From: a bacterium SCSIO 12696
GTDB taxonomy: Bacteria > Pseudomonadota > Gammaproteobacteria > Pseudomonadales > Porticoccaceae
Assembly (NCBI GenBank): GCA_024397955.1
Contig: CP073744.1
Coordinates: 1,550,001 to 1,614,000, forward strand
Length of the DNA: 64,000 nucleotides
Reading direction: 5' to 3'
Part shown: positions 1-64,000 of the stretch, one piece after another
Layout: the number at the start of each line of letters is the position of its first letter
Numbering within the stretch: position 1 is the stretch's first letter
Made by a program: the position numbers and the translations under genes
The notes under the pieces: generated by a model
What the model was told of the DNA's origin: nothing
Databases searched by the model: none
The model's input: only the letters and a program-made list of their open reading frames with translations

Positions 1-1416
1 ATAATTAATCACCGGGGTGTGAACCAGGCCACCCAGTGGGCCAAGACTGGTAATAGTGATAGTGCCACCGGTTAGCTCATCTTTGCTGGCGGTGTTGTTC
101 TTGGCGGCAGTCGCCACGCGCATCATCTCGCTGGCCAGACCCCAAACATCCAGAGCTTCGGCGTGCTTGACCACCGGTACCTTGAGGCCATCGTCGGTTT
201 GGGCCGCTATGCCCAGATGCACGCCGTGGTGACGCAAAATAACGTCGTTGGCGTCATCGTAGATGGCATTAAACTGGGGGAATTCGGCCATCACTTTGGT
301 GACGCCCTGCATGATGTACGCCAACAACGACAGTTTAGGCTGGTCGCTATGGCGAGTTGCATTCATGTGCTGGCGCAGTGCCTCAAGCTCAGTAACGTCC
401 ACTTCTTCCACGTAAGTAAAGTGGGGAATCTGACGCTTGGACTGCTGCATTTTCTGGGCAATCATGCGGCGCAAGCCGCGCACCGGAATTTCGGTTACCC
501 CGGTTCTCTTTCTGCAAATGTGGGTCGCTGCCGACCCTTGGCCACCGGAGAGAAAGGCATCCAGGTCACCGTGTTCGATACGGCCAACGGGGCCAGTACC
601 GGTCACATCCGACAGATCCACTTCCGCTTCCAAAGCACGGCGACGAACCGCTGGCGAAGCCAGCACCGGGCCGCTGTGGCTACTAACAGGTACCGATGTG
701 GCAACAGAAACTGACGGCGGCGCTGAAACAGGCCTGGGCTCTGATACCGCGGGTGCCACAGCGGGCTTTTCAATCGCGGCTGGTGGAGCCTGGTTCGTAG
801 CATTGCTGCTTGCGGTATCGATGGCTCCTTCTGTGGCAAAGGTAATCAATTCAGAGCCCACCGCAATCACATCCCCAGCAGCGCCAGCCAGGGAGGTAAC
901 GGTACCTGACACTGGCGCAGTGAGTTCGACTGTGGCTTTATCGGTCATGACATCGGCAATCACCTGATCTTGCTTCACCGAATCGCCAACCGACACGTGC
1001 CATTCCACGATTTCCGATTCAACCGTGCCCTCTCCCAAATCCGGCAACTTAAAGACGAACCTGCCCGCTGCGGGGGCACTGGCGATGCTTTCTGTTTCAG
1101 GCTCGGTAGCTGCTGGCTCGGCAGTCGGTGCTTGCTCACTGGGAGCGGCCTCCACCGCAGCGGCATTACCTTCACCTTCAACCTCAAAGCGAATCAGTTC
1201 AGAGCCGACCGCAATCACATCGCCCGCATTACCAGCCAGGGAAACCACCACGCCAGCCACTGGAGCGGTGAGCTCCACATTGGCTTTGTCGGTCATCACA
1301 TCGGCAATGTGCTGGTCTTGCACCACCACTTCACCGGGTTTGACATACCACTCGACAATTTCCGATTCGACAGTGCCTTCGCCGAGATCCGGCAATTTGA
1401 ATACGTATTGGCCCAC
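1..1416 (-). CDS. bkdB: Branched-chain 2-oxoacid dehydrogenase E2 (dihydrolipoyl transacylase), 3' end off window
   Basis: E2 core of the branched-chain 2-oxoacid dehydrogenase complex; it moves acyl groups from E1 to CoA through swinging lipoyl arms. The frame stays open from a GTG start at 1416 to the window edge, about 472 codons. Two lipoyl domains each start with KLPDLGEGTVESEIVEW (about residues 6 and 121) and each carry a DKA lipoylation motif. A peripheral subunit-binding domain follows at about 252-290 (SPAVRRRALE, GTGPVGRI), then the catalytic acyltransferase domain from about 305. The GTG start lies 9 bp after the E1-beta stop and has a GGGGGC ribosome site. One or three lipoyl domains are also seen in this family, so two is not unusual. 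The catalytic HxxxD motif lies outside the window. Its position after both E1 subunits separates it from the pyruvate and 2-oxoglutarate E2s. Confidence 0.93.
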   Translation of the reverse strand, partial: MGQYVFKLPDLGEGTVESEIVEWYVKPGEVVVQDQHIADVMTDKANVELTAPVAGVVVSLAGNAGDVIAVGSELIRFEVEGEGNAAAVEAAPSEQAPTAEPAATEPETESIASAPAAGRFVFKLPDLGEGTVESEIVEWHVSVGDSVKQDQVIADVMTDKATVELTAPVSGTVTSLAGAAGDVIAVGSELITFATEGAIDTASSNATNQAPPAAIEKPAVAPAVSEPRPVSAPPSVSVATSVPVSSHSGPVLASPAVRRRALEAEVDLSDVTGTGPVGRIEHGDLDAFLSGGQGSAATHICRKRTGVTEIPVRGLRRMIAQKMQQSKRQIPHFTYVEEVDVTELEALRQHMNATRHSDQPKLSLLAYIMQGVTKVMAEFPQFNAIYDDANDVILRHHGVHLGIAAQTDDGLKVPVVKHAEALDVWGLASEMMRVATAAKNNTASKDELTGGTITITSLGPLGGLVHTPVINY

Positions 1417-1425
1417 CTGTGCCCC

Positions 1426-2460
1426 CTATCGGTTGTCCAGAGTTTTATGAATGGCGTCTATGATGCGCTGTTGGCCAGGAAAGTAATCCCATTCCATGGC
1501 GTGTGGGTAAGGCGTATCCCAACCAGTTACTCGCTCGATGGGTGCCTCCAGGCGCCAGAAGCTGGCTTCCTGAATCTGCGTCACCAGCTCAGCTCCAAAA
1601 CCGCTGGTTCGGGTTGCCTCGTGCACCACCACACAGCGACCGGTTTTGTTGACTGACTCGGCAATGGTGTCGATGTCCAGCGGCAACAGAGTGCGCACAT
1701 CAATCACTTCGGCATCGATACCTGCGGCCTCCACGGCGGCTTCAGCCACATGCACCATGGTGCCGTAGGTGACAATGGTTACGTCGTTGCCCGGACGGCT
1801 GACTTCCGCCACACCGATATCCAGTTTGTAATACCCTTCCGGCACTTCCCCTTTGGGATGGGTATTCCAGCCCACAGCCGCCTGGTGAGGGTCACCATCA
1901 AAGGGGCCGTTATACAGCCGCTTGGGTTCGAAAAAGATCACCGGGTCATCGTCTTCAATGGCCGCAATCAGCAAGCCTTTGGCATCGTAAGGATTCGATG
2001 GCATCACCACTTTGAGCCCGGCCACGTGGGTGAAAATGGCTTCGGGGCTTTGGGAGTGGGTCTGACCGCCGCGAATACCACCACCACAAGGAGTGCGAAT
2101 GGTGACCGGCGCGGTAAACATGCCGTTGCTTCGATAGCGCAACTTGGCCAGTTCAGACACGATCTGGTCATAGGCGGGGTAGATGTAATCGGCAAACTGG
2201 ATTTCCACCACCGGGCGCAAACCGTTTACTCCCATACCGATGGCGGTACCGACAATGCCGCCCTCGGAGATCGGGGCATCAAATACGCGCTGCTTGCCGT
2301 ACTTTTCCTGCAAGCCAGCGGTTACCCGGAAAACCCCACCAAAATAGCCCACATCCTCGCCGTAAATAATCACACTGGGGTCTTTCGCCAGCAGATTGTC
2401 CTGGGCGGAGTTGAGGGCCTGAATCATATTCATTTGAGCCATGGTCACTGTCTCACTCAT
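1426..2460 (-). CDS. bkdA2: Branched-chain 2-oxoacid dehydrogenase E1 beta subunit
   Basis: Beta subunit of the thiamine-diphosphate E1 that decarboxylates the 2-oxoacids of valine, leucine and isoleucine. At 344 aa it has the normal length. The transketolase pyrimidine-binding domain carries the TPP-activating glutamate in APISEGG (E66) and the conserved histidine in GGQTHSQSPEA (H135). The transketolase C-terminal domain follows from about residue 200. It starts 8 bp after the alpha-subunit stop and ends 9 bp before bkdB, so the three genes form one transcript. No lpdV (E3) is visible; it may lie beyond the left edge. Confidence 0.94.
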   Translation of the reverse strand: MSETVTMAQMNMIQALNSAQDNLLAKDPSVIIYGEDVGYFGGVFRVTAGLQEKYGKQRVFDAPISEGGIVGTAIGMGVNGLRPVVEIQFADYIYPAYDQIVSELAKLRYRSNGMFTAPVTIRTPCGGGIRGGQTHSQSPEAIFTHVAGLKVVMPSNPYDAKGLLIAAIEDDDPVIFFEPKRLYNGPFDGDPHQAAVGWNTHPKGEVPEGYYKLDIGVAEVSRPGNDVTIVTYGTMVHVAEAAVEAAGIDAEVIDVRTLLPLDIDTIAESVNKTGRCVVVHEATRTSGFGAELVTQIQEASFWRLEAPIERVTGWDTPYPHAMEWDYFPGQQRIIDAIHKTLDNR

Positions 2461-2468
2461 ATAGAGGC

Positions 2469-3710
2469 CTATCGGCCCAGTTCCTGGCGTTGTTTGCGCA
2501 GGTGCGGCGGCATTTCTTTATAGACCTGCTCAAACAGCGCGGCACTGTGGGTATCACTGCAATCCGGGTCATTAATACAACCCAGGGCATCGGCTTTTTT
2601 CCAGCACTCGGTCACGTAGTCTTCCAGTTCATCGGCGAGCTCATCCTGTTGTTGCTGAGTCCATTCGCCAATGTGTATCAGGTGATTTTTCAAGCGTTCA
2701 ATAGGATCACCCAGAGGCCAGTGCTCCGGCTCATTGCGCGGGCGATAGCCGGTGGGATCATCGCTGGTGGAGTGGCCCTCTACCCGGTAGGTATAAAGCT
2801 CGATCACCGTTGCGCCCAAACCGGCGCGGGCGCGTTCCGCGGCCCATTGAGTCGCCGCGTACACCGCCAGGAAGTCATTGCCATCCACGCGCAGAGCCGG
2901 CAAACCATAGCCAACGCCGCGAGCAGCAAAGGTGGTGTTTTCACCGCCGGCAATGGTTTGCGGCGAGGATATCGCCCACTGGTTATTGACCACGGTCAAA
3001 ATGCAGGGGGCGCGATAGGTCGCCGCAAACTGCAGAGCGTAGTGAAAGTCCCCTTCAGCGGTAGAGCCATCGCCAGTCCAGGCCAGAGCAATGTCTTTTT
3101 CGCCTTTATAAGCGGAGGCCATGGCCCAACCCACCGCTTGTGGGTAATGGGTCGTCAGCGGACCGGAAATGGAAAAGAAACCCTTCTCTGCCGAGGAGTA
3201 TTTAATCGGCAGCTGCTTGCCCTGCATGGGGTCCAGCTCATTGTTCATTACCTGGCACATCATTTCGCTGAACAGGTCTGCGCCACGGGCGATGAACGCG
3301 CCTTGCTGGCGGTAGGTAGGAAACAGCATATCGTTGGGCTTCAGAGCCATGGTGGATGCCACTGCCACCGCTTCTTCACCGGTGCACTTGAGATAAAACG
3401 ACATTTTCGCCTGACGCTGCATACGGAACATGCGCTCATCGTACTTGCGGGTCAGTAACATGGTCCGCAAGCCCTGGCGCAATACCTCGGGCTGCAAGGT
3501 GGGGTTCCAGGTACCGTGAGCGGCACCGTCGTCGTCCAGCACTCGAATCAGAGAGTGGGCCAGGTGGGCAATATCGGCGGGTTCACAATCTGTTTGCGGG
3601 CGCTCAACAGCGCCGGGGGTGCCGATATCCAGGTGAGAGAAATCCGGTTTATCCCCTGGTCGAAAGGGAGCGTCTGGAATATGGAGCCGATTCTCGTTGG
3701 GTTTAGCCAT
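2469..3710 (-). CDS. bkdA1: Branched-chain 2-oxoacid dehydrogenase E1 alpha subunit
   Basis: Alpha subunit of the branched-chain E1, 413 aa, closely resembling Pseudomonas BkdA1 in length and along the chain. The TPP-binding motif runs from GDGS (213-216) to NN (242-243). The phosphorylation-loop-like segment GHSTSDDP is present. An N-terminal extension of about 60 residues (LHIPDAPFRPGDKPDF) is typical of the bacterial branched-chain form and absent from pyruvate E1-alpha. It is the first gene of the operon. The usual Lrp-like activator gene bkdR is not next to it; the next gene upstream is an unrelated minus-strand gene at 4005-4751. Confidence 0.94.
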   Translation of the reverse strand: MAKPNENRLHIPDAPFRPGDKPDFSHLDIGTPGAVERPQTDCEPADIAHLAHSLIRVLDDDGAAHGTWNPTLQPEVLRQGLRTMLLTRKYDERMFRMQRQAKMSFYLKCTGEEAVAVASTMALKPNDMLFPTYRQQGAFIARGADLFSEMMCQVMNNELDPMQGKQLPIKYSSAEKGFFSISGPLTTHYPQAVGWAMASAYKGEKDIALAWTGDGSTAEGDFHYALQFAATYRAPCILTVVNNQWAISSPQTIAGGENTTFAARGVGYGLPALRVDGNDFLAVYAATQWAAERARAGLGATVIELYTYRVEGHSTSDDPTGYRPRNEPEHWPLGDPIERLKNHLIHIGEWTQQQQDELADELEDYVTECWKKADALGCINDPDCSDTHSAALFEQVYKEMPPHLRKQRQELGR

Positions 3711-3876
3711 AGGAGCAGCCCTGTTGTTATAGAGTAACGTTATCTGCCTGACCCTAACTGCCTTTGGACAGCTTTTATTTATGGCACTTTCCTTTGCTTT
3801 GCTTTTTACTGGCCACAGACAACTTGTGTAGGACGCTCATTATTCTCTCCTACCCCCGGTGGAGTAAACCGCTAAT

Positions 3877-3895
3877 TTGGGTAGGAAACACCCAA
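3877..3895. promoter_or_regulatory. Inverted repeat upstream of bkdA1 (possible operator)
   Basis: TTGGGT and ACCCAA form 6-bp arms with a 7-bp spacer. On the minus strand a TTGACT hexamer at 3906-3901 stands 17 bp from TACCCA at 3883-3878, a weak promoter-like pair that the repeat would overlap. The 294-bp gap 3711-4004 holds no gene that I can support. The role is inferred only from position. Confidence 0.25.
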
Positions 3896-3965
3896 AGCAC
3901 AGTCAAAAGAGACAGAAATCGGCTTATTTCAGACAGAATGATGGGATTTTAAGAAAAATTAGACA

Positions 3966-3993
3966 GGGAGGGCCAGAATTGTATGGCCCTCCC
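3966..3993 (-). terminator. Hairpin terminator after the AsmA-like gene
   Basis: A 10-bp stem (GGGAGGGCCA with TGGCCCTCCC) and 8-nt loop lie 11 bp past the stop of the minus-strand gene at 4005. On the minus strand a T-rich run (TAATTTTTC) follows a few bases later. This fits an intrinsic terminator reading leftward. Confidence 0.6.
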
Positions 3994-4004
3994 CAGAGGA
4001 GAAA

Positions 4005-4751
4005 TTAAAACAGTTTTTTGAGTTTTTCAGCAGCTTTGTCTTTGAGGTCCTGCTTTTTATCGTCCAGTTTCTGTTTGGCTTGGTTCTTTAACTCACCCAG
4101 TTTGCCGGACTCAAGAACAGCCCCCTTGGCGCGCTCAGTGAGCTCGCCCAGCAACACTTCCGCCACTTCGGCAGCGGTTGCCCCATTGGTTTTTTCACCT
4201 ATACCGGTAAGGTGAATTTCAGGCAGGTTCACATCCAGAGATTCTTCCCCAAGCAGCTGGCTGGTGACCGAAATCAAACCGTCAGTAACTTTAAAATCCC
4301 GAATAATCAGTTTTTTGGCAGTGCCTGAATCTTCTTCAGTGTCGGTGCTTGGCCCCACAGCTTTTTCAATATTGCGCTGCAGGGTTTGCAGGTTGGTTCC
4401 CGCTGAGTTCTGCTCAAAGAAGATCTGCGGCGCCACCACATTGATGCTGTTCACCACGATGGTGTCACTGGTTACGCTGTTGAGGTCCAGATCCACCGCA
4501 ATCTCACCCAGGGAAAAGGCATTGGGCTGAGAGAAGCCGGTTGGGTTACCCACGTTCAAATCTGCCAGCGCCAGATTGCCGGACAACAGGGACAGATCCA
4601 CACCACCCAACGACACTTTGGATTGAGTGTATTCCGGAGCTACTGTTTCCACAGCCTCAGTAACCAAAGTATCCACTTTGGACGCCACCACCAAGCCAGC
4701 AGCAACCACCAACACCACCAATACAATCAATATGCGAAAAACCCACTTCAT
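4005..4751 (-). CDS. AsmA/DUF748-like inner-membrane-anchored protein
   Basis: 248 aa. One N-terminal membrane helix (about residues 5-24) is followed by a periplasmic beta-rich segment of the kind seen in AsmA-like and DUF748 proteins: LGGVDLSLLSGNLALADLNV, then NPTGFSQPNAFSLGEIAVDL. The C-terminus (about 205-248) is highly charged and Lys-rich, probably helical or coiled. AsmA-like proteins are linked to outer-membrane lipid homeostasis, but nothing here gives a specific role. It stands alone on the minus strand, with its own downstream hairpin. Confidence 0.6.
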   Translation of the reverse strand: MKWVFRILIVLVVLVVAAGLVVASKVDTLVTEAVETVAPEYTQSKVSLGGVDLSLLSGNLALADLNVGNPTGFSQPNAFSLGEIAVDLDLNSVTSDTIVVNSINVVAPQIFFEQNSAGTNLQTLQRNIEKAVGPSTDTEEDSGTAKKLIIRDFKVTDGLISVTSQLLGEESLDVNLPEIHLTGIGEKTNGATAAEVAEVLLGELTERAKGAVLESGKLGELKNQAKQKLDDKKQDLKDKAAEKLKKLF

Positions 4752-4827
4752 GGCTCAATCTCCATTACAATTCGCCCGTTACTCTACCCCCTTGGAACGC
4801 TATTTAACACCAGGACCCTGTAAAACT

Positions 4828-5613
4828 ATGGTTACCAACACCGTCGGCTCCACACTATCCGGCCCCAGCTATCTACTCAAAGGCTTAAAATTACTTGGCC
4901 ATCGCCGCATTCGCCTGTTCGCCATTGTTCCGGTGCTGATTAATATTCTGCTTTTTATCTGGCTCACCACTCTGGCGGTGAATGGCTTTGAAGGTGCCAT
5001 GGCCTGGATGGAGGGCTGGCTCACCGGCTGGCCAGCCTGGATCCAATGGTTTTTTGACTTTCTCAGCTGGCTGCTATGGGCAGCTTTTGTGGTGTTGCTG
5101 CTCATCCTTTATGCCTACACCTTTACCCTGTTCAGTAATTTGATTGGCACGCCCTTCTACGGGCTGTTGGCAGAACGGGTTCAGGAAGTACTGACCGGGC
5201 AAGTAGACAGCCGCGGTATGACCTTTAAACGAGCCACCGCTATTGCCATCAGCGCCATCAAACGCACTTTTACCATGCTCGCCTACACCCTGCCCCGAGC
5301 GATTGGGGTTGGCCTGGCATCGCTGGTATTGCTGTTTACCCCGCTGGGGTTTGTGGGCTCGATAATCAGCTTTTTGTGGGGCGCCTGGTCACTGGCGTTG
5401 GAGTATCTGGACTATACGTCAGATAACAACGAACAGAGCTTCCCCGCGCTGCTCAGCGAATGCCGCGAACAACGCAACCGCTGCCTGGGCTTTGGTGCCT
5501 CCGCATTAGCAGCTACGTCGATACCGGTATTAAATATCATTGTGGCTCCAGCAGCGGTGGCTGCAGGTGCAGCGATGTGGATAGATCGGTTTGGCAGCGG
5601 GCAGCGGGAATAG
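4828..5613 (+). CDS. cysZ: CysZ-like sulfate permease
   Basis: 262 aa, close to the usual length of CysZ, the inner-membrane protein that brings sulfate in for cysteine synthesis. The family pattern is visible: GPSYLLKGLKLL near the start, two early hydrophobic helices, a loop with TPFYGLLAERV, a RELK-type basic stretch and a C-terminal hydrophobic pair ending in an Ala-rich helix. The ATG at 4828 is chosen because it begins the conserved domain. An earlier in-frame start at 4627 would add 67 residues that overlap the divergent gene and resemble nothing. An AGGA lies 12 bp upstream. No sulfate ABC genes are nearby. Confidence 0.82.
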   Translation: MVTNTVGSTLSGPSYLLKGLKLLGHRRIRLFAIVPVLINILLFIWLTTLAVNGFEGAMAWMEGWLTGWPAWIQWFFDFLSWLLWAAFVVLLLILYAYTFTLFSNLIGTPFYGLLAERVQEVLTGQVDSRGMTFKRATAIAISAIKRTFTMLAYTLPRAIGVGLASLVLLFTPLGFVGSIISFLWGAWSLALEYLDYTSDNNEQSFPALLSECREQRNRCLGFGASALAATSIPVLNIIVAPAAVAAGAAMWIDRFGSGQRE

Positions 5614-5647
5614 CTGCTGCGAGCAACGTGCTTCGAGCAGCGAGCAG
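5613..5647 (+). repeat. GCTGCGAGCA dispersed repeat, copy 1
   Basis: GC-rich repeat just after cysZ. Its segment GTGCTTCGAGCAGCGAGCAGTA matches copy 2 (6037-6070, reverse complement) at 20 of 22 bases, so the two copies form an inverted pair around the small gene at 5687-6019. Confidence 0.6.
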
Positions 5648-5686
5648 TAAGGTGGTTGCGGGTTGAGGGCAGATTGGAGTAAAGCA

Positions 5687-6019
5687 ATGGAAATAAAAAA
5701 TTATTTTAAAGGCCGTGCCATCAAGAAATTTATGGCAAAACTATCCCAAGGATTACAGTCTCGCTACGGCAGTTCTGAAAGCTATACAGTTGGTCAAGTC
5801 CAGAAAACAGTTGATGCCCTTAAACTCAATAGTAAATATATTGATTTCGCAATTTTTGTATTCTGCGACCCAGAAGAACACAAAAAGAGCGGCTTTCATT
5901 TGGAAAAAATTAACAAATATGAAGGCTACGCAGATAAATTTTTCTATGGTGCTTGTGGTGCCAGTAGCTGTGGCTCTTCTATCGGAGGGGAAGGCTCCTG
6001 TGGCGGAGGGAGCGATTAG
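5687..6019 (+). CDS. Small protein with Cys/Gly/Ser-rich tail (DUF6559-like)
   Basis: 110 aa. The ATG at 5687 has GGAG seven bases upstream; an earlier in-frame start at 5663 has no such site. A basic amphipathic N-terminal half (EIKNYFKGRAIKKFMAKL) leads to a globular middle with FVFCDPEEHKKS. The chain ends in a low-complexity tail of Gly, Ser and four Cys (GACGASSC, GSCGGGSD). It resembles, from memory, the DUF6559 family known from Vibrio-like bacteria; function is unknown. Composition is AT-richer than its neighbours. The gene is bracketed by inverted copies of a dispersed repeat and followed by a strong terminator, as in a self-contained cassette. Confidence 0.65.
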   Translation: MEIKNYFKGRAIKKFMAKLSQGLQSRYGSSESYTVGQVQKTVDALKLNSKYIDFAIFVFCDPEEHKKSGFHLEKINKYEGYADKFFYGACGASSCGSSIGGEGSCGGGSD

Positions 6020-6036
6020 CTGTACTAATAGCCTCA

Positions 6037-6070
6037 TACTGCTCGCAGCTCGTAGCACGCAACTCGAAGC
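6037..6070 (-). repeat. GCTGCGAGCA dispersed repeat, copy 2 (inverted)
   Basis: Reverse-complement partner of the copy at 5613-5647 (20 of 22 bases over the best segment). Together they flank the small orphan gene at 5687-6019. Confidence 0.6.
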
Positions 6071-6071
6071 C

Positions 6072-6109
6072 CAACCAAAACGGCCACCGCAAGGTGGCCG
6101 TTTTGGTTG
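6072..6109. terminator. Bidirectional terminator between the small gene and rhlB
   Basis: A perfect 17-bp stem, CAACCAAAACGGCCACC with its complement, closed by a GCAA loop. It lies between two convergent genes. A-rich and T-rich ends on both sides make it usable in both directions. Confidence 0.85.
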
Positions 6110-6126
6110 CAGGCGTGCACTGCTCG

Positions 6127-7440
6127 CTACGCGAGCAGTTCCTCCGGAGGCTGTTCGCATTCCAGCTTGTTGCCCAACAGTTTTTCAATGGGCTCCAGCA
6201 GAAAGGCGTCGTCTTCGCAGGCGAAGCTGATGGAGGTACCGGTTTTACCGGCGCGGCCGGTGCGGCCAATGCGGTGAACGTAATCTTCCGGCTCTTCTGG
6301 CAACGTAAAGTTGACCACGTGGCTGATGCCATCCACGTGAATACCCCGGCCGGCAACGTCGGTAGCCACCAGCACTTTGAGTTTGCCGGATTTAAAATCT
6401 TCCAGGGTACGTACCCGTTTGTTTTGCGGCACATCACCGGACAACAGGCCTACCTGGAAACCCTTCTTCTGCAGGCGTTCCTGCAGGCGACGACACTGAT
6501 CGCGACGGTTGGCAAACACGATAATGCTGTCCACATTATCTTGCTTGATGATGTTGTCCAGCAGCGCGAACTTGTCTTCGGTGGCGGTGATATAGACTTT
6601 TTGATCCACGGTATCCGCAGCGGTATTTTCCGCTTCGATCTCAATCATCACCGGCTCTCGGGTCCACTGCTCAGACAGAGACATTACCTCCGGAGTGAAG
6701 GTGGCACTGAACAGCAGAGTCTGGCGGTATTCTTTTTTGGGTGTCTGGCGCACGATGCGACGCACCTGGGGGATAAAGCCCATATCCAGCATGCGATCGG
6801 CCTCGTCGATCACCAGCACTTCTACCTGGTCGAGATAAACGTCGTGACTACCGGCGAAGTCAATCAGGCGTCCCGGTGTCGCCACCAGAATATCTGCCAA
6901 ATTGTCGTGCAATTTTTTCTGCTGTTTGCCGTAGTCCATCCCTCCCACCAGAGTATGGATCGTCAACCCGGTGTGTTTGCACAGAGCCAGAGCGTCGTCG
7001 GCAATCTGCATCACCAGCTCGCGGGTAGGTGCAATAATCAGAGCACGGGGCTCGCCAGCGTAACGCTCCTCCGCAGGGATTGGGTTCTTCAGCAAATCAT
7101 CAATAATGGTGACCAAAAACGCGGCGGTTTTGCCGGTACCGGTCTGCGCCTTACCCACCACATCGTGGCCGCACAGGCTGTGTGGCAGGGAATGCGCCTG
7201 AATCGGCGAGGCGTATTTAAAGCCCACATCGGCAATGCCGTGCATCAATGGCAACTCAAGATCGAGATCGTGAAAACGCAGCTTTCCCGCCTCTGGCGAC
7301 ACTTCAAATTGAGACAGGCTCCAGGTTTTTTTGGCGTTGCGATGGCCGCCTGAACGGCGCCGGCGCCGGTTGTGGGAGCGGCGTTTGGAATCTGGGCCCT
7401 TAGTTTCGGACGGGCTGTCTTGCTTGTTGTCTTGGGACAT
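6127..7440 (-). CDS. rhlB: DEAD-box ATP-dependent RNA helicase RhlB
   Basis: 437 aa. RNA helicase of the RhlB group, which partners RNase E in mRNA decay. A basic Arg-rich N-terminal tail ([15 protein letters not shown]) precedes a conserved core. Motifs in order are the Q motif region [11 protein letters not shown], motif [27 protein letters not shown] in [18 protein letters not shown] in [17 protein letters not shown] and [10 protein letters not shown]. The lead-in [25 protein letters not shown] and the short C-terminus match pseudomonad RhlB rather than RhlE, SrmB or DbpA. Single gene, converging on the terminator at 6072-6109. Confidence 0.9.
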
Positions 7441-7527
7441 AAACGGTATTGCTCAAAGAAAGCTGTTCAAAAATTAGCCAATTTGGCGAAGCGGCGGATT
7501 ATAGCAGGAATGGGGCAAGGAGGAGAC

Positions 7528-7555
7528 AACAAAAAAGCCGCCCGAAGGCGGCTTT
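7528..7555 (-). terminator. Intrinsic terminator after the DoxX gene
   Basis: On the minus strand AAAGCCGCC, loop TTCG, GGCGGCTTT, then a run of T. It begins 15 bp past the stop of the DoxX gene, between that gene and rhlB. Confidence 0.85.
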
Positions 7556-7569
7556 AGATGAGCAGGTAA

Positions 7570-8172
7570 TTATTTCTGTTCTTTACAGAAAACCTTACAC
7601 AGCCAATAGTCGGCACTGGCGTAACGTCCACCACCGGTAAACATCAGGCTCAACAGCATGATGAAATAGGTAGCAGCGAACTCGATACCATTGTTGAGAA
7701 TGGTGACACTGCCACGGCCGGTCAACCAAGAGTAGTTACCGTGCTGTCTCAAAATGGATTTGATGGCGTCTTTACGTTCCGCCGCTTCCATCACACGATC
7801 GTTGGCCAACCAGCTGGACGAATCAGATACCGCCAACCAGCCGTTTTCCCAGTGCACCGCAAAAATGGCCACCAGCATAGTTACCATCAGTGGAATGGCG
7901 ACGACTCGGGTTGCCAAGCCAATCAACAGCATAATGCCGCCAATCAACTCCGCACCAATTGCCAGAGCTGCCATCAGTTCAGGCATTGGCAGGCCCAGAC
8001 CCCAATCGGCATTGCCAAACCAGGATACCGTACCTTGCCAGCCATCCAGCTTGTTCCAGCCAGCTTGAATCATGACCGGAGCCAGGTATACGCGAAACAG
8101 CAGAGGTGCGAGAAAATCCACCTTGCTGGCACCGTTCATAAAGCCGTTGTGTAGGCTAAACAGTTTGTTCAT
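7570..8172 (-). CDS. DoxX family membrane protein
   Basis: 200 aa with four predicted membrane helices. DoxX features are visible: LAPLLFRVYLAPVMIQAGWNK at the first helix, GLGLPMPELMAALAIGAELIGG at the second and AVHWENGW after the third. DoxX proteins are poorly understood; links to redox balance are known for some members. A good GGAGAG ribosome site precedes the ATG. Monocistronic, with its own terminator. Confidence 0.8.
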   Translation of the reverse strand: MNKLFSLHNGFMNGASKVDFLAPLLFRVYLAPVMIQAGWNKLDGWQGTVSWFGNADWGLGLPMPELMAALAIGAELIGGIMLLIGLATRVVAIPLMVTMLVAIFAVHWENGWLAVSDSSSWLANDRVMEAAERKDAIKSILRQHGNYSWLTGRGSVTILNNGIEFAATYFIMLLSLMFTGGGRYASADYWLCKVFCKEQK

Positions 8173-8292
8173 TGGTTGCTCTCCAGAATATTTGCGCCAC
8201 CTTTGAGGGTAAAGCTGGCAAATAATTCCCTCAATAAACGGCCGAAATGCAATTTACTTGATCACTTCTGCATAGAAATCGGTTAAATAATG

Positions 8293-9807
8293 TTAATCCA
8301 TGAATTTCACTGCCTGATGACGATTGCGATACAAGGCTTCCAATGTTTCTGAATAACCCGGCTCAATCACCATGCGAGCGTGATTGCGATTCAGCTGGCG
8401 AGGTTCCGACACACCACAGGTATGAGCGATGACCCCCACCTCGTGCACCATATGGTGAGCGTAACTGGAAACCCGGTTGGCTTTATTAAACGGGTCGAGG
8501 CCCTGCTGAAGTTTTTCATTGTGGGTGGTAATACCGGTGGGGCAGGTATTTTTGTTGCACTGCAATGCCTGTATGCACCCCAGCGCGAACATAAAGCCTC
8601 GCGCTGAAACCACAAAATCCGCTCCGGCACACAGTGCCCAGGCCACATCCACCGGATTAACCAATTTGCCCGTGGCAACCAGCCGAATACGTTGGCGCAA
8701 ACCGTAGTACTCCAGTTTATCCGCCAGCCAAGGCAGGCTTTCACGAATCGGCAAACCGGCGTGATCCATCAAACTTTGCGGGGCAGCACCGGTGCCACCA
8801 TCCGCGCTGTCCAAGCTAATAAAGTCCGGCGCCCAATAAGCGCCGCGTTCATTAATTGCCGTGCACAGGTTGTCAAAAAAGTTGGTGCCACCCATGACCA
8901 TTTTGATACCCACCGGCTTACCGGTGACTTCGCGGATACGCCCGAGAGTATCCAGCAAGTCATTGACTGAACGAATCTCCGGGTGCCCATTGGGGCTGAT
9001 GGAGTCCTGCCCAGCGGCAATACCACGGATGGCCGCAATCTCATCGGTCACCTTGATCGCTGGCAAAATACCGCCTTTACCCGGCTTCGCGCCCTGGCTG
9101 ATTTTTAACTCAAACATACGCACCTGAGGGTGGGCCGCCACTTCGCGCAATTTGTCGTCGCTGAGATTGCCTGCCTCATCACGCACACCGTACTTGGCGG
9201 TGCCGATCTGCATCACAATATCGCACCCCCCTTCAAGGTGGTGCGGGCTGAGGCCACCTTCGCCGGTATTCAGCCAACAACCTGCATCCTTGGCGCCTTT
9301 GGAAAGGGCCTGCACTGCGGGCTTGGACAACGCGCCATAACTCATGCCAGATATATTAAAAAATGACCGAGCGTTGTACGGAATGCGGCACTGGGGGCCG
9401 ATCACCAATGGTTGCGGCTCGCAGGCGTCTTCACTGAGGGTGGGGAAAGGCGTGCTAACAAACAGTACTGCACCAGGCTTGTCCAGAGGTGCGGTGGAGC
9501 CAAACGCCAGAGTACTGTCCACATCCTTGGCGGCCCGATACACCCAGGAACGCTGCGCCCTGTTGAAAGGCATCTCCTCACGATCCAGGGAAAAGAAGTA
9601 CTGGCGAAAGAATTCACCGATGTGTTCAAACCAGTAACGCAAACGGCCAATTACCGGATAATTGCGGCGAATGGTGTGGCTGGTCTGGTTCACATCAATG
9701 ATATACAGCACTGCAATGGCGATCACGCCAAGTACTAATATCGCCAATACGGATGCGGCAAACAGCTGCATCACAAAGGTTAAAAAGCTGATTTTTTCTT
9801 CTGTCAT
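8293..9807 (-). CDS. Membrane-anchored FMN-binding glutamate synthase-like protein
   Basis: 504 aa. A single N-terminal membrane helix (about 12-36) is joined to a stand-alone glutamate synthase FMN/(beta-alpha)8 domain, without the glutaminase and gltD parts. Visible marks are SFFNISGMSYGALSKPAV, GEGGLSPHH, KISQGAKPGKGG, SLDSADGGTGAAP and a C-x5-C-x4-C cluster in GCIQALQCNKNTCPTG, as used for a 3Fe-4S centre. The ATG at 9807 has GGGGA just upstream, so it is preferred to an in-frame start 28 codons earlier that would run into the divergent promoter. The true substrate of this group is not established. Confidence 0.85.
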   Translation of the reverse strand: MTEEKISFLTFVMQLFAASVLAILVLGVIAIAVLYIIDVNQTSHTIRRNYPVIGRLRYWFEHIGEFFRQYFFSLDREEMPFNRAQRSWVYRAAKDVDSTLAFGSTAPLDKPGAVLFVSTPFPTLSEDACEPQPLVIGPQCRIPYNARSFFNISGMSYGALSKPAVQALSKGAKDAGCWLNTGEGGLSPHHLEGGCDIVMQIGTAKYGVRDEAGNLSDDKLREVAAHPQVRMFELKISQGAKPGKGGILPAIKVTDEIAAIRGIAAGQDSISPNGHPEIRSVNDLLDTLGRIREVTGKPVGIKMVMGGTNFFDNLCTAINERGAYWAPDFISLDSADGGTGAAPQSLMDHAGLPIRESLPWLADKLEYYGLRQRIRLVATGKLVNPVDVAWALCAGADFVVSARGFMFALGCIQALQCNKNTCPTGITTHNEKLQQGLDPFNKANRVSSYAHHMVHEVGVIAHTCGVSEPRQLNRNHARMVIEPGYSETLEALYRNRHQAVKFMD

Positions 9808-9902
9808 GGTATCCCCAAGTGACCTGTGAATATCGCTTTGTGACAACAGCGATTGGCGATATGCTTCGCCACGGATAATAAACCCACCCAAATTTTCCTA
9901 CC

Positions 9903-11291
9903 ATGTCTAAAGCACCTCACTATCGCCAGCTTTGCGGCGAGGCGGTACGCCTTTTTCGCTTTGCCTTGCCACTGGTTATTGGCCAGGCAGCGGCGATGGG
10001 CATGGGCCTCACCGATGTATTTATGGCAGGTCAGGCCAGTGTAGACGACTTGGCCGGTGTGACGCTGGGCAACAGCATCAGCATTTTTGTGTTTCTGATA
10101 TTGGGAGGCATTCTGTTTGCCAACGCCCCTCTGATCGGCCACCACTTTGGTGCCGATGACCGCAGCGCCTTGCGGCATCAATTTCACCAATGCCTGTGGC
10201 TGGCCCTGCCATTGGGGTTGATTGCCAGCGCTTCGATGGCAGGTGGCTTATGGCTGGTGGGGCAACTGGGGGCAGAACCCCAGGTAGTGGCGATCGCTCG
10301 CGGCTACATGGCTCCCATGATCGCCGCGGTGTTTGGCTTTCATTTGATGTTCTGGCTGCGCACCACTCTGGAAGCGGTGAGCCTGCCGCGCGCAGTGATG
10401 GTGGTCAACATCGCCGGCCTGGCATTGAATATTGTTCTGGATTACGCCCTGGTCTTCGGCCACTGGGGACTACCCAAACTCGGCGGCGTCGGCTGCGGCT
10501 GGGCCACCTTGATTGTGGTGACGTTTCAGGTATTGGCGTTTGCCTTGTGGCTGCAGCGCAGCCGCGCCACTCAAGCATTAAAGCTGTTTACCGAGCTGGC
10601 CAGACCGCAATTAAAAACCATGGGCAATATCCTGCGCCTGGGGTTGCCGATTTCAGTCGGTATTCTGTTTGAATTCAGCTTCTTCGGCATTATCCCGCTG
10701 GTTATCGCCAGCCTGGGAGCGGAAGTGGTCTCCGGTCACAGCATTGCCCACCAGTTCGATGGCCTGATGTTTATTGTCTCCCTGGGCATTGGTCAGGCAT
10801 TAACGGTCGCCATTTCCCAGCACATCGGTGCTCAAAAACCCGGCAAGGCCTGGTTCAGCTGCCAGGCCGGACTGCTATTGATCGCCACCATCGCCTGCTT
10901 GCAGGTAGCGGTTTATTTAGTCTTCCCGGAAGCCATTGCCGGTTTTTTTAACGACGACCCTACGGTGCAAAAAATTGCGGTAGAGCTGCTGTTAATTGCG
11001 GCAATTTATCGTTTTTCCGATGCCATCGCAGTGGGTGCCATGAGTGCATTGCGGGGCTACAAAATTACCAAGGCACCCATGGTGGTGCAGTTCATCGCTT
11101 TTTGGGTGGTGGGTTTCCCGCTGGCTTACAGCTTGGGGATGACTAATTTTTGGGGACCAGCTATGGGGGTTCCCGGCTTTTGGGTTGGCGCTGCTGTTGC
11201 CTTGAGTGTGTCAGCCCTGTGCCTAATGGCCATGGTTTGGCAGAGAGGCAGACAAAGAGCTATCTTGGGAAAAGCTATCAAGCCCATTTAA
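9903..11291 (+). CDS. MATE family efflux transporter
   Basis: 462 aa, about twelve hydrophobic helices in two related halves. Typical MATE segments: FRFALPLVIGQAAAMGMGLTDVFMAG at helix 1, GAEVVSGHSIAHQFDGLMF in the second half and LRGYKITKAPM near the end. These are cation-coupled drug/toxin exporters of the inner membrane (NorM-like). Divergent from the FMN protein gene with a 95-bp shared upstream region. Confidence 0.88.
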   Translation: MSKAPHYRQLCGEAVRLFRFALPLVIGQAAAMGMGLTDVFMAGQASVDDLAGVTLGNSISIFVFLILGGILFANAPLIGHHFGADDRSALRHQFHQCLWLALPLGLIASASMAGGLWLVGQLGAEPQVVAIARGYMAPMIAAVFGFHLMFWLRTTLEAVSLPRAVMVVNIAGLALNIVLDYALVFGHWGLPKLGGVGCGWATLIVVTFQVLAFALWLQRSRATQALKLFTELARPQLKTMGNILRLGLPISVGILFEFSFFGIIPLVIASLGAEVVSGHSIAHQFDGLMFIVSLGIGQALTVAISQHIGAQKPGKAWFSCQAGLLLIATIACLQVAVYLVFPEAIAGFFNDDPTVQKIAVELLLIAAIYRFSDAIAVGAMSALRGYKITKAPMVVQFIAFWVVGFPLAYSLGMTNFWGPAMGVPGFWVGAAVALSVSALCLMAMVWQRGRQRAILGKAIKPI

Positions 11292-11363
11292 TCAATTAAA
11301 TAGTTTTAATGACAGTTAGCCATTACAGTGCACAGCATCCAAACATCTTTTGAGGAGCAAACG

Positions 11364-11609
11364 ATGAGTACCGACAGCACCCGTTACACTATTTTCGGCC
11401 ACCAGGCATGTGGCTTCTGCCGCCAGGCAAAAGCCGTTATGGAGCAAAAAGACCTGCCCTACCGTTACGTAGATATTCATGAGGAAGGCATCAGTAAAGA
11501 GGATCTGTCAAAGACCATTGGCCACACCGTAAATACCGTGCCGCAAATTTTTTACGGCACCGAATACATCGGTGGTTTTGACGCTTTGCAGAAGCATTTA
11601 GCGGCTTGA
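11364..11609 (+). CDS. Glutaredoxin
   Basis: 81 aa thioredoxin-fold protein with the dithiol motif CGFC near residue 13, the cis-proline motif TVPQIF and the GGFDAL glutathione-site segment. The ATG at 11364 is preceded by GAGGAG; an in-frame ATG 12 codons upstream lacks one. It reduces protein or glutathione mixed disulfides. The CGFC variant differs from the common CPYC. Confidence 0.88.
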   Translation: MSTDSTRYTIFGHQACGFCRQAKAVMEQKDLPYRYVDIHEEGISKEDLSKTIGHTVNTVPQIFYGTEYIGGFDALQKHLAA

Positions 11610-11619
11610 ACCTCACAAC

Positions 11620-11653
11620 GTAGCCCGGGTAAGCGCAGCTGAGCCCGGGCTAC
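11620..11653. repeat. Palindromic GTAGCCCGGG element
   Basis: Perfect 10-bp arms GTAGCCCGGG and CCCGGGCTAC separated by 14 bp that include AAGCGCAGCTGA. It matches, from memory, a widespread intergenic palindrome family of proteobacteria. It lies 11 bp after the glutaredoxin stop and may help end its transcript. Confidence 0.7.
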
Positions 11654-11756
11654 AGCCCTCGCAACGACGCCCATCTTTCTATAAAATCCCGCCTCGAACA
11701 CTTTACCCGAAAACCCATGCTCCGGATTTACGCTCCGGCTCGCACGAGGCAACAAT

Positions 11757-12779
11757 ATGACTACCCCACACATGGCCACTTCTGGCCAGTATGTCGTCTG
11801 CGCGATGTACAAATTCGTTACCCTGGAAAACCATCAACAACTCCGTGACCCGCTGTTGGCCACTATGGAAGCCAACCGCATTTGCGGCACCCTGCTGCTG
11901 GCCAGCGAAGGCATTAATGGCACTGTCGCCGGCTCTCGCAAGGGCATTGATAACCTGCTGCAATGGCTGCAACAACAGCCGGGCCTGGAAGGCATTGATT
12001 ACAAAGAGTCCTACACCGACCACAAGCCTTTCCTGCGCACCAAAGTGAAGCTCAAAAAAGAGATTGTCACTATGGGTGTGGAGGGTATCGACCCGAAAAA
12101 AGTGGTGGGCACCTACGTCAAGCCGGAAGACTGGAACGCACTGATCAGCGACCCGGACGTGGTGCTGGTGGATACCCGTAACGATTACGAATACCAGGTG
12201 GGCACGTTCAAAAATGCGGTTAACCCCAATACCACCAGTTTTCGGGAATTCCCCCAGTACGTAAAAGACAACCTAGACCCGGCCAAGCACAAGAAAGTCG
12301 CCATGTTCTGCACCGGCGGCATTCGCTGCGAAAAATCCACGGCATACATGAAAGAACAGGGTTTTGACGAGGTCTATCATCTTCAAGGGGGTATTCTCAA
12401 ATACCTGGAAGACGTACCTGCCGACGACACTTTGTGGGAAGGTGAATGTTTTGTGTTTGACGAGCGCGTCACCGTCAATCACAACCTGGAGCGAGGCGAG
12501 TACGACCAGTGCAACGCCTGCCGCATGCCCATCACCCAAGCAGACCAGCAGAGCGACCAATACCAGCGCGGCGTCAGCTGCCCACACTGCTACGACAAAA
12601 CTTCCGCCGCCGACAAAGCCCGCTATCGGGAGCGGGAGAAGCAAATTCAGCTGGCCAAAGCCCGTAACGAAGTACATGTGGGCGGTGACGCTGATCAGTT
12701 AATTAAAGCCCGTAAGGCTGCCAAACAAGCTGCCAAAAAGTTGCAGAGCACCAAAGACCGGCAAGCTGCTAATCGCTAA
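11757..12779 (+). CDS. trhO: tRNA uridine(34) hydroxylase (rhodanese-fold)
   Basis: 340 aa. TrhO (YceA) oxygenates U34 of certain tRNAs to 5-hydroxyuridine. An acylphosphatase-like N-terminal domain ([12 protein letters not shown]) is followed by a rhodanese domain with [12 protein letters not shown] and the catalytic loop [10 protein letters not shown] (C185). A Cys-pair tail follows (CNACRMP, CPHCYD), then a basic helical end. The ATG at 11757 has GAGG nine bases upstream. Single gene between two palindromic repeats. Confidence 0.93.
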
Positions 12780-12795
12780 TTGCTGCTTGGATGTT

Positions 12796-12823
12796 CGTCA
12801 TTCCCGCCTTCGCGGGAATGACG
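12796..12823. repeat. CGTCATTCCCGC palindromic repeat
   Basis: Perfect 12-bp stem CGTCATTCCCGC / GCGGGAATGACG with loop CTTC, 17 bp after trhO. The same core palindrome is common between genes in many proteobacteria. No T tract follows. Confidence 0.75.
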
Positions 12824-12965
12824 CCCCCTACCGTTAAACTGGCACACTCAGGGTGAATCAGATACCGAACAGCCGTATCTCTTCAGTTATATGGGAACCA
12901 ACCGGCCACTTGTGACTCTCATGGGTACTTTAATTTTAGCCAAAACTCTTATCTAAAGAACGACC

Positions 12966-13409
12966 ATGAGCTACCACAGCTTTTTACAGCAAATTCGCCG
13001 CAATTCAGTGGCATTGATCAGTTTGGCCATTGCCTTGGCAAGCCTGGGTTATAACACCTGGCGCAACGAAGTCACCGAGCAGAATCGCAATGTACGCACT
13101 GCGGGTTTCGCGTTGATAGAACGGCTGGCGGAATTAGACGAAGTGGCCATACACATGCGCTATGCTCGCCACGACATGACCGAAGCAGAATTGGAAAACT
13201 CTCGCAAACGCGGTTGGGTACAAGTGATTGCCATGCGTGACCTACGCTACTTCATGCCCGACAGCGTCAACGAGAAATCCACACAGCTTTACAGCAAGTG
13301 GCAAATGTATTCCGATGAACTGGGCGAAAAAGACTCCTATGATAAAGTCAATCACAGTATCGAAACGCTGCGAGAGAGTGTGCTGACCGCTATTGGCGAA
13401 CTGGATTGA
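12966..13409 (+). CDS. Hypothetical membrane-anchored protein
   Basis: 147 aa, family not recognised. One N-terminal helix (about 12-30) is followed by a charged, mostly helical domain (TEAELENSRKRGWVQVIAMRD; YSDELGEKDSYDKV). A signal-anchor with a helical periplasmic or cytoplasmic domain is likely. It is followed 25 bp later by a strong terminator. The 185-bp gap before it holds only the palindromic repeat. Confidence 0.55.
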   Translation: MSYHSFLQQIRRNSVALISLAIALASLGYNTWRNEVTEQNRNVRTAGFALIERLAELDEVAIHMRYARHDMTEAELENSRKRGWVQVIAMRDLRYFMPDSVNEKSTQLYSKWQMYSDELGEKDSYDKVNHSIETLRESVLTAIGELD

Positions 13410-13434
13410 CGCAGCAGCGATTTAGCGCCGCACA

Positions 13435-13471
13435 TAAAAAAGCCCTGCAATATTCATTGCAGGGCTTTTTT
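13435..13471. terminator. Strong terminator, usable in both directions
   Basis: AAAAAGCCCTGCAAT, a short loop, ATTGCAGGGCTTTTTT. It sits between two convergent genes, the hypothetical gene ending at 13409 and the TM2 gene ending at 13490. Confidence 0.9.
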
Positions 13472-13489
13472 GTACCGATGTGGTTTTGC

Positions 13490-13714
13490 TTACGTCCACT
13501 CAGTGATTTTATTGCCTTCCTTATCGGTAAAGGAGCCGATAATAATCATAATAAAATCAATCAGTGTCCAGATGCCAAAAGCACCCAGAGTCAGTAAGTG
13601 CAAAATTCCAGTGCCAATTTTGCCCGCGTAAAAACGGTGCGCCCCCAATGGCCCCAGAAAGAAGCACAGCAGAAACGCTGGCAGGATTCGCTTGCTTGTC
13701 GCTGAATCGGACAT
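13490..13714 (-). CDS. TM2 domain membrane protein
   Basis: 74 aa with two helices and the TM2 signature: [19 protein letters not shown] then [14 protein letters not shown]. The ATG at 13714 follows AAGGAG. Function of bacterial TM2 proteins is unknown. Confidence 0.85.
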
Positions 13715-13851
13715 AGTTATTCTCCTTATGTTTCCCCCAGATTCGGGTGCGCATAGCATACTGCTAGCGCACCCGGGTTTCCAGCACAGAACGGTGCACC
13801 AATCGTGCACCCTGTCACACAAAAGTCACACTTTGCCGGTTTAATAGCGCC

Positions 13852-13867
13852 ACTGGTGTATACCACT
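13852..13867. promoter_or_regulatory. Putative phosphonate-regulator operator 1 (permease)
   Basis: ACTGGTGTATACCACT, a TGG-N6-CCA palindrome 20 bp before the permease ATG. It shares form and spacing with the sites at 16844, 16954 and 21027. Mycobacterial PhnF, a related GntR/HutC regulator, is known (from memory) to bind TGGTATAGACCA-type repeats. Confidence 0.6.
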
Positions 13868-13887
13868 TAATGTGACTGATTCGAGCC

Positions 13888-15195
13888 ATGACACAACTAC
13901 TGCAACGCATTACCCGCCGGGGCCAAGGGTTTAGTTTCTGCCTGTTTGCCATGATTGCCGCCTTTTGTACGTACTCCTGTATGTACGCGTTTCGCAAACC
14001 CATCGCCGTTGGCCTCTACGAAGATATTGTCTACTGGGGCATCTCCATCAAGGTGCTTTACCTATCGGCACAAGTAGCCGGGTACGCGCTGTCAAAATTT
14101 ATTGGCATCAAAGTAGTATCGGAGCAAAGTGGCAATGGCCGGGCCAAAGGCATTCTGACCTTGATCACTATTGCTGGCATCGCCCTGTTGCTGTTCGCGC
14201 TGTTGCCGCACCCCTGGAATATCGTGTGTATGTTCCTCAACGGCATTCCTCTGGGTATGGTTTGGGGTTACGTATTCAGCTACCTGGAAGGCCGCAAGGT
14301 GACCGAAGTGCTGGCCGCCGGCTTGTGCACCAGCTTTATCGCCTCCTCCGGCCTGGTAAAAACTGTGGGCAGCTACCTGATGCTCAACTGGGGCGTGGAT
14401 GAGTTCTGGATGCCGGTAACCACCGCTGCGCTGTTTATGCCGCTGTTAATGCTAGCGGTGTATATGCTGGAGCAGCTACCACCCCCTAATACAGATGACA
14501 TTCGCCTGCGCACCAAGCGCGAACCTATGGACGCTTCCGCCCGGCGGGCATTCTTCAAACAGTTCAGTACGGGTCTGTGCCTATTGATCGGCGGTTATGT
14601 GCTGCTGACCATTTTTCGGGATTTGCGTGATAACTTCACCGCTAATATATGGGACGAACTGGGCTACACCGACTCACCGGCCATTTTCAGCCTCACAGAA
14701 ATTCCCATCGCGGTGGTTGTACTGATGATTATCGGCGCCATGATGCTGATTAAAAGCAACAGCCGGGCATTAATGGTCAATCATTTTTTGATTTTATTTG
14801 GCTTTGCCAGCTGCGGGTTATCTACCCTGGCTTACCAGGCTGGCTACCTAAGCCCAATCAGCTGGATGATTATTAACGGTTTTGGCCTTTACCTCGCTTA
14901 CGTACCGTTCAACAGCGTACTGTTTGAACGCCTGATCGCTACGTTTAAGCAGGTTGGCAATGTGGGCTTTTTGATCTACTTGGCGGATTCGTTTGGCTAT
15001 CTGGGCAGCGTTGGGGTGATGGTGTACAAAAACCTCGGCCAAGGGGGTATTCAGTGGCACAGCTTTATTATTTACACCAGTTATCTGGTGGCTGCGCTGG
15101 GGGTATTTTTTACGGTGGGCTCCTGGTGCTACTTTGCCAACAAACACCGGCGGCAGAAGGGGGAATCAGCACCGCTAGCAGGGGTAGCGGCCTAA
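13888..15195 (+). CDS. MFS-like permease (DUF5690-like), candidate phosphonate importer
   Basis: 435 aa, about twelve membrane helices. The first half has the CTYSCMYAFRKPIAVGLYED and GIPLGMVWGYVFSYLEGRKVTE segments that I associate with DUF5690-type major-facilitator proteins. Substrate is unknown for the family. Two facts link it to the phosphonate genes: it sits at the edge of that block, and it has a TGG-N6-CCA operator-like palindrome just before its start, like those before phnW and the TonB receptor. No phosphonate ABC transporter is present, so it could be the inner-membrane step (inference). Its 3' end overlaps the convergent prmC by 21 bp. Confidence 0.7.
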   Translation: MTQLLQRITRRGQGFSFCLFAMIAAFCTYSCMYAFRKPIAVGLYEDIVYWGISIKVLYLSAQVAGYALSKFIGIKVVSEQSGNGRAKGILTLITIAGIALLLFALLPHPWNIVCMFLNGIPLGMVWGYVFSYLEGRKVTEVLAAGLCTSFIASSGLVKTVGSYLMLNWGVDEFWMPVTTAALFMPLLMLAVYMLEQLPPPNTDDIRLRTKREPMDASARRAFFKQFSTGLCLLIGGYVLLTIFRDLRDNFTANIWDELGYTDSPAIFSLTEIPIAVVVLMIIGAMMLIKSNSRALMVNHFLILFGFASCGLSTLAYQAGYLSPISWMIINGFGLYLAYVPFNSVLFERLIATFKQVGNVGFLIYLADSFGYLGSVGVMVYKNLGQGGIQWHSFIIYTSYLVAALGVFFTVGSWCYFANKHRRQKGESAPLAGVAA

Positions 15196-16011
15196 AGTCA
15201 CACGATCATTACCCGCCAGATCCTGGCGGGTTTGTACCGTTTGAAAGCCGTCATTCACCAACAGATTTCGCACCGCCGCCCCCTGGTCATAACCGTGTTC
15301 CAGCAATAGCCAACCATCCCTGTGCAAATAATTCGCAGCGGTCGTCACAATAGCGCGAATATCTGCCAGGCCCTCCTCGTCGGCGACCAGTGCCGAACTG
15401 GGCTCAAAGCGCACGTCACCCTGTTGCAAGTGAGCATCTTTCGGATCGATATAAGGGGGGTTGCTGACAATCAGGTGGTAGCTATTTTCAGGTACGTGCT
15501 CAAACCAATTGCTTTGCCAAACCCGCAAGTTGTTCAACCCCAGTCGCTCGCGATTATGCTCTGCCAAAGCCACCGCCTCGTCGACAACATCCACCGCATC
15601 CACCTGCCAATCCTGGCGCTCAGAAGCCAGCGCCAAGGCGATGGCACCGGTGCCAGTACCCAAATCCAGCACTTGGGCGTGTGCCGACAAAGGCAAGTCC
15701 AAGGCAAGCTCTACCAGCAGCTCAGTTTCCGGACGGGGAATAAGCGTGGAGGCATTCACCACCAAAGGCAGCGACCAGAATTCCCGCTCACCGACAATAT
15801 GAGCTACCGGCTCTCCCCTTTTGCGACGATCTAATCCAGCCTCAAAATCGGCCTGCTGCTGTTCGCTCAAACAACGCTCTGGCCATGTGTAGAGATAAGA
15901 GCGATCACGCTGCAGAAAATGGCAAAGCAGAACTTCAATATCCAATCGCGGGGTATCACTGACGGAGGCCAGCTCATCCGCTCGTTTTAGCAGCTGAGCA
16001 ATGGTGGGCAT
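15175..16011 (-). CDS. prmC: Release factor glutamine methyltransferase PrmC
   Basis: 278 aa from the ATG at 16011. It methylates the GGQ glutamine of release factors RF1 and RF2. Visible: the N-terminal helical recognition domain, RPETELLVE, the SAM-binding DLGTGTG (about 116-122) and the catalytic NPPY (about 184-187). The ATG shares one base with the stop of the GntR gene (TGATG), so translation is probably coupled; a further in-frame ATG lies two codons upstream. prmC normally follows prfA directly. Here prfA ends 8.5 kb away in the same orientation, with the phosphonate block between. Confidence 0.94.
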   Translation of the reverse strand: MPTIAQLLKRADELASVSDTPRLDIEVLLCHFLQRDRSYLYTWPERCLSEQQQADFEAGLDRRKRGEPVAHIVGEREFWSLPLVVNASTLIPRPETELLVELALDLPLSAHAQVLDLGTGTGAIALALASERQDWQVDAVDVVDEAVALAEHNRERLGLNNLRVWQSNWFEHVPENSYHLIVSNPPYIDPKDAHLQQGDVRFEPSSALVADEEGLADIRAIVTTAANYLHRDGWLLLEHGYDQGAAVRNLLVNDGFQTVQTRQDLAGNDRVTLGRYPC

Positions 16012-16733
16012 CAGCAAACATCCGTGGATACGCGAATCTCAATGGCGTCGTGCAGCCATAACTCTTCATCGTATTCCACAGCTGTTTGGTTCTGGTCGTA
16101 ACGGGTACGGTGAATCGCAACACAGTAACTGCCATCGGCAACCGCCAGCTGCTCGGCCTGCTCCCTGCTCAGGGCCGTGGCATTAATGGTCACTTCTTCA
16201 CGTACGACCTCTATGTTGTAGTGGTCGCGAAAAATACTGGTCAGGGAAGAGGACACATCCTGGTCGAGCAAGCGCTCAATACCAACACCATTGATGGTGA
16301 TGTTTTCCAACAGCACGTGGCGGCCATCCAGGCTGCGGCGACGGCGCAGCTGGTACATAGGGTCGCCTCGCTTTAAGCCCAACTTGGCCCCTTGAGCGGC
16401 AGAACGGCAACGACTCTGGTGCGCTGATAACGCTTCCGTAGTCGGTACCCGGCCTTGCTCCCGGGCCAATACACTGAAGTTGCTACGCAAGGTGGGGTCA
16501 AACACCGGTTTGGGGGGGGTTACAAACCAACCCCGGCGATTGGAGCGATAAATAACCCCTTCCCGCTCCAGCTGAGACAAAGCAATGCGCAACGTCACCC
16601 GGGTAGTGGCAAATTCCGCCATCAGTTCTCGCTCGGAGGGCAATTTATCCCGATAGCGCGGCGCCTTGCGGTGAATCTGCCCCAGCATGGTGTGATAAAT
16701 GGACGCGTAAAGCGGTGCGTTTAAAGAGGTCAT
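16011..16733 (-). CDS. phnR: GntR/UTRA-family phosphonate utilisation regulator
   Basis: 240 aa. The N-terminal GntR winged helix (about 8-72) shows KLPSERELMAEFATTRVTLRIALSQLEREG. The C-terminal UTRA ligand domain (about 95-235) shows the HutC-type segments RRRSLDGRHVLLENI and YDEELWLHDAIEI. Divergence from phnW marks it as the local regulator, probably a repressor released by 2-aminoethylphosphonate or a relative (inference). Four TGG-N6-CCA palindromes in the block fit HutC-type operators. The gene overlaps prmC, so their expression is linked. Confidence 0.85.
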   Translation of the reverse strand: MTSLNAPLYASIYHTMLGQIHRKAPRYRDKLPSERELMAEFATTRVTLRIALSQLEREGVIYRSNRRGWFVTPPKPVFDPTLRSNFSVLAREQGRVPTTEALSAHQSRCRSAAQGAKLGLKRGDPMYQLRRRRSLDGRHVLLENITINGVGIERLLDQDVSSSLTSIFRDHYNIEVVREEVTINATALSREQAEQLAVADGSYCVAIHRTRYDQNQTAVEYDEELWLHDAIEIRVSTDVC

Positions 16734-16843
16734 GAGAACTCGTTGCCTTTTGCCCTGAGCAAAATAAAACGCAACTTAGAGCAGCCACTGGGGGTTTGCA
16801 AGCGCCGCGCCGGCAACTTCTACAAACTTGCGACCTAGAAAAA

Positions 16844-16859
16844 ACTGGAATACACCAAA
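16844..16859. promoter_or_regulatory. Putative phosphonate-regulator operator 2 (phnR side)
   Basis: ACTGGAATACACCAAA: TGG-N6-CCA in the phnR/phnW intergenic region, 110 bp from phnR and 128 bp from phnW. It could serve autoregulation of phnR or act as an auxiliary site for phnW. Confidence 0.5.
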
Positions 16860-16926
16860 AAAACAGCTTTTATGACAACCTTAAATAAAACAGTCATATA
16901 CTTTTGTTTTACTGCATAAAATTCAA

Positions 16927-16955
16927 TTGACCTGCATATCAAACAGATTCAAAAT
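16927..16955 (+). promoter_or_regulatory. phnW: Candidate phnW promoter
   Basis: TTGACC (-35) and CAAAAT (-10) spaced by 17 bp. The operator at 16954-16971 would cover the -10 to +1 region, as expected for repression. The -10 is imperfect (4 of 6). Confidence 0.4.
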
Positions 16956-16971
16956 CTGGAATATACCAGAT
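16954..16971. promoter_or_regulatory. Putative phosphonate-regulator operator 3 (phnW)
   Basis: ATCTGGAATATACCAGAT, an 18-bp near-perfect palindrome ending 16 bp before the phnW ATG. Its reverse complement matches the receptor site at 21028 over 15 of 16 bases. Confidence 0.7.
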
Positions 16972-16987
16972 ATATCGGAGAAACCTT

Positions 16988-18094
16988 ATGAATGCCCCCG
17001 TAAACACCAACCACTACCTGTTGCTGACTCCGGGCCCACTGACTACCAGCGACAGCGTGCGCCACTCCATGCTCAAAGACTGGTGTACCTGGGACGACGA
17101 ATACAACAATCTGGTACAGAGCGTTCGCCACGACCTGGTGGCTCTGGCCACCCTCAGCGAAGGCTACACCGCTGTTCTGATGCAAGGCAGTGGCACCGCT
17201 TCGGTAGAGGCCACCATTGGCAGCGCCGTACCTGAAAATGGCAAGCTGTTGATTCTCAGCAACGGCGCTTATGGCGACCGCATTGTCGAGATTGCCAACT
17301 ACCTGCGTATCGACTACGTGCAACAGGATCACCACGAGCTGGACGCCATCGACCTGGAGCGTCTGCAAGCCACACTGGCGGAAGACAGCGACATCACTCA
17401 CGTAGCCGTGGTTCACTGCGAAACCACCACTGGTCGCCTCAACGACATCCCTGCAGTCAGCGCCTTGGTCAAGCAACACAACAAGGTACTTATCGTCGAT
17501 GCCATGAGCAGTTTCGGTGGCTTACCCATGGATGTAGCAGCACTGAATATCGACTTTCTGGTGAGCTCTGCCAACAAATGCATTCAAGGGGTTCCCGGCT
17601 TCGGTTTTGTGATCGCGAAAACCGACGAAATGGAAAAACTGGAAGGCCGCGCTCGCTCCCTGAGCCTGGACCTTTACGACCAGTGGAAGACCATGGAAAC
17701 CCAAAATGGCAAGTGGCGCTTTACCTCGCCCACCCATGTGGTACGCGCCTTTCGTCAAGCCCTGGATGAACTGAACCTGGAAACACTGGAACAGCGTTAC
17801 CAGCGCTATCGCAACAATCAAAGCACATTGGCACAAGGCATGGCTGAACTGGGCTTTAAAACCATGATTGATGCCAGCGAACAGTCGCCGTTCATCACCT
17901 CGTTTTTCTACCCGGAATCGGAGCAGTTTGAATTTAACCGCTTTTACGAAGCTCTGAAACAGCAAGGTTTCGTGATCTACCCCGGCAAAGTCTCCAACGC
18001 CAGTTGCTTTCGAATTGGCACCATTGGTGAGGTGCAGGGGCACGATATTGAACGACTGCTCGGCGCCATCAAAAACAGCATGTACTGGGTATAA
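16988..18094 (+). CDS. phnW: 2-aminoethylphosphonate:pyruvate transaminase
   Basis: 368 aa PLP enzyme that moves the amino group of 2-aminoethylphosphonate (AEP) to pyruvate, giving phosphonoacetaldehyde and alanine. Family marks: [10 protein letters not shown] at the start, [22 protein letters not shown], the PLP aspartate in VDAMSSFGG (D171) and the Schiff-base lysine in [12 protein letters not shown] (K197). The ribosome site GGAGAAACC precedes the ATG. First gene of the operon, just after an operator-like palindrome. Confidence 0.95.
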
Positions 18095-18144
18095 AGCTAC
18101 TCGACTTTCAAACACCCAAACCACTTTTTAGATGAGCATCAGTA

Positions 18145-18957
18145 ATGAGCAACAACATTGAAGCAGTTATTCTGGATTGGGCCGGCACCGTTGTGGATTA
18201 CGGTTCTGTAGCCCCCACCACTATTTTTGTAGAAGCCTTTAAACAAGCCTACAACTTTGACATCAGCCTGGATGAAGCTCGCGGCCCCATGGGTATGGGC
18301 AAATGGGATCACATCAAGGCTCTGGGGCAAATGCCATCAGTGAATGAGCGCTGGACAGCCCAATTTGGTGCGCCCATGACCGACGTCACCGTGGACGAAA
18401 TCTACAGCGCCTTTATGCCACTGCAGAAAGCCAAGGTCGTCGACCACGCCACCCCCATTGCCGGCGCCCTGGACAGCATTCACTGGATGCGGCAACAGGG
18501 TATTAAAATTGGCAGCTGCTCCGGATACCCGCGAGAAGTCATGGAAGTGCTGGTAACTGCCGCCGCCGCACAAGGCTATATCCCAGATCACTATGTGGCC
18601 TGCGATGACCTGGCAGCGGGCTCTCGTCCCGGCCCCTGGATGGCACTGCAAAATGTGATTGCACTGGGTGTCAATGACGTCGCCAACTGCATCAAATTCG
18701 ACGACTCCGCCCCCGGTATCAGCGAAGGCCTGAATGCGGGCATGTGGACCATTGGCCTCAGCCTTACCGGCAATGCCGTGGGCCTGACCGAAGTGGAATG
18801 GAACGCGCTAAACGACATTCAAAAAGGGCAAATGCGCAGCGATGCCATCAGCGAACTGAGTGCCGCCGGCGCCCACTACGTGATCGACAGTCTGGCTGAA
18901 GCCCCACGGACTATTCAGGAGATCAGCGCCCGCCGGGCAAGAGGTGAAAGGCCCTAA
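18145..18957 (+). CDS. phnX: Phosphonoacetaldehyde hydrolase (phosphonatase)
   Basis: 270 aa HAD-family enzyme that cleaves the C-P bond of phosphonoacetaldehyde to acetaldehyde and phosphate. The nucleophile is in [13 protein letters not shown] (D11). The Schiff-base lysine is in MGMGKWDHI (K53), the same numbering as the Bacillus cereus enzyme. SGYPREVM and the acidic [11 protein letters not shown] complete the HAD core. It lies 50 bp after phnW and its TAA overlaps the next ATG (TAATG). Confidence 0.96.
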
Positions 18958-20357
18958 TGGACAACAACCACCTGCCGTTTTGGTTTAAGGAAGCACTGGC
19001 GACAGAACAACCTCAGTCCAACACCCCGCTCTGTGAACACAAAAGTGCCGACATCTGTATTGTCGGCGGTGGTTACACCGGACTGTGGAGCGCCATCAAA
19101 ATCAAACAACAGGCACCGGAAAAGCAGGTGGTTGTTATTGACAAAGGTCTTTGTGGGGAAGGCGCATCTGGCCGCAACGGTGGCTGCATGCTCACCTTTT
19201 CCACCAAGTTCCCCACCTTGCGCCGCCTGCTGGGGGAAGCGGAAGCCATGGAGCTGGTTACCGCTTCTGAAAAAGCGGTATTTGCTATCCGCAACTTCTG
19301 CGACAAACACCGTATCGATGCCGATGTGCGCGTAGACGGTGCTCTGTACACCGCATCCAACCCCAGCCAGGTGGGCATTCTGCGCCCAGTCATTGCCGAG
19401 CTGGAGCGACTCGGCATCAACCGATGGCAAAAATGCACGGCAGAGCGATTGCAACAATTGTCTGGTTCCGGGCTCCACCTGGAGGGCCATTACAGCCCCG
19501 CCGCCGGTAGCCTGCAACCCGCCAAACTGGTACGTGGCCTGCGCCGGGTGGCCCAGGAAATGGGCGTGGAAATTTACGAACACACGCCCATGACCAAGCT
19601 GGACTATGGGCCCCAGGTTCAGGTTCACACCCCCACTGGCATTATCACTGCCGACAAGGTGATTCTGGCGATCAATGCCTGGATGGCCCGCAAATTCCGC
19701 TTCTTTCGCCGCAGCCTGGTACTGGTGTCATCGGATATGGTGATCACGGAGCCCATGCCGGAACAGCTGGACAAAATCGGCCTCAACCACGGCACCGCTG
19801 TAGTGGACTCGCGCACCTTTGTACACTACTACCGCAGCACCCCGGATGGCCGCTTGATGCTGGGCAAAGGGGGCAATTACTTTTCTTACGGTAACCGGGT
19901 ATCGCCGGTATTCGATTCCCCCAGCCGTTACCGTGGGCAGCTGGACAACGCCCTGCAACGGTTTTTCCCAACACTGCCTCACAACATTCACCAGACCTGG
20001 ACAGGTGCCTCGGATCGCTCGGTAACCGGGCTGCCATTTTTTGGCCATCTGCCCGGACAACCCAATGTACTCTACGGTTTCGGCTACTCTGGCAACGGTG
20101 TTGTACAGAGTCACCTGGGCGGCGACATCCTCACCGCCATGGCCCTGGAACTGGATAACTCCTGGCGTCACTCGCCACTGGCTCGAGGGTGTCGCGGCTA
20201 CTTCCCGCCAGAGCCCCTTCGCACCGGTGGTGCGCTGATGGTACGCAACGCAATACGCCGAGTAGAAGCCCGCCAAGACGCCAACAAGACGCCATTTGTT
20301 GGCGATACCTGGCTGGCGGCGCTGGCAGGCAGTGCCGGCAAGGCTGACCGACTGTGA
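18957..20357 (+). CDS. FAD-dependent amine oxidase of phosphonate cluster
   Basis: 466 aa D-amino-acid-oxidase-fold flavoprotein. The dinucleotide site VGGGYTGLWSA (about 40) leads into a conserved GEGASGRNGGCM. LMLGKGGNYFSYGN and the C-terminal YGFGYSGNGVVQSHLGG FAD segment follow. It belongs to the DadA / gamma-glutamylputrescine-oxidase-like group. Such genes recur in AEP clusters, where some relatives oxidise AEP or N-methyl-AEP to phosphonoacetaldehyde (from memory). That would feed PhnX directly without pyruvate. It is translationally coupled to phnX (TAATG) and to the HD gene (GTGA), so a role in the same pathway is likely, but the substrate is not proven here. Confidence 0.82.
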   Translation: MDNNHLPFWFKEALATEQPQSNTPLCEHKSADICIVGGGYTGLWSAIKIKQQAPEKQVVVIDKGLCGEGASGRNGGCMLTFSTKFPTLRRLLGEAEAMELVTASEKAVFAIRNFCDKHRIDADVRVDGALYTASNPSQVGILRPVIAELERLGINRWQKCTAERLQQLSGSGLHLEGHYSPAAGSLQPAKLVRGLRRVAQEMGVEIYEHTPMTKLDYGPQVQVHTPTGIITADKVILAINAWMARKFRFFRRSLVLVSSDMVITEPMPEQLDKIGLNHGTAVVDSRTFVHYYRSTPDGRLMLGKGGNYFSYGNRVSPVFDSPSRYRGQLDNALQRFFPTLPHNIHQTWTGASDRSVTGLPFFGHLPGQPNVLYGFGYSGNGVVQSHLGGDILTAMALELDNSWRHSPLARGCRGYFPPEPLRTGGALMVRNAIRRVEARQDANKTPFVGDTWLAALAGSAGKADRL

Positions 20358-20923
20358 ACGCTTGCGACCCAGGTAAAAGCATCGCGCAAATTCGCGAATT
20401 ATTTGAAGAGTACGGCGAACGCCATTACGGCGAAGCCTGCACTCAGCTGGAGCACGCAATCAGCTGTGCCCAGCACGCGGTGCAAAGCAATATGCCAGAG
20501 CACATGGTGATTGCTGCCTTGCTGCACGATATAGGCCACTTTGTCGCGGATCGGCAGGGCTTACCGGGCTTTGATCAATGGGGGTATGCCGCTCACGACT
20601 CCCTGGGTGCCAATTACCTCCAGTCCTTAGGCTTCGGCAAGGCAGTGACCGAACCCATTCGACTACACGTCGCCGCCAAACGCTATCAGGCAACTTTGGA
20701 AAATACCGAACTGTCTGTAGCCAGCAGCGCAACGCTGCAACAACAAGGCGGCACCATGAGCAACCAGGAATGCCAACAATTCAAGAGCCACCCCTGGGCC
20801 AATGATGCGCTCAGGTTGCGCCAGTTGGACGACACGGGCAAGCCAGACAAGCTGGAAAATACCAATATTGAGCCCTGGCTTGAGAGAGCCAAAGTTTATT
20901 TACGGGCATCTCAGACAACCTGA
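20354..20923 (+). CDS. PhnZ-like HD-domain diiron oxygenase (phosphonate-associated)
   Basis: 189 aa, GTG start overlapping the previous stop. It matches the phosphonate-operon HD family (TIGR03276/PhnZ type). The PhnZ diiron ligands are all recognisable: H34, H58-D59 in LLHDIGH, H81, H105 and D159 or D160 in RQLDD. The substrate residues Y25 and E27 (HYGEA), H62 and K109 (HVAAKRY) are also present. PhnZ cleaves the C-P bond of (R)-1-hydroxy-AEP made by the 2-oxoglutarate oxygenase PhnY. No phnY is in this cluster, so the hydroxylated substrate must come from outside the cell or from an enzyme elsewhere. Confidence 0.85.
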   Translation: MNACDPGKSIAQIRELFEEYGERHYGEACTQLEHAISCAQHAVQSNMPEHMVIAALLHDIGHFVADRQGLPGFDQWGYAAHDSLGANYLQSLGFGKAVTEPIRLHVAAKRYQATLENTELSVASSATLQQQGGTMSNQECQQFKSHPWANDALRLRQLDDTGKPDKLENTNIEPWLERAKVYLRASQTT

Positions 20924-21026
20924 AATAATTATTTCCAATTAATTCAATTCATTACCAAATAAATGATTTTTTCATTTAAAGCGTATTGGCTGTACCCGCC
21001 TATTATAAAGTTTTTCTGAAAAAATC

Positions 21027-21043
21027 ATCTGGTATATTCCAGT
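21027..21043. promoter_or_regulatory. Putative phosphonate-regulator operator 4 (TonB receptor)
   Basis: ATCTGGTATATTCCAGT, 112 bp before the receptor ATG, almost the reverse complement of the phnW site. A TATATT inside it could be the -10 box. The rest of the 231-bp gap 20924-21154 is AT-rich with no gene. Confidence 0.65.
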
Positions 21044-21154
21044 TGTAAAATTAGTTTCATATTACATCGGTATTGTTCTCCCCAGAATCACCCAATACTG
21101 CGGGCAAAGCCCATTAACAACCCAGCTATATAGCTGAACATCAAGGGGAAACCA

Positions 21155-23725
21155 ATGAACAAGCTCTCTCCACTCGCAGCCGCCATTGCGATTGCCAGCA
21201 GCCAGTTGGTTATGGCTGAAAGCAATAGCGATCAGGTTATCGAAGAAGTTCGTGTACTGGGCCACATTGTGCGTGGCCAGATGAAAGCACTCAGCGAACA
21301 GCGCAATTCCAACCGCATCGTCAATGTTGTGGCTGCGGACGGCATTGGCAAGCTGCCAGATCGCAACGCCGCCGAAGCAGTACAGCGAATTCCCGGCGTA
21401 TCCATTGAACGTGACCAGGGCGAAGGCCGCTTTGTGGCCGTGCGCGGCCTGCCCTCTCAATGGGCATCAACCACCCTTAACGGCGACCGTCTACCCACCG
21501 CCGAAGAAGAAACCATCACTCGCGCCACTGCGTTTGACTTTTTCCCTTCAGAATTGATTGAGTCAGTGGAAGTTTCCAAAGCGGTTACTGCAGACATGGA
21601 AGGAGACGCCATTGGCGGCGCAGTAAACTTTATTACCCGCACCGCTCCAGAAGAAGAAGTATTGAGCTTCACCGCAGGCACCGGCTACAGCGAAAAAGCC
21701 GAAGACGGTGGGCACGCGTTGAACCTGACCTACGGCAACCGCATTCTCGACGACAAATTGGGCTTTATTGTTAACGTCTCCAAATGGGAACGCGACTGGG
21801 CCACAGACAACTTTGAACCCCGCCGCACCGGAAGCCTGGGCGGTATCCGCCGCCTGGAACTGCGTGACTACACCGGCACCCGCGACACGGTGGGCTTTAA
21901 CGGCGCCATGGAATACGTATTCGACAACGGCGACACTGTGTTCGCCCGCGCCAACTACGGCACTCTGGACGACGACGAAACCCATTACAAGCATCGCTAC
22001 CGCTTCGATAAAGATCGCGTGGAACTGCAAAACATCCACGATATTCTGATTACCGAATTAACCGGTTACCAGATTGGTGGTGAGCACCAGCTGGCTGAAA
22101 CCACCCGCCTTAACTGGCAGCTTTCAACCTACGAAAATGAGTTCCGCTACGGTGATCTCCCTGACGCGGAAAACAATTCTTATTTCGTGACCCGTTTTGA
22201 CCAAACCAATGTTGGCTATGTTGGCCTGGAAGATCGCGGCGACGGTAAAAACCTGGCTTACAACGTCATTGATGGCGGCACCGATGAGCCTTTTGGTGTG
22301 AACACCCACCTACCCAGTGGTTACGTAGCCGACCCCACTCAGGCCAGCCTCAAATCCGTTGAACTCTACAAGGTATTCGTCAACGAAAAAGACAAGGCGG
22401 TGCTGCAATTTGATCTGACCACCGAAGCCAGTGACACCGTGGAATGGAAGTACGGTTTTAAATACCGCGACAAAGAGCGTATATCTCGCTTCACCGACGA
22501 ATTTTATGTGTGGAACGAAGACCGCGCCGGGCGCGCTGCACCACTACTGTCTGATTTCAATTTGATGGATCAGCCAGGCCGCAACGATTTTTTCTCCGGC
22601 GATATCGACACCAACGCCAGTGCCGACTTCTTCCAGGTTGTCTCCCGGGAAGAGCTGGTACAGTTTTGGGCGGATAACCAGCAATTCTTTGACCTGTCTC
22701 CCGAATCCGACGGCGACACTGTTCTGGTACCCAACGGCCGCAACTTCGACGTAGAAGAAGAGCAAATGGCGGTTTACGGTATGGCCACCTGGAACTACAG
22801 CGAAAACATCACCGTTGTCGGCGGCCTGCGTCTGGAGCAAACCACCACGGACGTATTCGGTCAGCAACGTGTTGTAACAGACAGCGGCGAGAGCATTGAA
22901 GACTTTTCAGACAGCAACGACTACCTGTCTGTGCTGCCATCACTGCACATCAAGTACGCCATTAACGACGACAGCAATGTGCGTTTTGCTCTGACCCGCA
23001 CCTTTGCCCGCCCTGACTTCGGCTCATTGACTCCCAGTGCCACTCTGGACAGCGCCGATGGCGAAGTGGATATCGGCAACCCCAACCTGGACCCAACCTA
23101 TTCCTGGAATCTGGATTTGTTGTATGAACGCTACCTGGGCAATCTGGGTGTGGTATCTGCCGGGTTGTTCCACAAGGAAATTTCAGACCCGATCTACTCA
23201 TCTAGAGAGCAGGGGCAATTCCGTGGCAACGACGTTGATATTGTTTCTTTTGCCAACGGCGCCAGCGGATCACTGACCGGACTTGAGCTGGCCTTTAACA
23301 ACAGCCTGGAGTTTATTGACCCAGCCTTGGAAAACTTTGGCTTCCAGACCAACCTGACGCTGATGGATTCTGAGTTCACCTTGCCAGACGGCCGCGTAGC
23401 CGCAGTGCCACGCCAGGCGGACGAGCTGTACAACATGGCGGTGTACTACGACAACGGTGTGTTTGCCGCCCGTATTGCCCTGAACCACAAGGGTGAGTAC
23501 ATCGAACAGTACGGTTCCGACGCCAACAGCGACCGCATCTACGGCGACTACACCAGCCTGGACGTGACCACCACCTGGAACATCACTGACAACATGCTGG
23601 TGTACCTGGAGGCCAACAACATCAACAACGAACCGCTGATTTACTTTATCGGTAACGAAGCACGCCCAGCCCAAGTGGAGTTCTACGGAACCCGCGCCCA
23701 GCTCGGCTTTAAATACTCGTTTTAA
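21155..23725 (+). CDS. TonB-dependent outer-membrane receptor of the phosphonate block
   Basis: 856 aa. A signal peptide (about 1-21, cleaving after LVMA) leads to a TonB-box-like IEEVRVLG (about 29-36). The plug domain (about 50-170) has GKLPDRNAAEAVQRIPGVSIER, VRGL and GDAIGGAVNFITR. A 22-strand-type barrel ends in the outer-membrane signature FKYSF. The form is that of the TIGR01782 (Xanthomonas/Caulobacter) receptor group, which imports oligosaccharides and other large solutes. No FecIR-type regulators are nearby. A shared operator palindrome and position suggest import of phosphonate or a phosphonate-bearing conjugate (inference). Confidence 0.88.
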   Translation: MNKLSPLAAAIAIASSQLVMAESNSDQVIEEVRVLGHIVRGQMKALSEQRNSNRIVNVVAADGIGKLPDRNAAEAVQRIPGVSIERDQGEGRFVAVRGLPSQWASTTLNGDRLPTAEEETITRATAFDFFPSELIESVEVSKAVTADMEGDAIGGAVNFITRTAPEEEVLSFTAGTGYSEKAEDGGHALNLTYGNRILDDKLGFIVNVSKWERDWATDNFEPRRTGSLGGIRRLELRDYTGTRDTVGFNGAMEYVFDNGDTVFARANYGTLDDDETHYKHRYRFDKDRVELQNIHDILITELTGYQIGGEHQLAETTRLNWQLSTYENEFRYGDLPDAENNSYFVTRFDQTNVGYVGLEDRGDGKNLAYNVIDGGTDEPFGVNTHLPSGYVADPTQASLKSVELYKVFVNEKDKAVLQFDLTTEASDTVEWKYGFKYRDKERISRFTDEFYVWNEDRAGRAAPLLSDFNLMDQPGRNDFFSGDIDTNASADFFQVVSREELVQFWADNQQFFDLSPESDGDTVLVPNGRNFDVEEEQMAVYGMATWNYSENITVVGGLRLEQTTTDVFGQQRVVTDSGESIEDFSDSNDYLSVLPSLHIKYAINDDSNVRFALTRTFARPDFGSLTPSATLDSADGEVDIGNPNLDPTYSWNLDLLYERYLGNLGVVSAGLFHKEISDPIYSSREQGQFRGNDVDIVSFANGASGSLTGLELAFNNSLEFIDPALENFGFQTNLTLMDSEFTLPDGRVAAVPRQADELYNMAVYYDNGVFAARIALNHKGEYIEQYGSDANSDRIYGDYTSLDVTTTWNITDNMLVYLEANNINNEPLIYFIGNEARPAQVEFYGTRAQLGFKYSF

Positions 23726-23736
23726 CGTCCCCTATT

Positions 23737-23756
23737 GAGCGTGCTTCGGCACGCTC
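23737..23756. terminator. UUCG hairpin after the receptor gene
   Basis: GAGCGTGC, loop TTCG, GCACGCTC, starting 12 bp past the receptor stop. No T tract of its own; it precedes a second, T-tailed hairpin and may protect the 3' end. Confidence 0.5.
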
Positions 23757-23765
23757 GCGCAAAAG

Positions 23766-23801
23766 AAAATGCCCCGATTCATCAGACCGGGGCATTTTTT
23801 T
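23766..23801 (+). terminator. Intrinsic terminator after the receptor gene
   Basis: AAAATGCCCCG and CGGGGCATTTT arms around a 14-nt loop, with seven T at the end. Confidence 0.85.
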
Positions 23802-23808
23802 GATAAAA

Positions 23809-23835
23809 AGCAGCGAGCTTCGTGCTGCGAGCAGA
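23809..23835 (+). repeat. GCTGCGAGCA dispersed repeat, copy 3
   Basis: Member of the repeat family seen at 5613 and 6037. It shares 20 of 24 bases with the inverted copy at 24440-24473, including a pair-specific GAGCAGAYCGAG end. Confidence 0.55.
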
Positions 23836-23881
23836 CCGAGTGTATTTGATTTTATTCGGGAAACTTTTGAATTGAGCAGAC

Positions 23882-23953
23882 TTGTCGGACTAAAGCCCGA
23901 CCTACAATAAAAATCCCACACCTTCCCCTGTAGATTGGCCTTTAGGCCGACAA
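23882..23953. repeat. REP-like inverted pair (TTGTCGG...CTACA)
   Basis: A 25-bp unit at 23882-23906 is repeated in inverse orientation at 23929-23953 with 21 of 25 matches. Each unit is itself partly palindromic (CGG-CTAAAG-CC). The layout is that of a BIME. Confidence 0.6.
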
Positions 23954-23960
23954 ATATCTA

Positions 23961-24284
23961 TCAGGCGCTTTGATACTTCGTCAGGATTTCACTACAAGCT
24001 TTCTTTACATCTTCCCTATAAAAATTCACAACTTCCTTTAATTCTTTATCCGACCTTTCTAACAACATAGAGGAGCAATACTGTCTCACTTTTTCTGTGG
24101 GTAAATGGTCTGTATCAGATTCAATAACACCAAACACATGAAACTCAGTGCCCCAGCGCTCATCGTAAAAACTATTTCCAAGCCTCCAAAGCTCAATCAC
24201 ATTGTCCAAATAGTTAACATCTGAATCCAATAGTGCTTTGGCTAGTTCGCAAGCTTGCACTTTAATGTCTGTTTTATCTTCCAT
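23961..24284 (-). CDS. Hypothetical small acidic protein
   Basis: 107 aa from the ATG at 24284; a GTG 34 codons upstream would give 141 aa, and neither has a strong ribosome site. Family not recognised. The protein is mostly helical and charged (VQACELAKALLDSDVNYLD; LLERSDKELKEVVNFYRED). The gene is AT-richer than its neighbours and stands alone between the phosphonate block and prfA. Inverted copies of a dispersed repeat lie on both sides. This suggests a recent arrival. Confidence 0.5.
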   Translation of the reverse strand: MEDKTDIKVQACELAKALLDSDVNYLDNVIELWRLGNSFYDERWGTEFHVFGVIESDTDHLPTEKVRQYCSSMLLERSDKELKEVVNFYREDVKKACSEILTKYQSA

Positions 24285-24439
24285 ACTCGAGATAGCAGAA
24301 TAAATTAAAAATTTTAACTTTCCATCATCGCAAACGAAACGCGGTGATTTCCAACCGAGCACTCCGAAGTCAGAAAATTGCCGCACCTCTTCGCGGCTCG
24401 CAATGGCGAGTAATACTCAAAGTACCAACTACCCTCGAT

Positions 24440-24473
24440 CTGCTCGCAACCCGCAGCCCGAAACTCGCAGCAC
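24440..24473 (-). repeat. GCTGCGAGCA dispersed repeat, copy 4 (inverted)
   Basis: Reverse-complement partner of the copy at 23809-23835. It abuts the prfA stop codon at 24474. Confidence 0.55.
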
Positions 24474-25559
24474 TTATTCCCCCGCCAACGCCGCCAGTTG
24501 ATCCGCTTGATATTCCGTCACCAACGGTTGCACCACTTCTTCCAATTTGCCTTGCATAATTTCGTCTAATTTATAGAGCGTCAGATTGATGCGGTGGTCG
24601 GTGACTCGGCCTTGGGGGTAGTTGTAGGTGCGAATCCGCTCGGAGCGATCACCACTGCCCACCAACAAGCGACGGGTGTCGGACTGCTCTTTGGCAGCGG
24701 CTTCTTCCTGGGCCTGCTGCAGACGCGACTGCAAGTGCGCCAACGCCTTGGCTTTGTTTTTGTGCTGGGAACGTTCGTCCTGGCACTCCACCACTACGCC
24801 AGTGGGCAGGTGGGTAATGCGAATAGCCGAGTCGGTCTTGTTGACGTGCTGGCCACCGGCACCGGAGGCGCGAAAGGTATCAATGCGCAGCTCCGCCGGG
24901 TTGATTTCGATGGCATCCAGCGCGTCCGCTTCCGCCAAAATTGCCACGGTGCAAGCGGAGGTGTGAATGCGCCCTTGAGATTCGGTTTCCGGTACTCGCT
25001 GCACCCGGTGGGCACCGGACTCAAACTTCAGTTTGGAGTAAGCACCGGCCCCGACAACGCGACTGATCACTTCTTTAAAACCGCCGTGCTCACCGTCGCG
25101 GGCGCTGATCATTTCGATGCGCCAGCCCTGCAGTTCCGCGTAGCGGGAGTACATGCGAAACAAATCGCCGGAAAAAATCGCCGCTTCGTCACCACCAGTG
25201 CCAGCGCGAATTTCCAGGAACACGTTTTTGTCGTCGTTGGGGTCTTTGGGCAGCAGCAGTTTTTGCAGCTCGGTTTCCAACGGCTCCAGCGCTGCCTCAC
25301 CCTGCTTCAATTCTTCCTGAGCCATTTCCCGCATATCCGGGTCGGCGTCCTTGAGCATGGCTTTAGCTTCGTCGATGTCCGCCAATACCTGCTGGTAACG
25401 ACCATAGCTTTTTACCACCGGCTCCAGCTCGGCGTACTCGCGACTCAACGCCTGAAACTTTTTTTGATCGCCAATCACATCCGGATCGCCCAGGGAAATC
25501 CCCACTTCTTCGTAGCGTTCCATCAGGTGTTCCAGTTTGTCGAGAATGCTTTGTTTCAT
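24474..25559 (-). CDS. prfA: Peptide chain release factor 1
   Basis: 361 aa. RF1 ends translation at UAA and UAG. The tripeptide anticodon region reads [16 protein letters not shown] (PxT as PET, 190-192), and the catalytic GGQ is at 235-237 in [13 protein letters not shown]. Length and sequence match the E. coli protein closely. It starts 12 bp after the hemA stop, so the two are one operon. prmC, its usual downstream partner and modifier, is displaced to 15175-16011. Confidence 0.97.
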
Positions 25560-25571
25560 GGCAATTTGTAT

Positions 25572-26846
25572 TCAGGTTTTATTGTTTTTAAATGAATGGC
25601 TGTCGAGAGCAAACAGTTTGCCCGCCAGCTGAATGTGTTCCTGGCGCCCTTCTTCGCCCGCTTGCTTGAGGCCAGTGGTGGGGCGATGCAAAAATTTGTT
25701 GGTAAGGTTGCGCGCCAGTTGCTGCAACAGCACTTCCGGGTCGTCGCCGCGTTGCAGCCCCTTAATGGCCTTTTCCAGTTCGTCGTCACGCAGTTGCTCC
25801 GTGGAAGAGCGCAAAGCACGAATGGCTTCCACTGCATCCAAACCGCGCAACTGACGCTGCCACTGTTCAACACCTTGCTCAATAATTTTTTCCGCTTTTA
25901 GAGCCGCGCTTTCCCGGGAGCGAATGTTTTCATCGATCACTTCTCGCAGGTCATCCACCGTGTACAAATACACATCGCTGAGCTGACCTACCTGGGGCTC
26001 GATATCCCTGGGCACCGCAATATCCACCATAAACATGGGCCGGTGCTTGCGTTTTTTCAGCGCTGACTCCACCGCACCCTTACCCAAAATCGGCAACTGG
26101 CTGGCAGTGGAAGAAATCACAATATCCGCACGGTGCAAATGGTCGGGAATATCCGACAGCAAAATTGCTTCAGCGCCAAACTGCTGAGCCAGGCCCTGAG
26201 CACGTTCCAGGGTACGGTTGGCCACAGTAATACCGCCAACGCCCTTCTCCAGAAGATGGCGAGCCACCAGTTCAATGGTTTCACCGGCACCGATTAACAG
26301 AGCGTGTTCGCGACTGAGGTCGGAAAATATCTGCTGCCCCAGGTTAACCGCTGCATAGGCAACAGACACCGGGTTTTCACCAATGGCCGTTTCGGTACGC
26401 ACTTTCTTGGCCACCGAAAACACCTGCTGAAACGCCTGGTTGAGGGAACCACCAACCGTACCCGCCTCCTGGGCCACCGCAAATGCAGACTTCACCTGGC
26501 CGAGGATTTGCGGCTCACCCAGCACCATAGAATCCAACCCACAGGCCACCCGCATCATATGGCGGGCCATATCACTGCCGCTGAATAAATAGTGGCAGCT
26601 GGTCAGCTGCTGTTGGGTTAAAGAGTGGTAATCGGCAAACCAGTTCAACAGGCGGCTGGCTTCCCCCTGGCCGGAGCTGTATACCTCGGTGCGATTACAG
26701 GTGGAAATAATCACCACCTCATCCAGGTCAGCAACGTCTCGGGCCTGCTGCAGCGCTGCCACCATGCGTTCCGGGGCAAAGGCCACCCGCTCACGCACGT
26801 CCAGAGACGCGGTGCGGTGATTGATACCCAGGGCGAGAAATTTCAT
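25572..26846 (-). CDS. hemA: Glutamyl-tRNA reductase
   Basis: 424 aa. First committed step of C5 tetrapyrrole synthesis: NADPH reduction of glutamyl-tRNA to glutamate-1-semialdehyde. The catalytic cysteine is C50 in [10 protein letters not shown]. Other marks are [13 protein letters not shown] at the N-terminus, [11 protein letters not shown], the Rossmann loop [16 protein letters not shown] and a C-terminal dimerisation helix. The ATG at 26846 starts the conserved MKFLALG; an earlier in-frame start would add 28 unrelated residues. Divergent from the TPR lipoprotein gene, as in Pseudomonas. Confidence 0.96.
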
Positions 26847-27015
26847 GGAATAGGCAAACTGCTGACGAAACCGTGAATTTTCGGTGATTGCAGGTAACAA
26901 ACACAAGGGGCAAGCACTGTGGCGAGACAAAAATCACTAAAAACCGAGCCGAATGGCTGTGACAGTGGTCATAGAACGTGCCACTATTGGTATACATTGA
27001 TTTAAGGCGGTACCC

Positions 27016-28833
27016 ATGAGCAAACCCAGCGGCCCTCAAAAAACCCGCATTGTGCGGCAGGCCAGCGCAGTGCTGGTGCTGTTATCTCTACTATCCGGCT
27101 GTGCCAGCGTCCATCAGGATTCAGCAACCGTAGCCGACGCCGCACCGCAAGCCACACCCGAGCCAGCCGCTGACCCAGCCCCCAAACCGCCGCTGCGACC
27201 ATTCGAGCCGGAAACCCTGTTCGACCTACTGGTGGCAGACTTTGCCGGTGCTAACCAACAATACGGGTTGCAGCTGAATCGCTACCGCAAACAGGCCTTG
27301 GCCACCCGCGACCCTGGGCTGGCGGCACAGGCCACTTGGTTGGCGGTGCAACTCAATGCCCCACAACAAGCTCTTGAGCTCTCCAAATTATGGGCAGAGC
27401 TGGAACCGCAAAGCCCGGAAGCCAATCGCATTGCCGGTTACTACCTGGCTTACGCCAAACAACTGCCTGAGGCGCTGCCTCACGCACTCACCGCTCTGCG
27501 CCAAGACGACAAAGAAGCCATTTACGCCGTTGCCCGGCTGATTCGCGCTGAAGACACTACCGATCAGCAGCGCCAGCAGCTGCACAGCGAGCTCACCCGG
27601 CTGATTGCCGATGGCCCCTTTAACGATTTGGCCGATCATCCTCAAATCGCGTTGCTGGATGCAAACCTGATGATATTGGCCGAGGACTATAAGGCCGCTA
27701 TTGCACGGGCCAGCAACATTCTGGAACCAGACACCGAGCGCGACTCCGCACTGATACTGATCGCCAATGCCACCCTGCAACAGGACGGCCTGGAAGCAAC
27801 ACTCGAGTTTTTGCAAAACCGCGTTGAAGCCTACCCGGACAGCAAACGCCTGCGCTTGCAACTGGCTCGCCAATGGGCGGAGAAAGACTTGCAACGCAGC
27901 CGCAGCGAACTGGATAAGCTGGTGGCGAAATTCCCCGACGACCATCGCCTGCGCTATTCACTGGCACTGATCAATGCGCAGCTGGGCTTCTACGATGAAG
28001 CGCAAGATCTTTTGGGCACCTTGGTCGAGGTCGCCGAACTGAAAGACAACGCCCACTACCAGCTGGGTCAGGTGCACGAGGCGCAAGAGAATTACAGCGC
28101 CGCCATTGAGAACTACCAGAAAGTAGCCGCTGGCGAACACTACGGCAAAGCAGTCACTGGCCAGATTCGCCTGTTGGCAGAAACTGACCGGGATAACGAC
28201 CTCAATGCCCTGATTGAACAAATGCTGGCCCTAGACCCGGAGAAAACCACCGACACTTACCTGGATATTGCCTCGGTGTTGGCGGCCAACCAACACACCG
28301 ACAGAGCCATGGCGCTGATCAATACCGCGCTGGAAAAGGAGCCTCAAAACTGGGAACTGCTGTACAACCGCTCCTTACTGCACGAACAGCAAGGCAACAC
28401 CGCTAGCTCTCACAAGGACTTACGTGTGGTTATCGGCCTGCAACCGGACAACCCAGACGCCCTCAACGCACTGGGCTATTCCCTGACCAACAGCAAAGAT
28501 CCAGCAGACTACCCGGAAGCTTACGAACTGATCCGCAAAGCCCTGGAGTTGGATCCGGAAAACCCGGCGATTCTCGACAGCATGGGCTGGGCACTGTTTC
28601 GTCTGGAAAAGTTGGAGGAAGCGCTGCCCTACCTGAGCCGCGCCTTTGAACTCTACCCAGACCCGGAAGTGGCCGCCCACTTGGGCGAAGTGTTATGGCA
28701 ACTGGGCAAGCGCACCGAAGCCTTGACCATATGGCAGGAAAACCTGGCCAAGAATCCCGGCGCAAAACACATTGTTGATACCATGGAGCGGCTGGGTGCT
28801 ACCCAGGTAAGCCACAACCAGTCCACACCCTAA
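27016..28833 (+). CDS. TPR-repeat outer-membrane lipoprotein
   Basis: 605 aa. A signal peptide ends in the lipobox LLSGC (C29). A Pro/Ala-rich linker (about 35-65) follows, then a long array of tetratricopeptide-like helices from about 75 to the end, clearest at ALNALGYSLTNSKDPADYPE and ILDSMGWALFRLEKLEEALP. The gene is conserved between hemA and lolB in pseudomonads. Its role is not well defined; envelope assembly scaffolding is a guess. lolB starts 2 bp after its stop. Confidence 0.85.
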   Translation: MSKPSGPQKTRIVRQASAVLVLLSLLSGCASVHQDSATVADAAPQATPEPAADPAPKPPLRPFEPETLFDLLVADFAGANQQYGLQLNRYRKQALATRDPGLAAQATWLAVQLNAPQQALELSKLWAELEPQSPEANRIAGYYLAYAKQLPEALPHALTALRQDDKEAIYAVARLIRAEDTTDQQRQQLHSELTRLIADGPFNDLADHPQIALLDANLMILAEDYKAAIARASNILEPDTERDSALILIANATLQQDGLEATLEFLQNRVEAYPDSKRLRLQLARQWAEKDLQRSRSELDKLVAKFPDDHRLRYSLALINAQLGFYDEAQDLLGTLVEVAELKDNAHYQLGQVHEAQENYSAAIENYQKVAAGEHYGKAVTGQIRLLAETDRDNDLNALIEQMLALDPEKTTDTYLDIASVLAANQHTDRAMALINTALEKEPQNWELLYNRSLLHEQQGNTASSHKDLRVVIGLQPDNPDALNALGYSLTNSKDPADYPEAYELIRKALELDPENPAILDSMGWALFRLEKLEEALPYLSRAFELYPDPEVAAHLGEVLWQLGKRTEALTIWQENLAKNPGAKHIVDTMERLGATQVSHNQSTP

Positions 28834-28835
28834 CC

Positions 28836-29426
28836 GTGAATTACCGATTCCTAATTGCCGCTTCATTGCTGTTGCTGCTGGCGGCCTGCTCAACAACCCC
28901 TCGCCAAACTGCACCATTGAGCGATTGGCAACGGCATATGGAACAACACCAACGGCTCAATCAATGGCAGCTGAATGGCAAGCTGGCGTTCCGTTCACCG
29001 CAGGACTCCGGCAGTGCGGCCTTGCGTTGGCGTCAGCAGCAACAAGACTATCAGGTGCGACTCAGCGGCGTATTTGGCATTGGTACTACTTATATAGAAG
29101 GCAACAGCGAGCAAGTCACCCTGCGCCGGGGGAAAGAACAACTGGCCGCTGGCAACAGTCAACAACTGACCACCGAACTGCTGGGGGTTCCGCTGGCCGT
29201 GGAAGACCTGACTTACTGGGTGCGCGGCATCCCCAACCCAACAACCCCTAGCAGCGCACAAAGCCACGACCCACAAGGTATGCTTCAGCACCTCAGCCAA
29301 AATGGCTGGCAACTGGAATTTTCTCGCTATCGCCACTCTGGTGAATGGTTGCTGCCCAGCAAAATTGACGGCACCAAAGGTGATTTAAGCTTTAAGTTGG
29401 TGATTAAGCGCTGGGAGTTTGAGTAA
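28836..29426 (+). CDS. lolB: Outer-membrane lipoprotein receptor LolB
   Basis: 196 aa, GTG start 2 bp after the TPR gene. LolB receives lipoproteins from LolA and inserts them in the outer membrane. Lipobox LAAC (C18) and the family segments WQLNGKLAFRSPQDSGSAALRW and LTYWVRGIPNP are visible. Confidence 0.92.
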   Translation: MNYRFLIAASLLLLLAACSTTPRQTAPLSDWQRHMEQHQRLNQWQLNGKLAFRSPQDSGSAALRWRQQQQDYQVRLSGVFGIGTTYIEGNSEQVTLRRGKEQLAAGNSQQLTTELLGVPLAVEDLTYWVRGIPNPTTPSSAQSHDPQGMLQHLSQNGWQLEFSRYRHSGEWLLPSKIDGTKGDLSFKLVIKRWEFE

Positions 29427-29433
29427 GCGTCCC

Positions 29434-29528
29434 CGTCATTCCGAGGAGCGTAGCGACGCGGCAATCTCCTGACATTGGCGATCTGCAGATGGAGATCGCC
29501 GCAGTCGCTACGCTCCTTCGCGATGACG
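29434..29528. repeat. Long imperfect inverted repeat between lolB and ispE
   Basis: CGTCATTCCGAGGAGCGTAG at 29434 faces GTCGCTACGCTCCTTCGCGATGACG at 29503-29527, giving arms of about 24 bp around GCGGCAATCTCC / GGAGATCGCCGC inner arms. It matches, from memory, a common proteobacterial intergenic element. Its right edge is 31 bp before the ispE ATG. Confidence 0.7.
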
Positions 29529-29559
29529 ATGGCCCACAGCTTTGCTATGGTTCGCAACC

Positions 29560-30402
29560 ATGACTCTTACCCTCCCCGCCCCCGCCAAGCTTAATCTGTT
29601 CCTGCACATTACCGGGCGCAGGAACGATGGTTATCACAACTTGCAGACCCTGTTTCAGTTACTGGATTACGGCGATGAACTGGGGTTTAGCCGCAGGGAC
29701 GATGGCCAAATAACCATTACACCCACCATTGATGGGGTTCCGCTGGAACACAATTTAATCTGTAAAGCCGCCCGCTTATTGCAGCAGCACACCGGTTGTA
29801 CCCTGGGTGCAGATATCCAACTTACCAAGCGCCTGCCCATGGGAGGTGGCCTGGGCGGTGGCAGTTCCAACGCAGCCACCGCACTGGCGGGCCTCAACCA
29901 CCTGTGGCAACTCAACCTCGATGTGGATCAACTGGCGCAACTGGGGCTGAAACTGGGGGCCGATGTACCGGTGTTTGTGCGCGGCAGTACCGCTTGGGGC
30001 GAAGGCATTGGCGAGCAATTAACGCCTCTTGAAACCGCCCGTGACTGGTTCCTGGTGATCCACCCCAACTGCCATGTGGAAACCGCCAAAATTTTTTCCC
30101 ATCAGGCATTGACAAGGGACACCCCAATCCTGAAAATACGCGCCTCTTTCGAGCAGGGCTGGCGCAATGACTGCCAGCAAGTTGTAGAAATGCTGCATCC
30201 CGAGGTACGAAATGCACGGGAATGGCTGCAAAAATACGACAAAAATGCTCGAATGACCGGAACCGGTGCTTGTGTATTTGCCCGTTTTGACTCCCAGCAA
30301 ACTGCCTTGGCAGCACTGGAACAAAGGCCAACAAATACTCAGGGGTTCGTAGCCAGAGGTGTTAATCAGTCACCGCTCTACGACAACCGCTTCCAACCAT
30401 AG
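29560..30402 (+). CDS. ispE: 4-diphosphocytidyl-2-C-methyl-D-erythritol kinase
   Basis: 280 aa GHMP kinase of the MEP isoprenoid pathway. The start [19 protein letters not shown], the ATP loop [15 protein letters not shown] and [12 protein letters not shown] near the end identify it. The ATG at 29560 begins the conserved region; an in-frame ATG six codons upstream is not needed. The long inverted repeat upstream could influence its expression. Confidence 0.94.
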
Positions 30403-30431
30403 CAACTGCCAACAAACAGTTAGCTATCTGC

Positions 30432-30507
30432 AGGGGTATCGCCAAGTGGCTAAGGCAGCGGCTTTTGATGCCGCCATTCGGAGGTTCGAGTCCTCCTACC
30501 CCTGCCA
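30432..30507 (+). tRNA. tRNA-Gln (UUG)
   Basis: Acceptor AGGGGTA pairs with TACCCCT, discriminator G and encoded CCA. Anticodon arm GCGGC-TTTTGAT-GCCGC gives anticodon TTG. GAGGTTCGAGTCCTC forms the T arm. It sits between ispE and prs, the usual pseudomonad place. Confidence 0.96.
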
Positions 30508-30585
30508 TTTTTTCTTCCCTGAGAAACCCCGCAAGGTACGCGAGCAGGGGTTGCAACCGAGAATTTACCTATCAAGGATCTAACT

Positions 30586-31530
30586 GTGGCCAACTTGATG
30601 GTTTTCTCCGGAAACGCGAACCCGGAGCTGACGGCGGAAGTCGCCTCTATATTAGGCGTGCCTGTAGGCAATGCGGTGGTATCGCAATTTTCCGACGGCG
30701 AAATCAACATCGAAATCTGCGAGAACGTTCGCGGCAAAGAAGTGTTTATCGTCCAGTCTACCTGCCAGCCCACCAATAAGAATTTGATGGAACTGGTACT
30801 GATGGCGGACGCCTTGCGCCGTGCATCAGCCTCTATCGTAACTGCCGTCATCCCTTACTTTGGCTACGCTCGCCAGGATCGTCGGGTACGCTCCATTCGC
30901 GTACCCATCAGCGCCAAAGTGGTTGCGGACATGATCGCCAATGTGGGTGTTGAGCGGGTAGTAACGGTAGACCTGCACGCGGAGCAGATTCAGGGCTTCT
31001 TTAACTGCACTGTGGACAACGTATTCGGCACCCCGATTCTGCTGGAAGACATCCGCACTCAGCGCTACGACGACCTGATTGTGGTTTCACCGGATATCGG
31101 CGGCGTAGTAAGGGCCCGCGCTACTGCCAAATTGCTGGGTTGCGACCTGGCGATTATCGACAAGCGCCGCCCCAAGGCCAATGTGGCCGAAGTGATGCAC
31201 TTGATCGGTGAAGTAGAAGGCAAAACCTGTCTGTTGGTCGACGACATGGTCGACACTGCCGGCACCCTGTGCGGTGCGGCGAACGCGCTGAAAGAAAACG
31301 GTGCCAAAAAAGTGGTTGCCTACTCCACCCACGCGGTGCTGTCTGGCAAAGCCCTGGAAAACATTGCCAGCTCACAGATGGATGAGTTGGTAGTAACCAA
31401 CAGCATTCCAATGAGCGAAGAAGCCGCTCAACTGGGCAAAATTCGCCAGCTGTCACTGGCGCCGATGCTGGCGGAAACCATCCGCCGCATCAACAACGAA
31501 GAATCCATCAGCGCGATGTTTGAGCAGTAA
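30586..31530 (+). CDS. prs: Ribose-phosphate pyrophosphokinase
   Basis: 314 aa. Makes PRPP from ribose-5-phosphate and ATP for nucleotides, His and Trp. GTG start with AAGGA eight bases upstream. Family motifs: [40 protein letters not shown], the PRPP loop [12 protein letters not shown] and STHAVLSG. Confidence 0.97.
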
Positions 31531-31554
31531 GCTCAACCATTTGCTGGTACAAGC

Positions 31555-31588
31555 ATCCCCGCCATAGCATTAATGGCGGGGATTTTTT
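31555..31588 (+). terminator. Terminator after prs
   Basis: ATCCCCGCCAT, 7-nt loop, ATGGCGGGGAT, then TTTTT. It separates prs from rplY. Confidence 0.9.
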
Positions 31589-31645
31589 AAATCCTCACCG
31601 CAATCGGTCGCAGAGAACGGTGAGCCACAATAGGAGATTCAGACC

Positions 31646-32314
31646 ATGTCTGATGATTTTACCCTTAGCGTTAAGGTCCGCCAGGACGTTGGGAAAGGTG
31701 CGAGCCGCCGCCAACGCCGTCTGGCTGGCGAAATTCCAGGTATTGTTTACGGTGGTGTTCGTGAGCCAGTGATGATCAGCATCCCTCACAAAGACATTTC
31801 CAAAGCCCTGGAGAACGAAGCCTTTTACTCCCACGTGATTACACTGGATATTGAAGGCACCGAGCAGCCCGCGATCCTCAAGGACATTCAGCGTCACCCA
31901 GCCAAGCCGCTGGTTCTGCACGCCGACTTCCTGCGCGTAAACCCCAAGCGCACCCTGACTGTGAACGTACCATTGCACTTCATTAACGAAGACAGCTGTG
32001 TTGGCGTTAAACAAGAGGGCGGCATTATTGCTCACACCATGACTGAGCTGGAAATCAGCTGTCTGCCTGCCGACCTGCCAGAGTACCTGGAAGTGGACAT
32101 GGCAGAAGTTGCTGTTGGCCAGAGCCTGCACATTTCTGACATCAAACTGCCGAAAGGCGTTGAGTCTGTGGCCCTGTCCCACGGCGAAGACCACGACCTG
32201 CCTATCGCTGCAGTGAACAAGCCGAAAGCAGCTAGCGAAGAAACCGACGAAGAAGCACCTGCTGAAGGCGAAGTGCCTACCGTTGGCGAAGACGAGGCAG
32301 CTGACGAAGAGTAA
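31646..32314 (+). CDS. rplY: 50S ribosomal protein L25 (long CTC form)
   Basis: 222 aa. L25 binds 5S rRNA. The N-terminal 5S-binding domain (VRQDVGKGASRRQRRLAGEI and IVYGG) is followed by the CTC-type TL5 domain and an acidic tail rich in Glu and Asp (ETDEEAPAEGE). A good AGGAG site precedes the ATG. It is followed by pth, as in many gammaproteobacteria. Confidence 0.95.
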   Translation: MSDDFTLSVKVRQDVGKGASRRQRRLAGEIPGIVYGGVREPVMISIPHKDISKALENEAFYSHVITLDIEGTEQPAILKDIQRHPAKPLVLHADFLRVNPKRTLTVNVPLHFINEDSCVGVKQEGGIIAHTMTELEISCLPADLPEYLEVDMAEVAVGQSLHISDIKLPKGVESVALSHGEDHDLPIAAVNKPKAASEETDEEAPAEGEVPTVGEDEAADEE

Positions 32315-32348
32315 TCTCTGTCAGCGTTACCTCTGAGAGGCCCCGACA

Positions 32349-32930
32349 TTGGACGCACCGGTTGAATTGATTGTTGGTTTGGGAAACCCCGGACCAAAAT
32401 ATGACCGGACCCGTCACAATGCCGGGGCCGATTTCGTTGTGGAGCTGTGCCGCCAAGTCGGTGCCACACTGAAACCGGAAAGCAAGTTCTTTGGTGATAC
32501 CGCACGCATTCGCATCGGCAACAGAGATGTGCGTCTGTTGATCCCTACCACCTTTATGAACCGCAGCGGCCAGGCCATTAGCGCCATGGCGCGGTTTTAT
32601 CAAATCGCCCCTGAAGCCATTCTGGTGGCCCACGACGAACTGGATTTGCCACCCGGCACCGCGCGCTTTAAGAAAGGCGGCGGCCATGGTGGCCACAATG
32701 GTTTGCGAGACACCATCAGCAGCCTGGGCAACAACAAAGACTTTGCCCGTCTGCGCATTGGCATCGGCCACCCCGGCAGCGCTAAAGAAGTGGTTAATTT
32801 TGTACTCTGCAAAGCCAGTAAAAGTGATCAACAAAACATAGACGACAGTATCGACAACGCCCTACGCGCATTGCCCCTGGCAATAGACGGCAAATGGGAG
32901 TTGGCGATGACAGAATTGCATTCTGCGTAA
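32349..32930 (+). CDS. pth: Peptidyl-tRNA hydrolase
   Basis: 193 aa. Frees tRNA from dropped-off peptidyl-tRNA. The start is TTG at 32349: this codon puts MDAPVE just before the conserved [20 protein letters not shown] and has GAGAGG nine bases upstream; no ATG is available. The catalytic His lies in [22 protein letters not shown] and [10 protein letters not shown] are typical. Confidence 0.95.
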
Positions 32931-32988
32931 GACGTTTAGCATATCGCCAGGTATGAGATACCTGGCGTCCGACCAGAGGTTTTAAAAC

Positions 32989-34080
32989 ATGGGCTTTAAC
33001 TGCGGTATTGTCGGCCTGCCCAACGTGGGCAAATCCACCCTGTTTAACGCATTGACCAAAGCGGGCATCGACGCCGAGAACTTTCCGTTCTGCACCATCG
33101 AACCCAATACCGGCGTGGTGATGGTTCCCGATCCACGCCAGGACAAACTGGCCGAGATCGTCAAGCCGGAGAAGACCATCCCCACCACCATGGAATTTGT
33201 GGACATTGCCGGGCTGGTCGCCGGCGCCTCCAAAGGCGAAGGACTGGGCAATAAATTCCTTGCCAACATTCGCGAAACCGACGCCATCGCTCACGTAGTA
33301 CGCTGTTTTGAAGACGACAATGTGGTGCACGTAGAAGGCCAGATCGATCCACTGGCTGACGTGGAGGTAATCAACACCGAGCTGGCTCTGGCGGATCTGG
33401 ACACTGTGGAGCGCGCCCTGCAACGTTACACCCGCGCCGCCAAAGGTCAGGACAAGCACGCCATCGTGATGAAAGCGCTGTTGGAAAAAGTTCAGCCTCA
33501 TCTAAACGAAGCCAAGCCACTGCGCTCCTTTGGTCTCAGCGATGACGAATTGGATAAGCTCAAAGAGCTAACTCTGCTCACCGTCAAACCCACCATGTAC
33601 ATCGCCAACGTGGACGAAGAGGGTTTTGACAATAACCCGCTGTTGGACAAGGTCAAAGCGATTGCCGGCGACGAAAACGCCGTGGTCGTGGCCATTTGCA
33701 ACAAACTGGAAGCAGAAATCGCTGAGCTGGATGACGACGAAAAAGCTGAATTTCTGCAAGACCTGGGCATGGAAGAGCCGGGCCTGAATCGGGTGATTCG
33801 CGCCGGCTACGAACTGCTGGGCCTGCACACCTACTTTACCGCCGGACCAAAAGAAGTCCGCGCCTGGACAATCCCCTTGGGTGCCACCGCTCCCCAGGCC
33901 GCCGGTAAAATTCACACGGATTTTGAAAAAGGCTTTATCCGCGCCGAAGTGGTGGCCTACGACGATTTTGTCGCCAACAACGGCGAAGCCGGAGCCAAAG
34001 AAGCGGGCAAATGGCGCCTGGAAGGCAAAGACTACATCGTTAACGATGGCGATGTGGTGCACTTCAGATTTAACGTTTAA
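32989..34080 (+). CDS. ychF: Redox-responsive ATPase YchF
   Basis: 363 aa Obg-like P-loop ATPase that binds ribosomes. G1 GLPNVGKST (9-17), [10 protein letters not shown]3 [18 protein letters not shown], the atypical G4 ICNKLE and a C-terminal TGS domain (TWTIPLG-type, [16 protein letters not shown]). It belongs to the conserved pth-ychF pair. Confidence 0.96.
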
Positions 34081-34090
34081 GTTACTTCCC

Positions 34091-34121
34091 CTGTCATCCT
34101 GAGCGCAGCGAAGGATGACAG
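34091..34121. repeat. CTGTCATCCT palindromic repeat
   Basis: Arms CTGTCATCCT and AGGATGACAG around GAGCGCAGCGA, 10 bp after ychF. It resembles a widespread intergenic palindrome and may end the ychF transcript. Confidence 0.7.
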
Positions 34122-34127
34122 CACCAA

Positions 34128-34556
34128 ATGCCCTACCTCTCCCTATTCACCTCAGCCTTTCTCGCCGCCACCCTGTTGCCACTGGGCTCGGAAGTTTTAC
34201 TGGGCGCGCTGGTTCTTGAAGGCTATTCACCCCTGTGGCTGTGGCTCACCGCCACTGCAGGAAATACTCTAGGCGCCGTGGTGAACTGGTACTTGGGGCT
34301 AAAGTTACTGCACTTCCAAGATCGCCGCTGGTTTCCCTTCAAGCCAGATAAACTGCAACGGGCCCAGGCGGGGTTTCAAAAATATGGCACCGCCTCCCTT
34401 TTATTTGCCTGGCTACCAATAGTCGGCGACCCGCTGACATTTGTGGCGGGGCTAATGAAAACCCGGCTATTGCCCTTTGTGATTCTGGTGGGCATTGGCA
34501 AAGGCGCGCGCTATGGCGTGGTGCTTGCTGTAGCGTTGAATTTACACAGCGGCTAA
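34128..34556 (+). CDS. YqaA-family membrane protein
   Basis: 142 aa with about four helices, of the small DedA-related YqaA family: FLAATLLPLGSEVLLGALV, TAGNTLGAVVNWYLG and FAWLPIVGDPLTFVAGLMK. DedA relatives are linked to membrane lipid or proton homeostasis; this member is untested. Confidence 0.8.
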   Translation: MPYLSLFTSAFLAATLLPLGSEVLLGALVLEGYSPLWLWLTATAGNTLGAVVNWYLGLKLLHFQDRRWFPFKPDKLQRAQAGFQKYGTASLLFAWLPIVGDPLTFVAGLMKTRLLPFVILVGIGKGARYGVVLAVALNLHSG

Positions 34557-34630
34557 CGAGCATTTTCCGCAGCCGACAAAGGCTGATTTACAATACGCCC
34601 CTTTTCACTTGGCTGTCCTCAGGAAGCGTA

Positions 34631-35539
34631 ATGCCCCATAGCAATAACTGGAAAATCGGCTTGCCACTGACACTGGGCGCCGCACTGATGTGGGCCATTT
34701 TGCCGATTATGCTCAAAGGCATACTCAGCGATATGTCACCGGCGAGCTCCGCGTTTTACCGTTTTCTGATGGCAGGCATTATGCTGCTGGCGATTCTCAG
34801 CTTCCGCAAAAAAGACAACAATCTGAAAAAGCTGGCGCAACCCAAGCTGTTACTGGCAACCCTTTTTGCCGGGTTGATGCTGGCGGGCAATTACCTGTTC
34901 TTCGCCTGGGGGGTTAACCACATTACCCCCAGTGCTTCACAAGTCTTGATTCAGCTGGCGCCCGTTATGCTCCTTCTGGGTAGCATCTTGCTCTACAAAG
35001 AGCCTTTTTCACCGCGACAGTGGTTGGGTTGTGCAATCTTTGTGTTCGGCTTGCTGCTGTTTTTTCACCATCGCCTGGAATCGTTACTGGCCGACCCCGG
35101 TGATTATGGCCTGGGCATTCTGCTGATCGTAGTGGCCGCCTTGGTTTGGGCGATTTACGCACTGGTTCAAAAGCGTATTCTCAAACACATTGACGCCCAA
35201 CAGCTTAATTTAGTGGTGTTCTTTATCGGGGCACTCAGCTTGCTACCCTTCTCTTTTCCGCTGGTGCCCGAGCTGAGCGCAGGGCAATGGCTATTGCTTG
35301 TACTGTGTGGCGCAAACACCCTGGTGGCCTACGGCTGCTTTACCGCTGCACTGCACCACTGGCAGGCCACCAAAGTCAGTGCCACGCTCACCACCGTACC
35401 GATCTGGACGCTGTTTATTATCCCCCTGTGCCTGCAAATCTGGCCGGGACTGTTTACCCCGGAACAACTGGGACTACTCAACTACAGCGGCGCCGCTCTG
35501 GTAGTAATTGGGTCATTGACCGTGGTGGTTGCCAGGTAG
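34631..35539 (+). CDS. EamA/DMT-family transporter
   Basis: 302 aa with ten predicted helices in two EamA repeats (first from LTLGAALMWAILPIMLK, second from GILLIVVAALVWAIYALVQK). Drug/metabolite exporter superfamily; substrate unknown. It immediately precedes the tRNA-Met gene. Confidence 0.85.
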   Translation: MPHSNNWKIGLPLTLGAALMWAILPIMLKGILSDMSPASSAFYRFLMAGIMLLAILSFRKKDNNLKKLAQPKLLLATLFAGLMLAGNYLFFAWGVNHITPSASQVLIQLAPVMLLLGSILLYKEPFSPRQWLGCAIFVFGLLLFFHHRLESLLADPGDYGLGILLIVVAALVWAIYALVQKRILKHIDAQQLNLVVFFIGALSLLPFSFPLVPELSAGQWLLLVLCGANTLVAYGCFTAALHHWQATKVSATLTTVPIWTLFIIPLCLQIWPGLFTPEQLGLLNYSGAALVVIGSLTVVVAR

Positions 35540-35633
35540 CAACAGCGCTTGAGCGGCGCTTGACAAAACCGGGCAAAGCATAGAGAATGCGCGCCCTTGC
35601 CGACAGGCAGGAGTACTGAAAAGTACACTTTGT

Positions 35634-35710
35634 GGCTATGTAGCTCAGCTGGTTAGAGCACAGCATTCATAATGCTGGGGTCGCTGGTTCAAGTCCAGCC
35701 ATAGCTACCA
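35634..35710 (+). tRNA. tRNA-Met (CAU), site of the island
   Basis: Acceptor GGCTATG with CATAGCT (first pair G-U), discriminator A and encoded CCA. Anticodon arm CAGCA-TTCATAA-TGCTG gives CAT. It resembles the E. coli elongator tRNA-Met; a tRNA-Ile2 with lysidine cannot be excluded. The 48 bp from 35665 to 35712 recur at 45260-45307. Confidence 0.95.
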
Positions 35711-35718
35711 TATCTTTT

Positions 35719-35746
35719 AAAGGGCTACCTACGGGTAGCCCTTTTT
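35719..35746 (+). terminator. Terminator after tRNA-Met
   Basis: AAAGGGCTACC, loop TACG, GGTAGCCCTTT, then T. It lies inside the island end, so it came with the element. The remaining 97 bp to cusA hold a small hairpin (35778-35797) and nothing else that I see. Confidence 0.85.
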
Positions 35747-35845
35747 GTTTGCGTCAAATGCGAGAAATTTGCGCAAGCTGATGGGATCCACCATCAGACA
35801 AACTGAACCCCCAGACATAATTGCCTTCAAGGGTTGAGCCAGATA

Positions 35846-38800
35846 TTACCTTGGTTTTTCTGAGGGTAGCGTTTGCTTCCACAAATAAAACACCACGGGC
35901 AACACCAAAAGCGTTAACAATACGGCGCTGACCATGCCGCCAACCATCGGTGCAGCCAAGCGGCTCATAACTTCGGAACCTGTACCCGAGCCCAGCATAA
36001 TCGGAATTAAACCAACAATCGTCGCACTGGCCGTCATCAGTACCGGGCGTACTCGCACTGAAGCACCACTCAATATGGCATCGAACAGTGCTTCACTGGA
36101 CAGCCCTTCTTCACTGCCAGATACCAACTTGTCTCGCTGCTCTTGCCAAGCTTGATTCAAATACACCAACATGATGACGCCCGTCTCGACGGCAACACCG
36201 GCCAACGCGATCATGCCTACGCCTACTGCGATAGAAAAATTAAACCCCAGCCAATACATCAACCAAAGACTGCCGACCAGGGACATAGGCAATGTCCCCA
36301 TTAATATCAACACGGGAGTGAACTGCCGAAAATTCAGATAAAGCAGCACTACGATAATAGCCAACGTGAGCGGCACCACATAGGTCAGCTTTTCCATAGC
36401 GCGCAGCATGTATTCATACTGACCTGACCAGTTGATTGAGTAGCCAGGTGGCAAGTCCAGTTGTTCGTTAACCACTTGCATAGCGTGCTCAACGTATCGA
36501 CCAATATCTACCCCGTCGATGTCCACAAAGACCCAACCGTTTACTCGGGAGTTTTCACTTTTGATAATGGGTGGCCCCTCTTCAACAAATACTCTGGCCA
36601 CATCGCCCAAGGCGATTCGCTGGCCTAAAGGAGTCACGAGAGGTAGTAATTCAAGCTGCTCCGGTGAGTTGCGGTAGGACTGTGGGTAGCGAATATTGAC
36701 CGGGTAACGCTCTAATCCTTCAACGGTTTGAGTCACATTGATGCCGCCAACAGCAGAAGCAACCACCTGTTGAACATCGGCGATATTCAAGCCAAAGCGA
36801 GCTGCATTTTCACGATTGATATCAACTTTGATGTAGCGCCCTCCAGCCACTCGCTCAGAATAAACCGATGCAGTACCAGGCACGTCCGCCAGTATCGTCT
36901 CAAGTTGTTGACCGAGGCCCTGAATCACCTGGAGGTCAGCACCAGCAATTTTGATACCGACGGGGGTTTTAATACCGGTGGCCAGCATATCGATGCGGGT
37001 TTTAATCGGCATCACCCAGGCATTGGTCAGGCCGGGCAGCTTGACCAGCGCATCCAATTCTTCCTTTAGCGATTGCGATGTAACCCCGGGACGCCATTCA
37101 CTTTTATCCTTTAGTTGGATAAAAGTTTCTATCATGGTCAGCGGTGCCGGGTCGGTAGCGCTCTCGGCACGGCCAATTTTGCCGAACACAGTTTCAACTT
37201 CCGGTACCATGCGAATCAACTTATCAGTTTGTTGCAGTAACTCCCGCGCTTTACCGATAGAAATACCGGGGTAGGTTGTCGGCATATACATTAAATCACC
37301 TTCATCCAGTGGCGGTATAAACTCACTGCCGATTTTTTGTGCAGGCCAGAAGCTACTCACAACTATCAGCAAGGCGACAGCCAGCGTGGTTTTAGGGCGG
37401 CTCAACACGACTTTAAGCAGCGGCCGATAAGTACGCACAAGAAAGCGATTGACGGGATTATCCTGTTCTTTGCGCACATGGCCGCGAATAAAATAGCCCA
37501 TCAGCACCGGCACCAGTGTCACAGCCAGTGCTGCAGCGGCAGCCATGGCATAGGTTTTGGTAAAGGCCAACGGCGAGAACATTCGGCCCTCCTGGGCTTC
37601 CAGAGTGAATACCGGGAGGAAACTAACCGTAATAATCAGCAGACTGAAAAACAGCGCCGGCCCCACTTCTGCCGCAGAATCAGCAACGATCTGCCAACGG
37701 TTCTTATTCGTCACTTGCTGGCGTTCCATGTGCTTGTGCATATTTTCGATCAGCACAATAGCACCATCGATCATTGCACCAATGGCAATGGCGATACCCC
37801 CCAACGACATAATATTTGCGTTCAAACCCTGAAAGTACATCACCACAAATGCCGTCAGGATACCGATGGGCAAACTGATCATCGCGACTAAAGAGGAACG
37901 TAGGTGTAACAAAAAAACGAGACAGACCAAGCCAACCATCGCCAGCTCTTCCAGTAACTTGTGCCAGAGGTTGTCTACGGCACGTTCGATTAAGCCGGAA
38001 CGGTCGTATACAGTCACAATCTCGACGCCATCCGGCAGCCCTTGCTTCAGACTAGCCAGTTTCTTTTTGACGCCCTCAATCGTTTCCTGGGCATTTTCAC
38101 CAAAGCGCATCACAACCACACCACCCACGGTTTCTCCTTCACCATTCAGTTCGGCAATGCCTCTGCGCATTTGCGGGCCGAGGGTAATATCGGCGATGTC
38201 GCCAAGGCGAATGGGTATTCCTTTGTGATTAACCCCCAAAGGAATGCTAACCAGGTCTTCTTTACCTTGGATATAGCCGGACGCGCGCACCATATATTCG
38301 GCTTCCGCCATCTCCACCACCGATGCGCCCACTTCCTGATTGGCCCGTTTGATCGCTGTTTGAATGTGCGCAAGGGGAATGCCATATGCACGCAGCTTTT
38401 CCGGGTTAACCGTCACTTGATACTGCTTAACCATGCCACCCACAGCAGCAACTTCAGAAACACCTGGAACGGTTTGCAGCTCGTACTTCAGGAACCAGTC
38501 CTGAATCGAGCGCAACTGGCTGATGTCGTGTTGGCCGGTGCGGTCAACCAGTGCATACAGATACACCCAGCCAACACCGGTAGCGTCTGGCCCAAGCTGG
38601 GGCTTGGCATTGCCCGGCAGTGAGGGCGCAACCTGACTTAAATATTCCAGCACCCGCGAGCGTGCCCAATACAAATCGGTATCGTCATCAAAAATGACGT
38701 AGACGTAGGAATCACCAAAAAAGGAATAACCGCGAACCGTCACCGCGCCGGGGACTGACAGCATGGCGGTGGTCAATGGGTAGGTTACCTGGTCTTCCAC

Positions 38801-38980
38801 AACCTGTGGTGCCTGACCCGGATAGCTGGTTTTGATAATAACCTGCACATCGGACAAATCCGGAATGGCATCAACGGGGGTATTTTTCAGCGAAAACAGC
38901 CCGGCACCGATTAAAATAGCCGTCGCCAGCAGTACAAAAAAGCGGTTGCTGACGGACCAACGAATAATGGACTCAATCAT
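35846..38980 (-). CDS. cusA: CusA-type Cu(I)/Ag(I) RND efflux pump
   Basis: 1044 aa, trimeric inner-membrane heavy-metal RND pump. The N-terminal IESIIRWSVSNRFFVLL helix, TVRGYSFFGDSYVYVIF, and GGIAIAIGAMIDGAIVLIEN in helix 4 follow E. coli CusA. The three methionines that bind Cu(I) in CusA are recognisable in LMYMP, PLTMIE and RIDML contexts, favouring copper/silver over zinc/cobalt (CzcA). The ATG at 38980 has GGAGG upstream; an earlier in-frame start lies in cusB. It overlaps cusB by 8 bp. Confidence 0.93.
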   Translation of the reverse strand: MIESIIRWSVSNRFFVLLATAILIGAGLFSLKNTPVDAIPDLSDVQVIIKTSYPGQAPQVVEDQVTYPLTTAMLSVPGAVTVRGYSFFGDSYVYVIFDDDTDLYWARSRVLEYLSQVAPSLPGNAKPQLGPDATGVGWVYLYALVDRTGQHDISQLRSIQDWFLKYELQTVPGVSEVAAVGGMVKQYQVTVNPEKLRAYGIPLAHIQTAIKRANQEVGASVVEMAEAEYMVRASGYIQGKEDLVSIPLGVNHKGIPIRLGDIADITLGPQMRRGIAELNGEGETVGGVVVMRFGENAQETIEGVKKKLASLKQGLPDGVEIVTVYDRSGLIERAVDNLWHKLLEELAMVGLVCLVFLLHLRSSLVAMISLPIGILTAFVVMYFQGLNANIMSLGGIAIAIGAMIDGAIVLIENMHKHMERQQVTNKNRWQIVADSAAEVGPALFFSLLIITVSFLPVFTLEAQEGRMFSPLAFTKTYAMAAAAALAVTLVPVLMGYFIRGHVRKEQDNPVNRFLVRTYRPLLKVVLSRPKTTLAVALLIVVSSFWPAQKIGSEFIPPLDEGDLMYMPTTYPGISIGKARELLQQTDKLIRMVPEVETVFGKIGRAESATDPAPLTMIETFIQLKDKSEWRPGVTSQSLKEELDALVKLPGLTNAWVMPIKTRIDMLATGIKTPVGIKIAGADLQVIQGLGQQLETILADVPGTASVYSERVAGGRYIKVDINRENAARFGLNIADVQQVVASAVGGINVTQTVEGLERYPVNIRYPQSYRNSPEQLELLPLVTPLGQRIALGDVARVFVEEGPPIIKSENSRVNGWVFVDIDGVDIGRYVEHAMQVVNEQLDLPPGYSINWSGQYEYMLRAMEKLTYVVPLTLAIIVVLLYLNFRQFTPVLILMGTLPMSLVGSLWLMYWLGFNFSIAVGVGMIALAGVAVETGVIMLVYLNQAWQEQRDKLVSGSEEGLSSEALFDAILSGASVRVRPVLMTASATIVGLIPIMLGSGTGSEVMSRLAAPMVGGMVSAVLLTLLVLPVVFYLWKQTLPSEKPR

Positions 38981-40241
38981 GGTGGCCTCCATGATGAGCG
39001 TGATCCATTTCAGCCATGTCATGCTTCTCAGCATCACCAGATTCCAGGCGCGCAAAGTCAGCGGTTTTGCTGGACTCAGAGTCGAGCAGGAACTGAGCTG
39101 AAGTGACAATAAGCTCGCCTTCCTCTAACCCACTCGTTACCTCGACCATATCCCCCGCAACATACCCGAGTGTGACTACCACCGATTTGAAACGCCCTTC
39201 GCCCACGGCCAAGACCACCCGATTCTGCGTGCCCGTGCGAATCACCGCCTCTCTGGGAACCACCAATACATCAGTTTTGGGACAGGCCTGGATAGCGACC
39301 TGCGCAAACATATTGGGCTTTAATAGCTCTTCCGGGTTGGCAAAACGCAGGCGAACCCGCGCTGTCCGGGTTTTCGGGTCCAGGGTTGGATACACGTAAT
39401 CAACCTGCCCTTGCCACTGCTGCCCAGGCAAATAATCCAGCGTCATTGATACCGGAGAGCCGACCTCCACCAGCACTGCCTGACGCTCAAACACCTCCGC
39501 TTCTACCCACACGCTATCCAGTGCACCCACGGACATCAGGGTAGTACCCGGTTTGACGAAAAAGCCTTCGCGAATGTGCAGGTTGTCAACGACACCGGTT
39601 TGCGGGACATAAAAGGTCAGCTTTTGCTTCACCGCCCGGTCGCGCTTGAGTTGCGCAATAACAGCGGCGTCAACTTGCAGCGCTTTAAGCCTGTCCTCAG
39701 CCGCCTTAATCAGGCGTGCGTTTTTGCGATTAAGTGCTAACAATAATTCTTCCTGTGCATTGACCAGCTCTGGCGAATAGAGGGAATACAGTGGATCACC
39801 CCGCTTCACCGGGTCACCAGATGCTTTGACATACAGCTTGTCAATCCAGCCTTCGACGCGAGGGTGAATATGGATCAAGCGGTCCTCGTCGTATTGCACG
39901 TAGCCAACCGTGGTAATGGTTGTATTCAAGGCACCACGTTTTACCGGTGTTGTACGCACACCGAGGTTATTCACCACCGTTGGGGATATGCTGACCAATC
40001 CAGCATCGTCCTGGCCGGCTACCGCATCGTCATAGACAGGGATTAAATCCATTCCCATGGGCGACTGGCCCGGTTTGTCACGCCGGTAGTTGGGGTCCAT
40101 GGGGGCCACCCAATAAAGGGGCTTTTTTTCCTCCATGGCATCGCCTCCACTGGCATTCTCCACACCCTGCCTGGTGAGGTAATAAGTTGTTGCCGCTGTC
40201 ACCAGCACACTGATAATGGCAACTAAAAGTGATTTATTCAT
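38973..40241 (-). CDS. cusB: CusB-type periplasmic adaptor
   Basis: 422 aa membrane-fusion protein linking CusA and CusC. A signal anchor (about 4-22) leads to a heavy-metal-binding domain, PMDPNYRRDKPGQSPMGMDL, whose methionines correspond to those that hold Cu(I) in E. coli CusB. The barrel-sandwich and hairpin domains follow. The C-terminus is rich in His, Asp and Met (HAHHGGHHD), a further metal site. The ATG at 40241 follows GGAGGA; it overlaps cusC by 8 bp. Confidence 0.92.
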   Translation of the reverse strand: MNKSLLVAIISVLVTAATTYYLTRQGVENASGGDAMEEKKPLYWVAPMDPNYRRDKPGQSPMGMDLIPVYDDAVAGQDDAGLVSISPTVVNNLGVRTTPVKRGALNTTITTVGYVQYDEDRLIHIHPRVEGWIDKLYVKASGDPVKRGDPLYSLYSPELVNAQEELLLALNRKNARLIKAAEDRLKALQVDAAVIAQLKRDRAVKQKLTFYVPQTGVVDNLHIREGFFVKPGTTLMSVGALDSVWVEAEVFERQAVLVEVGSPVSMTLDYLPGQQWQGQVDYVYPTLDPKTRTARVRLRFANPEELLKPNMFAQVAIQACPKTDVLVVPREAVIRTGTQNRVVLAVGEGRFKSVVVTLGYVAGDMVEVTSGLEEGELIVTSAQFLLDSESSKTADFARLESGDAEKHDMAEMDHAHHGGHHD

Positions 40242-41550
40242 AAGAAGGTCCTCCAGCAGGATCACCGCCAGCAGGCACTAGAAAGTAATTGAGTTCGGCA
40301 ACCGTTTGCAGTCGGTCTATGGTGATATTTAAGTAGTCGATATTGGTGTTCAGCTCGGCAATGCGGGCACGCACCACTTCAGAGAAATCACCAACATCAT
40401 TGGTATAGGCGGTTAGCGCGGCTTCGGCCTGATCGTGGATTTCCCGCAGCAGCTGCGCTTCGTAAAGTTTCTTGCGCTGATTAAGGCGCTCCCAGCGTGC
40501 CCTGGCGGCTTCAAATTGCGCACGCAGAGCGCGCAGCGCCAAAGCCTTATCGGTTTTCAACGCCTCTGTTGTCGCAGTGGCCGCTTCAACATTTTTGTCC
40601 TGGCGGTTACCAGTAAATATAGGCACATCAAACGTCAACGCCACCGAGAAGAAATCACTGCGATCATTGCCCAGCGGGTCGTCATCGCGATAACCATAAC
40701 TGGCATCGATGCCCCATTGTGGTTTGTATTTTTGGCGCTCCCGCTTAATGGCTGTTTGGCTGGCAATAACCTGCTGATCCAGGGTTTTAATAACCGGGTG
40801 AGCGATAAGGCGGGGCAGAATCTGCGCCCTGTCACTGCCCAGTATTGCCTGATGGGCTTGAGTGATTTGGGGCAAATCGACACTCAGTAGGTAGTTGTGC
40901 TCAATTGAGCCCGACAACCATTCACCGAGCTGGGCTCGAGATATTTCCTGTTGTTCGTGCAACACCGTCAACCGGTCTTCAAGCCGGGTTAATTCAAGCT
41001 GGGCTCGCACCAAATCCTGTTGGCGAGTTTTATCCACCGCACTGGTATAACTCGACTGGGCGACATCGACCAAATGTTCAAACAGCGCGCGGTCTTTCTC
41101 AATCAGACGGATCGTATCGCGGTGACGATAAACTTCCAGCCAAAGACGAGTAACGGACAAGGCAATCTGAGCGCGACGATCCTGACGCATATAGGGCTGC
41201 CGCTGACTCTGCTCTCTAAGTTCTTGCCGCCGCAAGGAAAGCGTTTTTCCTCGGGGGAAAACCTGGCTTACACCCACGCGAAACTGAGTCATGGGTTCCT
41301 GATTAACATCGAAAGTATCCACTGGCAGGTTAGCAAAGCCCAGAGATACCCTCGGACCCGGCAGTGCTCCGGCAGACACGCTGCGAGCGTCACCGGCTTG
41401 CTCGCGGTAATAACTCCCGGATAACCAGGGATCATTTTCCTGGGCTAATGTGATTGCACGCTCAAGACTTAGAGAAGTCTCGGCAATAGCGGCTGGCAGC
41501 AAACCAATAGCGAACGCCAATGCGGCGCCGCATTTAAGTAAAAACGTCAT
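40234..41550 (-). CDS. cusC: CusC/TolC-type outer-membrane channel
   Basis: 438 aa outer-membrane efflux protein of the TolC family. A signal peptide (about 1-23, ending AIAE) and two outer-membrane-factor repeats are visible (ARSVSAGALPGPRVSLGF; WGIDASYGYRDDDP). Alpha-barrel helices contain FEAARARWERLNQRKK. No lipobox, unlike E. coli CusC. The ATG at 41550 follows GGGAG. First gene of cusCBA. Confidence 0.88.
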   Translation of the reverse strand: MTFLLKCGAALAFAIGLLPAAIAETSLSLERAITLAQENDPWLSGSYYREQAGDARSVSAGALPGPRVSLGFANLPVDTFDVNQEPMTQFRVGVSQVFPRGKTLSLRRQELREQSQRQPYMRQDRRAQIALSVTRLWLEVYRHRDTIRLIEKDRALFEHLVDVAQSSYTSAVDKTRQQDLVRAQLELTRLEDRLTVLHEQQEISRAQLGEWLSGSIEHNYLLSVDLPQITQAHQAILGSDRAQILPRLIAHPVIKTLDQQVIASQTAIKRERQKYKPQWGIDASYGYRDDDPLGNDRSDFFSVALTFDVPIFTGNRQDKNVEAATATTEALKTDKALALRALRAQFEAARARWERLNQRKKLYEAQLLREIHDQAEAALTAYTNDVGDFSEVVRARIAELNTNIDYLNITIDRLQTVAELNYFLVPAGGDPAGGPSYE

Positions 41551-41660
41551 AACAGCTCCCGACAAGGATGCTGGCCATTAGGCCAATTCAACGGGGAGAG
41601 AGAACTCTCGCTAACAGTTTTAGATGGTGTTGCCCGATATGCGGGCGCACCTATCCTGTG

Positions 41661-42032
41661 TTAGCCAGAGATGGGAGGACGAAGCAAAGAAAGGGGAGAT
41701 GGGTTGATGTATGACACTACGTATTCGGCGTTAAACACGTTGTCCTGTACAGAATCATACGACACCTCGGCAGCGATATGCGCAGATGGTGAGCCAAAGC
41801 AGCCATTCATTGCGCACGCTTCATCGCCACAGCAATCCATAGAAGAGGAGCCACTATCAGAAATGTGCATGGCATGGGCTGAGTGATCCATACCGTCCAT
41901 GGACATCATTGCCATACCATTGTCTTTATCCATTAGCATTGAGCAGGAAACATTGGCAGCAGCAACGGACTGACCGATGAAAACTATCATCAGACATATC
42001 GCAACCATGTACTTATTTCGTGTAAGCCGCAT
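41661..42032 (-). CDS. Met/His/Cys-rich periplasmic protein (CopL-like)
   Basis: 123 aa. A signal peptide (about 1-25) is followed by a mature part dense in metal ligands: MLMDKDNGMAMMSMDGMDHS, then CCGDEACAMNGC. The end SPLSLLRPPISG recalls CopL-type proteins coded before copper-resistance operons. It lies 111 bp before cusC in the same direction and is probably co-induced. No cusF is present; this protein could take that periplasmic copper-binding role (inference). Confidence 0.7.
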   Translation of the reverse strand: MRLTRNKYMVAICLMIVFIGQSVAAANVSCSMLMDKDNGMAMMSMDGMDHSAHAMHISDSGSSSMDCCGDEACAMNGCFGSPSAHIAAEVSYDSVQDNVFNAEYVVSYINPSPLSLLRPPISG

Positions 42033-42338
42033 TGTTTGCTGAGTGTTGCTACTGATTCAATGGCAAAAAGAATAGATTAGACTTGACCAACGATAGTTCA
42101 ATTTATTGGTTACCGCAACAAGCTTACCTAATACACTTGTTCACCAGTAAAACAGTGTTCAATATTATTGAATACTGCATAAAAATGAACGAAATATACA
42201 TGATGGAATAACTCGATAAGCGCGTTACCTAACAAAAAACCCACAAAGGACTTACCTCGTTGTCGATTATGTAGTGGCATTAAATAAAGACATGTGAAAG
42301 CAAAAACCAAACTGGCCCCTTTCCCATAACACCATTAC
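42033..42338. other. AT-rich intergenic region, presumed cus promoter
   Basis: 306 bp between the M48 gene and the metal-binding gene. It should hold the promoter of the copper operon. I see no clear CueR-like or CusR-like box. A 60-codon minus-strand frame at 42128-42310 has no ribosome site or recognisable family. Confidence 0.4.
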
Positions 42339-44663
42339 CTATACCCCCACAAATCCACCATATACCGTACCGCCAACAATCCCCAACGACACAATTAACC
42401 GCAGTGCGGTTGGCAAAACGCCGTGAGCCAGTTGAAAACGGTTCCACAAATCCAGCTTGCGTTGCAGGGTATGCTCATCGCCTTTTAACAACACTGGGTA
42501 TTCTGCTGGGCCGTTAGCGGGGGTTGGTGCTACATCAGGAGTTGTGCCATCGGTGAGATGTTTGGCCAATTTGCTTTCTGTACTAATCAGTTCTTCCAGC
42601 GCCGCCGATTGCACTACAGTTAGTGCATAAGACAAGTTGCCCATAATCTCAGACGCTGCCTGGCACCAATCGCCCCAGTTCTTTTTGTTTACATCGACCA
42701 TCTCGAATTGCGGGCATTGCTCTGCCCAGTTTTCGATTCCGGTTGTGCCGATAATAGCCTGGGGGAGGCTGAGCTGAACCGCACAGGCAGAGACAGTGCG
42801 CATTTCATCTTGCACTTGTTTGCAGACCCTCAGCATTCTCTTTTTTTCAAAATGCCCTATCTGGCCATCGGCGGTAATGACGTTCCAGGTGTTTACAAAC
42901 AAAGCCTGCTCGTTATCCACCCTGGCACTCAGGTGCTCTGCGCAATGGAGCAGCTTTATCAAGCCTAGCAAGTAGTCTTTCCAACCACCGCCCAATTGTT
43001 CTGCAGCCTGCAAGTGTGCACGACGACAGTTAGCATCATGCACTTTGAGCTGGTCAGCGACGATCTTGCGCTCTGCTGTGATTTCCTGAATAGCATCGGG
43101 GATCTGGCTTTTCTTCAGTTCTTTGCCGCGATGGCGAATCACACCCCCAGAAGGTTTGAGGTCACCCCTTGCCAGCGCCTCCAATGTATGGCGCTCCAAA
43201 TCGAGGTTGCGCGCCAATTCCAGCTGATCAGCCAGAGACGGCGGGTACAGGTCAGCAATAGATTCTGCGGCAGTGCTGGCGATGGTGCCACTATTGAGCA
43301 TATCGTCCACCGTGGCAAAGTTACGTACTGGGCTCCGGCTCAAGTAGGTACCACGATATTCCGGAGAATAGGAGGCTTTGCTGAATCGTTTACTAACCGC
43401 ATCAGCAGGGGAAATAGGCTCCATCTTGGAAATTTTTTCCGGGTTGTAAAAGCTCATGCTGATCTGTTGCCGCAGAGCTTCCGGGTTGGCGAATATTTGC
43501 CAAGCGTCACGGTCATCTATTTTGGCTGGTATGTAGGTGCTTTTGGCATTGTCTTCCCGGTCTCTGTTGGCTGGGTGGGTAGACCACATTTGCGGTGGCC
43601 GGGCCATATCTTCTGTGAATACTCGATGTTGTTGCGCATCCTGATTTTCCGGGCGCTGTGGTACCGTGCCGTAGCTGTCATCGTCTAATACATGGCCAAT
43701 AGCACTGATGGCAGACTTTTGCGCTGCGAACAGGTCAGTCAGTAGCTTGTCTTGCCCAGCCTGTTGGCCTGCCACATCCAGAGCTGTCTGCCAGGCATCA
43801 TCAGCCGCCTGCAATTTGTGCAGTGCGTGAATAAGTGCATCGCTGCCGGTAACGGATACTGCCACCAGATCAGCATTGAATTCCATTTCACGGCTGAGGG
43901 CGCGCTCGGCAATAACCACCAGCCTAAATAAGGTATCCATCAATGAACGTATAGACCAAATCACCAATGCCAGTATCCAGCCGATCCAGGCGATGCGCAG
44001 ATCGATTCGAGAAATAAAACGGATAATGGAATCCAGCCAGTCGCGAGTGGCCACCATATGAGCAATAATCTGCTGGGCGATATATACCCAACGCCCCACC
44101 ATCATTGAGTTTTGAGCAAAGTGACCAAATTCGTGAGCCAAGACAGCTTTGAGTTCGCCCAGGTTGAGCACATTCACCAACCCGAGACCGACAATCAGGT
44201 TTTTCTTTGAAGGAAAGATCAGGTTAAGCAGTGACAAATCATAAAAAACCGCGGCGTTTACCTCCGGAGTAATAAATACCCTGTGTGGCTTTGGCGCACC
44301 TACCTCATCTGCCAGGCGGTGCAGGAAAGCGAATAGTTCGGGCTGTTCTTTGCTGGTGACTTCAACACCACCGGGATTGCCGGATTTGCGCACCGAAAAC
44401 AATGCCTTGATCATGAAAACTGTTAACAATAATGAACTCACTGCGACAACGATCATCCCAAGATTTCCGTCACCTGCCTTTATAGTCATCGCACTGTTGT
44501 AGGTGATCAGCCCAAAACAGGCTGCCAGGGCAATATAAACAAGCATAAAGAGCATTAAGCCTGCCATGGCCAACCATGCCTGTCGTTTATAACTGCTCTT
44601 TGCCTTGGTAAGCCCTTCGGGAACATTGCTGGGGCTTTCTGGGTACAGTATTGAGTCAGACAT
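42339..44663 (-). CDS. Large M48-family membrane metallopeptidase
   Basis: 774 aa. Two N-terminal helices (about 30-55, 68-90), then an M48 (Ste24/HtpX-like) catalytic part with the zinc motif in LAHEFGHFAQN. Further helices (about 210-260) and the downstream ligand region REMEFNADLVAV follow. The long C-terminal half (about 300-740) is soluble and ends in a single helix. It is much larger than HtpX (about 290 aa). The gene lies in the island beside a small membrane protein gene, same strand, 31 bp apart. Membrane protein quality control is plausible; substrates are unknown. Confidence 0.85.
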   Translation of the reverse strand: MSDSILYPESPSNVPEGLTKAKSSYKRQAWLAMAGLMLFMLVYIALAACFGLITYNSAMTIKAGDGNLGMIVVAVSSLLLTVFMIKALFSVRKSGNPGGVEVTSKEQPELFAFLHRLADEVGAPKPHRVFITPEVNAAVFYDLSLLNLIFPSKKNLIVGLGLVNVLNLGELKAVLAHEFGHFAQNSMMVGRWVYIAQQIIAHMVATRDWLDSIIRFISRIDLRIAWIGWILALVIWSIRSLMDTLFRLVVIAERALSREMEFNADLVAVSVTGSDALIHALHKLQAADDAWQTALDVAGQQAGQDKLLTDLFAAQKSAISAIGHVLDDDSYGTVPQRPENQDAQQHRVFTEDMARPPQMWSTHPANRDREDNAKSTYIPAKIDDRDAWQIFANPEALRQQISMSFYNPEKISKMEPISPADAVSKRFSKASYSPEYRGTYLSRSPVRNFATVDDMLNSGTIASTAAESIADLYPPSLADQLELARNLDLERHTLEALARGDLKPSGGVIRHRGKELKKSQIPDAIQEITAERKIVADQLKVHDANCRRAHLQAAEQLGGGWKDYLLGLIKLLHCAEHLSARVDNEQALFVNTWNVITADGQIGHFEKKRMLRVCKQVQDEMRTVSACAVQLSLPQAIIGTTGIENWAEQCPQFEMVDVNKKNWGDWCQAASEIMGNLSYALTVVQSAALEELISTESKLAKHLTDGTTPDVAPTPANGPAEYPVLLKGDEHTLQRKLDLWNRFQLAHGVLPTALRLIVSLGIVGGTVYGGFVGV

Positions 44664-44694
44664 TTGTAATTCTCTTATGTTATTGTTTTTTATG

Positions 44695-45000
44695 TTAGGC
44701 GTCGCTATCTGGGTATAGCGTGTTGTAGATCATGTAGGCTTGATTTCGGGTATAGAGGGATAAAAAGGCAGCTAGAGCTTCCAAGGCGATAAAGGCTATA
44801 CCCTGCCAACTGGCGATTACGGTAGATATTTGCAACCAGCTCGTTTTCTGCACATTACCTTCGACGATATGACCAATGATCATACCCATGGGGGCAATGG
44901 TGATTGTGATGATAAATGCGAGAATCAGGCTGTTGCTGAATTTGAGTAGAAAAGCGGCGTGCTCTTCTTTAGTCTTTCTGGACATTTCGCTGACTTTCAT
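44695..45000 (-). CDS. Small two-helix membrane protein beside the M48 peptidase
   Basis: 101 aa, family not recognised. Two hydrophobic helices (SLILAFIITITIAPMGMIIG; ASWQGIAFIALEALAAFLSL) between charged ends. The ATG at 45000 has AGGGAAA upstream; an ATG nine codons earlier does not. Tandem with the peptidase gene, so perhaps a partner, adaptor or regulator of it (inference). Confidence 0.6.
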   Translation of the reverse strand: MKVSEMSRKTKEEHAAFLLKFSNSLILAFIITITIAPMGMIIGHIVEGNVQKTSWLQISTVIASWQGIAFIALEALAAFLSLYTRNQAYMIYNTLYPDSDA

Positions 45001-45259
45001 GTCTTTCCCTGCGTAACTATTGGGCATTCGCTCTGGTACGACCTACCTGCCAACTACTGTGTAGCGTGAAGAAAGTATATGAGGGTAGATAAAGAATGCC
45101 AACACACCCTACACCTCATTTCTTACCTATCGCACTTAAACCATTGAGAGAGTTGTGCGGGAAAAAGTTCTGCATGGCGATGCTTTGTAAGGCATTTGGC
45201 TGTGAGCGGTCACAGGTTAAGTTACATATAAAGCAATAAGTTAAGCTCCCCCAGCTAAA
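45001..45259. other. Island right-end spacer
   Basis: 259 bp without a supportable gene between the small membrane protein and the right tRNA-derived repeat. Just before the repeat, CCCCAGC at 45248-45254 pairs with GCTGGGG at 45269-45275, giving a 7-bp hairpin that spans the junction. Confidence 0.4.
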
Positions 45260-45307
45260 ATTCATAATGCTGGGGCCGCTGGTTCAAGTCCAGCCATAGC
45301 TACCATA
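45260..45307 (+). repeat. Right attachment repeat (partial tRNA-Met)
   Basis: Copy of tRNA-Met from the anticodon loop through CCA plus two bases, 47 of 48 identical to 35665-35712 (T to C after GCTGGGG). It lacks the D arm and acceptor 5' strand, so it is not a tRNA gene. Confidence 0.85.
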
Positions 45308-45313
45308 CAGATT

Positions 45314-45346
45314 AAAGGCTTATACGTTTTCTGCGTACAAGCCTTT
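45314..45346 (+). terminator. Original tRNA-Met terminator
   Basis: AAAGGCTT-A-TACG and CGTA-C-AAGCCTTT arms with a T-rich loop. Its place just past the right repeat suggests it ended the tRNA-Met transcript before the island inserted. Confidence 0.6.
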
Positions 45347-45521
45347 CAAGCCTTTTATTTTGCCTGAGTGTGTGAGATTTGCGTGATCCTTGACCGATCA
45401 GCTTTCTGGGTGGGATTTAACGAAAGCATACTCGGTATATTTAAGGCAGCGCGGGTTGTTGATAGTAGCCCACCTTACTGCTAACTTTAAAAGCATCGCA
45501 GTTCACCAAGACCTTCCAGAT

Positions 45522-46100
45522 ATGACGATCCCCATTCCTGACCGGCCCAGTGGGTTTCTTTTAGGTGACCATGCAGCATTGGTCACTATTGATGTATTTT
45601 TCGATATTCAGTGCCCTCACTCACGCGCGGCCTGGCCAACCTTGCTTGAAGTCATCAAGCACTACGAGAATGAGCCTGTCAGCCTCAGAGCCCATGTAAT
45701 TACCTTGAGCAATCATCGCCAGGCCTGGGATATGAGCCTGGGCTTATTCGCTTTAGCCGATGGCGACCCGGATAAATTCTACAGTTTTGCCAGCTTTCTG
45801 TTTGCCCGGCAGGAGCAGTTTTACAATGTCCCGTTTGCCGATAAAACCCATAACGATCTGCTGCAATTGGTCGCCGATTTTGCACAAGAGCATTCAGGCG
45901 TTGACCGCGCCGCGTTTCTTAACAGAATGGGCGACAACGATATCTATGTACAGGCACGTACACCCATTCGCTATGCAGCAACCAGAGCAGTTTGGGCAAC
46001 GCCTACCCTGTTCATCAACAATGCGGGTAAAGTGCCGGTCGACCACACATCCGGGCTGGCTGACTGGCAGGCGGTCATTGATCCCCTATTGGGCAAGTAA
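45522..46100 (+). CDS. DsbA-like thioredoxin-fold protein with a single active-site Cys
   Basis: 192 aa from the ATG at 45522; a TTG 44 codons upstream would add residues unlike the family. Thioredoxin-fold segments: VTIDVFFDIQCPHSRAAWPT and a cis-Pro loop VWATPTLFINNAGKVP. The usual CxxC is CPHS here, so it is a one-cysteine form, perhaps an isomerase, glutathione-linked or non-redox variant. No signal peptide from this start. First gene outside the island. Confidence 0.65.
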   Translation: MTIPIPDRPSGFLLGDHAALVTIDVFFDIQCPHSRAAWPTLLEVIKHYENEPVSLRAHVITLSNHRQAWDMSLGLFALADGDPDKFYSFASFLFARQEQFYNVPFADKTHNDLLQLVADFAQEHSGVDRAAFLNRMGDNDIYVQARTPIRYAATRAVWATPTLFINNAGKVPVDHTSGLADWQAVIDPLLGK

Positions 46101-46140
46101 TAGCCCGACCAAACGCTGAATAACGTATGGTCGGGCTATT
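46099..46140. terminator. Hairpin overlapping the DsbA-like stop
   Basis: 13-bp stem AATAGCCCGACCA / TGGTCGGGCTATT, including the TAA stop codon. No strong T run follows. The 228-bp gap to mrpE otherwise shows nothing clear. Confidence 0.55.
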
Positions 46141-46328
46141 CGTATACCTAAAAAACAACATTCGCACCTTTACACCCACTCGGGCAGCATCCGCAAAGCA
46201 AACCCCGTATCAAGGTCAAGACTCCCCAAGGTATAGAGGCTAGCTCCGATCTAAAGTACCCATTCCAGTCCAGATAGCTTATTATTGGTTAAAAAAACGA
46301 CAACGAATAACTGGGTGGGGCGGTATCT

Positions 46329-46805
46329 ATGCGTATCGGCAAGTGGGCTGTTTTATTGGCTGTCTTCTGGCTACTGCTTTCAGGCTATATTCAACCATTA
46401 TTACTCAGCTTTGGCGCCGCCTCTGTCGCCATCGTGCTTTTCGTTCTGCATCGCATGGATGCTGTTGATCAGGAACCGGAAGACGTGGGCAACGGCCCAC
46501 AAATTATTCGATACACCGTCTGGCTTCTGGGTCAAATTATGAAGTCCAGTACCCATGTCACCAAACTGGTATGGGGCTCATCAAGCCAGGTCTCACCCTG
46601 CTTGGCAAACGTATCCGCACAAAATGTACCGCCGGAAAGCCAGGTACTTTACGCCAACTCCATCACTCTGACCCCCGGCACGCTGAGTGTCGACCTGGAA
46701 GACGGCCAGATTACCGTCCATGCTCTGCAAAAGGCATCCATTGAAGAGCTTGAGCAAGGCGACATGGAGCGAAAAATCACCAGTATCTGGGGTAAAAACA
46801 CATGA
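46329..46805 (+). CDS. mrpE: Mrp Na+/H+ antiporter subunit E
   Basis: 158 aa with two N-terminal helices and the MnhE end pattern: YANSITLTPGTLSVDLEDG and ITVHAL. First gene of a nine-gene antiporter operon; overlaps mrpF by ATGA. GGGGCGG lies before the ATG. Confidence 0.9.
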   Translation: MRIGKWAVLLAVFWLLLSGYIQPLLLSFGAASVAIVLFVLHRMDAVDQEPEDVGNGPQIIRYTVWLLGQIMKSSTHVTKLVWGSSSQVSPCLANVSAQNVPPESQVLYANSITLTPGTLSVDLEDGQITVHALQKASIEELEQGDMERKITSIWGKNT

Positions 46806-47068
46806 GCGAAGTTCTGGCGGCAGCCTGCATTGCTATTTTGGTGGTTATGGCTATTGCCCTGGCCAGGGCCTTTAAAGCACCCACGGTCTACGACCGCATT
46901 CTTGGCGTCAACATGTTTGGCACCAAAACCGTACTGTTTATTGCGGCGGTTGGCTTTTTGATGGGGCGGCCAGACTTTTTGGACATCGCGATTGTTTATG
47001 CACTGATCAATTTTATTGGGATGATCGCGGTACTTCGTTTCTTTGAATATACCGCGCCAGCCGAATAA
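46802..47068 (+). CDS. mrpF: Mrp antiporter subunit F
   Basis: 88 aa, three helices with the MrpF mark ALARAFKAPTVYDRILGVN and ALINFIGMIAVLRFFE. Confidence 0.9.
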   Translation: MSEVLAAACIAILVVMAIALARAFKAPTVYDRILGVNMFGTKTVLFIAAVGFLMGRPDFLDIAIVYALINFIGMIAVLRFFEYTAPAE

Positions 47069-47104
47069 CAACTTACATAACAATCCACACAACAACGGTA
47101 ACTC

Positions 47105-47452
47105 ATGTTTATCCTGGACATTGTCAGTAGCATACTGCTTATTGCAGGGGTATTTTTTGGCTTCAGCGGCGCGGTCGGGCTGTTTAAATTCCCCGATTTT
47201 TTTACCCGTGTACACGCAGCCAGCGTTACCGATTCCATCGCAGCTATTTTGGTCATCAGCGGTTTACTGCTGCAAACCTCATTCGACCTGAACACAGCCA
47301 AACTTGTGTTTATTCTGCTGTTTCTAATGATCACAAGCCCCACCGCCTCACACGCCCTGGCAAAATCTGCTCGCCACGGCGGACTGCTGACATTGGCTGA
47401 AGCCAAGACGGAAAATGAAGGGGCAGACGATAAACAGGAGCAAGCGCACTAA
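47105..47452 (+). CDS. mrpG: Mrp antiporter subunit G
   Basis: 115 aa, three helices. MrpG marks: GAVGLFKFPDFFTRVHAASVTDS and LMITSPTASHALAKSA. The TAA stop overlaps the next ATG (TAATG). Confidence 0.92.
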   Translation: MFILDIVSSILLIAGVFFGFSGAVGLFKFPDFFTRVHAASVTDSIAAILVISGLLLQTSFDLNTAKLVFILLFLMITSPTASHALAKSARHGGLLTLAEAKTENEGADDKQEQAH

Positions 47453-48429
47453 TGGCTGAATTGATTGATTTGGTGCTGCTGGCAATGCTTGCACTCACCG
47501 CATTGCGAATCATCTTTTTGAAGGATTTATTTGCTGTGGTGATGTTGTTCGGCATCTACAGCTTTTTATCCGCTCTTATCTTTATAAACCTGGATGCGGT
47601 TGATGTCGCCTTCACCGAAGCATCCGTGGGTGCAGGTATCTCCACCGTTCTGATGCTCGGAACACTGGCATTAACCGGTCGAAAAGAGAAAAAGAATTCA
47701 CACTCGTCCCTGCTTCCTTTATTGGTTGTCACTGTCACGGGAGCGGCATTGATTTACGGCACGCTGGATATGCCACCGTTCGGCGACCCGGATAATCCGG
47801 TACACCAGCATGTCGCCCCCAGGTATATAGAAGAATCCCCCAGTGAAATCGGCCTGCCCAATATGGTCACCTCGGTGCTGGCCAGCTACCGTGCCTTCGA
47901 TACCCTGGGCGAAGTGGTGGTGGTGTTCGCTGCGGCCATTGGCGTTCTTGCCTTGCTCGGTATCCGGCGCAAAAAAGACAGTGACCTGGAGTCAGGCTTA
48001 AAAGAACACAAAGTGCTCCACGTGATTGCCAAAATCGTGATTCCCCATGTGATTCTTTTTGCGCTGTATGTTCAGTTCCATGGCGACTTCGGCCCCGGAG
48101 GGGGCTTCCAGGCCGGGGTGATCGCGGCAGCGGCCTTTATTTTGTACGCCCTGGTATTCGGGCTACCCAATACCCTGGCGGTGGCGAGCCCAAAATTCTT
48201 GCAATGGATGGCGTCTTTTGGCGTGTTGCTCTACGCCGGTGTCGGTTTGGTCAGCATGATTAAGGGTGGCCAATTCCTTGATTACAACCAACTCGCCGCT
48301 GACCCAATAGCCGGTCAACACTACGGCATCATTATTATTGAGCTGGGTGTTGGCATTACGGTATTTGCGGTAATGCTGAGTATTTTCTATGCCTTTAGCA
48401 GCCAGGCAGAGAGGTCAAACGTCCAGTGA
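47452..48429 (+). CDS. DUF4040 (MbhD-like) / MnhB fusion subunit
   Basis: 325 aa. The N-terminal third (about 1-75) is DUF4040/MbhD-like: LFAVVMLFGIYSFLSALIFI, then AVDVAFTEASVGAGISTVL. This piece is the C-terminal part of MrpA in the standard seven-gene Mrp complex. A middle section resembles MbhE (FDTLGEVVVVFAAAIGVLALLG). The last 140 residues are MnhB: FHGDFGPGGGFQAGVIAAAAF. So the tail of MrpA and MrpB are one chain here, consistent with absence of a full-length mrpA. GTGA overlap with mrpC. Confidence 0.87.
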   Translation: MAELIDLVLLAMLALTALRIIFLKDLFAVVMLFGIYSFLSALIFINLDAVDVAFTEASVGAGISTVLMLGTLALTGRKEKKNSHSSLLPLLVVTVTGAALIYGTLDMPPFGDPDNPVHQHVAPRYIEESPSEIGLPNMVTSVLASYRAFDTLGEVVVVFAAAIGVLALLGIRRKKDSDLESGLKEHKVLHVIAKIVIPHVILFALYVQFHGDFGPGGGFQAGVIAAAAFILYALVFGLPNTLAVASPKFLQWMASFGVLLYAGVGLVSMIKGGQFLDYNQLAADPIAGQHYGIIIIELGVGITVFAVMLSIFYAFSSQAERSNVQ

Positions 48430-48782
48430 ATTTTATTCTCGATTACTACAACTACTGGGTTGTAGTGTTTTTGATGATGGCCGGGTTTTATATTGTGATT
48501 TCAGCCAACAATCTGGTTAAGAAGATTGTCGGCCTGAACGTCTTTCAAACCTCTGTTTTTATGCTTTATATCTCTATGGGTAAAGTCAGCGGGGGTACCG
48601 CGCCCATTCTGGTCGAAGGTGTTACCCAGTATTCCAACCCGCTTCCTCACGTACTGATTCTCACCGCCATTGTGGTTGGCGTTGCGGTTACAGCGGTTGG
48701 TCTGTCGTTGATTGTGCGCATCAAAAGAGCGTACGGCACAGTTGAAGAAAATGAATTTGAACATAAGGACGATGCCATCTAA
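48426..48782 (+). CDS. mrpC: Mrp antiporter subunit C
   Basis: 118 aa NuoK-like subunit, GTG start. Three helices; IVGLNVFQTSVFMLYISMG and VTQYSNPLPHVLILTAIVVG are the MnhC marks. TAATG overlap with the next gene. Confidence 0.92.
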   Translation: MNFILDYYNYWVVVFLMMAGFYIVISANNLVKKIVGLNVFQTSVFMLYISMGKVSGGTAPILVEGVTQYSNPLPHVLILTAIVVGVAVTAVGLSLIVRIKRAYGTVEENEFEHKDDAI

Positions 48783-50305
48783 TGCTTGAACAACACTTGG
48801 CAGCACTCCCTGTTCTTCTGCCGTTAATCGCAGCTCCTATTACCCTGATTTTAGGTCGCTCACTGCTCTCCTGGGGTTTCGCTACCTTAGTTAGTGGGTG
48901 CGCATTTGTGGTGTCCATTCAGCTGTTAGCGGCGGCATTGTCCGATGGCGTGCTGAGCTACGCGTTGGGGGGCTGGCCACCGCCCTGGGGCATCGAATTG
49001 CGTGTGGACGCAGCCAATGCCTTCGTCTTGCTCGCGGTGTCCGCCATCTCAACTCTGGTGCTGATTTATTCCAAAGACAGCATCGAAAAAGAAATCGAAA
49101 AATCAAAGCATTCACTGTTTTACACCGCCCATCTGCTCTGCCTGGCTGGCCTTTCCGGCATTTTAATCACCGGTGATGCGTTTAACTTGTTCGTATTTCT
49201 GGAAGTGTCATCGCTGGCCACCTACACCTTGGTCAGCCTGGCATCGGATCGTCGCTGTTTAACGGCAGCGTTCCGCTACCTGGTGATGGGCACCATTGGC
49301 GCGACCTTTATTCTGATTGGCGTGGGCCTGCTGTACATGAAGACCGGCACCCTCAACATGATGGACCTCGCCAGCCGCATTGAGCTCTACGACAGCAGCC
49401 GCACTATTAACACCGGCCTGGCATTTATCGTCGTCGGCATTGGCATTAAGATGGCTCTATTCCCTCTGCACATGTGGTTGCCACCCGCTTATACACACGC
49501 GCCGTCTGCGGTCACTGCTTTTCTATCCAGCACCGCAACCAAGGTTGCCGTGTACGTGATGATTCGCTTTATATTCACCATTTTTGGCATTGACCACGTC
49601 TTTGAAGAAATGGGCATGGACATTATTTTGATGGCCCTAGCAGTGGTGGCCATCTTCAAATGCTCTTACATGGCAACCGTGCAAAGCAACGTCAAAACCG
49701 TATTTGCCTACAGCAGTGTGGCGCAAGTTGGCTACATGATTCTGGGCCTGAGCCTGGTGAGCGTGACCGGTTTAATGGCAAGCCTGATGCATGTGTTCAA
49801 CCACGCCCTTATGAAAGGCGCCATGTTTATGGCGGTGGGTGCGGTTTTTTACCGAGTTGGTTCTGTGGATATTAAAGCCTTTCAAGGGCTGGGCAGGCAG
49901 ATGCCTCTGACCATGGCGGCTTTTACCATCGCCGGCTTAAGTATTATTGGGGTGCCGCTTACGGTAGGTTTTGTCAGTAAATGGTACCTGGTCACCGGAG
50001 CACTGGAGCAAAACAACTGGATCATTGCGGCACTGGTGCTGGCAGGTTCCCTACTCGCGGTTGTTTACGTTGGCCGCATATTGGAGGCAGCCTACTTCAA
50101 AAAATTACCCGAGAACGTTGATCCAAACACCGTCAAAGAAGTACCCCCGCTGATGCTGGCACCCATGTGGGCGCTGGTACTGGCGAATATTTATTTTGGC
50201 ATTGATACCGGCCTGACCACCGAGGCGGCCAGCAGTGCAGCGGAATGGCTGTTCCCGAATGGCGATACCCATAGTGTAAGCAACGGGCAGGAGATGTCGA
50301 AATGA
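48782..50305 (+). CDS. mrpD: Mrp antiporter D-type subunit 1 (ND5/NuoN-like)
   Basis: 507 aa, about 14 helices, proton-conducting subunit related to complex I antiporter-like subunits. Key region: the glutamate in FNLFVFLEVSSLATYTLV (helix 5), the lysine in GIGIKMALFPLHMWLPPAYTHAP (helix 7), and FNHALMKGAMFM (helix 8). ATGA overlap with the second D gene. Confidence 0.92.
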   Translation: MLEQHLAALPVLLPLIAAPITLILGRSLLSWGFATLVSGCAFVVSIQLLAAALSDGVLSYALGGWPPPWGIELRVDAANAFVLLAVSAISTLVLIYSKDSIEKEIEKSKHSLFYTAHLLCLAGLSGILITGDAFNLFVFLEVSSLATYTLVSLASDRRCLTAAFRYLVMGTIGATFILIGVGLLYMKTGTLNMMDLASRIELYDSSRTINTGLAFIVVGIGIKMALFPLHMWLPPAYTHAPSAVTAFLSSTATKVAVYVMIRFIFTIFGIDHVFEEMGMDIILMALAVVAIFKCSYMATVQSNVKTVFAYSSVAQVGYMILGLSLVSVTGLMASLMHVFNHALMKGAMFMAVGAVFYRVGSVDIKAFQGLGRQMPLTMAAFTIAGLSIIGVPLTVGFVSKWYLVTGALEQNNWIIAALVLAGSLLAVVYVGRILEAAYFKKLPENVDPNTVKEVPPLMLAPMWALVLANIYFGIDTGLTTEAASSAAEWLFPNGDTHSVSNGQEMSK

Positions 50306-51813
50306 ATCTCTGGCAGGGCGTTGAGCCTTCTCAATTAATTGCACTTTCTATCATTGTGCCCTTTGTTGGGTCCTTACTGGTTGTGGCCACCGGTAAAATC
50401 CCAAATCTGAGAGAAGCGGTTACGCTAACCACAGCGGCTGTTTTGTTCAGTATTGTGCTGGCCATAACGGACTACTCGATGCAGGGCACGGCTCTATCGC
50501 TGGATGTTATCGAGATATTCCCAGGCCTGGGTTTGAACTTTGATGTGGAACCGCTGGGCGTGCTGTTTGCCCTGGTGGCCAGCTTTCTGTGGATTATTAC
50601 CAGCATCTACGCCATTGGTTATATGCGTGGTCATCAGGAAAAAAACCAGACCCGCTTTTTCTGCTGTTTCGCACTGGCCATCAGTTCGGTGATGGCCATT
50701 TGCTTCTCTGGCAACCTGTTGACGCTGTTTGTGTTTTATGAGGTGTTGACCCTGTCCACCTATCCGCTGGTCACCCATGCCGGTACCGACGCGGCCAAAC
50801 AAGGCGGCCGAACCTATCTGGGTATTCTGCTCAGTACCTCTATCGCCTTCCTGCTGTTCGCCGTACTGGGCACCTATGTCGTGACTGGCACTCTCGATTT
50901 CCGCCCCGGCGGTATTTTTGACGATTCCCACAGCAAAACGGTGCTTGCGGTGTTGCTGGTGCTGTTCTGCTACGGCATTGGCAAGGCCGCCATTATGCCA
51001 TTCCATCGCTGGCTGCCTGCTGCCATGGTGGCACCGACACCGGTCAGTGCCCTGTTGCACGCCGTAGCCGTGGTCAAAGCCGGTGTGTTCAGTATTCTGA
51101 AAGTGGTGATTTATATCTTTGGCATCGATGGTCTGACGGATCTCGCCACCACAGACATCATGCTCTACATTGCCACAGCGACGGTGTTGCTGTCGTCGTG
51201 CATTGCCATGACCAAAGACAACCTGAAAGCGCGGCTGGCCTATTCCACAGTCAGCCAGTTGAGCTATATCGTGGTCGGCGCCCTGCTGGCTTCTTCGGTG
51301 GCCGCAGCCGGCGCCGCGTTGCATATTGCCACTCACGCTGTGGGCAAAATTACCCTGTTCTTCTGCGCTGGCGCGATCATGGTGGCCAGCCACAAAAAGA
51401 ACATCAGCGATATGGTGGGTCTTGGGCGGCAAATGCCACTGACCATGGCAGCCTTTACCATCGGCGCCATCAGCATTATCGGCCTGCCGCCCATGGTGGG
51501 TACCTGGAGCAAATGGTATCTGACCATTGGCGCCTTGGAGGCAGACAAACTGATTGTGGTGGCTGCACTGATGATCAGCTCCCTGCTCAATATTGCTTAC
51601 TTGTTGCCAATCCCCATCAAAGCGTTTTTCAACACTCAGAGTGAAGGCGCAACAGCCTGGTCTTGGTCCGAGACCAAAGAAGCGCCACTGCCCATGTTGA
51701 TTGCGCTGGGTGTGACCTCATTCGGATGCCTGGCCCTGTTCTTCTACCCTCAGCCTCTGATCGACCTCATTAATTTGATTCCGGGCGTTTCAACCAGCAT
51801 GGGAGAAAGATAA
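50302..51813 (+). CDS. mrpD2: Mrp antiporter D-type subunit 2
   Basis: 503 aa, paralogue of the preceding gene. Conserved points: LLTLFVFYEVLTLSTYPLV, YGIGKAAIMPFHRWLPAAMV with PTPVSALLHAVAVVKAG, and ATHAVGKITLFFCAGAI. Its stop is directly followed by the next ATG. Confidence 0.92.
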   Translation: MNLWQGVEPSQLIALSIIVPFVGSLLVVATGKIPNLREAVTLTTAAVLFSIVLAITDYSMQGTALSLDVIEIFPGLGLNFDVEPLGVLFALVASFLWIITSIYAIGYMRGHQEKNQTRFFCCFALAISSVMAICFSGNLLTLFVFYEVLTLSTYPLVTHAGTDAAKQGGRTYLGILLSTSIAFLLFAVLGTYVVTGTLDFRPGGIFDDSHSKTVLAVLLVLFCYGIGKAAIMPFHRWLPAAMVAPTPVSALLHAVAVVKAGVFSILKVVIYIFGIDGLTDLATTDIMLYIATATVLLSSCIAMTKDNLKARLAYSTVSQLSYIVVGALLASSVAAAGAALHIATHAVGKITLFFCAGAIMVASHKKNISDMVGLGRQMPLTMAAFTIGAISIIGLPPMVGTWSKWYLTIGALEADKLIVVAALMISSLLNIAYLLPIPIKAFFNTQSEGATAWSWSETKEAPLPMLIALGVTSFGCLALFFYPQPLIDLINLIPGVSTSMGER

Positions 51814-52101
51814 ATGTCTGACCATCACGACTCCGATGGCTGGTTCGACAAGCCAGAAAACGTTCGCAAAATGCTCAGAGTATTTTATGTACTGTGCGCG
51901 TTATTGGTGATCGCCGATTTTGTTGTGAACCGATACGTTTACCACAGTTGGGAAAACGTACCTGCTTTTTACGCCATTTACGGTTTTGTGGGCTGTTCCA
52001 TTCTGGTGTTTGTAGCAACCTGGATGCGATCGTTTTTGATGCGTGGGGAAGATTACTACGAGGTAGATAGCTACGACGAGGTGGATAGCCGCGATGAATA
52101 G
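51814..52101 (+). CDS. Unassigned two-helix protein inside the Mrp operon
   Basis: 95 aa, no family recognised. Two helices (FYVLCALLVIADFVVNRYVY; AFYAIYGFVGCSILVFVATW) lie between a His/Asp-rich N-terminus and a very acidic C-terminus (YYEVDSYDEVDSRDE). Its start abuts one D subunit gene and its end overlaps the next by 8 bp, so expression is tightly coupled. It may be an accessory subunit of the antiporter (inference). The standard Mrp set has no such subunit. Confidence 0.75.
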   Translation: MSDHHDSDGWFDKPENVRKMLRVFYVLCALLVIADFVVNRYVYHSWENVPAFYAIYGFVGCSILVFVATWMRSFLMRGEDYYEVDSYDEVDSRDE

Positions 52102-53806
52102 TGTTATCCCTTTTCTGCCATTAATGCTGGCGGCCCTGGCGGCGCTGTTCCTGCGCGGTTGGGCACGCAACATTATTATGCTGGCCGCACCAATTATTGG
52201 CGGCCTCAATTTGCTGGGCCTGGAACACGGCGTGTTCTGGTCGATGGAGTTTATGGGCTACGCCCTGGAGCCGGTTAAGGTCGACAAACTCAGCCTGATG
52301 TTCGGCTACCTGTTTCATATCGCCGCCTTGATTGCGGTGATTTACGCACTGCATGTGAAAGACACCACGCAACACGTGGCCGGGCTCTCCTACGCCGCCA
52401 GTGCGGTGGGCGCTGTATTTGCCGGGGATTTACTGACCCTGTTCGTGTTCTGGGAACTGCTGGCGCTGACGTCGGTATTCCTGATTTGGGCGAGAAGAAC
52501 CGACCGCGCCTACTCATCCGGTGTTCGTTATCTGATTTTTCAGGTGCTGTCCGGTGTGTTGCTGCTGGCGGGGCTGCTGATTTTTGCGCAAGTAAATAAC
52601 AGCTTGCTGTTTACCGACATTGGTTTGCAGCACGAAGGTATCGCACAAGTTGGCGCCTGGTTGATCTTCCTGGCGTTCGGTATCAAAAGCGCGTTCCCGT
52701 TTGTGCACAACTGGCTCACCGATGCCTATCCAGAAGCCACTCCCAGCGGGACCATCTTCCTCGCCTCATTTACCACCAAAGTGGCTGTTTATGCCTTTGC
52801 GCGGGCCTACGCCGGTGAAGAAATTCTGGTTTGGATTGGCGTCACCATGGCGTGCTTCCCGATTTTCTACGCGGTGATCGAAAACGACCTGCGCCGGGTA
52901 CTGGCCTACAGCCTGATAAACCAGATCGGTTTTATGATTGTGGGCATCGGCATTGGCACCTCCCTGGCGCTCAACGGCGCTGTGGCTCACGCCTTTAATG
53001 ACGTGATCTTTAAAGGCCTGTTGATGATGACCATGGGGGCAGTACTGTACAAAACCGGCAAGATCAATGGCTCGGAACTGGGCGGTTTGTACAAGAGCAT
53101 GCCGAAAACCACCATACTCTGTATTGTCGGTGCCGCTTCTATCTCCGCATTCCCATTGTTCAGCGGCTTCGTGTCCAAGTCGATGATTATGTCGGCGGCG
53201 ATAAAAGAAGGGTACGACTACGTGTGGTTGCTGTTGTTGTTTGCAGCGGCGGGCGTGTTCCATCACGCGGGTATCAAGATTCCCTATTTTGCCTTCTTCG
53301 CCCACGATTCCGGCATTCGCACCACAGAAGCCCCCAAAAACATGCTGATCGCCATGACCCTGGCTGCGGTTGCCTGCGTGGTGCTCGGCTCCTTCCCGGC
53401 GCAAACAGTGTATGCCCTGTTACCCTGGGAGCATAAATACCAGCCCTACGATGTCACTCACGTACTCACCCAGCTACAGCTGTTGTTCTTCTCCGCAGCG
53501 GCGTTTGTGTGGTTAAACCTGTACAAGCTGTACCCACCCGAGTTGCCGTCCACCAACCTGGATGCGGACTGGCTGTATCGCAAATTGGCCCCTGCCTTTA
53601 TTAAGCGCATCGGCTGTAGCGTCTACGGTGTGTACGCGAGCATTGAAAAATCCATCACTGCCTCTATCAAGCAAATCATTCAAAACTCTTACGATGCAGA
53701 GGAAGGCAAACCCAAAGGCTACTTTGCGCGACTGTGGCCAACGGAAACCATGGTGGTGTGGGTGGCTGGATTATTGGCAGCTTTTCTGGTGCTCTATTAT
53801 ATTTAA
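52094..53806 (+). CDS. Mrp antiporter D-type subunit 3 (MrpA-N/ND5-like)
   Basis: 570 aa, third antiporter-like subunit. Marks: LLTLFVFWELLALTSVFLIW, LAFGIKSAFPFVHNWLTDAYPEATPSG, and AFNDVIFKGLLMMTMG. It has a longer C-terminal soluble/helical segment (about 455-570) than the other two. With the DUF4040 fusion it probably replaces the large MrpA. RND genes follow 27 bp later on the same strand. Confidence 0.9.
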   Translation: MNSVIPFLPLMLAALAALFLRGWARNIIMLAAPIIGGLNLLGLEHGVFWSMEFMGYALEPVKVDKLSLMFGYLFHIAALIAVIYALHVKDTTQHVAGLSYAASAVGAVFAGDLLTLFVFWELLALTSVFLIWARRTDRAYSSGVRYLIFQVLSGVLLLAGLLIFAQVNNSLLFTDIGLQHEGIAQVGAWLIFLAFGIKSAFPFVHNWLTDAYPEATPSGTIFLASFTTKVAVYAFARAYAGEEILVWIGVTMACFPIFYAVIENDLRRVLAYSLINQIGFMIVGIGIGTSLALNGAVAHAFNDVIFKGLLMMTMGAVLYKTGKINGSELGGLYKSMPKTTILCIVGAASISAFPLFSGFVSKSMIMSAAIKEGYDYVWLLLLFAAAGVFHHAGIKIPYFAFFAHDSGIRTTEAPKNMLIAMTLAAVACVVLGSFPAQTVYALLPWEHKYQPYDVTHVLTQLQLLFFSAAAFVWLNLYKLYPPELPSTNLDADWLYRKLAPAFIKRIGCSVYGVYASIEKSITASIKQIIQNSYDAEEGKPKGYFARLWPTETMVVWVAGLLAAFLVLYYI

Positions 53807-53833
53807 GGCAAATAGCCCCCAAGTGAGACCGCC

Positions 53834-54907
53834 ATGCCGACATTGCCCAAAATGCGAATACGAGCCCTAGTCGGCCTATTCGCACTTTGCGCCCATTCAG
53901 TGATATCAGCTCAAGCCACTGAAGTGGACGTGTTCTACCCGGCACCGGAGCCGACGTACCAAGCACTCACGCTAACGGGCACTGTGGAAGCGGTGCAAAA
54001 CGCCAACCTGGCCAGTTTGCAGGCAGGGGTTATCGAGCGATTTTTTGTGGAAGTTGGCGACCGGGTAACCCAAGGGCAAAAGTTGATGGCACTGGATGCC
54101 ACATTGGCAAAACTGACACTGGCCGAAGCAAGAGCCAGCGTTGCCAGCAGCAAAGTCAACCTTGCAGAGGCGAAACGGCTTTATCAGGAAGCGTTGGCAC
54201 TATCAGAACAACAGGCACTGGCACAAACTCTGATTGCCCGGCGCAAAGCGGCTGTATCCATTGCCGAAGCAGAGTTGAGCAAACAATCATCCAGCCTCGC
54301 CTATCAACAGGAACTGGTGAATCAACACACCCTGTATGCGCCATTCAATGGTGTGATTTCCCAGCGCAATGCGGACCTCGGCGAATGGGTGACGCAACAA
54401 AGTTCGGTGTTGGGCCTGGTTCAGCAAGACAAACTCCGCTTGGTGGTTTCTATTCCGCAAGAGTATTACCGGCTTTTAAAACAGCCGGAGAATATTGTGG
54501 TAATGGTAACTCCCGGCGTTACCGGCGCAGATGGGTTCAAAAGTACCATCAGCCGCTACGTGGCGGTCTCCAACGAACAAAGCCGGGCTTTTACCGCTCA
54601 TATTGACCTGCCTGCATTGGAAAATCTGGTACCTGGTATGTCCGCCAGTGCCAACTTGCAGTTCGGCGCAACACAACAGCAGCTGATCTGGCTGCCTAAG
54701 AAAGCACTCAAACAGCATCCAGACGGCGGCAGCAGTGTATTTGCTGTAATTAACGGTGTGGCGGAGCGCTTTATCGTCAGCGTCGTCGATGAAAAAGAGC
54801 AACAGATCGCGGTGACTGGGGCACCAGCCAACCACGCTTATGTCACCTCAGGTATCGCCCTGCTGCGTGACGGAGAGCCATTGACCATTAAGCGTACACA
54901 ACCATGA
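53834..54907 (+). CDS. RND efflux periplasmic adaptor
   Basis: 357 aa. Signal peptide (about 1-28, ending VISAQA), then an adaptor with the first lipoyl-like half NLASLQAGVIERFFVEVGDRVTQGQ, a coiled-coil hairpin (about 85-145) and YAPFNGVISQRNADLGEWV in the second half. It overlaps the pump gene by ATGA. The substrate is unknown. Confidence 0.87.
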   Translation: MPTLPKMRIRALVGLFALCAHSVISAQATEVDVFYPAPEPTYQALTLTGTVEAVQNANLASLQAGVIERFFVEVGDRVTQGQKLMALDATLAKLTLAEARASVASSKVNLAEAKRLYQEALALSEQQALAQTLIARRKAAVSIAEAELSKQSSSLAYQQELVNQHTLYAPFNGVISQRNADLGEWVTQQSSVLGLVQQDKLRLVVSIPQEYYRLLKQPENIVVMVTPGVTGADGFKSTISRYVAVSNEQSRAFTAHIDLPALENLVPGMSASANLQFGATQQQLIWLPKKALKQHPDGGSSVFAVINGVAERFIVSVVDEKEQQIAVTGAPANHAYVTSGIALLRDGEPLTIKRTQP

Positions 54908-57900
54908 TCGAGGCAGCGGTCAAACGCGGCATCCTGGTTGCGGTGGTGGTATTGATTAGCTGCATCCTGGGCCTGGTGGCCGCCTTTAATATACCGGTGC
55001 AAATGATCCCGGATCTGGAAGTACGCACCATTACGGTACGTACCGGCTGGCCAGGCGCGACACCGCAAGATGTGGAAAAGGAAATTCTGATCGAGCAAGA
55101 GCGCTATTTACGCAGCCTGCCCAACTTGCAGCGCATGCTCTCGTCTGCGGAAATGGGGGAAGCCAATATTGAGTTGGAGTTTCCGTTTGGGGTAGACGTC
55201 AACGACGCTCTTATCCGGGTCAACAATGCCCTCAGCCAGGTGCCCGCCTATCCGGAAAATGTGGATCAGCCACGGCTGTTTTCCAGCTCCTTTTCCAGCA
55301 ATGCTTTTATGCACCTGACGCTGCGCCCGATTGAGGGCAACCCCATGCAGCTGGATATGGATTTGCTCAGCGACTACGCCGAGGATTTTATCCGCCCCCG
55401 AATGGAATCCGTTGCCGGAGTCTCTGAGGTTCGCGTTCGCGGCGGCGCCCAGCGCCAAATTCAAATAAAGGTGGATGCCGGGCGCCTGGCGCAAAGGGGC
55501 ATTAGCCTGACAGACGTTAGAAGCGCTATCCGCGAGCGCAATTCCGACGCCTCCGCGGGTGATATTGAAAGTGGCAAAAGCCGATATCTGATGCGGGTTG
55601 TCGGTCGCTTCGAACGGCTCAACGAACTGGAAAACCTGATTATCAAACGCCAGGGGCAGGCCAATACCCGCCTGAAAGACGTGGCCGATATCACACTGGA
55701 TCACTTTGAAACCCGTGGCGAGCGGTTTTTTAATGGCAGGCGCAACATTAACCTGTCGGTGCGACGGGAAAGCGGCTCCAATGTTCTGGAAATTAAAGAA
55801 CAAATGTTGCCGGTGATTGCCAGCCTCAATCAGGACTTACTGCAACAAAACGGCTTGGAACTCAAACTCACCAGTGATGACGTTCAGTACGTTCAAAGTT
55901 CACTGAGCAACGTGTGGACCAACCTGGCCATTGGTGCCCTGCTGGCGACCTTGGTGATGTACGCCTTTCTGCGTTCCGGCCGTGCTACCGCGATCGGCGT
56001 TATTGGCATCCCCATTTGCACCATTTTTGCATTTTTGGCGTTAACCGCGTTTGGCCGCACCATCAATGTGATTTCTCTCGCTGGCGTGGCTTTTGCCATC
56101 GGCATGACCGTGGACAATACCATTGTGGTATTGGAGTCCATCTTGCAGCAGCGAGCAAAAGGGTTAAACAAAGTTCAGGCGGCCATTGCCGGCGTGAAAG
56201 AGGTGTGGCCTGCGGTACTCGCCTCCACCACCACGACCGTATTGGTGTTCGCCCCCATTTTATTTATCGCTCAGGAAGCGGGGCAGCTGTATTCCGACAT
56301 TGCCATTGCCATTTCCGGCGCCATTATCGCTTCGATGCTGGTGGCCATTTTGGTTATTCCATCGGCACTGGCACACTTTGGTAAAAAGTCTGCGATCACC
56401 AAAAGTGAATCATTTGAGCTGTCGGATCGCTGGTTAAAGCTGTCCGCCGTATTTACCCGCTCGCGAAAAAAAGCCCGTATGTACAGCGGTGTATTTGTTG
56501 CAGGCATTCTGTCGCTGGCTTATTTGCTGATGCCCGCCGCCGAGTATCTTCCGGAAGGTGAAGAGCCCAAAGCGTTCTCAAATATGGTGGCGCCGCCCAG
56601 TTACAACCTGACGGAAATGAAAAAAATTGGCAATGATTTAAGAGCCTATTTTAATCAGTACATTGACGCCGACCCGGCAGCGTTTAACAGCGGCGACGAC
56701 AATATGCCGCCGCTGGCCTATTACATGATGTCGATTTCCAATGGTCGTATCTGGTTTCTCAGCGCCCCCTCTGATGCAGAAAACATCAACGCCATGATGG
56801 AGGGTATTACCAGCAAATTTAAAAGTTACCCGGGCATGCGTGCGTTTTCCGCCAGAGGCTCGATTATTTCCAGCAACGATGGTGGCACCCGAGCAGTGGC
56901 GCTGGATATCGCCGGTAACAACATTACTGATATTTACAAAGCCGCCGATGCGGTTTACCAAGCAGCGGATATCTATTTTGACCAACCGCAAATCAATTCC
57001 GAGCCCCGTTCTCTGAGTTTGGATCAGCCACTGATCCAGATAAAGCCAAGATGGGAACGCCTAGCGGAACTGAACATGAGCAGCCGCGATTTAAATTATT
57101 CCATCGCCGCCATGAGTGATGGCGCTTACGTGGATGAGTTTATTCTCGAAGACGATAAAGTGGATATTTTCCTGTTCAGCAATGCGGGCAACCGACAGAC
57201 CTTGCCCAATCTGGCCGGGTCACCAATCTTGGTGGGCAATGGTCAAATACTGCCGTTGAGTGCGCTGGCGGATTTGGTGGAAAGCAAAAACAGCAACAGT
57301 ATTCGGCGAGTGGACAGCAATCGCACCGTAACCGTTTATATCATTCCGCCGCGAAACCTCGCCCTGGAAACCGCAGAGGCCATCGTGCGTGAACAACTGC
57401 TACCGCAGCTATGGCAAGAAAATAAAATCGCCCAGGGAATAAAGGTCAGCATCAGCGGCGCTGCCGACCAACTGGAAGCCACTCGTAAAGCGCTATCGAG
57501 CAATTTCCTTGTCGCGCTTATACTGATTTATTTATTGCTGGTGGCCATTTTTACCCACTGGCGTTACCCGCTGTTTATTTTGGCAACGGTACCGCTGGGT
57601 ATGGCAGGTGGCTTGTTAGGCTTGGTGTTGGTCAACGGGATTAACGCGGGGCTGGGTTTTCTGGGAATGAATGCCTTCCATCAACCTTTTGACATGATTA
57701 CCATGCTCGGCTTTTTGATTCTGCTGGGCACCGTGGTCAATAATCCAATTCTGATTGTCGACCAGACTCGGCGTTGTTTGCTTGAACAGGGCACTTCCGT
57801 AAAAGACGCCATTCACCGGGCGCTGAAAAAACGCTTAAAGCCTATTCTGATGTCCACCGCCACCACCATATTTGGTCTGGCGCCACTGGTACTGATTCCC

Positions 57901-58077
57901 GGCGAAGGCACCGAACTCTACCGCGGTGTTGGCATTATCGTCCTCAGTGGCATTTTGGTATCCACGGTATTGAGCTTAACGTTTTTACCGGCGCTGTTGA
58001 TGGCGCTGTTAAAACCCACCCAACCGCAAAAGGGCCAGGCGAAAGATATTTCTGAAGGGTTCAAAACGCTTGGATAA
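54904..58077 (+). CDS. RND efflux inner-membrane pump
   Basis: 1057 aa AcrB-superfamily pump with two six-helix bundles and two large periplasmic domains. Visible: RTGWPGATPQDVEKEI, the helix-4 aspartate in GVAFAIGMTVDNTIVVLES, and GFLILLGTVVNNPILIVDQTR in helix 10. The second bundle keeps the LRPILMSTATTIFGLAPLVL-type segment. It lacks the CusA methionine set. No outer-membrane channel gene is adjacent, so it must use a TolC elsewhere. Its end overlaps the convergent DUF1499 gene by 17 bp. Confidence 0.9.
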   Translation: MIEAAVKRGILVAVVVLISCILGLVAAFNIPVQMIPDLEVRTITVRTGWPGATPQDVEKEILIEQERYLRSLPNLQRMLSSAEMGEANIELEFPFGVDVNDALIRVNNALSQVPAYPENVDQPRLFSSSFSSNAFMHLTLRPIEGNPMQLDMDLLSDYAEDFIRPRMESVAGVSEVRVRGGAQRQIQIKVDAGRLAQRGISLTDVRSAIRERNSDASAGDIESGKSRYLMRVVGRFERLNELENLIIKRQGQANTRLKDVADITLDHFETRGERFFNGRRNINLSVRRESGSNVLEIKEQMLPVIASLNQDLLQQNGLELKLTSDDVQYVQSSLSNVWTNLAIGALLATLVMYAFLRSGRATAIGVIGIPICTIFAFLALTAFGRTINVISLAGVAFAIGMTVDNTIVVLESILQQRAKGLNKVQAAIAGVKEVWPAVLASTTTTVLVFAPILFIAQEAGQLYSDIAIAISGAIIASMLVAILVIPSALAHFGKKSAITKSESFELSDRWLKLSAVFTRSRKKARMYSGVFVAGILSLAYLLMPAAEYLPEGEEPKAFSNMVAPPSYNLTEMKKIGNDLRAYFNQYIDADPAAFNSGDDNMPPLAYYMMSISNGRIWFLSAPSDAENINAMMEGITSKFKSYPGMRAFSARGSIISSNDGGTRAVALDIAGNNITDIYKAADAVYQAADIYFDQPQINSEPRSLSLDQPLIQIKPRWERLAELNMSSRDLNYSIAAMSDGAYVDEFILEDDKVDIFLFSNAGNRQTLPNLAGSPILVGNGQILPLSALADLVESKNSNSIRRVDSNRTVTVYIIPPRNLALETAEAIVREQLLPQLWQENKIAQGIKVSISGAADQLEATRKALSSNFLVALILIYLLLVAIFTHWRYPLFILATVPLGMAGGLLGLVLVNGINAGLGFLGMNAFHQPFDMITMLGFLILLGTVVNNPILIVDQTRRCLLEQGTSVKDAIHRALKKRLKPILMSTATTIFGLAPLVLIPGEGTELYRGVGIIVLSGILVSTVLSLTFLPALLMALLKPTQPQKGQAKDISEGFKTLG

Positions 58078-58783
58078 AACGCCTGATACGAGCAGCATTG
58101 GCACCTAGATCACTGCGGCCGACGCGAGATACTGAACGCAGGTCGATGCGGGTGTCACCGTCATTACGGGTGACACGCACAACCACATCGTCTTTAAAAC
58201 CAAACATGGGCGTCGTTACAACCGCTTCCACCAGACCCGTTGATTGATCAAGATTGACCACTTCCCAGCCCAAGCTTTCGGCAACGTCAGCGGCACGCTC
58301 AATCGCCTGCGGTAGTGTGAGCTGCGACACAATGGGCTGAATATCCGGGTAGGCATCACTTTGCAGTTTTGCCAATTCGGGATTGGCGCGATCCAATGGG
58401 TTACTGTTGTCACCCCTCAACAGCACCACTTTGTCAAACGCCGGTGGCGTCACCAGATCGGTGGTGATGTCGTGTATTTTCGGTACCGATCGCGCCTCCA
58501 GCACTTTTGGCACCACCATCGCAACCGGTATCACCGCGATGGCAACCGCAGCGATAGCGGGCACAACAGAGCTTTTATCAATTAACGCTTTGATAAACAC
58601 ACCGATACCGGCGACACCGACACCCATCGCCAGATAAATTCCCCAGCGAATGATTTTTGCCGACATACCAAAACGCCAAAATTCCAGTCGGTAGCCGCAT
58701 ATCGCCACAACAAACAGCAGCAGACAGATAGCAAGCGCAATAAATAACGCGGTATTGAGTAAACGATTTGATGGTGAAGACAT
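58061..58783 (-). CDS. DUF1499 domain membrane protein
   Basis: 240 aa. Three N-terminal helices (about 10-30, 42-62, 72-92) precede a DUF1499 domain (about 105-240): VLRGDNSNPLDRANPELAKL, YPDIQPIVSQLTLPQAIERA, RVTRNDGDTRIDLRSVSRVG and DLGANAARIRRFI. The function of this domain is unknown. Confidence 0.85.
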   Translation of the reverse strand: MSSPSNRLLNTALFIALAICLLLFVVAICGYRLEFWRFGMSAKIIRWGIYLAMGVGVAGIGVFIKALIDKSSVVPAIAAVAIAVIPVAMVVPKVLEARSVPKIHDITTDLVTPPAFDKVVLLRGDNSNPLDRANPELAKLQSDAYPDIQPIVSQLTLPQAIERAADVAESLGWEVVNLDQSTGLVEAVVTTPMFGFKDDVVVRVTRNDGDTRIDLRSVSRVGRSDLGANAARIRRFIQAF

Positions 58784-58810
58784 ATTTATTCTCTGTATTT
58801 ACAGCGTGAA

Positions 58811-59692
58811 CTAGACCAGAGCCGTCTTAAACAGTACCTGCAATCTGGCCCAGGCTTTTTCCGCCTGCTCCTTGTTGTACACCCTGGAATCTGGCGGACA
58901 CCAGCCGTGTAGCGCGCCTTCGTAAACTTCAATCTCCGCCGGAATACCTGCAGCTTTATAAGTCTCAGCCAGAACGTGCTTGGCATTAGGGTCTTTCTTG
59001 TCGTCGTTCTCGGCGATAGCGTGCAACACTTGCGCCGTTGAGCGAGGAATCAACAAATGTGGGCTGTCAGGGGTATCTTTAACCAGCCCACCACCATGGA
59101 AAGACGCCGCAGCGCCAACCCGCTGGGGAACTGCAGCAGCGGTTCGCATAATCAGACGGCCACCCATGCAGTAACCCAAGGTGCCAATTTTTTTGCCGGT
59201 ATCGACACTCTGCTGGCTATCGAGAAATGCAATGTAATCACGGGCATCCGACATACTCGCATCTTGGGTGAGCTTACTCGCCATACCGCGAAGAAACGTT
59301 CGAGTATCCGGGTCGCGGAAGTCCGCTCCCGGCCCGACCACCGGCGCTTTGGCATCCCGATAAAACGGATTGACGACAAGTACCGCATAGCCAGCCATGG
59401 CAAGGCGCTTACCCATGGCCTTAAACGCGGGCCGCAACCCTTTAATGTCTGGCCACATCAAAACACCGGGGCATTTTCCTTTGGCGGGCCTGACGAAATA
59501 ACAATCGGAAACCCCATTTGCCATGGGTACCGAAACATCCGACTCTTCAAGCGTTTCAGAGCTCGAAGCAACTGAAGGAAACACCAAGGCGGTAATCGCC
59601 GCCACACCCAACTTGCTGAAATCGCGCCGATTTAACTGCCCACCATTTCTGGCAAACTCTTCGTTGTCTTTTTCTGTTTGTTCGTCACACAT
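58811..59692 (-). CDS. Tat-exported dienelactone hydrolase family protein
   Basis: 293 aa alpha/beta hydrolase. A twin-arginine signal NRRDFSKLGVAA (R22-R23) leads to a hydrophobic stretch, so it is probably exported folded. The DLH nucleophile is C175 in LGYCMGGRL; the acid lies in AENDDKKDP and the catalytic His in EGALHGWCPPDS. Real dienelactone hydrolases open chloroaromatic lactones, but most family members have other, unknown substrates. 27 bp separate it from the DUF1499 gene downstream. Confidence 0.85.
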   Translation of the reverse strand: MCDEQTEKDNEEFARNGGQLNRRDFSKLGVAAITALVFPSVASSSETLEESDVSVPMANGVSDCYFVRPAKGKCPGVLMWPDIKGLRPAFKAMGKRLAMAGYAVLVVNPFYRDAKAPVVGPGADFRDPDTRTFLRGMASKLTQDASMSDARDYIAFLDSQQSVDTGKKIGTLGYCMGGRLIMRTAAAVPQRVGAAASFHGGGLVKDTPDSPHLLIPRSTAQVLHAIAENDDKKDPNAKHVLAETYKAAGIPAEIEVYEGALHGWCPPDSRVYNKEQAEKAWARLQVLFKTALV

Positions 59693-60031
59693 ACTCTCCC
59701 TCCAACAGTCATAGCGGATATATATCGGCCATCTACATTATCAAATTTTACGAAGCTAGTGGCGACAAACAGGGAGGTTTTTATCGAGGTAAGGTGATGG
59801 ATAGTATTTTGCATGCACTGCACCAAAGCAACCACGCTGCTGGCAAAGACTGACCACTCAAACCGGAACTCACTGACCACCCTGCTGGCGCAAAGTGACC
59901 ATTCGGCAACAAAATAGGCAGGCACTAAAAAAGCCCCGGCAGATAACCACCAAGACTTTTTCTAGATAGTCACCCCTTCTCAGAGAGCGCCATCTTTCTT
60001 AAAGTAAAGCTCGGATGCGCTATACAACTAT
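59693..60031. other. Gene-free stretch with tandem WSL-coding repeats
   Basis: 338 bp between the hydrolase and the toxin locus. At 59831-59925 a unit of about 45 bp is repeated: ACCACGCTGCTGGCAAAGA recurs as ACCACCCTGCTGGCGCAAAG, and TGACCA starts several sub-units. On the minus strand it reads WSLCASRVVSEFRF then WSVFASSVVAL. Similar strings trail IS21-type elements in some gammaproteobacteria (from memory), so it may be transposon debris. No real gene is supported. Confidence 0.45.
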
Positions 60032-60646
60032 CTATTCTACTAAGAAATTTTCTACAAATTTCCTAAAAATTTCTTTTCTTGATTTTAGCCATGATTCATT
60101 TAAATACTCTTTCCCATAATAGTTTGCATTTACTGAAATAAAACAACACTCAGTGAAATTCATAGAATAGCTTTCACCATTCTTTCCTGATGAATAAACC
60201 CAAATATTTCTTCCAATTGACTCCAACGTGAGATCTTCTCTGGTTTTCTCTTTGTAACTTACAGAACCAGAGTACAGTTTATTGAACGTCAACAATAAAA
60301 CATCGAGTAGCTCGCCCCCTTGTGCATTTTGACCCATGATACCTTCGGGGTATTTCGTTATTTGAACCCCCAACCTAAACCCTGGAACTGACTGGTACCC
60401 ATCTTTATAGTCATATCCGACATCAAGTATAGTAAGAAAATCTTTATTCAAATATTCGTTAGAAATTTCTGAAACTGGGGATACGGTGAGCCTTCCTCCC
60501 GAGGGAAGAGAAAAGCTAGCACTATGATCATTAAAACTAATGTGGTAGTTGACCCAAGCTTCTATATCCATATCGAGTTCCTGACTCTTGCATGAACATG
60601 TGCAGACAGTAAAAAATAATAAAAATAATTTATTTATATTTTTCAT
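60032..60646 (-). CDS. Lipoprotein, candidate immunity protein of a lost toxin
   Basis: 204 aa, family not recognised. Signal peptide with lipobox TCSC (C19). The mature part is mixed, with FRLGVQITKYPEGIMGQNAQ and a late pair of cysteines (ECC). AT-rich compared with the core genes. Its ATG overlaps by four bases the stop of the truncated toxin remnant upstream (ATGA), the same arrangement as the intact Rhs/immunity pair at 62535. This makes it a candidate immunity lipoprotein for a periplasm- or membrane-acting toxin (inference). Confidence 0.6.
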   Translation of the reverse strand: MKNINKLFLLFFTVCTCSCKSQELDMDIEAWVNYHISFNDHSASFSLPSGGRLTVSPVSEISNEYLNKDFLTILDVGYDYKDGYQSVPGFRLGVQITKYPEGIMGQNAQGGELLDVLLLTFNKLYSGSVSYKEKTREDLTLESIGRNIWVYSSGKNGESYSMNFTECCFISVNANYYGKEYLNESWLKSRKEIFRKFVENFLVE

Positions 60647-60886
60647 GGCTTAGGCCTATAGACAGTATGAGGGCTAATATTCGGACCCATAAATAGTGTA
60701 GGAGCAGCCAATATGGAGCCTATCACTTCAAAAATATTACCATCCCACCAATAACCTGAGGAACCAAATCAAACCTATGCACATTATAAGAGCTAATTGG
60801 ATCAAGATTCGCCCCGACTTTCGAAATGACTGCTGAAGCATGTGAGTAATTGACAGCTCCTCCATTAAAAGTTACCTGAAGAGGGT
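60643..60886 (-). pseudogene. Truncated, frameshifted toxin tail
   Basis: Minus-strand coding remnant with its 5' end removed by the IS3 element. One frame reads QVTFNGGAVNYSHASAVISK then DPISSYNVHRFDLVP before a stop at the end of FLK. A second frame continues with YWWDGNIFEVIGSILAAPTL and HTVYRPKP, ending in TGA exactly over the ATG of the lipoprotein gene. The join needs a one-base shift near 60742-60752. The string FNGGAV...YNVHRFDLVP recalls the end of class-3 lipase-like hydrolases, only weakly. It looks like the C-terminal toxin domain of a displaced Rhs cassette. Confidence 0.55.
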
Positions 60887-60917
60887 TGACGTTCCCCCAA
60901 AATAACGGAGTGATAAA

Positions 60918-61778
60918 TTAAGAGGCATTCTTTCTCTCGTACTCTACTGGGCTCACATAGCCCAAATAAGAATGCCGTCGATACCGATTGTAAAACACCT
61001 CAATGTACTCAAAGAGGCTTTGTTTGGCTTCTTGCCTAGTTCGATAATCTTCGTGATCCACCAGTTCCGTTTTCAAACTGCCAAAAAAGCTCTCAGCAAC
61101 TGCGTTGTCCAGGCACTCACCTTTGCGGCTCATGCTGCATATAAGCTTGTTCTCCAACAGCTGTTGCTGGTAGTCGCCAGACGCGTACGTACTTCCCTGG
61201 TCCGAATGCACAATCACACCCTCTACCTTCCCCCGCCGCCACACAGTCATAGTGAGAGCATCCTTTACCAGCTTGCTGTTATTGCTGTCACTCATGGCCC
61301 AGCCGATCACTTGCCGAGAGTACAGGTCGAGTACGACAGCAAGGTATAGCCAGCCCTGACGCGTGCGGATAAACGTCGTATCCGACACCCAGGCATGATT
61401 GGCTTTTAGTGCCCAGAAGCGTCGCTGCAAGTAATCTGGAGCGGGTTGTAATGTATTCTTTGAGTCCGTTGTAACCACAAACTTTCTAGCCACCTTGGAC
61501 TGTATTCCCTGGCTTTTCATCAAGCGGGCAACCCGATTAACGCTCACGGACTCACCGATATCTCGCAAGTCTTGATGAATGCGCGGAGAGCCATAAGTGC
61601 CACGGCTCGCTCGATGGAAACAGCGTATTTGCGTCGTTAACCGGCGATTCTCCTTAACACGAGCACTTTCTGGCCGGTTACACCAGTCGTAAAAGCCGCT
61701 GGTTGACACGCCCAGTACACAACACAAACGTTGAACAGCATGGCTACGGCGCTGCTCTTTGATGAAGGCGTACTTCAC
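60918..61778 (-). CDS. IS3 transposase OrfB (DDE integrase core)
   Basis: 286 aa. HTH_21 region (VQRLCCVLGVSTSGFYDW; GTYGSPRIHQDL), then the rve catalytic core: first D in WVSDTTFIRT, second D in VIVHSDQGSTYAS, and E in SFFGSLKTELV (DDE). GTG start overlapping the orfA stop (GTGA). It is probably made mainly as an OrfAB fusion through -1 slippage in orfA. Confidence 0.92.
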   Translation of the reverse strand: MKYAFIKEQRRSHAVQRLCCVLGVSTSGFYDWCNRPESARVKENRRLTTQIRCFHRASRGTYGSPRIHQDLRDIGESVSVNRVARLMKSQGIQSKVARKFVVTTDSKNTLQPAPDYLQRRFWALKANHAWVSDTTFIRTRQGWLYLAVVLDLYSRQVIGWAMSDSNNSKLVKDALTMTVWRRGKVEGVIVHSDQGSTYASGDYQQQLLENKLICSMSRKGECLDNAVAESFFGSLKTELVDHEDYRTRQEAKQSLFEYIEVFYNRYRRHSYLGYVSPVEYERKNAS

Positions 61779-62086
61779 TTGAGGTCTCTGGCAAAGTACG
61801 CTGCGGCCTTTTTTAGTATTTCAACTTCTTCCTTGAGACGAGCATTCTCCTTTTGGAGAGCGGAAAGTTCATTTTGGTTTTCTTGGCTTGGCCGACCGCG
61901 ACGACCAGAGAAGGCGTCCTCGCCTTTTTCGGCAAGTTGTTCTTTCCACTTGTACAATTGATTGCGACGAATGCCTAGTTCCATGGCTATCTCAGCTGGT
62001 GAGCGTCCCGACTCTTCCATTAGCCGAACAGCTTCCAACTTAAAGTCGCGGGTGTAGGTCTTATAAGGCTTTCTCTTTGATGTCAT
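61775..62086 (-). CDS. IS3 OrfA (HTH) with A6G slippery site
   Basis: 103 aa. HTH_Tnp_1 domain (DFKLEAVRLMEESGRSPAEIAMELGIRR) and a C-terminal leucine-type coiled coil (LSALQKENARLKEEVEILKK). The heptamer A-AAA-AAG at 61814-61808 is in the right phase for -1 slippage. After slipping, the frame runs open into orfB without a stop. Confidence 0.9.
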   Translation of the reverse strand: MTSKRKPYKTYTRDFKLEAVRLMEESGRSPAEIAMELGIRRNQLYKWKEQLAEKGEDAFSGRRGRPSQENQNELSALQKENARLKEEVEILKKAAAYFARDLK

Positions 62087-62181
62087 GGGGATACTCCTGT
62101 GGCGACAGTGTCGCTGATTTTAAGTATCCGTTAAACTGGGGGAGCTTCACTCTGACCCCTTTAATGACCCATTGTTCATGT

Positions 62182-62538
62182 TCATTCTTTTAAAACTATT
62201 AAATATTTGGATAAATACCAATAATCCAGAGCATATTTAGCCAACAATACCAACATCAGCACTATACTGTTTTTAGCACTAATATCATAAAAAAATATAA
62301 ATCCAAAAAAAATTACATTAGTAATTGAACATAAAAAAATACAGCGTAATAAAAAAGTTTCTTTTAACCCTAAAAATTTATTAAAAATAAGCTTGGAGCT
62401 GGCAATATTCAAAATTATTACCACTAAAATAGTGACGTAAAAACCAACATATTTTTCCAACAAAAAGAATGCAAATAGCGATGGAGCGCTAACCCAAAAA
62501 ATATATGTAAATAAATTTCTACCTTCTACTTCTTTCAT
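62182..62538 (-). CDS. Four-helix membrane protein, candidate Rhs immunity
   Basis: 118 aa, family not recognised, about four membrane helices (IFWVSAPSLFAFFLLEKYV; YVTILVVIILNIASS; CIFLCSITNVIFFGFIFFY; IVLMLVLLAKYALDYWYL). Very AT-rich. Its ATG overlaps the rhs stop by four bases (ATGA), the standard place of the cognate immunity gene. A membrane immunity protein suggests that the toxin acts on the inner membrane (inference). Confidence 0.65.
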   Translation of the reverse strand: MKEVEGRNLFTYIFWVSAPSLFAFFLLEKYVGFYVTILVVIILNIASSKLIFNKFLGLKETFLLRCIFLCSITNVIFFGFIFFYDISAKNSIVLMLVLLAKYALDYWYLSKYLIVLKE

Positions 62539-64000
62539 GGCAAATTGGACACTGTTTGAGATATCGCGACACCAACAACTGTTGCCGCCTTTGATGGTGA
62601 GCCAAATCTGGATGTCCTCTGTAACTTATCTGCGTAGGTTGTAAAAGCTTCTCTACTACCACTCACACCCAGCGAAAACGCATCCCGTACGTTTGGGTCA
62701 GAAGCAAAGCTTACAACTGTACCTGCAGTAGTAACCCTATCTGCCCAAACCAGAGTTTGTACAACACCTAATTCACCTATGATAACAGGAGCAGAAACAG
62801 CAACCCCAATCGTGCCCAAAGCAGCTTTTTGCAACCTATCACCATAGTCACCCAAAGATGCAACACCATAAGATAATTTTTGTGGGTCAACCCCCGGACT
62901 AGCAAAGTCTATCGCACTAACCATCCTTGTATCGGTTGCCACCGCATTCGGTAAATCTCGGCTAATATTCGGTGCCTGATAATCTCGTTTAGTGACCGAA
63001 CCTTTGCCATTAGACGCCGGAGCTGGCCTAAGATCAGCCTGCGCTCCTCCATCCATGGATTCTGTAACCACATCCTCATTAATCACAGGTTCTCTAGGTT
63101 GGTCCACAATATCTATATCTGCTTCAAAACTTATCGAAAAGTCCTGGCGAGGATCACTTTTAAGGCTTTCACCATAATCACTGGCTAAAGAAGAGAATGC
63201 CCCCGATATTGCACCATTAGAGAACTTTCCACCCGACAGTTGGGAAACAGTACCTCCAACAATCGCTCTAGCTGCTGCTTTTGCTCCTACGCTTTTGATC
63301 CCGTCAATCTTTAAAGCGCCTCCGGCAATTGCCCCTAAGCCCGCCGAGGCAAAACCATGGCCAAATTTACCACCTTGGAGCACCGATGTAACACCTGAAG
63401 TAACCGCCATAGCAGCCACATATCTATAAGTGGCAGGGTTAAAGCCAAAGCTTTGCCCGGCCTCTAAGCCAAAGTTTGCTCCAACAGCAGAGAGCGCAGC
63501 TGCTGATATACCAGATTTTAAGGCATCACCAAGACTCGCACCTTGAAGTAACGCATCTGCAAAACCAGCTGCACCAAAAATAGCTGCTGCTACGTACCAT
63601 TTGATCCCTTCAACAGCTGCCGTATATACGATTGCCGCCAATGTAAATATAAAGTACCCACTCGGATCCGTCGCGTTGAGCGGATTGTTGATTGTGTAGG
63701 CGTACCTATTGAGGCTTTGGCTCATTAATGGATCTTGTATAAACGGATCGGCCTGAAGGAACCTGGCAATCTTCGGATCGTAAATCCGCCCATTCATATG
63801 GATCACACCCACCTCATCCAGCATCTCATGGCCCGTAAAGCCTCTGGTGGTGATGCTGCTGTCAAAGGTGGTCAATGCCCCATTGGCCAAGGCCGTCCAA
63901 TCTGTAGCGTCCCTTCTCTCGCCCCAGGCGTCAAAGCTCATTTCCTGCACAATCGCACCGGTTTCGTCGGTGATGACGTCCAGGCTGCCCAGATGATCAT
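62535..64000 (-). CDS. Rhs-repeat protein, C-terminal part with unknown toxin tip
   Basis: The frame is open to the window edge (488 codons seen). The conserved Rhs core end is clear: DHLGSLDVITDETGAIVQEM, RGFTGHEMLDEVGVIHMNGR, IYDPKIARFLQADP and NRYAYTINNPLNATDPSG (DPSG near 63666). The roughly 373 residues after it form the variable tip. First comes a Gly/Ala-rich, partly hydrophobic linker (GGKFSNGAISGAFSSLASD). The terminal domain (about the last 135 residues) has two hydrophobic stretches and matches no toxin I know. Delivery would be by type VI secretion or as a wall-associated device; no VgrG or PAAR gene is in view. Confidence 0.85.
   Translation of the reverse strand, partial: DHLGSLDVITDETGAIVQEMSFDAWGERRDATDWTALANGALTTFDSSITTRGFTGHEMLDEVGVIHMNGRIYDPKIARFLQADPFIQDPLMSQSLNRYAYTINNPLNATDPSGYFIFTLAAIVYTAAVEGIKWYVAAAIFGAAGFADALLQGASLGDALKSGISAAALSAVGANFGLEAGQSFGFNPATYRYVAAMAVTSGVTSVLQGGKFGHGFASAGLGAIAGGALKIDGIKSVGAKAAARAIVGGTVSQLSGGKFSNGAISGAFSSLASDYGESLKSDPRQDFSISFEADIDIVDQPREPVINEDVVTESMDGGAQADLRPAPASNGKGSVTKRDYQAPNISRDLPNAVATDTRMVSAIDFASPGVDPQKLSYGVASLGDYGDRLQKAALGTIGVAVSAPVIIGELGVVQTLVWADRVTTAGTVVSFASDPNVRDAFSLGVSGSREAFTTYADKLQRTSRFGSPSKAATVVGVAISQTVSNLP

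Follow-up and report, generated by a model that had tools for sequence, protein, structure and literature searches.

The window, a stretch of 64,000 nucleotides, holds a set of phosphonate (phn) genes, a permease and a TonB-dependent receptor, with four short palindromes among them (Table 1). The gene prmC stands between the permease and the phn island and shares 7 bases with phnR. PhnW and PhnX both score over their cut-offs and are encoded in one operon, giving a PhnWX phosphonatase pathway; as described in PMC10590968, PhnW converts AEP to phosphonoacetaldehyde, Pbf oxidases form the same compound from N-methyl-AEP, and PhnX splits it. With 54-59% G+C against 52.6% for the window, the phn genes show no compositional mark of foreign origin.

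Table 1. Genes and candidate operators of the locus, in window coordinates.
Feature	Position	Strand	Basis
Operator 1 (candidate)	13852..13867	.	core TGGTGTATACCA at 13854-13865; 22 bases upstream of permease ATG (13888)
DUF5690 permease, 435 aa, MFS fold	13888..15195	+	Pfam PF18943 544.3 bits, gathering cut-off 25
prmC, release-factor methyltransferase	15175..16017	-	TIGR03534 301 bits, over cut-off
PhnR-type GntR/UTRA regulator (PhnR1)	16011..16733	-	GntR and UTRA domains; TIGR03337 (see text)
Operator 2 (candidate)	16844..16859	.	core TGGAATACACCA; 112 bases upstream of phnR (start 16733, minus strand)
Operator 3 (candidate)	16954..16971	.	core TGGAATATACCA; 19 bases upstream of phnW (16988)
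phnW, AEP:pyruvate transaminase	16988..18094	+	TIGR02326 568.8 bits, cut-off 400.8
phnX, phosphonoacetaldehyde hydrolase	18145..18957	+	TIGR01422 318.9 bits, cut-off 220
FAD aminophosphonate oxidoreductase (Pbf-type)	18957..20357	+	TIGR03329 719.6 bits, over cut-off; the label rests on this match and implies no Pbf group
HD-domain phosphonate oxygenase-like protein	20354..20923	+	TIGR03276 184.7 bits, below cut-off 214.6
Operator 4 (candidate)	21027..21043	.	core TGGTATATTCCA; 113 bases upstream of TonB receptor (21155)
TonB-dependent receptor, 856 aa	21155..23725	+	plug PF07715 and barrel PF00593; TIGR01782 482.6 bits, over cut-off

An earlier note on this DNA had reported four CTGG-N6-CCA palindromes, at 13852, 16844, 16954 and 21027, and all four sequences are present there, their TGG...CCA cores beginning at 13854, 16846, 16957 and 21030. 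The placement given for them also holds: all are intergenic, lying before or between the permease, phnR/phnW and receptor genes. Operators 3 and 4 have an identical 14-base core, on opposite strands. The further proposal of a likely -10 box beneath the phnW site fared poorly, as TTGACC-17-CAAAAT (16927-16955) shares just 2 bases with the palindrome; the scanned stretch around this site had only 2 promoter-like matches, against a mean of 7.3 in shuffles, and no -35/-10 pair of good quality. The gap between phnR and phnW was also considered for a Pho box, by eye only, and this reading was set aside.

As a pattern, CTGG-N6-CCA is present but, taken alone, too loose: it matches 34 times in the window, where 11.4 were expected, and 623 + 642 times in the genome (1265 strand-matches), and it was dropped as the defining motif for this reason. 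The information sits in the inner positions. The fuller pattern TGGWRTAYWCCA occurs at seven sites in the genome of 2,930,128 bases (reversed control, 1), and four of the seven are the window palindromes, a count that is partly circular because the pattern was derived from them; two of the other three lie inside ORFs, and the third, at 2635914, is ambiguous, falling in a 146-aa ORF that the greedy gene picker rejected. A looser and less circular pattern, TGGNNTANNCCA, was therefore used, conservation in relatives being the other less circular test. It has 69 genome sites vs. 36 for its reversed control, and when all 69 were classified by simple greedy ORF calls, 12 were intergenic: 11 by the calls themselves, plus 1913004, which lies 26 bases upstream of the likely phoD start and whose intergenic place had been hidden by an upstream TTG. 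Seven of the 12 fall at two loci, four in the window and three around a second PhnR, and a PhnR-type GntR/UTRA gene belongs to each of these loci; the other five are at 1088737, 1998841, 2310751, 2635914 (the ambiguous site) and 2909233. The whole-genome scan suggested by the earlier note thus found few equally good intergenic sites elsewhere, and the four palindromes are not chance.

Upstream regions were also compared across 114 loci, comprising the phnW loci of the order, the DUF5690 loci and three more, with the second locus of the source genome included. A locus was counted as PhnR-bearing if it held a PhnR relative over 100 bits, and expectations were taken from first-order random sequence. 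The operator pattern TGGTNTANACCA occurs 57 times in the 28 PhnR-bearing loci (0.4 expected), 55 of these near gene starts, and four times in the 86 loci lacking PhnR (0.85 expected); those four belong to G116, G107, G259 and G013, genomes that all have a PhnR at another locus. At least one exact site is found in 23 of the 28 PhnR loci. No exact site was found in the other five: L069, whose contig ends at the receptor, and four from Pseudoalteromonas (L086, L087, L089 and L090), where variants with one mismatch, TGGTACATACCA for example, precede PhnR and, in two of them (L086 and L087), DUF5690 as well. The operator stands upstream of phnW in L068 and L071, upstream of the TonB receptor in L067 and L071, and 16-30 bases upstream of DUF5690 in L066, L117, L125, L134 and L151. 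G013 has one site before the receptor and one before phnW in a common divergent gap, G259 has one each before the receptor, phnW and the FAD gene (there ahead of DUF5690), and Caulobacter and Brevundimonas have one before DUF5690. Conservation is thus strong, and the sites track PhnR. A 12-mer identical to TGGAATACACCA in L182 (7376) lies, judged by eye, inside a GntR-type coding region and was left out of the operator count.

The regulator is of the GntR/HutC kind, as had been proposed: PhnR1 has an N-terminal GntR domain (PF00392, 55.9 bits) and a C-terminal UTRA domain (PF07702, 103.9 bits), the HutC-like architecture, and its relatives among solved structures are NagR/YvoA, DasR and 3f8m. 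It scores 217.6-218.1 bits against the PhnR equivalog TIGR03337, below the cut-off of 296.75, and 71.7 bits against TIGR02325, below the cut-off of 156.8. The TIGR03337 search also found the second regulator, PhnR2 (G000:C1:1917500), again below cut-off at 228.8 bits and 33.5% identical to PhnR1. Around PhnR2, TGGTCTACACCA stands before a PhoD phosphatase gene, TGGTATAGACCA between a TonB receptor gene and PhnR2, and TGGTGTAGACCA before a HAD-IB phosphatase gene. PhnF has an operator of the HutC type, and TGGTATAGACCA, which is the motif of the relatives, equals what we take to be the PhnF site of M. smegmatis. In the tree, PhnR1 clusters with the PhnRs of G013, G116 and G259 (support 86/89) and PhnR2 with Pseudoalteromonas PhnR (support 100/99). 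The genome is thus predicted to have a phosphonate regulon and an organophosphate regulon with sister operators, and because the two PhnR-type regulators have sites of one family, either protein may bind sites of either set.

The AlphaFold2 model of the DUF5690 permease (pLDDT 92.6) has G6PT/SLC37A4 as its best Foldseek matches, and the modelled fold appears to be nearest to the organophosphate:phosphate antiporters (OPA/SLC37-like MFS). A five-sequence DUF5690 alignment gave no matches at E<=10 among the solved structures of the PDB set. The invariant R36-K37 of DUF5690 aligns with R45-K46 of GlpT, in an alignment limited to 103 N-terminal columns (E 6e-4, probability 28); the HH alignment to GlpT alone is weak (0.045 for single-sequence GlpT), with the R269 region outside it. 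R45 and R269 are the phosphate-binding arginines of GlpT. A phosphonate-enzyme cluster lies no more than 7 kb away in about 58 of the 85 DUF5690 loci, a figure that is approximate because neighbours were clustered by single linkage and each cluster was named by one representative or by phmmer; 20 of the 85 have neither such a cluster nor PhnR. The 80 named DUF5690 loci are the best 80 of 564. In five loci (L094, L130, L142, L144 and L158), DUF5690 lies within 20 bases of a PhnX or PhnW gene. No paper naming the family was found in the literature searched. Phosphate esters may also be among the substrates of the permease.

A survey of 293 genomes of the order gave scores over cut-off for DUF5690 in five and for PhnW in 28; the receptor (E<=1e-200) was present in four, counted among the matches listed with at most three receptor candidates scored per genome. 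The four receptor genomes (G000, G013, G116 and G259) coincide exactly with the set that has DUF5690 and PhnW together. The naive chance of this co-occurrence is 3.3e-9 with kinship ignored, and its true weight is less because two of the four, G013 and G116, are of one genus. Outside the order, searches that started from the receptor, with only 2 to 6 candidates scored per genome, gave few cases: three genomes among 398 from the phylum and two among 369 from the class (both at E<=1e-150), and two among 149 from the family of G371 (E<=1e-200). In G371 (L182), the receptor is clustered with DUF5690, a PhnX-like hydrolase and PhnM, and in Sphingobium Leaf26 (L163) it adjoins PhnX-DUF5690. The G654 receptor (53% identity) had no window-type phn gene within the 13.6 kb examined. 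The receptor family is wide: of 7995 candidates scored, 1060 reach E<=1e-100.

The sister species G107 (L066) bears on the origin of this arrangement. Its DUF5690 is 94% identical to the window permease and is preceded, 16 bases upstream, by the identical operator 1 12-mer in the same orientation; it has PhnR2 with its own sites, and neither PhnW nor PhnX over cut-off. PhnX was found only in the source genome among 12 genomes of the family. The block from phnR to the receptor sits between prfA and prmC, where G107 has a 328-aa ORF, and it is most simply read as an insertion, the permease and its operator already being in place on the far side of prmC. The permease is thus tied to the block by its operator and not by an operon, and its retention with the operator in G107 means that its link is not with phosphonate catabolism alone. 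The permease site may answer to PhnR1, PhnR2 or both.

With a probability of about 0.78, we read the four palindromes as operators of a PhnR-type GntR/UTRA repressor that would co-control phosphonate breakdown and import through both membranes. The sequence itself supplies the sites, the way they are conserved and follow PhnR, the genes present, their co-occurrence and the fold; from these we infer binding, repression rather than activation, the effector and the cargo of both transporters, and the import steps from position and kinship. With no inducer, a PhnR dimer on the operators would block the promoters of the permease, of phnR itself, of the phnW-phnX-FAD oxidase-HD operon and of the TonB receptor. 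An aminophosphonate (AEP, N-methyl-AEP or phosphonoacetaldehyde) would then bind the UTRA domain, and all four promoters would open together. The receptor would import dilute or larger phosphonates across the outer membrane, the DUF5690 carrier would move them across the inner membrane, and PhnW or the FAD oxidase, with PhnX, would convert them to acetaldehyde and phosphate; the second PhnR may share the permease site. The earlier proposal of one regulon for outer-membrane import, inner-membrane import and catabolism is supported in part, by the common operator family, but needs amending on three points: the second PhnR, the G107 permease with no PhnW or PhnX, and the score of PhnR1 below the equivalog cut-off.

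A tentative alternative, to which we give somewhat less than an even chance, is two overlapping regulons, with PhnR2 mainly or also binding the permease site and DUF5690 carrying phosphate esters (phosphoethanolamine, phosphocholine or the like) besides or instead of phosphonates. The G107 arrangement fits it, as do the receptor and two phosphatase genes neighbouring PhnR2, all three of which have a site from this operator family. The Pseudoalteromonas PhnR that groups with PhnR2 has DUF5690 on one side and on the other a TonB receptor, which shares 50% identity with the receptor linked to PhnR2 and has a PF00245 alkaline phosphatase on its far side. In Caulobacter (L134), where PhnR and DUF5690 neighbour a phospholipase C-like gene, a site stands upstream of that gene. 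Most DUF5690 neighbourhoods, however, are phosphonate ones (the 58 of 85), and the five loci with DUF5690 next to PhnX or PhnW argue in the same direction.

It is unlikely, though it deserves a hearing, that the receptor is co-regulated yet takes some other cargo, such as a chelated metal, a phosphate ester or a complex glycan, small phosphonates for instance using porins. TonB receptors are best known for the uptake of metal complexes and large molecules. The review PMC10574752 assumes porin entry for phosphonates, most of the wide receptor family is of unseen context, and the G654 receptor lies away from window-type phn genes; against this, the search of 293 genomes found the receptor only alongside DUF5690 and PhnW, and the Sphingobium and G371 neighbourhoods place it among phosphonate genes. 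Chance matches or a general motif would suit the 1265 matches of the bare pattern, but this explanation is very improbable given that the fuller motif has its intergenic sites concentrated around the two PhnR genes and that sites in relatives follow PhnR. For the set of four it is refuted; single sites could still be non-functional.

Beyond the preferred reading of the palindromes as PhnR operators, a wider proposal comes close to even odds without reaching them. DUF5690 would form a new carrier family that moves amino-organophosphorus compounds (AEP, N-methyl-AEP, phosphoethanolamine, phosphocholine) through the inner membrane. Its recurrent partner would be a TonB-dependent outer-membrane importer (lone receptor or SusCD), the two making up an envelope-spanning route of phosphonate uptake. 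In Pseudomonadota, PhnR-type repressors would be the switch, two PhnR paralogues with near-identical operators splitting or sharing the permease between phosphonate and phosphate-ester regulons. Phosphonates are a main reduced form of phosphorus, and for their passage into the periplasm the account of PMC10574752 mostly relies on porins. No TonB receptor for phosphonates appeared in the text examined from literature on aminoethylphosphonate and TonB-dependent uptake, PMC5955973 among it. The regulon offers its TonB receptor and the uncharacterised DUF5690 carriers as testable candidates, and the TGGTNTANACCA operator is a ready signature for finding more members.

The system resembles PhnF and PhnR of the TIGR03337 kind in its GntR and UTRA domains, the autoregulatory position and the TGG-N6-CCA palindrome; it differs in scoring below both equivalog cut-offs, in having a TonB receptor and DUF5690 in the regulon, and in the presence of two paralogues within a single genome. 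PhnWX systems with Pbf oxidoreductases (PMC10590968) likewise combine phnW and phnX with an FAD aminophosphonate oxidase gene in a single operon, whereas the window operon adds the HD oxygenase-like gene, with no partner dioxygenase identified. AepP, the MFS 2AEP permease of Pseudomonas putida BIRD-1 (PMC8316502), is also an inner-membrane MFS carrier, related to GlpT and linked with phnWX, and the solved folds that appear closest to modelled DUF5690 belong to the same organophosphate antiporter group. DUF5690 nevertheless constitutes a Pfam family to itself and has no match by sequence among the PDB structures searched, and the control of AepP is by the LysR-type AepR (PMC9311074), whereas here it would be of the GntR type. 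PusCD complexes stand beside phosphonate-degrading enzymes in Flavobacterium (PMC8115612), so that the TonB idea has a precedent in Bacteroidota. Those are SusC/SusD pairs tied to phosphate starvation, whereas here a lone receptor in Pseudomonadota stands behind a PhnR-type candidate operator.

The genome of SCSIO 12696 holds a second PhnR-type regulator, PhnR2, at a locus where three operator-like palindromes lie alongside the PhnR2, TonB receptor, PhoD and HAD-IB phosphatase genes. This locus is a putative organophosphate regulon, and its predicted operators are sisters of those in the window. The window also has a one-mismatch site within the end of its HD (phosphonate oxygenase-like) gene, ~290 bases upstream of the TonB receptor.

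In the window, prfA and prmC are set apart by the phnR-to-receptor block. The coding regions of phnR and prmC have 7 bases in common; prmC may therefore be transcribed from the phnR promoter. The same junction in the sister species G107 contains an ORF of 328 aa that looks leucine-rich, and the junction may be an insertion hot spot. Between the window and G107, identity is 98.9% for prfA and 72% for prmC, the lowest among the nine genes compared.

Coordinates of the features discussed
Feature	Position
PhnR2 locus (L180)	G000:C1:1913000-1919020
One-mismatch site TGGAAAATACCA	window 20853-20864
Region of prmC, phnR-to-receptor block and prfA	window 15175-24474
328-aa ORF, G107	L066:7468-8454
Caulobacter locus with phospholipase C-like gene	L134:6912-9041
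Cyclobacteriaceae contig genes	L103:1368-6135

Elsewhere, a PhnR-type site precedes the Caulobacter phospholipase C-like gene, with PhnR and DUF5690 (permease) genes adjoining, and two DUF5690 genes flank PhnX-like and HD genes on the Cyclobacteriaceae contig.
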